Assembly (NCBI RefSeq): GCF_021155765.1
Contig: NC_060118.1
Coordinates: 8,804,001-8,868,000, forward strand
Direction: 5' to 3'
Source: Diprion similis
Taxonomy: Eukaryota > Arthropoda > Insecta > Hymenoptera > Diprionidae
DNA: 64,000 nt
The translations under genes were made by a program, and so were the position numbers. Below the pieces are notes generated by a model. That model had not been told where the DNA came from. It saw only the letters and a program-made list of their open reading frames with translations, and made no database searches. Position 1 is the stretch's first letter. Every line of letters begins with the position of its first letter. Shown piece after piece: positions 1 through 64,000 of the stretch.

Positions 1-1109
1 TTGACCGCCGGAAAAATGGGCGACAGTATAACCAGCGCTGAGGATCTGGCCACGCAGTCCTCAGTCAAGTACGGTGCTGTCGAAGGTGGATCCACGTCCA
101 TGTTCTTCAAGGTAGATGCGGCGAAATGTTGTGCGATAAATACTCCTCTTAACCATTTTTACCTTCTATAGAATTCGAACAACTCGGTTTACCAACGGAT
201 GTGGGCTGCTATGATGGAAGCCAGACCCAGTGTCTTTACAAAGAACAACGACGAGGGCGTTCAACGCGTACTTAACTCAAACAGCAAGTACGCTTTCATC
301 ATGGAGTCCACTAGCATCGAGTACTACGTCGCAAGAAGCTGCGATCTCGAACAGATCGGCGGGTTTCTAGACAACAAAGGATACGGCATTGCCATGCCAT
401 TGAGTAAGGATCCGAAATACCTACACTTTTTAACCAACAAGGTTGACGCAGAGCCCTCCATTGGAAATTTTGACGATGATTCACCTTCTCTTCCTCCTCA
501 GACTCACCGTACAGAACGTTGTTCAGCGAAGCGGTACTGAAGCTCCAAGAAAAGGGTATCTTGCAAAAGATGAAGGACAAATGGTGGAAGGAGAGAGACC
601 TCAGTGAGGAGACAGCAAAATGCAACAATACTGAGGAGGCGAAGACGGACTCGGACGATCTTGAGTTGGGTTTGCCAAACGTTGGTGGTGTTTTCGTCGT
701 TCTGATGTGCGGCGTTTCGGCAGCCTGCGTAGTGGCGATGCTCGAGTTCCTCTGGAACGTCAGAAAAGTCGCCGTCGACGAAATGGTCAGCATCGTCTGC
801 TAGCTCGTGGCTTCTTCCGTGGCACTTGCTATTTTACTTTGCAATATCAATTTCCAGGTGACACCGTGGGAGGCGTTCAAGGCTGAGTTTAGATTCGCGA
901 TCAACATTTGGGCCGAGACTAAACCGGTCAAGGTCGCAAAGAGCAGTAACAGGAGCTCCACTTCCGCTCTGCACACTGGCGCTGGACCGGGAAGAGCCGC
1001 TTCCGTCGCCAGGTCACTCGTAGGCTCCTTTCTCAGACTCGACATGATCGACAAGTTCGAGAAAGACAACACATCGAACACCAGAAGCGGAAATCAGAGA
1101 AAGAATTGA
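1..1109 (+). CDS. Ionotropic glutamate receptor, kainate type (3' part)
   Basis: Postsynaptic ligand-gated cation channel subunit; the window holds only the last 292 codons. Exons read 1-111, 172-403, 502-785 and 858-1109, all with GT-AG introns of 60, 98 and 72 bp and consistent phases (0, 1, 0). The first exon starts just after the usual M3 region and carries the S2 half of the glutamate-binding domain: EGGSTSMFF in exon 1 and [11 protein letters not shown] in exon 2, whose glutamate is the conserved ligand contact in this family, then the lobe ending KMKDKWWKE. Transmembrane M4 follows in exon 3 ([20 protein letters not shown]). The last exon encodes a Ser/Arg-rich cytoplasmic tail ending SGNQRKN. 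The amino-terminal domain, S1 and M1-M3 lie outside the window. Resemblance is closest to insect Grik/KaiR1D-like subunits, but the exact orthologue cannot be assigned from this part. Confidence 0.93.
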
Positions 1110-1426
1110 AATTAAGGGATCATTATTGCAACGATGATCAGTTTTCATAAATCATTAATTATATTATGAGTCACGTGTAGTCGTTGATATCTAGAATGGC
1201 TTCAAGCATGATTGCAAAATTTCATATAATGCATAGTTTTTATACGCTTATACAATAATTTTAACTCATTTGAAACACAGCTGTACGTCATCGTCTGGTT
1301 TGGAAACCTACCTACTTATAAACTTTTTTTGTTCGGAATTCTAAACGACAAGTAACCGACGAAACGTCCCATCGGAGTCAGAATACTGAGCTGGGTAGGA
1401 ATAAAAAAGGGAAATATGTGGTATGA

Positions 1427-1442
1427 AATAAAATAAAATAAA
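1427..1442 (+). terminator. Clustered AATAAA polyadenylation signals of the glutamate receptor gene
   Basis: Three overlapping AATAAA hexamers lie about 320 bp after the stop codon, followed by T-rich sequence. This is the most likely 3' end of the receptor mRNA; a further ATAAAA lies slightly upstream near 1411. Confidence 0.55.
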
Positions 1443-1828
1443 GGCTGCGTTATTTGTCTGTATCATTTTTTAGTTTTTTTTTTTTTTTCTCTTTTCATTT
1501 TGGTCTCCTTTTTTTTCATTTTGTCATCGTCTCGGACATAATACACGGCGTGTAATATACGTCTGTATATATTTTATGGTGTCCATAGACAATGCATTCT
1601 GTTTATTCTTCTCCGCGTTTATAATCCGTAATATATCTGTCAACCGCGAGTTTGCGGTCGAGAAACCAGCGCGATGGACCAAACTCGACTACAAAAGCGC
1701 CGCGAGTTTAATATCCTCTTCGCCTCCGAAAGTCATACTTGCATCAAGTATCACATGATATGACTGTACGCAGGAGTTGAAAAAAAGGGTAAATATGGTT
1801 TCTCAAAAAATGCTGCTGGATTTAAAAC

Positions 1829-1834
<6 letters not shown>

Positions 1835-1883
<49 letters not shown>
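1835..1883. repeat. (GA)n microsatellite
   Basis: About 24 uninterrupted GA units, purine-rich on the + strand. Confidence 0.95.
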
Positions 1884-1887
<4 letters not shown>

Positions 1888-4815
1888 CATATTATTCTTC
1901 CAACTGACTGACAAATATTTTCTAATCGTTTAATCGGTGATAAATCGAGCCATCGAAATGAAAAAGAAAAGGGAAAGTTGTTTCTTTTCCTTTTTCTTTT
2001 CTTTTTTTTTCCAGTCTTCTCTTGTATCGTTCAGACAGCGGTGAGTCGAGATTTAAAAACGCGCGCGAGGTTCAAATTCCAACTCGAGACGGCGCGAGTC
2101 CCGCGGTGCAGATTGGAGTTTTGAAAATTTGAGCGGCGGCGTTGTACTTTCAAGTCATCCGGCGAGCTCTGCGGGTCTACCTATCTTAGGTATGTGTTAT
2201 TATACCGAAACTGGACGGTCGTGTAGAGTGAGATAAGACAGAAAGAAAGAGAGAGAAAGAGAGAGAGAGAGAAAAACGAAATAAACATGAAACAAACTTG
2301 ATATTAATTACCCTCCGGCTGGACGTATTAATGGTTTTTTTCCAATGAGATAACGGGTCAAAAGTCAAACTCTAAATCACCCGGTCGCCGTGAAGGTATG
2401 AGGATATTTCCGATAAGCCCTTTGACAAAAACCGCCCCGCAATCCAGCGCCTTCAAACTGAGTTATATGCGCGTCTTTTGTTTGTACACGTGGACGCACA
2501 CGCCCGTATAGTTGTGATTTTTGAAATGCGTATTTTCATAATAATCAACTGGTTTCGAATTACATTTCATTCTGTCCAGATCTGTAAATTATACATTTTC
2601 TCATTACTTTTGTCTTTGAGGGTTTTTCTGAAAAGTTCTCGGACTTTTCAAGCATCTCTCCATAAATAATTTCAGTCGTGGATTTTTTTGATTTTTTTTT
2701 TTTTTTTTTTTGTAAAAAAAGAAACAAACAAAAACATCCGTTACTTCCAAATATTTCTAACCATGATTCTGCCAAGTACTTCGTTGATATATGAAATTGA
2801 TTTTTTCGAGTAAGTTCTGGTTTTTTTTTTCCAAAGAAGCTTTTTCCAAACAGTATTTATTTCTTATTCATTGATTATTATTATTATTCTCTTGTAAAAT
2901 GCAACGGAAATTGAATTGAGAAGTATAAAAACCAGCAGAGAATATCGTACGTTATTTACGATTTTAATTTCCATAATCATTTTGTACAGATAAATTTGTA
3001 TGAAAAAAAAATCAAAAATCATCTAATTCGAATGTGCTAAGTTTTTCAAATTCTAGCACAGAAGGCCACGTAAAATCAAAAAAATTATTGACTTACATCT
3101 TCTCGGTAAGCGAAGGCGGGACGAATGTTCGGGGGCGAAGGCTGCTGATGAAAAAAAAAAAAAAATAAATAAAACTCTTTTCAAATTTGAGTTATGGAAA
3201 GGGACCGAAGTCGCTTCGCGTCGCGGCGTGGCGTGGCGTGTCTGCACGACTGCAGCGTAGAGGGTGAAAGAAGTGCCGGTAATTCTCCTGATCGCATCGC
3301 TGCTGTAGGTCCTTCGCTCAGTCCAACAATATTTGGACTTGCCCATAATGGTGTTAACGAACCTTGGTCCCCAGGGTTTTGGGATTTTCGTCCCCCTTCG
3401 CCCCTTGGCTCGGCGTCGTGCCACGCGGCCTCTTTGTGGCATTATTTCCCGGCCCGAGACTCGATCCGAAGAGCCTTGAGCGGCCACCTTCCTGCCGAGG
3501 AAACTTCAACGAGTGGAAAAATCAGGACGAAAATCCTACTGGCAAGGAAGCCGGCCTTCAATTGACGTGAAAAAAATTACTAGATCTCTCAAAATATTTT
3601 AGAACATCAAGAGATTTGTTTGAACGTTATTTTTTAGGAGGTTGCTTCCTGTGACTCAGTCGATTAGACAAAAAAAATTCGATCCTCGTAGGTCAGAAAA
3701 TGTCTTAAACCTTAAGGAGTTGACATTTTTCTGTCGAGAAGATGAAATAAAAAAAAAATCAATTGTATTGCAAAATGGCGACTGAATTTTCAGAATAATC
3801 AAAGCAAGTGTAATATGGATATCTGAAAATTTAAGACCAATCCTCCAAAAAAAAATTTCCTTCTTTTGAGAGTTATGGGAAACCATGCTGAACACTTTTC
3901 ACTGAAAATTCGTTTCAAGCAAATTTTTACACTGGTATTTGGTGATTTTGTGACGCTTGCAGTTCGCCTGAAAATAGGCAAACCAATTTGAAAGTCAAAT
4001 TTAAAGTGTATTTAAGAATAAAATTGGAGAAAAACCAACATGTATCGAGAGTCGAATGGAGTAAGAGAAGAATTTTCATCCGATGCGGGTGTCCGTTCGG
4101 CACGAGTGTGTGTATCACTGTATATAACACATGATACGCATTGGTGGATGTTTGAATGATTCATGGTACCCAAGGAAGTCCTGAAAAGGGCGGGCAATTA
4201 TTCAGGAGTAGAATAAGCGGCAGCGTCGGCGGAGGGTCCTGTGCAAACAGGAGACGCGTGGGAGGTCCTGGAGGATGGATTTGGAGTCAATCCCGTTGCC
4301 CCCCGCCGGAGCCAGGCTGAGTTATGCCGAGCGGGTCCTGCAGGACGCCGAATCCTCTTCTGACACCTTTATTTGACTCGATAAGCACCGTCTCGCCGCC
4401 TTTTCAAAAGACCCGCATTATTATGTATGTACCTGTATATGTATATACGTTTGCTTGGAACTCGACTCTCGAGAGCGTATATAAGTAACAATGACCTGTT
4501 TGCCTTTCCAGCTTCCTTGAGAAACTACGCCGCCCAAGTGTGTATATGCACAGATTATACGCACCGACGACGGCGACGATGACGCCACCGTTTTGCCTGT
4601 GCATCTGACCCCCGGTAAACCGTTCCGAGCTGTCCAAATTCAAACGGACCCCCCACAGATCGATCCTTGCCCACGAGATAATAAAGACGCTCATGGCACA
4701 CCCTTACTCCAAGTGCCGACCTCCCAGATTTTCCCGGAATGCGTCATTCCGTGTTTTCATTTTCATGTCGTTGCGGCTCGATTGTAACGACCGGGACCAA
4801 CTGCAGTCTGGATTC

Positions 4816-4955
4816 GTGGTGTCTGGTGGACCTGAAAATGTCCTTCAATTTTTCTTGCCTCTTGGATATATTCTATTTTTAATGTCCTTGAACAACTTGG
4901 AAATGTCCTTGAATTTTGTACGGATTTTTCACTGGATACCATGGGATGCTACCAG
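4816..4955 (+). repeat. Dispersed repeat, copy 1 (related copy at 54266-54430)
   Basis: The segment shares a diverged but collinear pattern with 54266-54430 in the same orientation: a 5' part ending in TTTTTCTTG, then TATTCTATTTTTAATGT, then TGGAAATGTC and a final TTTTTACTGGAYAC-like block. No coding capacity or clear terminal repeats are visible. It looks like an old interspersed element of unknown class. Confidence 0.55.
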
Positions 4956-6828
4956 TTATGGTACAGAATTGATTCTTCATCTTGTTACTGGCCATGCTTT
5001 CACCTTCATATGGAATCCAGATGCTGAAAATCAACTTTGAAGAAAACTCTCCTGTTCCTGGTCATTTAACCACTTTTACTAGGAAACCAAGTGGTGTTCA
5101 TAATTGACTCGATGTTGAAGAGCATCCAAAATCCACCAGAAGTTGAAGCACACCTGCAGAGAAGTTTCAAGCACTATGGAACAAATGTTTTAATCTTCAT
5201 GGGACTTTGGATGGATCCAGAAACAAAAGCGATCTAGAATCAATGTCAATTACAAGTACTGCCAAATGACGAAGACCTGAAACATAGAAATTGAAGGGGA
5301 AAGATGGAGACCAAAGCAAAGCGTTGAGGATACCACTAATTTCAATTGATGGAAACATTAGGTCCAGCTCCCTGGAAAGATGGACCTTCGATGGAATTCA
5401 AAATGGCCTCGCGCGAGGAGCGATTACACTTGGCGATAAGCGAGTAGATATCGTTTGTGTTTCTGCCGCTCGTTACGCGACCGTTGTAATTAAGCCGATA
5501 ATGATTCCTCGCCGCCTCATGCCGCACAACCTTCGCCGGTATGCAACTGCCATTTTCGATTCTCGATAGAACCTTTCTTGTGGTTAATATACTGATCGCG
5601 TTTGAAGTTCGTCTGGAACGAATTCGATTCATTAAAAGACTGTTGCGAAGTAACCGTTGAACGATCGATTATGGGAGAGATAAAAATCATAGCGAATGAA
5701 CGTAATTGTAAGAGTATGATTGAGTCGCACTTTAAAGTGTTGTCCATTCACTGGTTAACGGAAATCACTTGAAATCGTATCGTTTCCTCGATGATTAGCA
5801 TAAGAGGAGTTGGAACAGCTGACATAAAATCATGAAACATGAGTGAAAATGCGTGATGTCGAGATAAAACGATTTCAAAGTGGATCAAATCGTGTGTGAT
5901 TCAAAAAAGCTTTTCGATTACAGACAATTGTATCTGCGATACAAGTGAAGCAATAAAGTGAATTCTATTCATCAAAATTTAGTGATATGCATTGGCTCAG
6001 ATCGAAAACTAATTTGCAATGCTGAGAAGATGATGAGAAGATTAGTGGACCAAAACTGAGATCGAATTTGATTGTGGTAAGATCGAGTTCTCGTCTGGCG
6101 ATGCGTTACAGTTTCAGAAATGGTCTGTTAAGCTACCGATGCAATCAAGCGATAGGACGATTGGCGTCCTGCAGATCAAAGGACGGCGTCCTGATCAATC
6201 CTCGAGTAATGAATACGAAAAGATTGGCAGCAATGTACAAACGTGAAGAAAGTATATCTGCATGGTCTTAGGATGTGCGCGGTGTTTTTGGGGTCTCGAG
6301 ACCCGCCGAGTGGTTGAACATTCTGGAGTGGAAATTGATTTCGGTCGACTTCCATTACTCAAAGCGGGTGGAAAAATATACCGACAAAAGTCAGGAGACT
6401 GATCCTTTGGGGATAAGGAGGCGAACTTATCCCGTTGAGTCCGATGGGTTCTGTGTCCCGTAGAAATTCTTGGCGCGTTTTGAACCAGCAGGAGCTGTGC
6501 AGGCGCAGAAAGGAACCCCGCGTCTCGCTTTAACCGTGCCGCAATGTGTCCTTCGGCAAGTACCTCCCCGAGGAGCCGAAGCACCGGATCTCCTAGGAGT
6601 ACTTTGAGTCTTCGATTACAATGATAAATCCGAGAAACTGCGTCCGCAGTTCTGATAGTTCTGATAATTCTGCTTGTCAATATAACTGGCTCATCAAGTA
6701 TTTTAAATCAAGTACGTTTGAGACGATGTTCAGTATTGGAATGAAGAAACGAGCTTTTTCAGAAATGCCGTGCAAGCGCAATAAACGCTAGGAAACTGGA
6801 ATTCGAAAGCTCCCGCAAGTCTCTAAAT

Positions 6829-7216
6829 AGCTATTTATGTGGCATTCCCGTAAACCGTCTGTTTTTTTGGCAAGGATAAAGATTTCAGGACTAGTTGAAA
6901 GCGAGCCGGAAGCGAACCGGAAGCGAGTACTGAAATTATCCGAGCCAAATAACTGTTTACGGGCATGCCACATACAATATTTTTTACGGTATGGGCATTA
7001 AGAAGCAAACCGAAGAGTGAGGTTATGTCGCGATCTGTTCGACGAAGCTACTTTATTCGCCAGTTTGGGACGCGCACTTTGAACTGCGCATCAAAACTGC
7101 GGAATAAAGACTTTATTCCACAACTTTTTTCGCTGCTGTACAAAGCGTCACTTTACGGGACGAAAACTGCCACAAAAAGTGGACTTTTCAATGCCCATGT
7201 CGTGAAAAAAAAATTT
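6829..7216 (+). mobile_element. Two-part non-autonomous inverted-repeat element, copy A
   Basis: Two short inverted-repeat units lie side by side. Unit 1 (about 6836-6971) starts TATGTGGCATTCCCGTAAAC and ends with the inverted counterpart GTTTACGGGCATGCCACATA. Unit 2 (about 6977-7213) starts TTTTTTACGGTATGGGCATT and ends with the inverted form AATGCCCATGTCGTGAAAAA. The same arrangement occurs in reverse orientation at 63189-63562. No transposase is present, so this looks like a composite MITE or SINE-like element moved in trans. An open frame crossing unit 2 is preserved between copies (see findings). Confidence 0.8.
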
Positions 7217-10200
7217 TTACTTAACCATCATAAAAAGATACATCGTGGTTCTAAAATACAGAATTTTGGATTGATTTCACGTCGCATTTTCCGGGTTCAA
7301 CAGAATGTGGATGACGACGATACTTCCCTGAGTGTAATCCAACCAGACATGGCCGAAGGCGTGTCTCCTCTCATTCATAGTAATTCATGCCGCATACGCA
7401 CCGCATCTGTGGGGAATAATTTAGTGATCGAGTGACGTCTGCGAAGAGATAGAACGAGATATGAAGAAAGAGAGAGAGAGAGGAGTGTGTGGCTGGAGGA
7501 TATGCAAAGGCGAATAAGAAGAGGGCGATCAGGATCAGGATCGGGACCAAGAGGACCGAAGTGCCGCTCCTTGCACCGGCAGAGGAGCGAAGGAAGGAGC
7601 AAAAGGGGGGGGGGGGGGGGGGGGGACAGTCGAGCCGCTGGGAGGAGAGGGGGAGGAATAGGACCCCAGTTAAGGAACACGATGCTATCGGCGCTTGTTA
7701 GCTCTCCAGACTTCCACAGCGGGGTGCATCCTCTGGCGGCGAAACCCTCCCTCCTTGCTGCCACCCTATTTCCCCCAACTAGCCGAGGATTCCGGGGTAC
7801 AACGCGTCTTTCGGCATCGCCTTGCTCTCTGCGCTATAATATACCATAAACGCAAGCATCGCAAGGAGCTTTGGAATATCGCTTGGCATGAGAACAGGTC
7901 GTTGAAGGAACGTCAGGATATGGTAACCGTGTGATAATCCAGTCGAAATTTTTTTCGATAGAGGATTTTGGCACGAGGTGGACAATCCTGGAAACTAATT
8001 TCAACCGAATTGGACGAGCTATAAATAGTTTCATTTGACCTGATGGCTGGTATCAAAAAAAGTTTATGGACTTGTTGAAGACAAGGTTAATTCAACGTTG
8101 AGTTATCTCAAATTGTGAGCAATTCGATATTTTATACCCTTTTCTTATGTCTGTCGGATTTTCTGGTTGTTTTCCAACAATTTCCAACACTTTTTCAGCA
8201 CTTTCGAAATACAATTTCGATGGTGAAAAGTTGAAATTTGGTTTATCGTTAGCCTGGTTTGTTTGCTTTTATATTTTTCGAATACCTTGGTGCTTATAGC
8301 CACGAATATGCTCACGGGTGTTGAATGGGAGACAGAGACTCACCCTAAATGGTGTTATAAAGCCGGTTTATTGTATCGTTAAAAGTAAAGCGTAATGGTG
8401 CCGATGGGATCGTGTAACAAAGTTTGTTTGGATTTCCAGGTCGAGTCTTCCCTACTGTTATTCTTCCTTCTTTTTCACCTCTTTAGTTCCCCCGCCGTGT
8501 TGTTGTTCTCGTTTTATCTGTACGTCCGTGTGTAAGGGGTACTTGCTCCTATATCACTGATACAAGTTGTGTAGCCTCGCAATGTATATATTCGTGTTTA
8601 ACATACTACGTCTCTCCCTCTCTCTCGCTCTCTTTACGTTTAGATAATTACGATGAGGTAAAGAAGAATCCATGCCGGCGAGATGGCAGTCCTTTCAACG
8701 GCCCTCTCTAAATTTGATTTATGCTGATTAAAACAGAGGAGAAATGCCGAAAGCCAGCTTGTGAGCAGGCCTTTGCAGCATGCGAGCAATATACGCTTTA
8801 TACGCACTTATACCATCTTACACAACGTGCACAATATACACGGTGTCTTCCAACTACGCCCTAATCGCGTTCAAAAGTATAACCAGATAAATCTAGTCGT
8901 GAAAAAAAATGTCCGATCCTCAATTCGTTACATTTTTAAGCTGTTTCTATTCGTGCAGCAGACAGTTTTCCCTGAAACCTGAATCAAAGCACTAGAATGT
9001 CCCACTTGAAAAGTTTGAAATCACCTTAATTCGAACTTGTTCGTTGAAAAAATTTGAAAAAATTCACGCATGCGGAAACCGATGGCAACAATTATCGCCT
9101 CAAGTTTCATCGATATTTATCAAATACCGCGAGATTTATCGACTGTTTAATAATCGTGGTAGACGCCATTTTCAAATCGGAGATGATCGGGGTCAGTTTG
9201 AGAAATTCCAAAGCACGTATTTGTTAATAATCATTAAATTTTGTACTTTATTCAGCCTGTTTGTCGTAGAAAAATAATTCCCGAACACCCTCTAGACGGC
9301 GGAGTTTAGAGCAGGGGCATTAAAATTGTAACAGAAGTCGCAACACTGGTTCAGGTAACTCGTAGTAGGTACTATGTGTATCTCTGGTCTCTCAGCTTTC
9401 GAGTCGGAACCTTTACGGCTCTCTTTCAAGTTTTTAACGAACCGCCTTATCGGCTAATTATAAAGCCACGGCTGTTGTACAAATAGCCGGGTCTTAGTGG
9501 ATGTAGCCCGATAAGGAACCCTCCTCCTTTCAGCCTCCCCGCCGCTCTCAGCTACCGGACTCCGGTGCTCCTGGTCCCAACGACATTTCCGAAAAGCATT
9601 CCTTCAGAAATTCTTTTCCACCGCGATACCGCCACTCCGTACCCTCCTTCAGACAGCTGCTCCCTCGATGACGTTTCTAATTTTTCACCTACATTTCTCA
9701 ATGTTATCGCAGTCATGTTTCTCATACTCTGTAATAGACTTTCCAAGAACCCTAAGTAGGCCGGTTCATTCGAAATTTCGTGGATTTCGTGAATCATCAA
9801 TTTCTTTCTAAATCCAGATACGAAATCTTGAGAATTTCAAATTGATCGCTTCCATTCAAGCGGACCAGGTGTACAGATTTATTTTGAGGCAGTCGGAATC
9901 AGTGATACCGATGCTAGTATTTTTTGGAAAAATCTAATCGTCCGGTATAGTGAAACGTAATTTTGATCAGGTCTTCTGAAACTCGATTAAGCTATTCGAT
10001 GATTGTATGGAGTGACGTCGGTTATGTATAATGGATAAACAAATATCTGATTTCAATTACTTGGGCCTTTAACCTTTGAGAGAAAAGTTTAATTTTTATC
10101 ACTAATAGTACAAATTTACAGGAAAAATATCCAAATTCTTACTCAAAACTTTGAATAAGTGTGGAAAAAAAAATCAAGAGCATATAACTTATACGAACAA

Positions 10201-11158
10201 GTCAGTGGGAAAAATATTTCATTCAATTATCTTTGTTAATATAAGACTAAGTTATTTATTTGAAGAATTAGAAACGTGAAACAATTAATGTCGTATCTTG
10301 AGAAAACAGATTTCTCGCCGACGAACGCAAAATCATCAATTTTTTCAATATTCATGCAATTAATCGGAAAAAAATCTCTAAGCAATGATATCGCAAAATA
10401 CAAAAACCTCGTATTTTCTCCGCTACTTCGAAAAAAAAATAAAATAAAATAACCACAGTATTAAAACTGAATTTTTATATTTTTCATTTCTCAAAATCAC
10501 CCATTTTTCAATTTCAAAATGTCACATTAATTCCATTCTCGTTTAAGTTTTCTTCAATATCACTGTTTTTCCTTCGCGCAAAAAATGGTTATAGAAAACG
10601 TGAAAAACGATCTAAAATTGCACTTCTAAAATACTCACAATCGTACGTGCAGTGCAAATAAATTAAAACGGACAGTAAAAATTTGACGTAATATTTGAAA
10701 AAATAAACCTAAATATTCAAAGTTCTTCGTGCTACGAAAATCGGCAATTTTTTATAATTTCGAGGAGCTGTCGGTCGTCGGCCAGGCACCTCTACAGCAC
10801 ATATAACTAACCTGAAACGCTTCTTGCGGATGAACACGACTCTCCGGTATTACTCTGCAGGCCACAGAGAGTGTGCTCGTGTAACGTAACGAACCTTAAG
10901 CCTATCCGGCTACTGGTTTTACGCCCCAAGAGCCTCGGGGTATGCGGTCATTTCCAACGCTCATTTTCAGAAGAACCCAAGTCCGTCTCATCTCCAGCAC
11001 ATCATCTTCATCTCACTTGCTTTCTTCCTTCTTCTTCGTCTTCGTCCTTGAATATAAATTTCTTGTTTAATAAATTTAAAAAAAAACTATACCAATGTCA
11101 TAATATTTTCATCTGTCAAATTCTGTAAATTTGATTGATTCTTTTTTATTATACATAC
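7217..11158. other. Intergenic, no gene recognised
   Basis: AT-rich DNA with a G-homopolymer at 7605-7625 and a GC-richer patch around 7480-7800, where overlapping Arg/Gly-rich and Ser/Pro-rich frames exist only because of the composition. The tract 10060-10750 is strongly A/T-rich and shows nothing recognisable. Confidence 0.6.
7605..7625. repeat. Poly-G run (21 G)
   Basis: Uninterrupted run of 21 guanines. It can form G-quadruplex structures and its length is prone to sequencing and assembly error. Confidence 0.9.
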
Positions 11159-11160
11159 AT

Positions 11161-11764
11161 ATTAGGGTGGCGCAAAAAAACCGACTACTTTTTTTTTGGT
11201 TCGTATGACAAAACGTTAGTTTTTGATGTTTTAAGAGCCCACTCCAAAGGACAGCTCAAGAAAAAATTTTAAGAGGTCACTCCAAATTTTTTAAAATGTC
11301 AGAAATCGTTAAAAAATTAAATTAAAAGAATTATATTTTCAGTATTTTGTTTGATTTTTAATTCATGCCGTGGTGTATTGTTATCGATTCTTTCTTACTA
11401 AATTAAAGAAAACAAATTTATGAAATTTTAATATGAATATTAAAAGGTAGCTCGAAAAGATCTAAAGAAATGCACCAGAAAATTGAAAAAAAATTATGAG
11501 CGACCTTTCAAAATTCAAATTTTGAACTGAAATTTTCGGAAACTTATTTTTTTTTGTCTATAAAATTATACCGTAACGAGAAAATTTTTTTTTTCACAAA
11601 TCGATTTTTGACGATTTCTGACGTTTTAAAAAATGTGGAGCAACCTCTTAAGAATTTTTTTTTTGAACTGTCCTTTGGAGTGGGCTCTTAAAACATGAAA
11701 AACTAACATTTTGTCACACGAGACTCAAAAAAAAAAAAAGTCGGTTTTTTTGCGCCACCCTAAT
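11161..11764. mobile_element. Foldback / long-TIR MITE, copy A
   Basis: The element begins ATTAGGGTGGCGC and ends with its reverse complement GCGCCACCCTAAT. The inverted arms stay alignable for roughly 170-190 bp and include the shared block GTTTTAAGAGCCCACTCC. The unique loop between them is about 220-260 bp. It is flanked by AT-repeat sequence, so the target duplication (probably TA or longer) is ambiguous. No coding potential. A second copy lies at 51903-52524 with the loop in the opposite orientation. RNA from either strand would fold into a long hairpin. Confidence 0.88.
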
Positions 11765-11766
11765 AT

Positions 11767-12939
11767 GTATATATATATATTTTTTTTTTCTTTTTCCTTG
11801 AATTTTATAGCAATACTTGCAGATATCGAATTGAATTTGGAGAAAAATGAAGTGAATTTAAATTTGTCGAGTGAATATATATATATATATATATATATAT
11901 ACAGTGTGAAAATTTAATTTAAACAAAAAATTTATAATCATGGACTGAGTTGTTGAAAAATTGTTGGTAAAAATGGGAAAATCGGTGTACAGAAAATACT
12001 TAAATAAAGAATTTAACGTCCCAAGAAACGAAGTGAGATGCGACCTTTTGGTTCTGTGGATCGAAGAAGCTTGATCTGAGATAAGAGGCTGCCGGTGAGA
12101 AACGGTTAATTTATTTACGACGCGATTCGGTTTCATTAGCATACCCATAATCCTCCATTGCGGAGCGTGCGGTGTACGGTAGTCGGTATGGGACGACGAC
12201 GGTTTATACCGGTACTAATCCCTCCGCCGTCCAATGCGGCTGTAAAAAGCGTGGAGACGTGTGTGGAGAGGGATAAAATACGCGTAGAAATAATGACCAA
12301 TATAATTGTTTTGATTTATATTGATTACGCACTTGGTTAGAAAGAAAAAACTATACGCGTAAGAATAATTAGTCGTTTCCTTTCACTTTATTCACTCTCC
12401 GTGATCGTTTTTTTTTTTTCGTTCGGGAACGATTTGATAAATTTCTTCGAATCTAATCAGTATTGTGTTTCCATTTAATTAAGTATTTTGTTTGACAAAT
12501 AAAATACGTACTAGTTTGCGTTTTTTTTTTTTTTTTTTTTCTTCTTCTTTTTGGGTTGATGTTAGGCAAATATAGTGTTACTAAACTGATATTCATCAAG
12601 CTATAGTAACATAATTGAATCGTCTGGATAGAAAAATATGCAAATTTTTTTTGTTCCTTTAATCTTATAGTCATTTGATTGGTTAAAATAATATTTTGTG
12701 AAAATTATATTAATAATTCTGCAAAATATTGTTTTAAAATAAATTTTTTAGATTCAGGATAGACTTTTGTGTAAATTGAATATATTTCTTAGTTGTAAAA
12801 TGAAATTGATCCTTGTTCATTTTGCAAGTCCGTCGATTTTTTAACGATACGTGAAATAATTTTTAATTTTTTTACACTTCATATACACGAAAATTTTTCA
12901 GAATTCAGACAAAACGGAGAATTGTAGTTAAGGTTCAGA

Positions 12940-12974
<35 letters not shown>

Positions 12975-14963
12975 GGAGGTACAAAAGCTGTCAAGATTTG
13001 ATATCCAACGATTAAACGATTCTTGGAAAAGAGATCGTCATATTATAAACCGAAAAACAAACACAATTTAACCTCGCAGGTCCACGGGTAGCTGTCTTGT
13101 TAGAATTATTTTGCGGTTTTAAAAATCCCTTGATTTCGGCAGCTCAAAATCAATTAGCGATCCGCCTTTTGCCGACCGCAGAACGCCTCTTCGATTCTTC
13201 TATGACGCAGCCTTTAACGCGGTATTTGCTTTAGAACGTGCGACCATTTCCAAAAATAACATCACCGCTCAGAATTCTCCGAAATCAGGCACCAGATTTA
13301 TTTCCTTCTCCTTTTTCGTCTCTTTCAGTAACGCAATCAGGAGTGCCGATTTTTTCAAATTTTTTTTTCAATACCTCTCAGCCTCTCACGGCTCGTTGAA
13401 ATTTTTCGCTTAATTTTTTCTCACCTTCCTTCGGACCGATCGAATGCTCGATATTTTTTACAAATTTTTATCTCAAACAGTTCCTGCCCTGAAAATTTTT
13501 CAATCTCACCGATTCCGTATGCCGATCGGCGTAATTTCAATTGGTTCCAACTTCCGATCGTCAAGTTTTTGAAAGACGAATTATTCGTTTTGGAGTACAC
13601 TTTTCGAAGAAGAGAAAAACTCGACATTCTTCCCATCGATTCTTCTAAATTTTTTCATAAAATATCCGTGAAAAAATCGCAGCCTTTCCTACCAATTTTA
13701 AGCCGATTCGAGAAACGCATAACGGCATGGCTTAACTCTCGACTCGCAGTCCTGAAGCCGCGGAATTTCATCGATGCATATCTTCCTCTCAAAATCCCAA
13801 ATCCCTCGTTCGAACGACGTCCGCGTTTACGGTTCCATAATGCGAGTTTAACGATTTCCTCCGAAATGTGGCTTCAGCGATAATTCAGACGCCGAAGCGG
13901 CGCCGCCACCGACGTCAAGATTTTTAGACAAATTCATCGGATCTAACAGACCGTTCGATCGGCATGATCACAAGAAAAGGACAGGATGAATTTGAAAAAT
14001 AGGAGAAGCTTGTAAAAAAGACGTGCGTTTCGCCGATTTCGAGCATCAATCAAGTTTTAATTGCTCTCATTTTTTCACTGCAAGGTACAAATTTCTCTCT
14101 CTTTCGAATTCCGAATAAAATTTTGAGGAAAAATTAATTGGCCGGTAAAGAAGTTTACAAGAAAATAGAAAATTTTTCAATATCCAATTCCAAAATAACC
14201 GCGATCTTAAAAAAACAACAACTTTAATTAAAACATTGAGTGGCAAAATTCGTCATTCTCTGTTTTCGTTTTGCCTTCTTTTCACGTCCGTATAACGTAT
14301 CTACACGTAATTCGTCACCATAGAGCAGCATTCGAAGAGATTGGCGGTGCATTTCTAGATCAGATAAATAGTCGATGGATCAAGCCTCGAGGGATCGTAA
14401 AGATCCCCGGAATCGGCACTCTGATTGCCAGCTGCGGTTGACACGCGGATCGAGATCGATCACGCGGCAAAAATCAAAGTCCTGCCCGAGTTGTTTTCGA
14501 GTATTTTTTCTCTATTTTTCCAAATTCCTTTATTTCAGTTATTCATTCATTTTTCTCTCTCTCTCTCTCTCTCTCTCTATTTCTCTCTGGACTGTAAATT
14601 CTTATACTCAACATCTTTTTCCGCTGCCCGATTATTGTACATTTATAACGTTGGTCCGAAATATCGTCGGTCTTTCGAGTCGCACAAAGGATCGCTGGGG
14701 TCAAAGAGGGCGAAGAAGAGCCGGTCAAAGGACCGTACGTAACGAGATATATTGAGAAGCTTCGAGGGCTGAAACGAGCTGATAGCTTCGTGAGGAGAAG
14801 AGCGGAGGGGGAAAGGGAGGCAGGGAATTGCGGCTGGAATAACACGAGCGGCATCCTTCAAATCATCTACAGCCAATCCATCTTATTCCGAGCATACATA
14901 TAGATACTGCGTATACGTGCACGTATATGATGTATAGAATGTATTGTGTATACACTTGCACGC
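11767..14963. other. Intergenic with AT microsatellites, no gene recognised
   Basis: AT-repeat tracts occur at about 11875-11901 and 12940-12966, and poly-T at 12520-12540. A moderately GC-rich stretch at 13080-13900 has an open frame at 13569-13883 without family resemblance. A (CT)n tract lies at about 14554-14578. Confidence 0.6.
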
Positions 14964-15897
14964 GAGGGGTTAATCACTCATGGATTTAATGTATAAGGTA
15001 CACTTGATTTCAAGATTACAAAGGTTTCAAAAGTTCACAGAGATTTTAGGGATTTTTAAAGATTTCGAAAGGTTGAAAAAAAGTACAGGAATTTTCAAAA
15101 GATTCCAGACGATTTCAAAAGATCTCAATAGACTTCGCCTGATTTCAAATATTGCGGTGATTTCAAGAATTTGAAATGATTTCAGTGTATTTCAAAAGAT
15201 TTTTAGAGATTTCAAGAGATTAAAAAGGTTTCGGACGATTTCAGAAGATTTCAGAAGATTTCCAGGATTACAAAGGATTTCAATGATTTCATAGGATTTC
15301 AAAAGATTACAAGAGATTTCAGATCATTTAAAATATTTCGATGATTTCAAGTAATTTCAAGTGAATTTCAAAAGATTTTTACAGATTACAAAATATTCCA
15401 ATGATTTCAAAGGATAACAAGAGATTTCAGATGATTTGAAATATTTTGATGATTTCAAGTAATTTCAAGTGAATTTCAAAAGATTTTTACAGATTACAAA
15501 ATATTCCAATGATTTCAAAGGATAACAAGAGATTTCAGATGATTTGAAATATTTTGATGATTTCAAAAAATTTACATGATTTCAGTGAATTTCAAAAGAT
15601 TTTTACAGATTTCAAAGATTACAAAACCTTCGAAAGATTTCAAGAGATTGCAAATGTTTCAGACGATTTCAGGGGGTTTCAGGAGGTTTCAGAAGATTAC
15701 CAGGATTACAAAAGATTTCACTCATTTCAAAATATTTCACATAATTACAGTGGATTGTAAGAGATTACAAAAAATTCCTGAAAATTTCAAGAGACCAAGT
15801 TTCATAGACTTCAAAATATTTTAGAAGATTTTAAGACTCTGCACAAGATTCACGGAAAAGTGTTGCTACACCAGATTTCAGGGGTGATTAACCCCTC
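14964..15897. repeat. Degenerate GATTTCAAAA-type repeat array bounded by 14-bp inverted repeats
   Basis: From about 15000 to 15840 the sequence is an irregular array of short units close to GATTTCAAAAGATTT, with variable spacing. Nested in it is a near-perfect direct duplication of 108 bp (about 15340-15447 and 15448-15555). The array is bracketed by a perfect inverted repeat, GAGGGGTTAATCAC at 14964-14977 and GTGATTAACCCCTC at 15884-15897. Open frames in the array (Phe/Lys/Ile-rich) come from the repeat and are not genes. It may be a non-autonomous element with an expanded internal minisatellite. Confidence 0.75.
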
Positions 15898-18800
15898 ACT
15901 TTCGCGTCTCACATGACACGCTTGGGTACAAGTATCAAAGGGTAGAATTCCAACGGGGTATTCCATGCCAATGACACTTGAAACTTTTTTTTCAATTCAT
16001 CTAATAAATCGAGGGCAAAATTTTTCACGAACATCAGCGGTGAAATCAAAAGACTTAGAAGATGGTTTATTGACATGGAATGACCCCTATACGCGTGCTT
16101 CTATCATCCGCGTATTATAGAAACCGGAGGTCGGAACCTTTGACAAACAGCTCTGACATCTCCGGACAGAATTTTAGTCAACGTCCTGTATTAATGAACC
16201 CCTTTTCAAGTTTATCCACACCACAGAATCAGAGGTCCTTTCCGCGTCCCCAAATATTTTATACAAAGGCAGGCGATGATTTCGAATCATGACATTTCTA
16301 TTCCCGATTCAACCGTTTTCATTTTTATTTATTTTTTCTTTCCTCAGTGATCCTTTTTAGTCAGTGCTTCGTCAAATTCAGTTAGAGATGAAATTAAATT
16401 AAACATTGATGAGAAGATTTGAAATAAATCGAATTTACCGACGAAATTTTGGAAAGTTGAATTTTTTTCTGTATAATTGGGATCTCTATAAAAGATTCAA
16501 AAAATTTTATATCAGTTCGTGAAATCTCTCAAAATGTTTTCAAACTCCCTTAAATAAAATCCTTGTTAAAAAAAATGCATAATTTATTTAAGAGAGGAAT
16601 CCGGTAAAAGTTTTTCGTTTTTGAAATGACTAAAACAGAAAGAAAAATAGACAAAAGAAACTTTCATCTCCGGAGATTGAAATTTTTTTTTTTCTAAACA
16701 TACACTAACACAATCTATAAATATTTTTGTAAGTAATTTTTGACCAGACATTTTTTAGTCATTTGAAAAGCAAAAAAACTAGAAAAACTCGAATAAGTCT
16801 GGAACCCTTCGAATTTTTGAAGCCGTTTGAAAACCTTCACGATATGAAAATTTATAATCGCTATATCTGGTTATAAACAATTTGACGTAATAAAAATTTA
16901 GTTACTTTGCTTTTCGTAACGACTAAGCAACATAAACGATAAATTATATATCCGTTGAATTAATCAGCCGAACTCGGTGTGAATTTCCGAACCTTGAGAA
17001 TTGACGTCCTTCTACATCCTGACTCCCGATTTCTTGCGGCAAGTAGCTCGTTAAAGGCAAAACGCCGCGTATCCATCTCTGGAGATCCGCAGCTCAGCGG
17101 CTTTTCCGCGGAAACGGGCAAATCGCAGAGGCATAAACAAAGTGCGGCACTTCCAGGTAAATCCTCCTTATATGCCACCCCGTCGCAGGACATCTTTGAA
17201 CTCCGGACGGCGCTGCGCTAAACGCAAAGCGCTTATTAGTAAGCGTCTGCGGATCGTCTGCGGCGAGATCGGACCGTCGTTTTTCCGCAGGTCACTCGTC
17301 GTTGCGGCTTGAATCGCGTTTTTGCCTTTCACAGAGCCCAAAGAACGTCGAGAAACGGCCGGTACAGGCCAACTTTGGATTTTCCCTGCGCCACTAAGAA
17401 AAACCCTTCAAAGCAAACACGGCGCTGTTTTCCAGCTAATTAGTGTCTACGCGACATCCTTTAGTTGTTTTTTCCCTTTCAATTCTTTCTCTATTTCTTT
17501 GCTCGTTCTTTATTTTATTTTTATTTTTTCTTTTATTTTATTTTATTTTATTTACAAAGGACCCATAGATAAGGAATTATGGAAGGATATTATGTAGATA
17601 ATAACGAATATAAGATAAAAAAATTAATATACAAAATAAAAGATAATATAGAAAGTTACGCTTTTCGGATAGTTACAAAGAAACAGCGAAAACTAACATT
17701 CAATTACATTATATTATTTAATAAAATAACAATTTTACATAATACAAGAATAGAATAAAATCTTCACTTACAACAATAAGCTTACAAATCTTTATCTTTC
17801 TTGTAGATAAACAATATCATTTGAAATTCGAGGATATTTTGTTGAAACACCGTAAGAAAATTTTCTTGAAATCCTCATGAAATATTTCAAATAATATTTT
17901 GTATTTTCAATCAACGAAAAATTTTTTCTAATATTATCGTACTTTGCATTTTGGAATACTGCGAAACGTTTTTTAAATAACCTCACAAGATTTCGTAACG
18001 TTATTGCTTTCAAAATCTTGTGGAAACAAATTTCAAAATCGTACAAAAAAAAAAAAAAAATTCCACCATACAAAGTCAAATCATTCACATTTTTTAAAAA
18101 TCTATAAGTACGTATATATTTTCTTTCCGTTAAAACGCTAAAATTTTTCAAAGTACATATTTCCAACTCCTTACTCTTTAATCTACAAACAATTTAAAGG
18201 AAAACTTCATTTTTATCCCAGTGAAATTCAGCTGATATATAAATACTCGATATACTCGATGATTATAAATACTTATCTTAGTTTTCAAAGTTGAAAAAAA
18301 TTCTAATTTATTCAATTCATCCCCTATAAATCAAAACTCTCTTCCTAACCCTACAAATCATCAATCTCGCGATTTTCCAAGTTGAAACAATTATAAAAAA
18401 AAAAAAACTGTGCTCGATTGTTCAACCATCGCAATGTCAAGTATTCGAACGAAAAAGACAATTAAAAAAAAGAAAAAAAAAAAAAAAAACACTCGTTTCA
18501 ACGTTGTAAATCATCCGTCCTCCGGAGGGGTGAGCGCAACCCCTTCTTCGAGCTTAAGGAATTCGGATTTTCCTTTTCGTTAGGAAGAATCGGAAGGGAA
18601 AAGGGCCGCGTTGTTGACGCACGGTGATGGAGGGGGGGGAGGGAGAATTTCTGATGGGTGGCGAAGCCGACATCGTCGGAGGGTTGAATCCGTGACGCGA
18701 AGAGGGAATGGCGACGGGCCGTGGCGGCAAGCCGCAACAAAGCGGGGCCCGTTGCGTCCTCGTATAGCAATAGAAAAGCGTGTATAACAGCAAGGAGGAC

Positions 18801-21800
18801 TGGCCCACAATGCCAGTCACATGTCACCAATGCTTTGAACGATGCCGCCGAGCATTTCCCCCTCACCCACCCCCTTCGCCCTCTTTACCCCCTCCACCCT
18901 TTCTTCTTTTTACAATTGATGCCTTGGAAGCGTGTGCGTGCGTCACGCGCACAATTCATCTCGCCTAGATCATGCGCGATGCTCGTTGCATCCCCCGAAG
19001 ATCAAAATCACGATTTAACGATATATACTGTCTCGCTTGGATCGATAGAAAGAAAAATTTGATATTATGTAGAAAAATTAAGAAACGAAGCAATTGCCAA
19101 ATGCAATTTTTTTTTAATCATTGCGGTTTTTAGGGAGAATGGATAAACTGGGGTTGAAAGAAAATTTATTACGTTTTACAGACGGAAAGGATTTTTGTAG
19201 CTGAATAACAGGAATTTTTGATTATTTCTTTTGGTTTCTTTTTTCAATCAGTGATTATGATTGATTCTACGATTTGTTTTATTTAATTTTTTTTTTTTTT
19301 TTTTTTCTTTTATCTTCTTCTTCGTTACTTGCGTAAAATGATCGATATTTATTGGCTAAATTTTTCATTTCAACGAAAAGGAGATGAATAATTTGGTCGA
19401 TTTTTGGTTTTTTCGTTTAGAAAGTAGAGAAGACTCTGTTCCTTTGTTTTTAAACTTCTTTGTCGTGTTTTATTGCTGTGTCTTTACATTTTGAATGACT
19501 AATTGACGAATTGAAAGATTTGTTTGTACTTTTTGAAGGTGGGATGTATTTAGGAAGTCTCTGATCAATTTTTTTTTTAAATAATTCACGGGAGTTAATA
19601 TATTTTGCGAAATCTCGAAAGGTGCTGAAATGATTTTTTTCGATTGCATCGAGATCCGCGAATTTAAGAATTGTTGAGATCATTGAACTAGAAAACAATG
19701 AAAAATCATTAAACATTCGGAATTGTAGATGACAGCTAGTTTTTCATATTCAAGTTGATAAAAGCTCGATCCTTTTGCAATTTTCAATCCGGCTGGTGAA
19801 TTGAGTGATAAATTTTCAACTCTCGCTTCTTAACTCCGGAATTCTTGCAATCGAAAACTAACTTCGTTCACAGCACATGACGGAGATACGAATTTCTCAA
19901 ATCGTATGCGTTCATCTTAGCTCGAAATTTGTTTCTTCTGTTAAATCCTGAACTCCAAACACCGGTGCTAAAAGGGGGCGTAAAAATATAAAAAGATCGA
20001 AAGATCGAAGGACCACAATATCGAATTTGAAAACCGTGAAAACTCAATATTTTATGTGTTTATATAGCAGGGAAAATCAATGTTTTAGAAAGTTTCAACG
20101 TCTCAAGAAATATCAAACTTAGCGATTAGGCTGAAAAGATCTTTTTTTGTAGAAAATTTAACTTTCTATAAATTCGTCGTACGGGTTTTTTTTTTTTTTT
20201 TTTTTTTCTTTTTGTTTGGCAAGTTTAGTCATTTATGAAATAACAGCGAAAAAACGAGAATTTTGGGTAAAAATAAACTTTAGTCACCTCTACCAACTCA
20301 CCAGTGTAAGTGAAATTTACGTCGCAATCCACACTTTTGTAGATCGTTTAATTCTGATTAGCTTTCAATCTGGTTCGATGTGATACGACCATAAAATACT
20401 AACAATGATATAGAATTTTGAGAGAAAAAAAAAAAAAAAAAAAAATCTCAATTTACGTGTATTTTCGACGATAAATCTTTTTTCACGCCAAGGGAAAGTA
20501 CTTAAAGTTAATCTTCAGGGCTGTAACTTTGAGGAAATTTTTATTTCGACATATTCGATAAAATTTTAGGTCGGAAGTTGAAAAAAAAAAATAAATAAAA
20601 ATAGTCCTCTCAAACGAATCACCCAACTATATAGTATATATATGTATATATACACGTATTATATTATACAAGCGGATCCGTGGAGGCTATCGCGTCCAAT
20701 CTGGACTCGGAGAGAGGATGTATTGTGGATCCATATCCAAGAAGGAAGAGCACGTGTTCAGGACACGTGTGTTTTCTCCACTTATCTCAGGACCAATCGC
20801 CCGCTTACACTGTCCTGACATTAGGCATCGGAGAGCTGCACTGCGCAGGTGGTGCTTTTTTGAAAGGTATAATATATGCATAGAAAGCGTATAATATATA
20901 TAGACACGAGATTTTTTTCATTTACACAATATGATTAGTATTTCGTTTTATTCTTTTATTTCATACAGAATTCTGAAATTCTTTTTCATTCGATGCTTGT
21001 TGTTGTGTAAAGTTTCCGATTTTTAAGATCTGCTAACAAATGTTTTCAAAAAACTCGGGGATGATCGATTTCAAACATAGATATAAGAATCCAAAAAAAG
21101 ATATCAAGTTTTTTATACTTTCATTAGACTAGAGTCGTGATTATCTTACAATTTTTGAACGCAAACGTAACTGGAAAATCGGGAAATTTTATTCTATACG
21201 TTTTCATTTCAAGATAATTGTTTGATTTTAAGCTAGATAGTTTTTGAAAAAAAAAAAAATAATAATAATAATAACAATATCTCTCGAAATCATCTTAAAA
21301 AAATATCAAGTTTTTAAAACTCTCATCAACACTTCTGAAATGACGAAATTTTAATCTACAAGTTTTCATTTGACGATAATTTTCGAAAAAAAGTAAACAA
21401 AAAAACAAACAAAACAAAAAAAAAAAAAAACATTGTTTATCTCTCGAAAACTTCTAGGAAACGTTGAGAATAACGAAATCCTTCCTCTCGACCTACGCCC
21501 TGAAAAGTGGGAAATTATGCAGCGAAGCAATCGCGGTAGTAATAACAGTTAAAATTGTCGACGTAAAGTGAGGCGATCAATTACGTGGGAAAAAAAAAAA
21601 CAAAAAAAATAAATATATATATATATATTAACGATATGCCCATCTAGCGCACAGCGGCAAAGCTCCGCCCACGAAATAACGTGAAAATAATTCATACCGG
21701 TTGAGTTATAGTTACTGCTGGAGAGGGAGCGGCGGCGGGCCTTAAGGCCCTTCTAGCCGTTCGGAGTCCCAAAGCGGATATTTATCGAACGACGATCGTT

Positions 21801-24419
21801 TCTCGGCGATAATCGTAATATCGAGGCTCGTAACGTCGAAGCAATTTTTGGCGAAAAGTCACGAGAGGTGGACGCGAGGTTTCTCGATATTCTTACGGGG
21901 CGTTTGTGACCCTAAGGATCCCCGAAAAGGACGTCATAAAATCGTTGAATCGTTTTGAGGCGGGCCGACGGGCTGGTTAAGATACGAACAACCGTATGCC
22001 GTATGATAATAACAATAATTACAAGACGCCGTCCCCGACGACGATGGACTCGCTATACTCGAACCGTAATTCTCAAAACCTTTCTCCGAAATTTTCAAAC
22101 GCATAAAAATGGTTTATTCCGGTGATCATCGTGCCCGCCACTGCAGGGGGATAAACAAGTCCGTAGCTCACAAACGGAAATGGTATATAAGGTATGCGAC
22201 TCTGTTTTTCAAATCTTGGAGCCGGATTTCGGAGGTAAGAAAGGAAGTTATGTACCCACGTGAGAATATACCAGCGACCAGAAAACTCGAGACTGGATAA
22301 ATCTTGCTTTTTTTTTTCATCTTCCTGCAAATTTTATTCGTCTGCTTATCATTGGGGATGCTGATTACGATAAAACGAGCGATTTTCTGCGTCACGATTT
22401 AAATTTGTTAAAAAATTATCGAATTTTCGTGCACTGAGTGAAACGACACATCAGAAATTGGAATAAAAAATTTTTAGAGTAATTAAAAAAATTTCAACAA
22501 ATAATTATTATCGAGTCTTCGTGTTCGTTGAAAATTTCAAAAGAATACGGGAAATGTTAGGTGAATTAATTTTTCTGCGTGGATTATTATTAATTACGTG
22601 ATGTTTTTTTTTTTTTTTTTTTTTTCTCTTCATAGAACTCACTTTTTATTCAATACTGTCAATCTTGTTTGACAAACGATTTGAATTCATTAATATACAG
22701 CAAAATTTATGTAATATAAATATCGTCACATCAACCGTTCAGCCTCGAATTACCTAATATCGAAGTGTGGACTAGAACTGATTTTTATATATTAAAAAAT
22801 TGGTAAGCTTAATTTAGAAGATTTTTATCCGTTCGAAGATAAAATAAAAATCAATAAACCGATAGAGAATTTTGCAGGAATAAATCAACAAGTAATTGGT
22901 TGATTGAACAAACGAATTATATACACCCTCAATTCATTATCACTGCAAAGCAGCTTCTAAATATTTTTCATTTACCCTTAGTCGAATTATTAACCCGTCA
23001 CTTCAATTTTCGATAAATCAAAACCCAACCCCTCGTTACCCTCTCGTCGACACGGAGTATCTAAGTCATTTAAAAATGTCCTCATGACGTCAGAGCCTGG
23101 TTGTCGGCGCCATTTTACCACCACCTAACCTAAGTTTTCAATTTTAATAAAGACAAATCCTAATTCTTAGTCTGTCAAATCACTCATGTCCCATAAATTA
23201 ATTAATCACAATCAATAATATATCTATTCTATAATTCAAACGCAAAAAAAGACGGTCAAAAGTCAACTGTTTGATTTTTTTCCCACCAGATGTCACATTG
23301 CAAAGTAACAATCCCCCCCCCCCCCCTCCCCCCCTCCCTCCACATATTCAACCTATTTCCATACGATGCCGTAAACAGGTTGTTTAATTGCGACTGCACC
23401 ATGGACAATATACATACAACCTACATGTATATACACACACAGGTATATAATATATTCCAATTCAATGTCCCGCGATGCTGATTTCGCAAATTAGTTTGTT
23501 TTTTTTTTTAGTTTTTTTTTTGGTCAGAGGCAGCGCCGCACCGTTTCTAACGTGGCAAGGGAGGGGGGCGGAAGGGAGGGAGGGTGGGGGGGTTGGTAAG
23601 GCCCACGACGCGTACACCAGCTGGGTCAGCTGAGCGGGGCTCGGGGCCGGGCCATCCGGCGGCGAGATGAAAGGATCGGTGATGTTTACATAATAGTGGT
23701 CTACCGCGATTCTGCCCTCTCTTTTTCCCTACCTCCCCTCCCCTTCCCTCCTCAACCCGCCTCGTCCCGGCGAAGCGCGATTCAACGACTTACGCATCCC
23801 CGATGTCCCCCACCGCTGTCGAGATCAAACGCGCCGACTGTCGGGGCGCTTCGCGTCACGCTCTGGCCCGTGGATCGGGCCCACTTGCCATCTCTCCTTC
23901 GCTCGCTGCTGGGCCCGTCGACCCCCACCATCAAGCCTGCGGCCCCGAACCGAGGCGACTGGCGCGAGGCTTTGCTCTACCTATACGTAGGTACTCGGGG
24001 ATTTTTCATCCTTGAGTGATTCCTCGACTCGATGAGGAACTTCGGCTCCTACCACGTATAGGTATAGGTGGTATATCGTCGTCAGCCGCGATAAACGAAT
24101 CTTAATTACACCCGGCACCTATGCCGTGTCCCCCCCCCCCCCCCCCTCCAAGCCCCTCTATCTTTTCTTCCCTTACCACGAGACGTCTGTGATTTTTTTT
24201 TCTTTTCTTTTTTTTTTTTACGCCTGCGCAAGTATCTTGTAAGTATTTACACACTGTTATTCGTTTAACCCTACTTTGTATAAGGGTTTTCGGTATTTCG
24301 ATAAGTATATACTAAAAATGATTTCGTGATTTCTTTGCGAAATACATATATGTATAACGGTATTATGTTGATACTTCGAATCCTGAAATTAATGGAACTT
24401 CGTTCGCGGGGGATTTACT

Positions 24420-24466
<47 letters not shown>

Positions 24467-26530
24467 GTTATTATTATACTGGTATATTTTACCAAATTTG
24501 ATCAACAGTTCAGACACATATCTTAACAAATCGATGTTCATTATAGGTAACAAAATTCAAATTTCTACTCAGTTTCTCAATTCGTTTTTTCTTTTTTTTT
24601 TCTTGTTTGTTTGTTGAAATTACAGTTTTTCAGGAGTAAACGATATTTGGATTTCTAAAGGAAGAACTTTATTTCGTTCAATTTTCTTTTCTTTGATCTC
24701 TCCTCAACCGATGACAACTAAAATTTTTTATCACAAATTTATTAACCCTAAAAATGATTTATAACGTTGGAAAAACATGATTTTAATTATCAAATTTAGA
24801 TTCAAGTTCACAATTTTTTTTGTTTCCAGACTCTTTGACGAGGATCGTATATATAGCTTACTCAGAATATTTATGCATCGATTTTTATGATCATAAATAC
24901 TTTTCTATAGTATGTAACCTTCTTCAATTTAACTTTTCTGTACTTTAATTTTCTTACTTTACATTAGAAATTTGTAACGTACATTTTTCTCAAAAATTTG
25001 ATACCTACTGTAATCCTTCCGTTTTTTCATCTTACCACATTTCAACCCCCACCCTTATTTATTAATTTTTAATCTAATCTAATAATTTCTGCATTTGCAT
25101 TAATATCGACGAGAAAATTTCCGCTATTTTCTACTTTTCTTTGAATATCGTTTTGTCTTTCCGATCAGTTCGATGAACTACGACTGTAGATACTTTATTC
25201 CTTCACACGATTATCAGCTTTGATATTTTCTTGACAAAAAATTATTCGATGTGCCAACTGCGTTTAATATAATTTTATTATTTCGTATTATTATTTTATA
25301 AGATTATTAGTTATCAGACTATTGGGAAATACTTAAATTGACTGTAGAACAATAGTATCGTGCACCATTCGAATAGCCAAACAACTTACAAAATATCAAA
25401 AACTCCAAAGTTGAATTGCAAAAACGTAAATTCTCTGTCAAAAGTAAAGCCTTGACGGAGGGAAAATTTTATAATCTTCTTATATAGTAAAATATTTATA
25501 AGACAAAGGAGTCTGTAGATATAAAATACGCGGTAAACCGTAAGCCTAGACAAAAACGTCGGGATCGTTCAAAAGAGCTGTGCACGCTCAAATGGAGTGG
25601 AACAGTGTTAAGAAAATCAAGACATCGTGATTCGGCTCGTAAAGTGGCTATAAAATTAATGCACGGTTGTACCTACATCGATATACATATATCGCCAGGC
25701 TGCATCAAGGAGTTAAATTTTACAGTCCTCGTAATTTTATTATTATTCGCCTCTCCGCAAGGTTTATCATAACTTGTAGTGCTTGTACAGCTATTTCTCC
25801 ACCTCAATCTCTCTCGAAGCCCCGGAAACGATGCGTAATATCCGTGGATCTTGAGAATAATAAATCATGCGAAGCTTTCTCCGTTATTCTTAATTTCGAA
25901 ACCATTCCTTTACTTCCACAGGGTAGCGAATTGCGAATAAATTGGAATGAGACGGTTTATGTTGAGATCATTTTCTCAGATACGTGTAAGAGCTTGGAAC
26001 GTGAGCGATTAGGGGCGGGGTTGAAATTCCGAATTTAAAAAGTTCCGAACATTTTCTTCGCGAAACTTGAGGAAATCAAATTTTCACGAAAGGGTCAGGA
26101 ACCCAAAGCTCAAACTTCCGAAAATACGCAAAATGAGAAAATTAAAAATCTGAAAGATCGAAATTTTGAATAATCCAAGATTTTAAGTCCCCAGAATTTC
26201 TGGCTTGGTGAAATTTCACCACTTTGATATTCTTTCGGATTTTCGATATTTTTACGTTCGGAATCCTGGTCATTCTGATTTTTAGTGTTTCTCACTTTTT
26301 ACGACGCTGTGTGAGTATCTTTCTATGAAACTTTATTTTTCGGAATTTTGCTCTATCGTAAGTTAAATTTTAAGAATCTTCAATTTTGGAACTTTGAGCC
26401 GTCGGCTTTCCGAACATTCTCGAAACTTTGTTGTTTCGTAAAATTTTTATTTCTCTTCTTCAAATTCCGCTATCAAATAATCCAGAATCAGGCACTCTCG
26501 GAACTTTTTTCAACTTCCGAAGTTCAACCC
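15898..26530. other. Gene-poor intergenic region
   Basis: Long AT-rich stretch with homopolymers (for example near 18050, 18470, 19290, 20190, 20430, 22605) and GC-rich islands at about 17000-17450, 18500-18970, 21650-21990 and 23520-23960. The islands carry several open frames with low-complexity products but no recognisable domain. They could be regulatory or hold untranslated exons of genes outside the window. C-rich runs lie at 23311-23333 and 24131-24148. Confidence 0.55.
24422..24477. repeat. (ATT)n microsatellite
   Basis: About 18 trinucleotide units with one interruption (ATTGTT). It creates a spurious poly-isoleucine frame. Confidence 0.93.
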
Positions 26531-26538
26531 CGGCCCAA

Positions 26539-26794
26539 TATAAAGAGCGGCCTTATAACGAGCGTGTAACACGATCAGAGGAAGTACCTGGAAGAAGCGA
26601 GTGCGCGAGACGAGCGGTTGGCAATTGATAGTACGAAAAGCGGCAGAATCTCAATGCCGCGCGTAGAAAACAGCCTGCAGGTGTATAAAGGTGTAAAGTG
26701 TGATCAAGGCAGGAGCACCGCGCGCGGTAAAACCTCATTAGAATTGTCGGCAAAAAAACGATGCAGCAAGCAGCAGCCAGCGACAGGACAGCCG
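26539..26794 (+). promoter_or_regulatory. Candidate TATA promoter and first exon of an unidentified transcript
   Basis: TATAAAG occurs at 26539-26545 in a GC-richer setting. A TCAG initiator-like tetramer (26575-26578) lies a few bases further downstream than ideal. The following 215 bp is GC-rich and ends at a strong donor, GCCG|GTAAGA (26794/26795). An ATG at 26761 in frame with the donor would begin MQQAAASDRTA. This could be a 5' exon of a downstream + strand gene (Notum is the nearest found) or of an unrecognised transcript. Nothing in the sequence proves transcription. Confidence 0.3.
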
Positions 26795-27047
26795 GTAAGA
26801 TCGAGGCATAATATTTTATTTTACAGAATTCTAGTGACTCTCCAAGTTCCGCGAAGCGTTCATCTCGACTTGCCACTGACGTGCTTCAACCTCCTTCATC
26901 TTACCCGGGAGAGCAGAAAAGCGGAGAAAATGGCGATGACGAGCTGAAGTGTAAAAAAGTGGAATCCATATTTTATTGCAGTTAGCTTTATTTTTTAACA
27001 ATTTTTATTCACGATTACTGGCTTTACATGTTAATCATTGTTCTCCC

Positions 27048-27560
27048 TTAAGCCTTACGCTGCATACCGGGGTCAAAATGACCCCACGTTATCTTCACAT
27101 TAAATTCTTTATGAAAAGGATTAAAAATATCTGATTTGATCCAAGATAACTAATGAAATATCGTAAAAATCGTTAACTGATTCTTTTTGCAAAAATTCAA
27201 CTTCACTCACACAAATAAATATCTTTTCTTGTGGCAGAATATCTCCGTGGATTTTTTTTTCTTAAATATCTGTGTCTTAAGAGTTACGCAGACGATTTTT
27301 AGCGCAAAATATTCAAAATTCGGTGAGTTATGATTTTTTTAGTAAAATGATCCATTTTCCGGTATTTTGTTGTTACATACATTTTTTTTCATATTCAAAA
27401 TTTCATTTTGCTAAAAATGACTAATTTACTTTGAAATATAATACTTAATGAGTATCCCGGAATTGTTTCGAGTTACTTGAATCGATTTCTTTGTTTGATA
27501 ACGCATGATTTTCGATGTGGGGTCATCAGTGACCCCGGTATGTCACACAGGAGGTGTTCA
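27048..27560. mobile_element. piggyBac-like non-autonomous inverted-repeat element (probable)
   Basis: A TTAA at 27048-27051 is followed by ATACCGGGGTCAAAATGACC (from 27064). The opposite end carries the inverted form around 27518-27541 (GGGGTCATCAGTGACCCCGG). Both ends also hold a local palindrome of the GGGGTCAnnnTGACCCC type. Subterminal GGTCAAAATGACC motifs and TTAA targets are typical of piggyBac-related MITEs. No matching TTAA is obvious on the right side, so that boundary is uncertain. The interior is AT-rich and non-coding. Confidence 0.5.
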
Positions 27561-30500
27561 GCCGTACAGATGTGACAGTCCGGTACAAATAATGTCAAAG
27601 TGGAAAAATCACGATGTATAATAATTGAACAGAAACAACTTTGGGAACATAAGACAACTCTTTTGCAATATTTTATAATGAAAAAATGTACATTTCAAAA
27701 AATAGTAGCTCGTTTCGTTTCTAAGTAATGGTGTCCGGTCAAAAATCGTAAAAAAAAAAATAAATAAAAAAAAATCCAGGACATTTCCAGGTTATTTAAG
27801 GATATTCAAGAAAAATAACCTTATAATAATATGGAAAAACGAAAAACGCGATTCATGGCGGGAAGTTTTAAAAAGAGTTACTCAGTGAACACAAATAAAT
27901 ACATCATTCGCAGCAAGCCTTTGAAAATAGAATATTTCCAATGCACAAGAAAAATTCCAGGATATTTCTAGAACTTTTTGAGGACAAGCAAAATTCAAGG
28001 AAATTTCCAGGACCTTGAAAACATCGAGGACCATTGAACACCGTTGAAAGTGAATTCAAATATTGAAATACTTGGATAAAAATGGAAAGTTTTCGAATTT
28101 CTTTCTACACCATTAATTCCAAGCCTTTGTTTTTCAACAATCATCAACTCACCGTATCTTGAATTATTTTCAAATTGCACACTTGAACCATTGCAGCGAC
28201 TTCTTGCACCCACCCGCGAGGGACGAACTCCGATGAAAAGAGGCTCCTTTCGAAACTCTTTAATGCGTAAAGAAGAGGCGAAGGTTTGGCCCTACACCAG
28301 AAATCCTGGGCACTCGAGTTCCCCGGAGGATCCAGAGTGGCGATGATTTACGAGGTTATCGGTCAGGGGACCCGCCGCAGCCTTTCGGGACGCAGTCCCG
28401 ACTCTGAAGCAAGGATCGGGGATCGAGGATCAGGAAAAGCCGGCAGGTCCGTCATTATACGGGTATCAATGTCCTTTTAGCGGGTCTTCGGTCGCAGTTA
28501 CGGAGGACACGCCTCGTGGCGAATCGGGCAATAAGACCTCGGCCTTATTGTCCTCCGAACTCCCTGCGGGAACCTCAGGGTAAAGAGAGAGAAGGAGAGA
28601 AGAAGGGAGAGAGATGGCAGAAGCGACTCGCGACAGGTCCACCTGCACGATTCACTTTTGTCGGAGCCGCGCTTTCCGCAGCTTTGATCTTCGCCCGTGC
28701 AGCAAGCCCATTCTGGTCCGGACCAATCGCAACAGAAATCCACAAGCTTTGACCCCGAGTCCTTCAGGATCTTCCCGTCCAATCAGGACTCCATCCAGCC
28801 GGATCGCATCGTTTTGATATCGGGTATTGGGTCAAGTCGATAATGAACCAAGGAGGTACCCAAACTAATCAACAAAGTGACGAGACAGAGAAGTCGAGAA
28901 ACTGCAGAGGTTAAGCCTTTGAGTCACTCGTATTGGACTAAGACAACCTCTGTAACTAGATACTATTTTATGGGGATTAGATTCGTTGTACTGATTTTTC
29001 AAAATCTGATTCCAGATTCGTAATCAGCAGCCCCGAAAACCCCCGGACAGAGTTTTTTCTACGGATTCGATCGAATTTGAAATTTTCGCTTCATGGATTG
29101 GATCCGCAATTTTGAATTCATTAAATCCGATTTCAGATTCGTAATCATATATTATCTGCATTGAAAAAAATGAGGCATAGATTATAACTCAAAAATGAAT
29201 AATGAATTAGTTTTTTACCTGCACTTTCGTCGGTTTTCCGAATTGAAACGACATTGTTTACAGAAAATGACGATGACATTTTAACTCATCGTGAATCGAA
29301 GGAGTGAAAATTGGGAAACGAGGTTGAATAAATGAAGCCTGAAAAACAGGCTTCCATCCATGACAAGGAACAAAAACTATGATCACACGAGACGATAATC
29401 ATGGAACTACTGTGACATAATGGACCGAAAATATGCGCTCATTGTTACTGAAACGATTCTCTGCTTCAGGACTTTCCTCCTGCTGGAACGAGGTTTCGTC
29501 GGCTCGCTTTAGAGGCCGGGGATAGAGTGATTATAAGGCAGTTAAACGCTGCCGTGGCTTAGAGCAAAGTGGGGGCTGCAGTCTGGTGAACGGTGAACGA
29601 TGTTCAGCGGAGGAACTCGGGGTGTAACAGCCCAAGGCAAGGGCGCCAGAATTTAACACTGGCACACCCGGTGCATTAGAATCCAAGCCCCTATGAAACC
29701 GACCATGATTCGACCAAGAAGCACAACACCAGCTAATTGCCAGAATGGGTAACGGAAGGTTCGATTAGGTATCTGAATATCATTTTGACTTCGAGCAAGT
29801 AGCCATACCATCAATTCATTGCCGGAATGGGTAACGAGAAGTTGAAGTAACTGAACATCATTTTGCAGCCTAATGTTGACTAACGCTCGAGCCATTGACA
29901 GTTTCCTGCTTACAAGTAAACAGTTTTACAAGTTCGATTCTACTCGAGGACCGAGAGATCGGAGATAAAAGAAGAATGTAAAATGACGAAGGCTAGTTTT
30001 TTTTTTTTATATTCGATTGTAGTAGTGGTGTACATTATGACGGGTCCTTATTTAGGGCTTGGACGAATTCTTCGTCATTCACCCACCAAGTCGACTGCAA
30101 ACAATTCAAAAACAAGTTTATAATTCTTATAGATTTTCATCTCTGACACCTGCCTGTAAGAGGGTCCAAAATACACGTGTTTCGGCCATACTTTCAGTAA
30201 TAATTTTCAAAAAAACCTATCTCGAAAAGAACTTGTAGAAGTTAGCTCTGTAATTTTTCGCTCGTTTTTTTTTTTTTTTTTTTTTTTCTTCCCACGTTGT
30301 AATTGTGAGTGTCTCTGCACGTGGCAGAGACTGATTGGAATACGGTCGAAAAAATTGATACAAATCTTCTGCGTCGTACGCGTGTTTCTTATTCAATATT
30401 GCTAAGTTGAAGGTAAATAACGTTTTTGATCATTTGTTTACGAATTTTTAAATTTATGCGTTTGTACTTTTTTTTTTTACTCCCGTCTTCTTTTTTTTTA

Positions 30501-31072
30501 TACCGTCACGGAAATGGTCACTTCATACGTAAGGAATGCAGGCAAAAAAAAGTGACGTGCACTGTACTGGTGTTGCGTGTACAAATAAAAAAAAAATTAT
30601 TTATAACCAGAAGGTAGATACGCGTTCATCGATATTCCGTGCAGTTGGCGAAGCTAAGTAGAAGATTGATCCAAGAATCCCTCAGTTATCGTAACATTAA
30701 ACGAATAGGCGAAAAATTTCATCGCTGCAGCCGATATTTTTCTTCGCCATCAATGTTGCCTAGCCATTAAACGTGACACGTGAAACATCAACCGATGCTT
30801 CATCTTATGAAAATGATCATTTTCGTTCCCTCTCACTCATCGATTAGAATCTGTTCTACATGAGAAGCAGTCATGGATTGCAGGTATGTTGGAACTATTA
30901 AACGATGATTCGAGGTCGTTACGTTCGATTTTTGCGGCAAGATCCGAGATCTCTGTATTTGAAACAGGGTTATCGGTGAATTGGTTTACTTGACAAAGAA
31001 AACAGAGAAAATATCAAGTCTTTGCCCAAACTTTAACTGTATTTTTTTATTTGGCAATCGATATAATATTAG
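27561..31072. other. Intergenic, no gene recognised
   Basis: Contains CCAGG/TTCC-type low-complexity sequence at 27770-28030 that resembles decayed dispersed repeats. A GC-rich stretch at 28280-28830 has overlapping open frames on both strands without a family match. A short tandem duplication lies at 29733-29866 (listed separately). Confidence 0.55.
29733..29866. repeat. Diverged tandem duplication, about 78-bp period
   Basis: Two partly matching units lie next to each other, from about 29733 and about 29812. They share AATTGCC/CATTGCCGG, then GAATGGGTAACG, then CTGAAYATCATTTTG. On the minus strand the pair sits in an 80-codon open frame that contains the repeat twice. No known domain is seen, and the tract is best read as a local duplication. 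Confidence 0.5.
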
Positions 31073-31078
31073 TTTATT
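31073..31078 (-). terminator. AATAAA polyadenylation signal of the C-type lectin gene
   Basis: TTTATT on the + strand reads AATAAA on the lectin strand, about 98 bp past the stop codon. This distance suits a short 3' UTR. Confidence 0.6.
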
Positions 31079-31175
31079 TAACATGTCGAGAGTACATGAA
31101 CCCTACATTGCATTAAAAATCTTCTCGGTTGGGGTCAGCCTAGTTGGCAGCTACGTTGGCTCGACACTATTCACC

Positions 31176-31913
31176 TCACGGGTGCTTTGGAGGAATCGGG
31201 ATCTCGCAGGCGTAATTCCCAATGGTTTGCCGACAATCTGTAGTGTGTAGATCCTGATCAATATCCCATATAGAAACACATCCTTCACCGGTTTTAGGCG
31301 AAACAAAGTGCCATGGTATCTTATTTATGGGTAATCCTACGCAACGGAAAAAAGGATGGATTATTTAACCCAAATGTCAATGTAGACGTTACGATTTTAA
31401 ACGATCAAAACTTACCATCACGAATAGTGATCCATTCGTCGAATGCGTAATAAATGCCCACGTGTATTACCCAGGAACTGCCGATTAGCATGTACTTGTT
31501 CGTTTCTACGTTATCAGGCAGTGCTAAACGAGCACCGTCCCTTTCGCATAATTTTTTCGCTTGCATCCAGGTTACCATCCCCGACCTGTAGACCTTGTAG
31601 GCTACGCTGGAGTCAAGAATCGGGGCGTAGCCCTTCGGAAGAGGGGCGACTTCCTTTTCTCTTGGCGTGATCAACTGATGCAGTTGTTGCAGCAATATTG
31701 AAGCGCAGACCGAGACCCTCGTGTGATTGTCTTAAAGCAAAGTTTGTTACGGTTTCCTTATTCCTCCGAATCCTTCGAGGATCGCGATGTTCTCTTATCT
31801 GGATTAAGCGTCAAGCCGCGAATCACCGGCGAGGCTGATGCGGGCCAAAAAGTTCCCAGCGTCATCAAAAGGCACGCGAGCTGCAGGAGCAGCGATACGA
31901 ACCGTCCAGTCAT
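31176..31913 (-). CDS. Secreted C-type lectin (hemolymph LPS-binding protein-like)
   Basis: Minus-strand gene with three exons: 31827-31913, 31416-31674 and 31176-31336. Introns are 152 and 79 bp with GT-AG ends and phases 0 and 1; the product is 168 aa. Exon 1 encodes a clear signal peptide starting MTGRFVSLLLQLACLLM and ending near PASAS. A single C-type lectin-like domain covers about residues 50-165: TWMQAKKLC early, WITIRDGLPINKIPW in the middle, and GEGCVSIW, TTDC and NYACEIP at the end. The four canonical cysteines fall at about 72, 135, 150 and 159. No EPN or QPD triplet and no WND are visible, so calcium-dependent sugar binding of the classical kind is doubtful. Such small lectins in Hymenoptera are named hemolymph lipopolysaccharide-binding proteins and are thought to act in microbial recognition. 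The first acceptor is chosen by phase and consensus; one a little upstream is possible. It lies head to head with the proposed Notum exon 1. Confidence 0.85.
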
Positions 31914-33817
31914 TTTTGAAAATTTCTTTTCGAATCTTCCGTATTCTCCTCACATCCGTCTCTTTATTTTCCTTCTCTTCTCTACTCATTGTCGTACATG
32001 AAACGCAGGTTATTTTTTTCTCATCCCGGAAACAAATCTGTATTCTGTTCTTCCCTTCTATACGCAGCGAATTTCCGATGAATATTTTAATCACGGAATT
32101 CGTTGTCCTTTTTTATTTATTACATCTGCGTTGATCGCCGCATTCTTGTGTGAGTGAATCACTCATTTTTGCGACTAATTAAACACTCATTAGTGTCGTT
32201 CAGTTGAATATTCAAGAATCAATAATTGAAGGGATTTCACTTTGCTGTATAGTCTTTGTTTTTGTAATCTCGTTACAAGTCTGACAACTGACCTCTGAAA
32301 GACTTTCTTTCATCGGTTACTTCTGTCTTCGAGTCACCATTTGAGACGAAAATTGGTCATCAAAGGATCATGACGCCAACTTCTGACTGATTTTATGTGA
32401 CTAGCTAATCAATTGGCAATGAATAATCGACGTTTTGTCAAGATTTTGCCAATTGAGCTAGGAAAGCTTCTGTAATGATGCTGCTTTTAACCTTCACAAA
32501 ATACTCTGTGAGTCTCAGGTGATCAAGCTTAATAGAAAAAACCTTAGAATTTTGATCCAAACTGCGATTGCGTAGTCCAGTTGACTCGACTTCCTCGAGT
32601 ACCTGACTAAACTCACTAAACTAATTTCGCAGGAAGAAAAATTGACTAAGGATAAGAAGCGAAGCGATCGTCGATCATTTTGTGATCCAGTCCAAGGTGA
32701 CATCAGCTTTTTAATAAACTGGCCAAAAATTTACCAGACCAAATCAAAGTCTGTTCGAAAAAACGAGTCGGAAAATTTCTGTCCACTTGTTCCAGGTCGA
32801 TTTTCGACCGGTTCCAAATTCCCTGGCCAGGATACTCAGCAGGGACCGTCGAACGGACGGGATCCAACTAAGCTGATCCGAAGAGGTGAGGAGCCGAGCC
32901 GGCCGACTGGAGGTGTGCAGACTCCCTGAGTCCTCCTCGACGACGACGTCGGTGGTGGTGGTGGGGGAGCCGGTACGATCTCCTACTACTTTATAATGGT
33001 TAACTGCTTCAGGTTGTCAGTTCGCGTCTGACTTTGTTGGCGAAAGGGGGCTGCTGGCTCACTCCCGACCAATTTCATACCCCGTGAACAAGGAGGAATC
33101 CTCTCATTCAAGTCATTTCGGAGGGTGCGTCAGGGAAGATTTCGTCCAGGGGCAAGTTTATCCGATAAATCGATAAAATTGGTCCGCAAAAAAAAAAAAA
33201 TAATAACAAAAACTCAAAATACCGAGTTAGAAGACGCGAGTTCGAATCAGTGGTCCGTTCTTCGGAGAAAATCGGTTCGAAAACGGAAATATCTGATCCC
33301 GCTGGACAGTGTGGTGCGGTAATTTTAAATCCGGTAGAACTTTTGTGGATCCTTCGACACGAAGCTCGAGTTTTTTGTATTTTTTTGCCCTTTAAAAGCA
33401 CGCGGACACGCTGGATCTGAAACGAACCCACGTGTCGATGGGAACGCAGTGACTGCACGTGACACGTCGGCTGTTTATTGACTCGATTTTTGATCTGTTT
33501 TCTTCTGATTTTATGATTCGATTTTATTGATACTCTCAGGCGCGTTTTGATTATCGTCTCGTGTGAAGCGTCAGGCGTCTTTGGAAGGCCAGTAACGACG
33601 TGACGGGAAATTTGATTATTTTTAAAACCACGGAGACGTTGTTCTACACGCGGTAAAAGAAATGGCGCGAAAATACGCCAGCATCACTGATCGCCAAATT
33701 AGCGTCTTTGAGTGACGTTTCTATACGGAAATTTTTTGATAATACTATACAGTGATTCAGCAGCTGGAAGCGCTTCAACGTGACCAACGTCCAGTTTGTG
33801 CTCACAGTCTTTGAAAG
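31914..33817. promoter_or_regulatory. Putative shared upstream region between the lectin and Notum exon 1
   Basis: About 1.9 kb separates the lectin ATG (minus) from the proposed Notum ATG (plus). The 32500-33480 part is GC-richer than its surroundings. No coding exon is convincing. ATACAGTGATTCAGCAG at about 33747 could hold an initiator or an acceptor for a 5' UTR exon. This is positional inference only. Confidence 0.3.
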
Positions 33818-33835
33818 ATGAGGACCGTGCTGCTG
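33818..33835 (+). CDS. Notum: Notum, proposed first coding exon (6 codons)
   Basis: ATG at 33818 has a favourable context (AAG before it) and reads MRTVLL up to a strong donor, CTG|GTAAGA, in phase 0. The first recognised Notum exon (47692) begins in phase 0 with ISLGIAVFTVLVSA. The joined start is a textbook signal peptide with basic residue, hydrophobic core and small-residue cleavage site. The join implies an intron of 13856 bp. Nothing else on the + strand between the two points supplies a comparable start with a phase-0 donor that I noticed. This is an inference from splice logic, not from an alignment. Confidence 0.55.
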
Positions 33836-34949
33836 GTAAGAAGATGTCTCTTTTTGGATAGTTTTTTTGTTTTTGTTTCCATTTATCGGTATATCTTTGG
33901 CGAACATCTCAAAATGTATTGAATTTAGTTTTTGAATCCTATGACACGTTTTGCAGTGTCTCATCTGTTATGATTTGACCAAAATTTTACCAAAATCATA
34001 TAATGGAACTTTTATTTTTTGAATCCTTGGATGCCACACATGTAAAATTATACCGTAGTGATGAGTTTCGTGAACGCGCACGTGTGCCAAATGGTCCGAA
34101 GACGTTCGTAGCTGGATGTTGAGATGAGATATGCATCTACGTACCTACTTAGTAAATATAGCACTCTGTTATGCGCCTGCATTGCCGCGTATTTACATCG
34201 GATTTTTCGAAACTCACGTCTACTTCCTTATCGTTGCAAGGATCAAGCTGTCCTTTTAATGAAATGGAATTTTTTCTGGAAGTCACCAGCGAACGAGGAT
34301 ATAAATCTGATGTCGTTTCATTATTGCTTTTTTTTCTAATCTTTGTTTTATTTCTTTTGAAACATTTAAATTACAGGTATCCAGATTGAATTTTCAGAAT
34401 CATCAGTTTCTAAATGTTACATTCAAGTTCTATTCTATAATCAGTCTCGAAATTTTGAGACTCTTCAAAATTCTTGGATTTATTCTCAGCTGTGTATTAA
34501 TCGAATAATATTGAACACCTGATACGTTTTTCATTTCTGGCGCCTACTTTTAAAGGACCAGAAATTATTACAGCCCAAGTCACATCTCGTCGATCGATTA
34601 CCCATCTCGACCATGAAACTTGAATTATTTCCCATATTTGTGATCGAAAAATATCCCGAAATAATATATCGAAAAAGTGTGTCTGTATTTGATCTACAGA
34701 AAATGCCCCGTAAATACGAAAATTTCAATTTCACTCATAGCGTGAAGTGAAAAAATGAAAGCCACAGTGAATCTGCGGTAAAAAAAATTTCCCCACAAAC
34801 TTTCGAATAAGCTCGTCATATCGAAGGGTGAAAAGAGAACGAAGATGAAGAAGAGTGAAGTATAAATAAGCGAACGAAAAAAATACGGGAACGTAATCAT
34901 CCTCTTCTTCTTTCTACTTTGTCTATCTTTGAAATCAGCTCGTACACCG

Positions 34950-35118
34950 GAAGAAGAAGAAGAAGAAGAAGAAGAAGAAGACGAAGAAGTGGAAATGCCC
35001 CGATGATCGAAGACTCGGAGTTACATAATGGTGAATTACTGCAATGGCAACGTCCTATTCATCATCATCATTATCATCATCATTTTCTTCTTCTTCTTCT
35101 TCTTCTTCTTCTTCTTCT
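34950..35118. repeat. Inverted pair of (GAA)n and (TTC)n microsatellites
   Basis: (GAA)n at about 34950-34988 and (TTC)n at about 35084-35118 are complementary and lie about 95 bp apart, with an ATC-rich tract just before the second. Together they could form a hairpin or triplex. The open frame across them (Arg-rich, then Leu-rich) is spurious. Confidence 0.85.
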
Positions 35119-37532
35119 CGTTCTTCCAGACGAAACGGGGTGAGCCCGTCTAGCCTCATGGCGAAGGAGATTGTCCTGAAAGCTGGTTCGGTTGAGCCGA
35201 GTCTGATCTCGCTTTGATGTCACGGGCTCGTGACAGGCTCGACTCGATCAAAGTCTTCCGCGACATGTACACGAGGCACGCCTTGCACAGGAGTCAAGCC
35301 GCGCGCCGCCGCACCGAGAACGCGTAGCTGGTAGGTCGAAACCCTGACAAAGTGTAACGTGGAGATGGAGAGACTCGAGTTAGATCAAAGAACCACCCCT
35401 TCACCCCTTTCGCCGCCGCATCTTCTTCGTCACGCCGCACTTTGACCTCTGGGAAACACCTCTTAGAGCTTTTAGCCCCCCCCCCCCCCCTCCCCCTCCT
35501 CCCTTTACTGCCCTTCCTTTTTCAACTACGTCGCTGAAGCTACTTTTCAACCCCTTCTTTTCGCACTTAGAAAAGACGGCTGCGTTTTTTTGGAAATTTT
35601 CTCCCCCACCAATCGTGCCTTTAATTTCGATGATTTCCCGTTGGCTAAGGGATTTATGTTCGTTTCGAATGATTTTTTAAACTTTTTGGATGATTTCGGG
35701 CGAAAATTGATTAACAAATTCTTATAGTAGGAATTAGAAATCGGTTAAAGTTGTGAATCGAAGGTAATCGCTTGGAATCGATGTCAATGAATTGGAATTA
35801 TTCATCCGATTTTCGAGTGAATGGCCTCTTGAAAGAAAACCTGAACCTGAGTTTTACTTAAAACTTATTGCTGCCAACTTGCTCCATTTTTTCAAAATAT
35901 CAAATAAATACTAGCGAGTATTTGAGTCCCAAAACAAGCTCCAGAGAACTTTGATAAGTACACTGTGGATGTTAACATCCGACTAGTCTGTTCACATCTC
36001 TTCTTACCACCTTTAAAAAAAAAAGGTTCAAAAATTAAATTCGTTAGCAAATATTCTTTCGAATGCTAAGGGTGTGAGTGTAACCAAATTATCATACAGT
36101 TTCGATGAACAGTGAACACGCTGAAAACTTGTTTCCGGGTCGTCCTTTGAACAAAAAGTCTGCAATGATCATACGAAAAAGGATCGCAATGCAATCTACA
36201 AAATCGTAATGGTAAATTCGTGCCATTTCTATATTTCCGCTTCAAAATCCGCATTTGAGCCCTTTTTTGCGTTTGAGATACATCCACGTCAACGTCGAAA
36301 TCGACGCGGATAACCCCCTGGAAGAAAATCATGGTTCTGTGGGTGTATGGGTCGCAGCAAGTTTTCCTGCACCAGCGGAGTTTTGACGGTACGATTTGGG
36401 CTTTGGTCCCGCGGACTTAACGCTGGAAGCTTGCAAAGCAAAAGGCGTTCGTAGACGAGATATCCGAGGTTCTCCGGGTCCGCGGAGAGCGGTTGGGCTA
36501 TTGCTGCCGTTGGATGCGGCTGCCCGAGGGGCGGTGAACAATTAGCGACACAGCGGCAAGATCAGAGGTTCGGGGCGGGGTGGGGGACGGCCTAATTACA
36601 CACGGTACCGACCGACTTCAAAGGAGCCGCCAGTTCCTCTCCTCGAGAACCTCCTCTGCCGCCTCGCTCCTCTCTCTGCCCCTCTCTCCCTCTCGTGGGC
36701 TTCTCCGCGCCTCGAACTGGAAACCTAAGGCATCCGTACCTCGTACCTCCGTACCTTATACCTCCTCCTCCTCATCCTCCTCCTCGCCGTTGGAAGCTCA
36801 GGGCCAAAAGATCTAGCGACAACAACAATTCTGCAGCCATCCATCCACCTGTGGCTCCCCGCGTTTGCTCTTCATTCAACCGGAAGTCTAACTCGTATAC
36901 CTTATCTAACCGTAACGCCTGCCGCATGCGGCTCGTTTATCACAAATTGTTTTTTCTTTCTTTTTGTTCTTCGACTCTTTTTTTCTTTCCTTTAACTTTC
37001 TTTCTTCTCCTCCTCTGAATTCTCAATTTCTTTGAGGAAGTATCGTATCTCGTTTTGCGAACCTTTTCTCGCATCTTTGATAGAAATAAAATTTTAAAAG
37101 TTTGGGATAGATATGGTATACCTGTGGTAAGAAAATAAAACTTTTTTCTCCCTAAATATTTCCTCACTTGTGCCATTGTTATTATTTTCACAAATCACGG
37201 TAGCGCACACGAGATTCCATACCTGTGTAACACGTTTATACATATAGTTCTTCGTATGTTACTTGTTAGAGGCTGCAATACCGACACCTACTACTGAAAC
37301 TCGATACCCTAACGGTGGCATGCATTGTATGCAGAGGTGAAGAAAAAAAATATGAATAACTGAGCGACACAAAGAAAAACAAAAAGTGATTTGAATACAA
37401 AAAAAAAAAAAAAACACCGTTTTTCTCATCGGTGTCCAAGAAATTCTTTCAAATACCTCGCCCAGTGCCGAATACAAATTCGATGTTACTTTTTTACAAT
37501 TCCAGATATTTTTAATTAGTCTAAATAATCCG

Positions 37533-37533
<1 letters not shown>

Positions 37534-37616
<83 letters not shown>
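37534..37616. repeat. (AT)41 microsatellite
   Basis: Eighty-three bases of uninterrupted AT, the longest perfect dinucleotide run in the window. It is self-complementary and likely polymorphic. Confidence 0.96.
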
Positions 37617-37623
<7 letters not shown>

Positions 37624-40600
37624 CAAACATATTTTTTTTTTTTTGTACCAAAAGTAGATTTCATAGTCGATTATACAATTTAAAGTGTAATAAAAAAAAA
37701 ATATCATTCTACGGCATGGGTGGGGCTATGGCGGAGGGGAGGGGGGAGGCTGCAGAGGTCGCAGGAGAATCGTAGCGGGCAAACATAACCTCTAAAGGAC
37801 AAATCTTATCCACTTCACCCTCCCTCCATGTGGGTTTTCCCATTCACTTCTCGTTTCGTGAAAAGGAAATAGAAAAGAAAAAGCAAGCAGCAGTAGAGAA
37901 AAAGAAGAAAACGAAAAGAAAAAAAAGAAAGAAGAAGCACCTGCACTCACACACAGAGATTAAACAATCGCATCTCGAAAGGGGCACATACATATAGTCG
38001 TTATCGCAGTTTTCATGAACCCGCATTTCGAACGCGAGTTTACCGCGCATGACCGTCGCTCAAGGAAGCGGGAATTTTGAAAATAAAGTGTTATATTATA
38101 CAAGGGGAGAAAAACAGAGAGAGAAAGAGGAAAAGGAAGCGAATGCGAGGGCGGCCGGAGGAGGGGGGAGAAAGGGGGAGGCGAGGACCGTGTCGAGAAG
38201 CGAAGCGACAGCACAGGCTCCAGCAGCACGTGAAGAGTTATCGCGAACGTGCCTTAGGCGGCACATCAAAGGCGCACCTCGGGCGTGAACGAGCGGCCGG
38301 GCACGCGGCGGATCCTCGATCCGCCGCCAGCCCGATCCACTCCGCCATATTTACTCCCCGTGCATGGACCACCGCACTCTGCCTAGCGCCGCGCGGCTCT
38401 TCACCTGCAGTCTACTGTTTCAGTATTTGAAAATTCAAATCGCGCGCCAAGTGGCTAAGGATGACAAAAGACAATCGATTATTTCGACTTCATTTTCAAA
38501 ATCGATTAATCGAACGACTCGACGACCATTGTTTTTCCTCGCAATCGCTTTTTGTTTTTATACTCTCATGAACGACGTGTACAATGTCAATTTATCTCAT
38601 TAAAGTGTGTATTATCAGTATACCCAGTTGATATAATGAGTAAATGATGAACGAATATTTTCACATGAAATTGAAAAATATTTTCAATTAAAGTATAAAT
38701 TTACGAAAGTTCGGTTTCACACACAGGGTTACAAAAAAAAAAATACGAAAAATCGGTTAGACTCGATTAATTGATGCATCGATCATTTTCAGTTTAGTTA
38801 CTACCAACGATTTGCTATAGTCGGTTCTGCAATAATTTTTATAAAACATTCGGTATACCATGAAAAGAAAAAAAATATGAAGGGAAAGAAAAATTTATCT
38901 TGCAGTAGGGAACACGTTTCGTTGGCAAATATCACTTAGCAAGGTTATGGAGGAATACCAACCGAGCAAACAGATCGTATAATAAAGATATTTCGGAATC
39001 CTTCCTTTCCTCTTCTGGAGATGAGTACAATCAGTTTGGAACTTTAGGAGATGATTATTTAGTCTGCAATTCTGAGTCTTTCCCCAAACACTATAAACTA
39101 TACACTTATCAAGATAATTAATATCAATCGAGAGATTGTTCGGAATATTTTCCCGCGGTCTGTTGGTGGAAACATTTTTTCACAACAAGTTGAGACGAAC
39201 CGTAAAGGAATATCTATGCAAAAACTGCACTGAGGATAATATCTAGTTTTGGTTGATCTACAGTCCTTGCCCATTTCCATTTTATACTTTGACCAAAAAA
39301 TGTAATTCAAAGTACAAAATGACAATGATTTGCATAACTGTGAACAACAAATATTGTACGTGTCACTTATATTCTTGTTGAGTATAATTTTCACTTTATT
39401 TTTTTCTAAAATCACTAATAATTGAACTGTTTTTTCCCAAGGATATCAATCTTAATACAAAATTTTGTGCCCGACTGAACAACAAATAAAAATTCTTATC
39501 CATATATCGAGGGAATTCGATAGCAGATTTTACCCAAAACTGCAGGAAAATAAGAACACATTATGTGTTTTGGATAAAATACGTTTCGTAAACTACATAA
39601 TTTATTCCAAAAACAGTAAAACCCACTTTAAGTAAAAATAATATTTGACATGGTTATTTTTCACTAAAAACCTTGATGTGTCCCCCTTTTCCTGTAGTTT
39701 TCAGTGCAATCTGCTCTCTTTCTTTTCTCCGTGTACATGCGCCCTTTTGCGAATCCGATAACTCGAAAGCGATCAAAATAAACGTAAAGAAGCGCTTGCA
39801 TCGGTCAATTGTCAAGCGTGAAAAATCACCCCGAACTCGTTACGCGTGCGCGCAATCCCCAAGAACCGATCGGAACTTTTTGGACCGATACAAGTTCCCG
39901 AGGGCGGGAGAGAGCGACGGAAGGTCTTGAGGCCGCGGTGAGCATCGGCCCGAGGTCGTTGGGACGCGGCGCAGTCATATTTCAGCCCTTGTTAGGCCTC
40001 AGGCCCCTGCCGCGATGAGAGGGTGGGGGAGATCTCTTTGACCCGCCGCCTTCACCGCGATCGGTTCGTGCGAGAGACTTATCTTACCACCTGCTTTCCG
40101 CTCCCCCCACCCCCTTCCTCGTTCTCTCTCCCTCTCTCTCTCTCTCGAGGAAAAGAGCAGTGGTGGCCGCAGATCCGTGGCGAGATGCACAAGGGCGCCA
40201 GACTCCCTGGACTCTTCCTGTGAAGAGCAGAAACTCGGTGGATCCTTGCGAGCGCAGCCGCGCAACCGCGCAGTCGCGCAGCTCGGTCCGATCTGTTGAT
40301 TGGTCAAATCTAACGATTCGCCGAACGCTTTTGGCGCAACTTTTAAACCGAGTTTGCGGGTAGTTCTTGCTTGAGGAGACGGGAAAACGGTGTAAAGAAA
40401 TGAGGATGAAGTATCTAATGTTGTAATAACGTGTTACGGTTTAACGATGCATGTTTAGGAAAAATTGCGTTACCTCGGACATTTAGGATTGTCAGAAATT
40501 TAGTAAACACCGTGATAAACGAGACGTGCTCGTTAGGATTATGGACGTTAAATGGAAGATCATGCTGGATGGTAAATCTGATACAAGTGTAGAAAAAATT

Positions 40601-42116
40601 GTTCTCTAATTTTTTCGGATTTTTATTCTCTTTTTGTAATATTCGTTGTATTCTGTATCGTCGTTATTTTTTATTGCATAGGAAGATAATGTGAGGGGAC
40701 AATAAAAAAACTCTCTTCTCAGTATACATTTCGAAAATTTAACTCCTCGAAAGTCATTCAGAAATTGTACGATAATGATTTTTTACCCTAACGTTTTTGC
40801 TTACACGTTAATGTTACTATTAATAACTTCAGCCTCGTATGAAAAATCGTTTTATCGACAGCGAACTCACCGATTTTCAAAAATATGTCTCGCCAAATGA
40901 TTCTTGGGGGTTTTTCTCGAAACCGGAAGTCAAATTTGATTCAAATCTTTTCAATTATACACTGATAAACAAAAAAATCAGAACAGAAAAAAAAAGAAAA
41001 AGAATTTGCGTCAGTGAATTAATCATACGTTTTTCTCTACTATCTAAAGCTAACAATAAGTTGCAATCATATAAACGGTAAAAGTCAACGCCCTAGAGAA
41101 GACCAAAAAAGAAAAACTTTTGCGCTTTAGCAAAGAGAATCAGAACCTGTTCCTCAATTTTTAAATACGTTCAATTCGCTCAGTACAGCAACGTTGCTTG
41201 AAAAAAAAAAACTAGAGATCCGCTAATTCTTCTTTTATTCGAATAGTCAAGCGTCGAGCTTTTACATCAAGATCTGTCATTCGAAATGACTCAATCAGTG
41301 GCACCGCACACGAGACGTAGCCTGTATGCTTATATCCCGAAGAATACCTTCTCTTCTCTTCTTCTCTCTCACTCTCTTTCGCTCAATCGAGACCAAGAAG
41401 GAGAGGTCTGAACGGAATCTTCAAACGCACCGACTACCATCTCGTTGCATTTTGGACTGTCATTGACATCATCCTTCTGCACCCACAGCAGCTGTCGAGA
41501 GTGTAAACATCGATGAAATTTCGCGCTAGTTCCGAGCTCAGAAGTATCGAAAAATAGTGAAATTGAAGAAGAGAGAGACAAAAAAACTGTTTTGCGTTAA
41601 ACTTGTGATAAATAAGGACGAATTTTTGATTGAATACGAAAACTAAGGTTTGAGAATCTCGCAAAATTTCGGTACAGAGAAACATGTTGGAAAAACGAAA
41701 GTGGACATTTCCATGCAGCGAAAGAAAAAGAATCGTTCTGATGAACTTAACGTTTTTCTGCAGGGAAAAAAAAATTTATTCTACAATATCGTGCCAAAAA
41801 ATATCTAATAATTGTATCTGAAGGGAAATATTAACGCGAGATTGATAAATGAAAAAGGAGAATAAATTCCGCGTCGATGAAAGCGAACGTCGAACTGCAG
41901 TCACGACGCGCGGCTTCTGCTCCGCGAGCTGAGTGAAAAGAAAGAATAAGAATAAGAATAAGGAGAAGAAGAAACTGCGGAGGAAGAATGAAACGAGAGG
42001 GGAGAGAGGGAGGAGATGGGCGTACAGTTATGGTAATGACGTTGGTCCAGGAGTGTTGGTGTTGGATGCAGGCGTGCGTGCGCAGCCGTCGTAATGATAA
42101 CGAGACGGGCTCCTCC

Positions 42117-42153
<37 letters not shown>

Positions 42154-42222
42154 TTTCTCCTCCTTTCTCAGCGGCTTTTTCCCCCTCTCCTTCTTTCGCT
42201 TCTTCTTCTTCTTCTTCTTCTT
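42117..42222. repeat. (ATC)n and (TTC)n microsatellites
   Basis: An ATC/CAT repeat at about 42117-42153 is followed by C/T-rich DNA and (TTC)n at 42200-42222. Poly-Ser, poly-His, poly-Asp and poly-Met frames on both strands arise from it and are not genes. Confidence 0.92.
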
Positions 42223-43220
42223 GTACTTCGCGTTGTCCGAACGGAACAAGAACCGACCGATCGGCAACTGACCGATTCAAAGATGCCGCCAACTGCAGAT
42301 CCGCTGAAGGGGAAAGCCCACTCCTTCTTCTTCCTCCTCCTCTTCTTCATTCGATATTTTTAATGGGTTGCATAGTAAACGGCGCCGTGCTGTCTTATAC
42401 GCTTATAGCCACACCGCTTTTTCTTATTCTTATTCTTAGTCTTCGTCTTCTAAATAGACTTTGGCAGTATACACTCCTGTAAAAAATTCAAATAATCCAA
42501 AGGAAATAACTTTCTGTTTCAATTATCTTGATGCTCTGCCAAGGCATGACATTGTGCAGAAAAAACTTCCGGAGTGGCTTTCATTTGCCAACTGATTCAT
42601 ATTTTCAGCAAATTCTAAATTTCACGGCAGTGAAGAGTATTCTTTATTCTTTTTTTTTTTTTTTGGTCACTCGTATACTTGTAGTTTTTTAAAACCGTCG
42701 GTAGCTGCTCTTTTTTCATTGATTTCTCATTTTCAATTTCCGCTTTGTCGATTCCCGTTTCACGGAAGAATATCTAGACCCCGGTACTTTGTTGACTTTG
42801 AGCGATATTGCAACAAAGTCTCAATCGATCGAATGTCCTCGACAGTGACAAACTATAACGAGCCGACAAACGAATATGCAAGAATTCGATATTCAAAACC
42901 AAACAAGGTTACGCTCGAGGCGATGAAATGATGAATACATGTTTTTCTGTCAGCTTCTCTCGTTTGGTAGGTATAAAACAACAGGCGGCGTTTACACGTG
43001 ACTCGTTGTACCAAGCTTGGACGTGAAGCTGATCAGCCGAGCGACGGTCCATGTGAAGATCGATAAGTATCGGCGAGAGATCGTTGAATTTTATCGAGGG
43101 CAAAAAGGACCCGCGTATACGGGTATATACATAATGTACGTGCTATTCGAGATATCTTTGAGATCAGCGGCATTTTCAAAGCAATCTTCACAACCGGCTT
43201 AGCGAGACAAGTCGCCTTCA

Positions 43221-43263
43221 TGTGTGTGTGTGTGTGTTTGTGTGTGTGTGGGGGGGGGGGGGG
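43221..43263. repeat. (TG)n repeat followed by poly-G
   Basis: TG units with one TTTG interruption run into 14 consecutive G (43250-43263) and more G-rich sequence. This is a potential Z-DNA and G-quadruplex site. Confidence 0.9.
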
Positions 43264-43571
43264 AGGGGGAGGCTGAGGATTGTCTCTAAGCATGCAAAAT
43301 CCCTTTTCGTATAACCGTCGCAAAGAGAATACCACGAGACTGAAACTAGCAGCCAGAATTATGTTCGTTCGAATAAGGTAATAATGAAGTTGGAAAATCA
43401 TTATTTTGTAAGATACCTCAAGTTCCAAATACTTTTATAATGTAATTATGTGGATAAAACTGAACTGCATTTTTCTATTTACGAAAAGCTCGACACGTTT
43501 CCCTGTTAACTCTCGCTCCTTGCTTGAACTTCACGAGAAGACCAACCGTGAAGCGTGAAGCTTTATTTTAT

Positions 43572-43939
43572 CAGGGTGCCCAGTATATGTTCATGGATAT
43601 TATGGAATCAGGAAATTCTCAGGAAACTTGATGTCTCCTGGAAAAACTTGGAAATCTCAGGGAATTTCACGTCGTATTTGGAATATAATAATTTTCGTCC
43701 TTGGTTCTTAAAAATCTAGCTATTTGGTGAGGAGAGAAAATTTAACTTTCAGGCAATGGTCATAAACCAAACCCTGACTCTTAAAAATTTCACGTGCTAG
43801 CGAATTCTTACAAATTCGACTATTGTATTTTTCGTTTATTGTTCACATGAGAACAAACTGGATAAATAAATAATTATTCTTGTCTGGAAAACCTGGAATT
43901 CTCGGGGAATTGCGTTTTCACAAATAACTGAACGCCCTG
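43572..43939. mobile_element. CAGGG-bounded non-autonomous repeat (possible MITE)
   Basis: Starts CAGGGTGCCCAG and ends GCCCTG, giving short inverted ends, with TTTAT on both flanks as a possible 5-bp target duplication. Internal CCTGGAAAAMCTGGAAATCTC-like blocks occur near both ends. Similar CAGGGTG-type repeats are frequent in insects. There is no coding potential, and the class cannot be decided here. Confidence 0.4.
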
Positions 43940-46900
43940 TTTATTTATCATTAATTTCATTTTCGTGATAAGATTTTTAAACGACGACATTCGCCACGAA
44001 CTATTCTCCGCTGCCCGAACTACAGAGACCAAAGACGCACTCTAGTGTCGCTGCACTCCGACTTCCGTCAACGTTTTTCCTCAATTAAATTCCTGCCCTC
44101 TTTTTGCACCCAAATATCACCACGTCACGCCAGCTCCGTCTCGATTCACCGGGTAATCAAGTTGTGCGCGCGCGCGTCCTCCTCCTCCTCCTCCTTCCCC
44201 TCCTCCATCTCTTTTTCCTCGCTTCATCTTCTTCGTCATATCGTTAAAATTGCCTGAAACCCGAGCCGTCATTTATTTCTTTATTTCCAAAGTAAAAACA
44301 AAAAACAAAAAAAAAAAAACTTGACGACTCGTTAATCAAGCTTGACTAATTTTTTTTTTCATCCTTTATCTCATTCCTCGAGGAATTTTGTAGATTTTAG
44401 TGAACATGTAACATTTTTTTTCCCTTCTGTCACGTGGGTGAGTTCAAATTTGTTGCTCTGGCTTCTTCCGCAAGAAAAGAAGGAATTAAAAATTTCCGGC
44501 TACCATGGCTAGACGCAAAGTGTTTTTAAGAGGGGTTGGTCCCAAGCCAGCCTGGGGATATTTTTTAGACGGATCCCGAGGGTAGCAACCACTGACGGCG
44601 TACCTACCGGTTTCAGTTTTTGATTTACGACATAATAAAGAGGTTACGTAAGGCGGGCTTCTCTCGTACATCTCGAGTTTTCACCGACAATAGTGCTGAT
44701 TTACGATCTCCTTGAAAGTTTCGATTCGATGCGGATTCCCAAATCGGATTTCGGAACCTTTCAAATAATCGCGTCGAACCGTGAAAGACGTAAAGTTCTT
44801 CAACCACCCGCCTCCCTCCCTCCCTCCCTTCCTGCGCATCGGCGACACCGTTTCACAATCTTTACCGAGCTCCTCTTGGCCAGAAAATATCCTGCGCAAA
44901 TGTACAGAAATTCTTCTTCGGTTCGAAGAACAATCAATCTCCATTATTGGAAAATCACTATCAAATCCTAGGAAATTCAAGATCTCATTCGTACTCATTA
45001 CTAGTGACATATTCTAGTCCAAACTCGGACCAACTTTGGTTAAATTTTCTGAATTACTCCGCAACTCAAACGTTTCTACTTTCATACCGAAACAAGAATC
45101 GGGTCCAGAAAGATGATGGAAGGCTGGAGGCAAAGTTTTTCGATCAATCTCGAGCAAAGACTCGCTTTTAGAGCTGAAGACGAATCTTATATAAACGAGA
45201 TCATCGAACAGGAAAAATGTTAGATAAAACCTAACGATGAACTCTCTTCTCCCCATCCACCAGATGCAAATTCGTGCGTGTATGTGCGTGTGAGGCCGAT
45301 AAAGGAGAAGAAAAATAACCGACCAATAGTTGACCGTGAATTGGTGCCAGTGTAGTTGCATCAGAGGTGATGGAACCGCGACGTAGAAGTCTCTATAGAT
45401 CCTTATAGGTATATACCGTGGGCTGCACCTTTATAGGCAGACCTTAGTTTATTGCCTCGGAAACACGGTCCAATCTGTCCTAAGCCATTACAGCTACCTG
45501 GTCCTATTCCTGGTGAGCTCGAGCGCGAAGAGAAGGTTACCGTCCGGCGATTCGACTGGCGGCTTCTTTCATCTCCAGTAGTTCGGGCTTCTGTTTCACT
45601 GTTTCCGCCGGCGGCTACCGACTTGGAACTTGACCCTAATCGCCTTAGAGAGCGCGCGTTTTCAATTATTTTGATTGTACCTGATTGTTGCACGGTCATT
45701 TATATGCCAGAACAAAGGACTCCGCCGACGACCAGAGACCATGGGGCCCCTTGCTTCTATCCACCTGTATGTGCCGCGACCACGTACCCATGGGGCGTAT
45801 GAACACCATGAACACACTTGCACGGTCCTAATGACCGCAAGACGAAATCTGACGAGATTGATCCCAAGTTTATAAAACTCAATTCTGCTTACTGAAGTAT
45901 CAGAAGATCAAGTTGTGACGGTGAACCGCCGCGTGGTGTCTTCGAGTTGAAGACACGTTCCGTCGACGCTCGCTGCTGCGCGTATTTTTAGAGACCGACT
46001 TACGGAGAGTCGTGCGTGTGCGGAAATAATTTCGTATTCTGAATTCCGTTGAAATTACCACCCAAACTCTTCAAAAGAACGCCATTTCCGGGTACAAGTT
46101 GCCGGCTCACATCGAGTTTTCAACTACCTTCATGATTCCTAGGATTTTAAACAAATCTCCACGGTATCTTAAGCCCAAAATTTTATGGTTGTTGACATTG
46201 TTCTATGTGTAACATAGAGAGAGAGAGAGTGCAAAAGGTTTTAATTGATTTGTCATAACTTCAATTCGACTTCGGATGACTTGACGTGAGTTGATATAGT
46301 CCTAATTAGAGGATTAACAAGATTATACGTTACTCGTAGATGAATTGACACATCTTTTAACGACTCTATACGGTATCTAAAAGCGACTTGACGTCAATTC
46401 ACTGGACTTACAACAACATGATGTGAGTCTCCTGTCAACGATGAAGGAAAAGGACGCGTGAACTCTGAGCAGTTGATCCGAACGTAACACAACAGAACGT
46501 ATAACATAACTCGGGCGTAAGTATCTGGTCGTTTCTTCTTCCCCGTCTCTGCGGTTCGCTGACTCTTTTGCCCCGGGTGCCGACAAGCGATCTTATGCGG
46601 CGTCCGTCATCAGGCGTGGACTTCCATCCCAAGAGAAGAAGTAACCGGCTAATGTCCACTGGCAATTCAGTCACTTACCTACTGAAGTATGTAATTTCCC
46701 CTGCTTTCCCCGGTGTGTTATTCCCGATGAATATCCCAGCGATTCCTGAAATTCATTCCTGAAATTCATACTGTAACGGAAAGTACGTCGGAGGATCGAT
46801 TGTTAATCGGTGCGTCGATCCTTGCATGAAAATTCACGCTGTGGGACTTTCTTCTTGGTTCCGGGTTTTTTGGTTCGTCTTCTACCTCCTCTTTGATCTT

Positions 46901-47691
46901 CCCAATTAGCGGGTTCATTTTTTAGCGACTCGCCCCCTGCAGGCTGTGTTTACGAGTCCCAAGCCCGAGCAGCTCTAAACTGCTCAGCACTTGCTCCGTC
47001 TGAGTGGCTCGGCGGCAACATCTGTTTTCGAAAAAGTGAATTAATGAAGAGGTGTTGAGGGGTTAACTGCCCTACGTTCCTGTATACAATTCCTGTAATC
47101 TCATGAACCCTAGGAAACAATTTTTGTTTATACACGCGTCCCGAGCCACTCGACCCCAACTTTAAACAAGCGGAGAGAAGCCAGTGAGAGAAATTGATCC
47201 TCGGCTCCCTCGACTTCAACGTATTATGGAGGCGCCTCGGCTCTGAGGGACGCCGCAGTCAAAGATCAACCACCCGCTGTGAGACGGGCTTTCTCAGATC
47301 TTTTGACTGTATCATGTCCAAAGAATTACTCTCGTGAACCTCGATTAGTCAAAACAATCCGTCCTCAGCTTCATGCGGAGTTCAATCCAGAACAAGACGA
47401 GATAGGAATGGAAAAAGCTCTCTGAACACTTTTCTAAATCGGCCTGTATAATGTTGTCACAAAAATTCAGAGTGCGTTAATTTTCACTACGTGTGTGAAT
47501 TTTTCAAGTCCTTATCAGTGTGATGATAAGATATTCTCATTCTCATTTGCGTTTATAAACCCAGCTCTGACACTTGTTTGTTAAGAAAAAAAATATGTTT
47601 TTGCCACGGTTGATCCGTTTTGGCGAAGCATCATATTGCGAAATTCGACACTTGTCGTATTTTTGTTTTATACGTATATACTCTTTTTCAG

Positions 47692-50254
47692 ATATCGCTG
47701 GGCATCGCGGTGTTCACCGTTTTGGTCTCCGCTGAAAACAAAGCGACGAACACTATCTCATTGTCGTCCGGAGCCTCGCCGGTCATCCAGAGTAACACGA
47801 TTCAGAAGTTTATTGAAGTGCTGGGAAAGTATGAGCTCGAGGATCAACGAGCCCTGAAAAGAGTCTACCTCAGCAACAGGTCAATAACGTGCAACGACGG
47901 ATCTCAGGCCGGATTTTACCTGAGAAAATCTCAGGGCTCCAAACGGTGGGTCATATTTCTTGAAGGCGGTTGGTACTGCTACGATCACAGAAGCTGCAGG
48001 AACAGATGGCTCAGGCTCAGGCACCTCATGACTTCTACACAATGGTCGGAGACCAGAGATGGTTAGTGTGAAAAAGATTCTTCGCTTCAATATGTTGAAT
48101 TAAGTTGATTTCTTGGGTATGATGGTCGAAGTACAAAAACAAAACTGCAGTTAATTGTTAACGTTTCTAAACTGAAATTCAGTCAACCTAAATTCTCCAA
48201 ACTGCTGACATCGAATCTGAAATCAGGATTTTGACACTCGAGATGTTTTTGATTCACCGTATTACAGATATGATGTTTTATTTCAAGTATAAGAGTTTAA
48301 AATCTCGAATCTACAATTCGTGTTAATAGCTGAAATTAAAATCCGCAGTTGGTGGCCTCCTGTCTTCACGCCCGGAGGAAAATCCTTTCTGGTGGAACGC
48401 CAACCACGTGTGAGTATAACTTTCCTCAGTTTCTGCATAAAATAGGGGATTCTCTCTTGAACAATCCCAAACAAAAGTCCAAAAAACAATTCTTCAGATT
48501 CTCTGTTCCTTGTTGCAGATTCGTGCCCTACTGTACAAGCGACACGTGGAGTGGCAGCAGAGCGACGCCAAGTGACATGTTCTCATTCATGGGAGCGGAG
48601 ATCGTGGCCCAAGTGGTAAGGGACTTGATTCCCTTGGGCCTGGAGAACGCGAGCTCACTCCTGCTGGCCGGAAGCAGCGCCGGAGCAACGGGAGTGATGC
48701 TGAATTTGGACCACGTGCACAGCTTGGTCCACCAGGAGCTGGGTGAGACTCATAAACAATAAACTCGTCACGAACTTGGCTCGAAACAGCTTTCGAACGA
48801 ACTCTAAAGGCTCCTCTTCTCGGTCTTCAGGGTTAAAACACATCGCAATACGCGGGGTCAGCGACTCCGGATGGTTCCTGGACCGGGCCCCGTACTCTTC
48901 CAATGGCCTACCTGCCACCGACGCTGTCCGGAAAGGCATGGAGCTCTGGAAAGCCAAAATGCCCCGCAACTGCGTCCTCAAGTATCCCCACGAGCCGTGG
49001 AGATGCTACTTTGGCTACAGACTGTATCCCACACTCTCCGGTAAGTCAGGAGCCATTGATGTCCGAAGTCTGGACTTGGTGGTGGTCAGTGTCCGCAGTT
49101 AAATTTGGTCAGAACCAAGTCCTCGAGGGTCTTTCGAAGCGGCAAAACCGTTCAATCTTTTTCCAGTGCCTCTTTTCGTCTTTCAATGGATCTTTGACGA
49201 GGCCCAAATGACCGCTGACAACGTCGGAGCACCAGTGACGAAACAGCAGTGGGACTACATTCATAAGATGGGTGACAGCTTAAGACAGACTTTCGAGAAT
49301 GTGACGGCAGTCTTTGCACCGAGCTGCATTAGCCACGGAGTCCTGACCAAGAAGGACTGGCAATTGGTCAAGATCGATGAAGTCTCGTTGCCACAGGCGC
49401 TTCATTGCTGGGAGCAAACGTCACTTGGAAATAAACGTAACGAGTGAGAATCGTTAATTTGTATATCTTCTGCGGGGTACATTCGACGAAGAACCGTTTC
49501 ATGACCAAAGATCGCCGCATTTATTCTTTTCACAGAAATAATCGTGACCACGTCGAAACAAATCAGCCCTGCGCAAAGTCCGCCAGAAAGCTGCTTCGTT
49601 CGGGCCCAACGAAGGTGAACGGCACCTTTTTGGACGGTGGTAAAATCCGGAACGGTTCCGTTTCGGAGTCCAGGAAGAACGGGCTGGACGGTGGAGGTCC
49701 TGCCGAGGAGAGAAAGGGGTCTAACAGTCCGTCGCAGGGTGGACGAGCCGGGAACAAGAGGCGACGAAGAAAAAAACATAAGGGTCGAAGGAGGGAACGA
49801 AACAAGGATGGTAGACAGAAGAAGGATAAGCAGGAGCGGAGGCGAGGAGGTTGGTAGTTTGCACGGTTGGCTCAAAAATCGTCGGAATTTTTCCTAACGA
49901 CGCCATTTTTCGTTTTTAGGACGAAGGCACGGTGGCAGGTACGGAAACAACCACACGGCCATGCTGAACGGCACGAGGCCACAACGATCGGTGATACCTT
50001 CGAACAAACGGAAGTGCGGTCAGGGCTGCCAATTCCGTTTTATCGAACGCTGCACTTGGCCACAGTGCAATCACAGCTGTCCACGACTCCACAATCCATT
50101 CACAGGCGAGGAAATGGACTTTATCGAACTCCTCAAGAGCTTTGGCCTCGACATGAAGAGCGTGGCCAACGCTTTGGGCATCGACATACAAACCTTAAAC
50201 AATATGGACCATGACGAACTCCTCAATCTTCTCACTCAACAATCGCCCAATTGA
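47692..50254 (+). CDS. Notum: Notum, palmitoleoyl-protein carboxylesterase (exons 2-8)
   Basis: Secreted alpha/beta hydrolase that removes the palmitoleate from Wnt ligands and so switches off Wnt signalling outside the cell. Exons: 47692-48061, 48349-48409, 48519-48742, 48831-49040, 49167-49443, 49536-49849 and 49920-50254; all introns are GT-AG and in phase. With the proposed exon at 33818 the protein is 602 aa. Diagnostic segments are FLEGGWYCYD, NPFWWNANHVFVPYC and the nucleophile motif LLLAGSSAGATG (Ser near residue 203). Also present are RGVSDSGWFLD, the acidic FQWIFDEAQ (Asp near 305), APSCISHG (His near 351) and the C-terminal NPFTGEEMDFIELLKSFGLD. Nearly all of exon 7 and the start of exon 8 encode an insertion rich in Arg/Lys/Gly (about 387-500) between the hydrolase core and the Cys-rich tail. 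The donor of exon 6 was set at GA|GTGAGA because the earlier C|GTAACG leads to a stop. Confidence 0.95.
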
Positions 50255-50473
50255 CACGGTCAGCTCACCTATATTACACAGATGAAATTCTATTTACCAA
50301 GTAAGCTTTTTTTTCACTGCAGTTTCTGTTCTCGATGACAACTTTTCTTTTTCATTCTTTACGAGATATACCACGTGGTTGCAGAGAGCACAAAACTCCA
50401 GAAACGTCGTATTTAACCATAAAGCTCTGCCAACATCTCATACCGTCATCTGTATTAACCTCATACTATACAA

Positions 50474-50479
50474 AATAAA
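50474..50479 (+). terminator. AATAAA polyadenylation signal of Notum
   Basis: First hexamer after the stop codon, in an AT-rich setting. A second one at 50690-50695 could give a longer 3' UTR. Confidence 0.5.
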
Positions 50480-50690
50480 AACCCAATAGCTTTTACGAGG
50501 TTATACGTGTCCTAATATTCGACTGATTCATCTGAAATCATCAGCTGATTACTCTTTGCAGCGCCGTATAGCTTTGTCACGTCTAAATTGTTGTTGTTTG
50601 TTTGTTTTTGTTTTTTTTTTTCTTTCATCCAACTTTATATCTCGTCGGGCTATTTTCGTACTTATGTTCATCTTCTACTTATTCTTTGCA

Positions 50691-50692
<2 letters not shown>

Positions 50693-50736
<44 letters not shown>
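50693..50736. repeat. Poly-A run (44 A) directly after AATAAA
   Basis: Genomic run of 44 adenines preceded by GCAATAAA. It may be a retroposed tail or a slippage-expanded tract, and it will cause internal priming in oligo-dT libraries. Confidence 0.9.
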
Positions 50737-50738
<2 letters not shown>

Positions 50739-51238
50739 ATTTGTCGTAGAAAATCTTCTTATTTTTCTAGATTAAAATCCAAAGTATTTTTAAACAATTT
50801 TTATACTACAATAAAAATTGAACATATGTTCGGATTATATTGTTTTCGAATCTTGCGACCCAGTTGAAACGTGACAGAGCTGTATCATGAAAACGCGAAA
50901 AAGTACGAGATGACGTATAGGTACTATTATATGTTACCATATTAAGAAAAAAAAAAAAAAACACAATTATCTACTTGTTAAACTAGGAAATATAATCACG
51001 CGATATTATAGTAACAAGTAATAATCAAACCCACACTATAAAACAGCAGTATTCAACCAAAACTATATAATTGTAAATATATTAATATCATCATTATCAC
51101 GATAAACGTAATCATTATTATTATTATTATTATTATTACTACTACTATCATGATATCATCGGAGAATTTTATATTATAAATATTAGAATAATTATTATAT
51201 TTTTCAACTCGTAAATAGAATCTCTTAATTTATTGAAG

Positions 51239-51270
<32 letters not shown>

Positions 51271-51867
51271 CATGATTATTATACTACTACTATTACACAA
51301 TTGCAGATGACGTAGTTCACTTTTAACCGTCGAGTAATGAAGCTAATGATTAAGAAACATTTACGTGCACAATTAGCACTTTCAATTTATTGTTATGCGT
51401 AGGCGTATGTGTACCAAATGAGATTCTTAAGTTGACGAAAGAAATTAATTTTTTTTTTTTATTTTGTAAAATCTACTGAGCTCCTTTCGTATTCTTACGA
51501 CGAGCCAAGAGTCTCATTCTACCACATGCCGTCTTGTCGTCTCTGTTTGTTTGAAAGTATGAAAGAGCAAATTAACAAAGAACGTCATCTACGAGTCATT
51601 ATTCGTATGCACGCACGAATGACAATGGTAAATGCAATTGTAAACGAAATTTTTCAAAATCAATCAATGAAGCATATTCATTCGATTGTAAACAATATTA
51701 TATTATTATGTACAAGTGTACGAACAACGACCTCGTGGGTAATGTTCAATCCCCGAACCTCTCTAAGTATATAGACTGATTAAATTATCTACCTCAGTAA
51801 ATCAAATTGTATTATGTCCTTCGCGTTATGACCGCATCTCTGGATATTATGATCACAGAGTAATTGA

Positions 51868-51902
<35 letters not shown>

Positions 51903-51907
<5 letters not shown>

Positions 51908-52524
51908 GGTGGCGCAAAAAAACCGACTATTCGTTTTTTTTGAGTCTCATGTGACAAAATGTTAGTTTTTGATGTTTTAAGAGCCCACTCCATAGGACAG
52001 TTTGAAAAAAAAAAAATTTTAAGAGCTCGCTCCACATTTTTTCAAATGTCAGAAATCGTCAAAAATCAATTTTTTTTTTTTTTTATTTTTTTTATCGTCA
52101 CGTTATAATTTTATAGACAAAAAAAAAACAGGTTTCCGAAAGTTTCAGTTCAAAATTTGAACTTTGAAAGGTCGCTCATAATTTTTTACCAATTTTTTGG
52201 TGCATTTCTTTAGATTTTTTCGAGCAACCTTTTTATATTCATATTAAAATTTCATACATTTTTTTTTCTTTTATTTAGTAAGAAAGAATCGATAACAATA
52301 CACCACGACATGAATTAAAAATCAAACAAAATACTGAAAATACAATTTTTTTAATTTAATTTTTTGACGATTTTTGACATTTTTTAAAATTTGGAGTGAA
52401 CTCTGAACATTTTTTTTTGAGCTGTCCTTTGGAGTGGGCTCTTAAAACATCAAAAACTAACATTTTGTCAAACGAGACTCTGAAAAAAAAAAAAAAAAAA
52501 ACGGTTGTTTTGCGCCACCTTAAT
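51903..52524. mobile_element. Foldback / long-TIR MITE, copy B (inverted relative to copy A)
   Basis: Begins ATTAGGGTGGCGC and ends GCGCCACCTTAAT, with inverted arms of about 170 bp or more sharing TTTTAAGAGCCCACTCC. The loop matches copy A (11161-11764) as its reverse complement; for example AAGAAAGAATCGATAACAAT here corresponds to the reverse of copy A near 11390. It is inserted at the end of an AT microsatellite. Non-coding. Confidence 0.88.
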
Positions 52525-53711
52525 GTATATAATGTATATGTATATGTATACAAATATAATTATATGTGTACATATATATTATTGTTAGAGAATAGCGGAG
52601 GGAAGCAAAACGCAAGAAGGAAAAGAAAAGAAAAAAAAACACGAAGAAGAAAAGTGAGAAAGAAAAGTAAAGCAGACCTGTATTTAACAATTGTAAAATA
52701 TGTAATCTCGTAATATTATTTATTTTTAAGTACCTGTACTTAACGGACGAACAGAGCCCAGTGTTTATCGGTTAGCCTAGGCCTATGCGAGTACTCCATT
52801 TACTAATTTATTGTTTTAAAACATAGGTATAATATAAATATCGTGACAAATAAACGAGCACTGTCTTGTCGAAGAATATACATATTCGTCTTTCGTGTAT
52901 AATTACTGCCCTCGATTAATTAATCTGTAACGTTGAAGTATGATGAAACGTGATTACAACAATAATTCTGAAACAAGTATGAAAAATACTTTCATCCCTA
53001 CGTCGTCAAAAGTATAAAACTTTTGTTTCGTGATATCTCTATTCCTACTTGTGAACAATCTCGTTACCAGTTTAAACAATTTATGAAAAACTTTTCTGCA
53101 TTATTATTATTATTATTATTATTATTCAAAACAAATTATATCGTCAACTTCGTTATGATTGATTTTTTTAGATTCTCACCAAAGCTCACTTTTGTTGGGA
53201 ATATTTTTGTCATCTTACCATACTTTTGCCCTCACCCTTTCTCAGGACAGGATACGGTGCCCATCAATGTTACCGAATCCTGGTGGGTCGATGGATGCGG
53301 ACGCGCGAGTGTCAACACCGACGTAAAATCATCAACCAGTCCCCCCCTGGTCGCGGTTATCTGGATATGATAATTCGATGGAATAGCTGGGGCACTGAGG
53401 TCTGCGGGTGGGGCGACGGAGCGTCCTCTCAAAATAATATCCTGACACACAGGAAACGGTATTTAGTGCACCACCCGAGGCAGCGGCGGGCCCCCCAGGC
53501 CCGAGAGCATGCAGCCAATTGAGGCGACCGAGGAAGTGACAGAGGATGGCACAATGTCGTTGAATATGTTCCATTAGTCCGAACCGCGTTCTACTCGCTG
53601 CGAGGTTCACCACCGGCGGTCGGACGGTCGCCGTTAAATATTAACTCTCGATCGGCGCACTTTTATCCGAGGAAAAAATACAGGCCACAAGTGATAATTC
53701 CAGGAGTCGAG

Positions 53712-56238
53712 ATGATCGGGATCTTCGTTTTCATCTGCCTCCTGACTATACACAATCCCGGTGAGCGAGTCTTGAATTGTATTATCGACCCCGTCGCACC
53801 GCCTGATTTCATGGCTTTTGAAAACCTGCGGAAATCTGAGATTATGATGATCGATGGTCGATCTGCGAAAATTAATCTTTCGGATGACACACTTGAGACC
53901 GAGTTTGGTTCCGAAATTTGATCTTTGGGATTATAACTCTGAACGGTACCGTTAGATGTCATTATGCGAATACTTACAAGATCAATTTTCGTATTCAAAG
54001 TATTATTGTTAGGATTTCTCACGTCTGTTTATGGATCAGGATCCATATTCGGGGAGCTAACTTGTTTTGTTTCATGATGCAATCCACTTTTCTCGATCTT
54101 CCTGACTTTTACCAGCATCGTAACGGTTAACAGATTTCAGCTGGTTCTTGGAAGAATTTTTCGCATCCAGTTCCGCTTTTATTCAAACCTAGTTATTGTG
54201 AAGGGAAAAAGTTGTGCGCATGCATTTCGGAATTGAGTTTCAATGGTATTGCATAGTTTAAGATGGTTTCCAGTGGTCCTGCAAATGTTCTTGAAATTTT
54301 CTTGTTCTTCGAAAGTCCTGGATACTATGCTTGAATTTTTCTTGTGTCCGGAAATATTCTATTTTTAATGTTCTTGAATAACCTGGAAATGTCTTTGAAT
54401 TTGTTGCTTATTTTTTACTGGACACTATGCATAACGACCCTACATTTCGGTTGTATAATATATATCAACGTTTAATACATATATTATCATATGAAGCGTC
54501 CAGGATTTTAATTATCGCACACCAAAAATCGAGAAATGTCGTATTGGACGAGTATTGACAAATCATGTCATAACCCCTGATTTCAGTATCGTCGAATCAA
54601 TGCGGAAAGGTGTGGCTAACAGTATCGTCTCTGTGGCGGCCGGTGGCGATCAACAATAAGGTTGTGGACGCGGAATTGGAGGTCAATTGGGACCTGGACT
54701 GTCCTGCAAACGCAGGATATCCGGACAGCATTAAGGTGTTCACGTCTGATCCGGCGCACAGTAATGACCCAGATCTTGTTGCAACCATTTCATCAGTATA
54801 CTTTTAATTTTTTCTATTCACATCCACCAGAAGCCTGCTACACTATATGACTACCATGATTACCAAAACCATACCAGATTCTCAAAAAGTCCCGATCTTT
54901 CCTTAGACAAGACGATAAAACCGCAGCTGACTTTACTACTCGCCGAGCATCCCCGGGGTTATTACAGGACTAATATAACCGTTGGAAGACCACCACTCCC
55001 AGGAGGATGGGACGAAGGAGGAGGCGCCACACTGCCAGGACCTCACTGCCTGAAGCACCATGCAGCGTTATATAAGAACGGCGAATACCTCACCAGTTCG
55101 TGTCTGCAGATTTGGCCAACGTGGATGTACGACTTGAGGTGAGTCTCTCGAAGGCTCCTTCACTACCATCGGTCATCCTTATTCACCGCAAATTTTTCCA
55201 GGAGGCAACTAGGAAGACTGCCAATCGGCACTCTCATGATCCCAGGCACTCATAACTCAGGGTGCTACAAACATGGCGACCTGACTCGAAGAGACGCTTT
55301 TCAACGGTACCTCCTCACCCAGGATCGCGACGTGTGGACCCAGCTGGTCCACGGCATCCGGTACCTGGACATCAGAGTCGGATACTACCCTTCGATACCC
55401 AGGAACAACACGGTCGTTGAGGAGACCAACTTCGTGAACAGGTTTTGGGTGAACCACGACATCATCAGGATAACACCGCTGATGAGCATCATCAAGGACG
55501 TGAGGAACTTTTTGGATGTGGCCAGAGGCGAGGTCGTCATTCTGGACTTCCACAGGTGAGGATCACTGATACTCATGAACTTGGTCTCTGTACTGTACCC
55601 ACTGCATCCTCGAGATTTCCACAGATTTCCGGTCGGATTCGAAGGCCGACCGAGCCGACATCGTCGACTGGCTTCCATCTTGCACCGGGAATTTGGTGGT
55701 TTGATTCTCAGACCTGACAGAGGAGTCGACGGCCTTGGACCGACCCTGAACGACATCTGGACCGTTGGTCGCAGGCTGGTGATATGTTACGGGGACCAGC
55801 AAACGGTGAACGGTGAGGACCGATTACTTTTACCGATATTTAGCGAACGGCGAATCATTGGGAAACATTCTTTTAGAGTACGACTGGCTTTGGCCACCGA
55901 TGACGCAGGCCTGGGGTAATCAGCAGACTGCGGAGGGCTTGAAACACTACTTGGAGAGGACGATTCTTGGGAGTAAACGGCCCAGGAGTAATCAGAATCC
56001 TTTGTGGGCGGTTATGGCTGAGTTGACGCCGATTCCTTTGGACATAATGCTGAAGCCCTCGGGAGGTCTTCGCCAAATGGCCGATTCGATAAACAGGAAT
56101 TTGACTGTATGGTTCCAGGACGAGTGGTGGAAGCAGACGAATATCGTGGCGACTGATTTCTTCCTTGGGAATAATCTTATCGACGTTTCTATACAGTCTA
56201 ATATCAAAAAGAGTAATATTGCTCATTGGCGTTTGTAG
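53712..56238 (+). CDS. Secreted PI-PLC X domain-containing protein (PLCXD-like)
   Basis: Six exons: 53712-53760, 54587-54795, 54831-55138, 55202-55555, 55625-55812 and 55877-56238. They join in phase to 489 aa. The ATG at 53712 starts a short signal peptide (MIGIFVFICLLTIHNPG). An N-terminal region (about 20-188) precedes the X domain; it includes KVWLTVSSLW and PGPHCLKHH. The X domain begins GTLMIPGTHNSG with the first catalytic-type His near 206, then GIRYLDIRVGYY (Asp near 245), FWVNHDII (second His near 274) and EVVILDFHRFP. The C-terminal half contains CYGDQQTVN, DWLWPPMTQAWG and VWFQDEWWKQTNIVATDFF. This layout matches animal PLCXD proteins, which lack the Y, C2 and PH domains of signalling PLCs; the substrate is uncertain. 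The upstream GC-rich flank may carry the promoter. Intron 2 is only 35 bp, so that junction is the weakest part of the model. Confidence 0.9.
54266..54430 (+). repeat. Dispersed repeat, copy 2 (related to 4816-4955)
   Basis: Lies in the first intron of the PLC-X gene. It shares TATTCTATTTTTAATGT, TGGAAATGTC and a TTTTTACTGGACAC end with the copy near 4.9 kb, same orientation, diverged. Confidence 0.55.
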
Positions 56239-56481
56239 TCGAGTCGAAATCAATTGATGTTATTTTTAATGTATTATTTCAGCCACGTTTATGAATTCCG
56301 TGGGCCTGATTGTTTTTGTTTTTTTTCTTCGTGATAATTTTAGTTCAATGATAACGACCAATTGTTCGTTAATGCCTTAATACTGTTATTTATTTTATTA
56401 AAAGATCCAATTTGCGAATTCATCTGCTATATGTAAATCTTGATGTTACTCTTAAGAAATTATCGGTGAGTCACTTGCTGA

Positions 56482-56487
56482 AATAAA
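56482..56487 (+). terminator. AATAAA polyadenylation signal of the PLC-X gene
   Basis: First AATAAA after the stop, about 245 bp downstream, followed by a GT-containing stretch. Confidence 0.55.
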
Positions 56488-57189
56488 TTGAGAGGAGAGG
56501 ATATTCTGCAGGTCGGTTGAAACCTGATTGTTTATTATTTACATTTATAATACAATATTAAACGGTCGAAATTCGAAAATAAATGACTGTAGAACAAATT
56601 GCATGACATCGGTAGCCCCAAGTATTTGATGGCTTCCATTTACAATTTGGTGAATCGCTTATGCAGTCCAACTGACAGTCCGTAAAACGATCGGTTTTCT
56701 GGGCAGTTATTTTCACTCATCGATAAGCCTGAGTTTCCTTCAATGACCTGTCATCTGCAATTTAAACAAACGACTTTTTATTTTCACTAGGGTGAAAAAA
56801 ACGTCTAGTTAAAAAGTTAATTTGTGAATCATGCAATCTAGCTTCAACTCTGCATATGTATGTTTGTGTTCAATATTTAAAAAATGAAATCATTCGAAAC
56901 TAGGTTCAAAATTGACCGAGAACCCTAAAACATCAAAATGTCTCGAAATCTATCCATAGACTGCAGCTAAGGTCGGTATAACGTTCGTATTGTTTCATGA
57001 ATTTGTATTATTTGAAGAAATCTGTATTCGAATACCTTCAAGCTACGCGTGGAACGATTTGAATTTGAAATACCGGTTATCGCGATCTACGGTCGTATAA
57101 TGTAGGCTCCCAACGGTCAGTTGCCTAGTCAGCAAATACCAGCTGCGCCTCGGAACGACACCAGAGTCAGAGTCAGACGGTTGATCAGC
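56488..57189. other. Intergenic, upstream of the MGST-like gene
   Basis: About 700 bp between the PLC-X 3' end and the next ATG; no coding exon seen. An in-frame TAG shortly before 57121 means the ATG at 57190 is the first available methionine of the next gene unless an acceptor near 57120 (GGTCAG) is used. Confidence 0.5.
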
Positions 57190-58162
57190 ATGGAAGACGA
57201 ATCGTGGATCTGGTACGGTTGGTGGTCAAACGTTCTCATCCTCAAGATGATGACGTTCACGTGGTGTACTGGCAGGCTTCGAGTGAGCAGAAAGGTAGGA
57301 AACATGGTGACATGAGCCTTTAATGACAATGAAAACTGTGACAACTGGTGCTAAGGTACTCCGCTTTGGTATGGTTGACATGCTTGGCTCTGACGTCATT
57401 GCTCAGAATAACTTTGGTCTCAAGAAGTCATGTAAGAAAAATTTTTCTGAACATGTATAAAATTTCCATTACTAAATACTGTTGCAATGATATAATGATA
57501 TCCACTAAAATTTTTGGGTTGATTAAATCATTTTTTAATGGATAACTAAGTGAAATAAAGGTACACCCTGTAAATTGAATGTTGATATGACAATTCAATT
57601 GACAGAAATGTAACAAATAATTCAAACGTAAAGTGAACCTGCTAGGCGTTATGTGTAGTTATATTTTTCTAACAGTCTATTGTTAAATTAACACTACGTA
57701 AGAGAATCGTCCGTAGACTTAGTCCACACGATAGATCTTACGATTTTTGTAACTAACGTTTTATCAAATTTAATTGAATATCGAATTTTGAGTGATTTAT
57801 TTAACAATAATATTCAGGTGATCCATAGTGAAGCGGACCGAATATTCGTCAAGGAACCGGATGTCATCCTTGATCCAACGGGTGGCGGTCATCCGGATAT
57901 TGATCGCATAAGAGCAGCACATCGCAGCGATGTTGAGACTGTACTGCCATTTTTGTTGGTGGCGTTAATTTGGTTGGAAACTTCACCGTCAGTGGACTCA
58001 GTGAAATTGGTTATGCGCAGCTTCTCGTTGGCGAGAATTTTCCACGGTTTATTTTACATGGACGTCATTCCCGTGCATCAGTTTGTCAAAGTATTCACTT
58101 CACTCTTCAGCTACCTGGTTGCAGCTTACGTTGCTTTTTCGTGTGTTGTACATTATGCTTAA
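57190..58162 (+). CDS. Microsomal glutathione S-transferase 1-like (MAPEG family)
   Basis: Membrane enzyme of the MAPEG family that conjugates glutathione to lipophilic electrophiles and reduces lipid peroxides in the endoplasmic reticulum. Two exons, 57190-57294 and 57818-58162, joined in phase 0 (AAG|GTG), encode 149 aa, the usual length for MGST1. Exon 1 gives the first transmembrane helix (SNVLILKMMTFTW). Exon 2 has the conserved cytosolic loop DPDVILDP-DIDRIRAAHRSDVE, where the R-x-x-H-x-x-D-x-E pattern is the MAPEG signature. Three further helices follow: TVLPFLLVALIWLE, FSLARIFHGLFYMDVIP and the C-terminal LFSYLVAAYVAFSCVV. The gene lies between a secreted PLC-X protein and a chemoreceptor, same strand, about 1 kb from each, with no sign of co-transcription. 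Polyadenylation signal at about 58430-58435. Confidence 0.9.
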
Positions 58163-58429
58163 GATGAATAGTGACGAAATTGTTGTGAACAGCATAAAGA
58201 CACTGTTTTAAAATGTTTAAAAAATGCGGTAAAAATATTTTCTATTCAATTATTTACCAATAATTATATTTTACCTGGGATTTTTAGTAGCATGAGGATT
58301 TTGTAAAATATTTAATATCGTATTTGCAATTGATATTATAAGTAAGTAGAACAAAACTTTTATTCAGAGCAAAATGACACCGAGAATTTAGGTTGAGGAT
58401 GAATTTTATTTTAAACCAACTCCTAGATA

Positions 58430-58435
58430 AATAAA
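58430..58435 (+). terminator. AATAAA polyadenylation signal of the MGST-like gene
   Basis: About 270 bp downstream of the stop, within overlapping ATAAATAAA. Confidence 0.5.
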
Positions 58436-59254
58436 TTTAGATATCTATGGATATTTGTAACCAAGGAAAAGCAAAATAGAAAAAGTCAGAAAGTCGACTA
58501 GATGAAGCTGTTAAAAGGTGAGAATTTGGTGTGTATTTAGCGCTAATGGACCTTACATACATAGAATTGACTGAAACGTGGATTATTTATTTCATACAAT
58601 TTTAAGGCGCCTACACCGTTCTTAAGTCATAAAATGTACTTGGTATCAGGCCTACGATCAAAAGTTATTAATTCAACGAGTAAGAAGTAATCGAGAATTC
58701 GAACACGCATGTGGCCAAAGCTTTAAGGTCACCCTCGTCGACTTTAAACTTTAAGCCATTGATCAATCCACACTGGCGTAGACGTATCAAAACGACTTCC
58801 AAAGGAGGTGAAAAGGCATTAGAAGAAGAGAACAGCTCCGATATGTTCGAAATATAAATGCCTAACAGCTGGTAGAACTGCATCGATAATTACAGTAAAT
58901 CATTTGTTGAAAATGAGAATAAAATTTTTCACAAATTATGACTGCAGGCTACCTGCGTCAATGATATTCTCACGAGAACAATTTTTCCTTCACACCATAA
59001 TCGGCAGTGTTAATTGAGGGTCCCAATGATCGACTTTTGTTCGTGATTAGCGGTTGCGTAGGGGTGATTAACGTTAATAACTAAAGAGAGGTATTACTTT
59101 ATGCAAACTACTCCGTAAATTTTTCCAACATTCTTCGTTTTCACTTTGCCGTGGTCAAAACGACCGCACTGTAACTGCAATCCTACTTTATCCTTAATAT
59201 TGTTAGCCTTCACCTTGATTCATATCTTCTGTATTAATTCGCTAAATCTGCAGG
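58436..59254. other. Intergenic, upstream of the gustatory receptor
   Basis: About 800 bp with no convincing exon. It presumably contains the receptor promoter, but no element could be singled out. TAA stands in frame four codons before the receptor ATG. Confidence 0.45.
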
Positions 59255-61801
59255 ATGTACAGAAACAAGGACTCCTTTACGGGGCGCATGGACGGCCCGA
59301 AGCTCTTCAAGATTGAAGACCAACGTTCGGCACCAGTCGAACCCTCCAAACCTGCAATTTTTCTCGGAGTACAAGCTCGGGGCAACACGCCAATGGTCAC
59401 GGTGGGTCCGAAGTATGAGCGGAAGAATCAGTTCAGTTACAATGAAGACAGGAGACCGGAACAGGACGGGAAACTGCTCGACAAGTTCGATCATTTTTAC
59501 GACGACACGAAGGTTCTGCTCATCCTATTTCAGATAATGGGCGTCATGCCCATACAGCGGGGAATCGGTAATTCATATTCGAAAGTTTAATGCGCTTCAA
59601 GCCTGGTCAATTCGTGGATTGTTTCTCCTAACCGTAGGCAATACAAGTACACTCAAGTGAAAACAAATTTTGCACGCCAAATTCTCGGCTTTCAGACTTT
59701 TGCCGTGGATGAAATTGCGACGCAAGAATTCTTGCCATCGTCTTGTTTCGCGTGAAATAACGCTGGGTGATCATTGACTGATGCTAAGGATTGTACCGTG
59801 AAAATGAAATTGCAAGCGTGTTAGAGGCGGCCATGTTGGTCTTGCAAATTAAAACATTTGAATATACTTGTGATACCTTCAGTCGAGCTTAGATTTTACC
59901 TACGTTTTTTTATGCTCAACACTTTGATGTGTGGAAAATATCGTAAAAAACGTAACTTTAATCGTAATTACAATTAGTGATTCCGTTTTCTGCGTGTTTC
60001 AAATATCAGGAACGACGACTTTCGAGTGGACCTCAACCGCGACCATCTACGCGATGTGTTTGTGGGTAGCTGAAACGGTGGTTGTGATCCTGGTGGGCAG
60101 AGAGCGAATAGAGAACACTTTACAGCCCGACAAGCCCTTCGACGAGTACATATACAATATAATTTTCCTCTGTATTTTGACGCCGCATTTCCTGCTACCA
60201 ATTGCATCATGGCGTTACGGGGGAGAAGTGGCGAAGTACAAAAACATGTGGACGCATTATCAGGTATGTTTTATCCTCCATATAATTCGGCCATGATTGT
60301 TTGTTGTTTCACTTGGATATATTTCATTTCGTCGTATTGTCAACAGCTTCGATACTACAGAGTGACCGGCTCAATCCTTGAGTATCCGAACTTGAAACGG
60401 ATGTGCATTGCGCTCTGCATAATCTCTTGGCTCATTTCAATCGGCGTTGTGGTCTCGCAGTTTTATTTGCAGCCTGGTTTCACAATTTGGCACACATCCG
60501 CCTACTACCATATCATCGCTATGTTGGACTGCCTGTGTGCTCTGTGGTGGATCAATTGCACCGCCATTGGCTCCGCATCCAAAGGACTTGCACTCAACCT
60601 CCACAAGGTATCTTACAAGGCAACTTATTATTTTGACTTTACCTTCGTCTTTCAATGATGTTGAGAGCTGCGTTTCCATAATTTCTTTGTCCTCGTTCAG
60701 GCTCTTGAGAACACAGAATCGGCCGATCTTCTCGTCGAATACCGAGCTCTGTGGCTAGATCTGAGCCACATGATGCAGCAGCTTGCTAAAGCTTACGCTA
60801 ATATGTACGGTGGGTCAGCTACTTGATTTCAGAACCTTTTTATTCATCTTCACTTAGCCCAGATCATTATGGATTCTTGATCATGGTTGAAAAGCTCATA
60901 TTTCACTTGATTAACACGAAATGAAAGAATGAACAAGATTTTCTCTAGCTAAAATTAATTCTCAAGAATCTTCCATTCCATAAGAGTGTATTCAATGGGT
61001 GACTTGACCTGGTTTTTACATCCCTTATAGAATCCAATTATCCTCTATATATTCTTATGTATACATATTATAATGATACATTGCATTCTAATATATCAAT
61101 TCCAGGAATCTACTGCATGATCATGTTTGTCACGACAATTATCGCTGGTTACGGAGCGTTCTCAGAAATTCTTGATCATGGCTTCAGCCTGAAAGAGCTC
61201 GGACTTTTTGTGATCGTCGCTTACTGTACGGGACTCTTGTACATAATATGCAACGAAGCAGATCACGCAACGCGGAAAGTTGGTCTGGATTTTCAGGAAA
61301 GATTGCTGAACGTCAATCTGGCTGCAGTTAATGCCGAAACGAAAAAAGAGGCAAGTTGTTGTTCGTTATTCGCTTCGAATTCACGATGCAAAAAATAATT
61401 TGTATTTTTGTGTGACAGGTGGAAATGTTCTTGGTTTCGATTGCCAACAATCCTCCAGTTTACAGTCTGAATGGTTACGCGGTGATAAACCGAGAACTTC
61501 TATCGTCCGTAAGTAATTTCAACTAACATTGACAACTTAGTTTAAAAACAAGAAGCAACTGCAAAGAATAACAAAGAAGATAATAAGCGAATGCTTATTA
61601 TGAATACTGAGAGAAAAAACTTTTTCTGAAACTACAAAAAATACTTTATTTCAAATCGGAAATATATCTTTACAGAACCTCGCTACGATGGTCACATACT
61701 GGGTCGTACTTATGCAGTTCAAACTGTCATTAATCCGGAGAGGAACAGAAAGCCCAACGACCACGATATTCAACTTGACCGCAGCTATTGACTCATCGTG
61801 A
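59255..61801 (+). CDS. Gustatory receptor of the carbon-dioxide subfamily (Gr21a/Gr63a, 'gustatory and odorant receptor 22-24' type)
   Basis: Seven-helix insect chemoreceptor. Seven exons: 59255-59567, 60010-60263, 60347-60607, 60701-60809, 61106-61350, 61419-61508 and 61676-61801; 465 aa, all phases agree. Subfamily marks: LLILFQIMGVMPIQR (about 88-102), DEYIYNIIFLCILTPHFLLP, ASWRYGGEVAKYKNMWTHYQ, WHTSAYYHIIAMLD, DLSHMMQQLAKAYANMYGIY, LFVIVAYC, FQERLLNVNL, EMFLVSIANNPP, and the C-terminal family motif TYWVVLMQF (about 431-439). Similarity as I recall it is strongest to the mosquito GPRGR22 / Drosophila Gr21a lineage, but assignment within the three CO2-receptor lineages needs an alignment. 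In flies and mosquitoes these receptors work as heteromers sensing CO2; no partner subunit is in this window. Intron 5 is of GC-AG type (GAG|GCAAGT at 61351). Probable polyadenylation signal at 61906. An in-frame TAA upstream supports the chosen start. Confidence 0.93.
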
Positions 61802-61905
61802 TTTCGAAAGTTGTAATTGATTAATTGGTTTTGAATTCTTAAAATTTACTGCACAAACATGATATGATTACTGCTACAAATGGAATGTAAAAAGATTCAG
61901 TGCAC

Positions 61906-61911
61906 AATAAA
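61906..61911 (+). terminator. AATAAA polyadenylation signal of the gustatory receptor
   Basis: About 105 bp after the stop; the next gene converges from the other side about 500 bp further on. Confidence 0.6.
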
Positions 61912-62403
61912 TACGCTTTGATCGTAGCCAATGATTTATACTCGAGTGTAACGGTGAAGCACACCTGAGAACTGATGATATTTAAAATAAAAAGCATCGT
62001 CAAAAGCCCGATATTTTTGTACAATTCATGCATCTGGAATTCAGAGGCAAACTCCAAGAAATCGCAGAATGGAGCACTCAGATATGACAGTAAATTGAAT
62101 ACATCTTCTAGAGGTGACTTACAGGGTAAAGAGATAGTGAAAACATAAAAAAAAGTGACATTCAATTATGAATATCAAAATGCTCATTATGTGTTGGTAG
62201 ATATCGTACGTCAGTTATCTAATGAGTGAGATAGAACTTTTCCACAAGAAATCGATTTGCATAAGTCTTTACAGCTTATCGAGGCGCCAGGAACTTGGAC
62301 AACACGACAAGAGGCTGATTGAGGAAAAGAAAATTGAAACTTTGAATTCTTTGAGATTTTTACAGCTGTAAAGCCTTTAGACTTATCAGTCTTCAAATAT
62401 CAC

Positions 62404-62409
62404 TTTATT
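62404..62409 (-). terminator. AATAAA overlapping the stop codon of the SDR gene
   Basis: The final codons CAA TAA are followed by AG, so the stop codon lies inside AATAAA. If used, it would give a 3' UTR of only 10-30 nt. No other AATAAA on this strand was seen in the next few hundred bases toward the convergent receptor gene. Confidence 0.4.
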
Positions 62410-64000
62410 GCCGTTTCCTAGAAGATGCTATCAGGGTGAATCGATCGGGGATGAAAACTTCGGTAACCGGTTCTCCGCCCTCCGACATCCAAACGCTACC
62501 GCTTCGGCCATGTTGGATAATTTCCACCAAAGCTCTTGCTACTACTTCAGGCCTGGTATAGTGGATGTTGAAAAGTCATGAAATGATATAATTCAAACAT
62601 AACAAGTTAGAAATGAATAATTACGTTTACACAATAGTAACACTAATTCAGGAAGATTGGAGCTATGGATACTAACTTTTGGACTGCCTGAGTCCCGATA
62701 TCCTTTATAGCCAGTTCGTAATCCACGAAAGGACCGAGATCATGACCACCGTCTTCTCCCATTGCAGTATCTGTCACGACTCCAGGACATAACGCCATTA
62801 ATCTGACACCCGTCTTCCGATGGTGATACGGTAACTGAAATTGCGATAATGGATACCTGATTCGAATGATACCAGAGGATTTTGAAACCATAAAATTTTC
62901 GGTGTATCCAATCAAAGCCTGAGTCTTAGGTCAAGAGAATTGCAATTTATATTCTTTGCGATAAGTCAAGTGTCAAATCGTATCTCTGATGATCAATCTT
63001 ACTCCGAAAGATCTGGTCAGCCCAACTACACCATGTTTAACTGCAACATAGACTGGATACCAAGGTGAAGGATCGATGCCAGCTGCAGAAGAAATGTTGA
63101 CTATAACGCCACCCTTGCCACCCTTATTCTTTCCCATGTACTTCATGCCGAGCATCGTTCCTTGTACGACAGCGTTCTAAGCGAAGGAAAATAATTTTTT
63201 ACGGCATGGGCATTGAAAAGTCCACTTTTTGTGGCAGTTTTCGTTCCGTAAAGTGACGCTTTATACGGCAGCGAACAAAGTTGCGGAATAAAGTCTTTAT
63301 TCCGCAGTTTTGATGCGCAGTTCGAAGTGCGCATCCCAAACTGCCGAATGAAGTAGCTTCGTCGAACAGATCGCGACATAACCTCACTCTTCGTTTTGCT
63401 TTTCAATGCCCATACCGTAAAAAATGTTGTATGTGGCATGCCCGTAAACCGTTGTTTGGCTCGGATAATTTCAGTACTCGCTTCCGGCTCGCCTTCAGCT
63501 CGTCCTGAAATCTTTATCCTTGCCAAAAAAACAGGCGTTTACGGGCATGCCACATAAATAGCTATTACAAGTGTATAAAGATGCGGTATAATAGAGTGCG
63601 TGTGGTTTTAGATACTCACAAAATTGACGTTCATCATCGATTTCCAGTTTGATTCATTGAGTATTCCAGCGTTATTGATTACGATATCAATTCCACCAAA
63701 TTCCTTGACAGTTTTTGCGAAGGCGGCTGAATGATAATTTCAGAGATTATCAGAAACGAACTACCACTTTAATTGTTAGTGATCATTGACAGGAACCAAA
63801 AATTGACAACGCGGAAGGTAAAATGAAGATTTTTGTTCAATTCCAATGCCCTCAATTTTAATCTATGATTCATTACGTTGAGACTAAGCTGCACTTACCT
63901 TCGAATTCGTCAGCCTTCGTGACGTCACAAATGATGAATATTGCATGTCCTTCACCAAATTCCATGTTCAATTTATATGCGGATTCCACGCCTGGAGAAG
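62405..64000 (-). CDS. 15-hydroxyprostaglandin dehydrogenase-like short-chain dehydrogenase (3' part)
   Basis: NAD-dependent oxidoreductase of the classical SDR family. Minus-strand exons, in transcript order: 63899-64000 (runs off the window), 63620-63726, 63003-63176, 62677-62834 and 62405-62552. They give 228 visible residues; the N-terminal cofactor-binding glycine motif lies beyond 64000. Visible marks are FIICDVTK, IDIVINNAG (the NNAG motif), the serine region VIVNISSAAG, the active-site YxxxK as YVAVK in PVYVAVKHGVVGLTRS, CPGVVTDT after the substrate loop, and the C-terminal GRSGSVWMSEGGEP segment typical of insect 15-PGDH-like proteins. The donor of the fourth visible exon is GTTAGT and joins CAAAA|G in phase 2. 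The third intron from the right edge (63177-63619) contains the two-part mobile element copy B. The true substrate in insects is unknown for most members. Confidence 0.93.
63189..63562 (-). mobile_element. Two-part non-autonomous inverted-repeat element, copy B (intronic)
   Basis: Reverse-oriented relative of 6829-7216, inserted in an intron of the SDR gene. Unit 2 spans about 63195-63425, bounded by TTTTTTACGGCATGGGCATT and its inverted form ending CCCATACCGTAAAAAA. Unit 1 spans about 63430-63556, bounded by TATGTGGCATGCCCGTAAAC and its exact reverse complement. The first unit-1 repeat here is more perfect than in copy A, suggesting a younger insertion. Its strand matches the host gene, and splice sites of the intron are outside it. 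Confidence 0.82.

Follow-up and report, generated by a model that had tools for sequence, protein, structure and literature searches.

The locus raises the question of whether an intact subunit of the insect carbon dioxide receptor is encoded in a genome that most likely belongs to a sawfly (Hymenoptera, Symphyta); to our knowledge, bees, ants and wasps are without a CO2 receptor. The window, by which we mean the whole stretch of 64,000 nt that was analyzed, corresponds to C14:8804001-8868000 of a genome (G000) of 269,008,206 bases in 60 contigs. This genome was searched by protein query and only the best candidates were scored, so that gene counts given here are minimum values. We consider it very likely (probability of about 0.87) that the window carries a functional, single-copy Gr1 (the ortholog of Gr21a) of the CO2 receptor of a basal holometabolous insect, most likely a sawfly, and that its product would form, with Gr3, one heteromeric channel gated by CO2/bicarbonate.

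Splice-site testing of the window resolved 59255-61801 on the forward strand into a seven-exon gene for a complete gustatory receptor, with a start ATG at 59255, a TGA stop that ends at 61801 and no internal stops. A sequence-only reading of the same DNA had described a complete 465-aa open receptor; its length, start and stop hold for the spliced product, but not as a single open reading frame, as the coding sequence is divided by six introns of 68-442 bp (five GT-AG and one GC-AG). The features of the gene are as follows:

59255..59567, + strand: Gr1 exon 1, residues 1-104 and the first base of codon 105, with the start ATG, the N-terminus and the first hydrophobic stretch
60010..60263, + strand: Gr1 exon 2, to residue 189, with tblastn matches to Gr1/Gr2 proteins
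60347..60607, + strand: Gr1 exon 3, residues 190-276
60701..60809, + strand: Gr1 exon 4, residues 277-312 and the first base of codon 313
61106..61350, + strand: Gr1 exon 5, to residue 394, with a tblastn identity of 70.7% to Aedes Gr1 across 82 residues
61351..61418, + strand: Gr1 intron 5, GC-AG, 68 bp, AAAGAG/GCAAGT...GACAG/GTGGAA, with the donor AG/GCAAGT at 61351
61419..61508, + strand: Gr1 exon 6, residues 395-424
61676..61801, + strand: Gr1 exon 7, residues 425-465 and the stop TGA
61694..61720, + strand: TM7 signature TYWVVLMQF (TYhhhhhQF), residues 431-439, without the Glu after TY, unlike sugar receptors
61906..61911, + strand: AATAAA polyadenylation-like signal, 105 bp past the Gr1 stop

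The N-terminus is the least certain part of this model: because the ATG comes directly after a splice-acceptor-like sequence (judged by eye), a further exon upstream is conceivable. The exons are much richer in G+C (48%, and 59% at third positions) than the introns (34%). The gene is flanked upstream by a MAPEG-family gene (57692-58159, + strand) and downstream, on the opposite strand, by a short-chain dehydrogenase (62976-63739, - strand).

The only Pfam family found for the window protein at E up to 0.001 is 7tm_7 (E 6.7e-48, 164.3 bits against a cut-off of 26.6, residues 86-441). For finer placement we used 13 published proteins (five Gr1, four Gr2, four Gr3) from the 39 in PMC3011840; this set omits most drosophilids, Culex and Aedes Gr3, and D. 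willistoni Gr21a replaces that of Drosophila melanogaster, whose printed text is one residue short. Across a 369-residue core the window protein is 57.5-61.8% identical to the five Gr1, 44.7-47.6% to the four Gr2 and 27.5-30.0% to the four Gr3 proteins. According to PMC3011840, the core transmembrane region of CO2 receptors can be aligned across the three lineages at 25% identity or more, and all 13 comparisons lie above that level (27.5-61.8%). The published TM7 rule is TYhhhhhQF, with a Glu after TY in sugar receptors (PMC6938034); the window protein reads TYWVVLMQF from residue 431, without that Glu.

The sequence-only reading had assigned the gene to the CO2-receptor subfamily and proposed a phylogeny with Gr1, Gr2 and Gr3 proteins as a check. 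In a maximum-likelihood tree with the 13 references and no sawfly sequences, the window protein falls inside the CO2 clade and within the Gr1/Gr21a lineage (100/99), in agreement with that assignment. It branches outside the beetle, moth and fly Gr1 proteins (99/95; 98/96 in the tree with the Gr3 ortholog described below). We also rooted the tree, taking as outgroup three further gustatory receptors from this genome, with rows L001 and L005 omitted; by tblastn at E 1e-3, no outgroup row matched a CO2 protein. In the rooted tree the window protein stays in Gr1 (99/99) and a split sets all CO2 proteins apart from the outgroup receptors (99/98), although the Gr3 rows are not recovered as one group. 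A clade with Gr2 was rejected (p-AU 0.0122), and a grouping with beetle Gr1 received p-AU values of 0.0554 and 0.0165 in two tests. The protein keeps 148 of the 176 columns that are invariant across the five Gr1 proteins, and of 42 columns that distinguish Gr1 from Gr2, 29 show the Gr1 state and 4 another state. Three points count against the preferred reading: the nine remaining columns of these 42 carry the Gr2 state, the protein deviates at 3 of the 35 columns invariant in all 13 references, and support for the Gr1 group falls to 87/99 (93/99 in the rooted tree) when a long-branch third gene of the genome is added.

The window protein thus shares with the Gr1 lineage (Drosophila Gr21a, Aedes Gr1, Bombyx Gr1, Tribolium Gr1; PMC3011840) the common core and the TYhhhhhQF-type motif, and differs from its beetle, moth and fly members in its outside position, an N-terminus of its own sequence and its six introns. 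Receptors with solved structures (PDB 8jm9 and 8x82, labelled sugar taste 43a, and 8zdz, labelled Gustatory receptor) belong to the same channel superfamily: a profile that includes the window protein matches them across the last third of the protein (E 2e-06 to 4.1e-05). These values, and the best E of 0.04 that the window protein reaches alone, point to other lineages. In prokaryote genomes and viral contigs 155 and 270 stretches fit a pattern, none of them related, as expected, and six peptide strings looked for in published text gave no match.

With the window protein as query, the 13 rows obtained from its own genome comprised itself, Gr3, the third gene (on contig C2) and a weak gustatory receptor, and none was a second close Gr1. 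A gustatory receptor at C14:12847150-12847524 was set aside as too distant (17-23% identity). The sequence-only reading had seen no companion subunit nearby, and had suggested that partners lie elsewhere and that the genome be searched for the other two lineages. Indeed, all 64 tblastn rows for 14 queries (E up to 0.01) fall inside 59200-61850, with no other CO2-subfamily piece in the window, and neither the following 60 kb nor the 80 kb around Gr3 holds a Gr2 at E 1e-3 (tblastn). A Gr3 (Gr63a) ortholog, found with Bombyx Gr3 as query, lies on the same contig 3.86 Mb from the window Gr1 (C14:12724846-12726725). It is intact, with eight exons, 435 aa and a 7tm_7 match (E 5.9e-30); its intron 2 is GC-AG by the best model (L028 at 2440). 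It is placed inside the Gr3 clade (100/100) and outside the beetle, moth and fly set (98/97), although a grouping with beetle Gr3 was not rejected (p-AU 0.102). Separately, many 7tm_7 exons cluster at C14:6025710-6086129, on the window contig, as a gustatory receptor array.

The search for the remaining lineage gave a different outcome. Gr2 is present in mosquitoes, moth and beetle and absent in Drosophila. None of the ten rows listed for Bombyx Gr2 as query (a sequence whose N-terminus is missing) is a conserved Gr2: some are exons of the window Gr1, at an identity of up to 51%, others belong to Gr3 or to the C2 gene, and one weak row on C14 is the gustatory receptor that the window protein also met. 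Between insect orders, published Gr2 proteins share 59.4-73.5% identity, so nothing found is close enough for a Gr2 ortholog.

In the window Gr1, the introns after residues 104, 189, 276, 394 and 424 share column and phase with five introns of Gr3; once the third gene is included in the alignment, the first of these is shifted by five columns between Gr1 and Gr3. Judging from these positions, the five common introns most simply arose before the lineages diverged. In number this is in line with Robertson & Kent (PMC3011840), who inferred at least five ancestral introns and at the time knew of no gene that had kept all of them.

The third gene (C2:21128341-21131571, loci L052 and L047) has seven exons with good splice sites and an intact frame for 386 aa. 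Its Pfam matches are to 7tm_7 (E 2.5e-17) and Trehalose_recp (E 6.9e-05; its 22.1 bits exceed the cut-off of 21). Its identity is 22.5-27% with Gr1 and Gr2 and 19-20% with Gr3, and it keeps 21 of the 35 universal CO2-receptor columns. Four of its introns match those of both Gr1 and Gr3 in column and phase; its intron 1, likewise of phase 1, is displaced by several columns because of gaps, and the residues that flank it correspond. The rooted tree places the gene inside the CO2 set (95/96), although placement with the outgroup receptors was not rejected (p-AU 0.108), and we regard it as probably a member of the CO2-receptor subfamily. Its nearest neighbor is Gr2, with weak support (63/64; 73/64 in the rooted tree), and a clade with Gr1 or with Gr3 was not rejected either (p-AU 0.422 and 0.153). 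At the 42 columns that separate Gr1 from Gr2 it shows 7 Gr1 states, 6 Gr2 states and 29 others; two traits lean toward Gr2: the loop that reads DHG-FSLKE in Gr1 is longer, and in the TM7 motif the tyrosine is not preceded by a threonine. The gene could be a Gr2 that has been transformed, a relic of greater age or, with lower probability, a receptor of some other kind.

It is possible, at somewhat less than even odds, that the conserved Gr2 was lost in parallel to Drosophila and that the CO2 sense relies on Gr1 and Gr3 alone or has as a rapidly evolving third subunit the product of the C2 gene, which would be a transformed Gr2 or a remnant of an older, larger CO2 subfamily. If true, receptor erosion would have started before the complete loss in Orussus and Apocrita. 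The literature searched, to which the key sawfly papers do not belong, yielded no statement on Gr2 or on a divergent third member in sawflies.

As to the insect itself, the branching of Gr1 and Gr3 outside beetle, moth and fly fits Hymenoptera, and likewise any earlier lineage. A 119-aa piece of Orco scored 209 bits against the Orco of PDB entries 6c70 and 8v00, which we take to be that of a fig wasp, 196-198 bits against four more Orco chains (one carries the label Drosophila bipectinata) and 172 bits against ApisOrco, presumably that of an aphid, in a library that covers few orders. Fourteen contigs of 10.9-28.0 Mb hold 264.5 of the 269.0 Mb (eight of the 46 others, which were sampled, are at most 250 kb), so that n = 14 is likely, a number that some Diprion have. 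Seven chromosomes are given for Neodiprion lecontei (PMC10542623), so the present genome is probably that of another species. Of ten contigs whose first 6 kb were inspected, three begin with long CCTAA arrays, and the remaining seven, some of which have runs of N, show fewer copies or none; TTAGG telomeres are reported for sawflies (PMC8977481) and are common to many insect orders. The window has a GC content of 39.8% and a CpG observed/expected ratio of 1.27. No single one of these traits establishes Hymenoptera, and the case for a sawfly, while likely, is indirect.

We find it unlikely that the gene, while a real Gr1 ortholog, comes from some other early-branching insect outside Hymenoptera in which the receptor would be expected. 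TTAGG is the ancestral insect repeat (PMC8977481), the outgroup placements of Gr1 and Gr3 would also suit a non-holometabolous insect, and the tests above did not reject a grouping of Gr3 with beetle Gr3 (p-AU 0.102), nor firmly one of Gr1 with beetle Gr1 (0.0554, 0.0165). Such an origin is at odds with the size of the subfamily, as termite, cockroach and thrips have 25, 36 and 30 members (PMC6175461, PMC7570057) compared with at least two conserved and one divergent here, with the highest Orco score going to 6c70/8v00, and with a genome of 269 Mb and a window GC of 39.8%, which are within or near the sawfly values in the table of PMC10542623. Far less probable is a pseudogene, an assembly error or contamination from another insect. 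The one non-canonical intron of Gr1 would speak for it; GC-AG introns with a GCAAGT donor are, however, a known splice class, and one also fits the Gr3 gene of the same genome. The frame is open from end to end, the gene is embedded in a contig of 14.3 Mb and its intron places recur in Gr3, all of which argue for an intact resident gene.

The preferred reading, a sawfly Gr1 that acts in CO2 sensing, rests for its function on analogy with characterized receptors. Gr1 would be one subunit of a heteromeric ligand-gated cation channel with the Gr3 from the same contig; the channel would be opened by CO2/bicarbonate and would sit in sensory neurons of the antenna or palps. Among seven combinations of Hyphantria receptors in oocytes, only GR1+GR3 and GR1+GR2+GR3 answered CO2, the latter more weakly than the pair at 200 mM or more (PMC11172650), and Drosophila Gr21a and Gr63a gave bicarbonate currents together and, more weakly, each alone (PMC10756536). 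In Helicoverpa in vivo all three subunits were needed; mosquitoes are reported in the same source to respond still after Gr2 knockdown, and Diabrotica larvae to need Gr2 (PMC12693517). Given the requirements in Helicoverpa and Diabrotica, the failure of the search to find a conserved Gr2 counts against our reading. It also lends some weight to a retained receptor retuned to another odor or taste, with no part in CO2 sensing, as does the view that not all subfamily members of cockroach and thrips are CO2 sensors (PMC6175461, PMC7570057). We nonetheless think such retuning improbable, slightly more so than a non-hymenopteran source, because Gr1 and Gr3 are both conserved and orthologous and such a pair suffices for CO2/bicarbonate responses in the moth and fly assays cited.

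The sequence-only reading had taken the gene, if the genome is a sawfly's, as a sign of retention before a loss in Apocrita; the literature precedes it on the retention and corrects it on the place of the loss. According to the passage on these receptors in PMC10542623, orthologs of Gr21a and Gr63a are present in Neodiprion lecontei and CO2 receptors are seemingly preserved in Cephus cinctus (citing Robertson et al. 2018), and they were not found in Orussus, a parasitoid sawfly, nor in Apocrita, which would place the loss before Apocrita. Retention in sawflies is therefore already known, and the window gene is a further, largely expected case, likened to those of N. lecontei and C. cinctus by published statements rather than sequences. 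That passage names the Gr21a and Gr63a lineages and not Gr2, which matches the Gr1 and Gr3 without a conserved Gr2 in the present genome. An antennal study of two Sirex species placed one receptor of each near a CO2 lineage, with a support of 0.59 (PMC7945326). The present gene adds a chromosome-level case to the reported retention in plant-feeding sawflies, and makes available for expression tests intact models of Gr1 and Gr3, with five introns common to both lineages; the missing canonical Gr2 makes stepwise receptor loss in Hymenoptera testable across sawfly families.

Rfam and tRNA scans of the 64,000-nt window returned nothing. Elsewhere in the window, pieces of a Pectinacetylesterase domain in four open reading frames, one of them below the cut-off, mark a gene at 47614-49444, presumably a Notum-like carboxylesterase. 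Two weaker matches, both below the cut-off, are a fragment of a ligand-gated ion channel at 480-800 (E 0.00014) and a C-type lectin fragment at 31408-31731 (Lectin_C, E 0.011), which is uninformative on insect order. The sequence-only reading had drawn its suggestion of a sawfly from the type of a neighboring lectin. A degenerate tandem array with a 10-bp unit, TTTCAAAAGA, and a higher-order unit of 108 bp occupies 15093-15835. A dispersed repeat of ~390 bp is present at 6826-7217 and 63188-63566 (copies 91% alike), and, judged by eye, a similar repeat lies within intron 4 of the divergent C2 gene (L052/L047). An element of ~640 bp occurs in two copies in opposite orientation, at 11150-11780 and 51887-52530 (87% alike); with its inverted ends of ~170 bp, termini GGTGGCGCAAAA and position beside TA/AT runs, it looks like a MITE.
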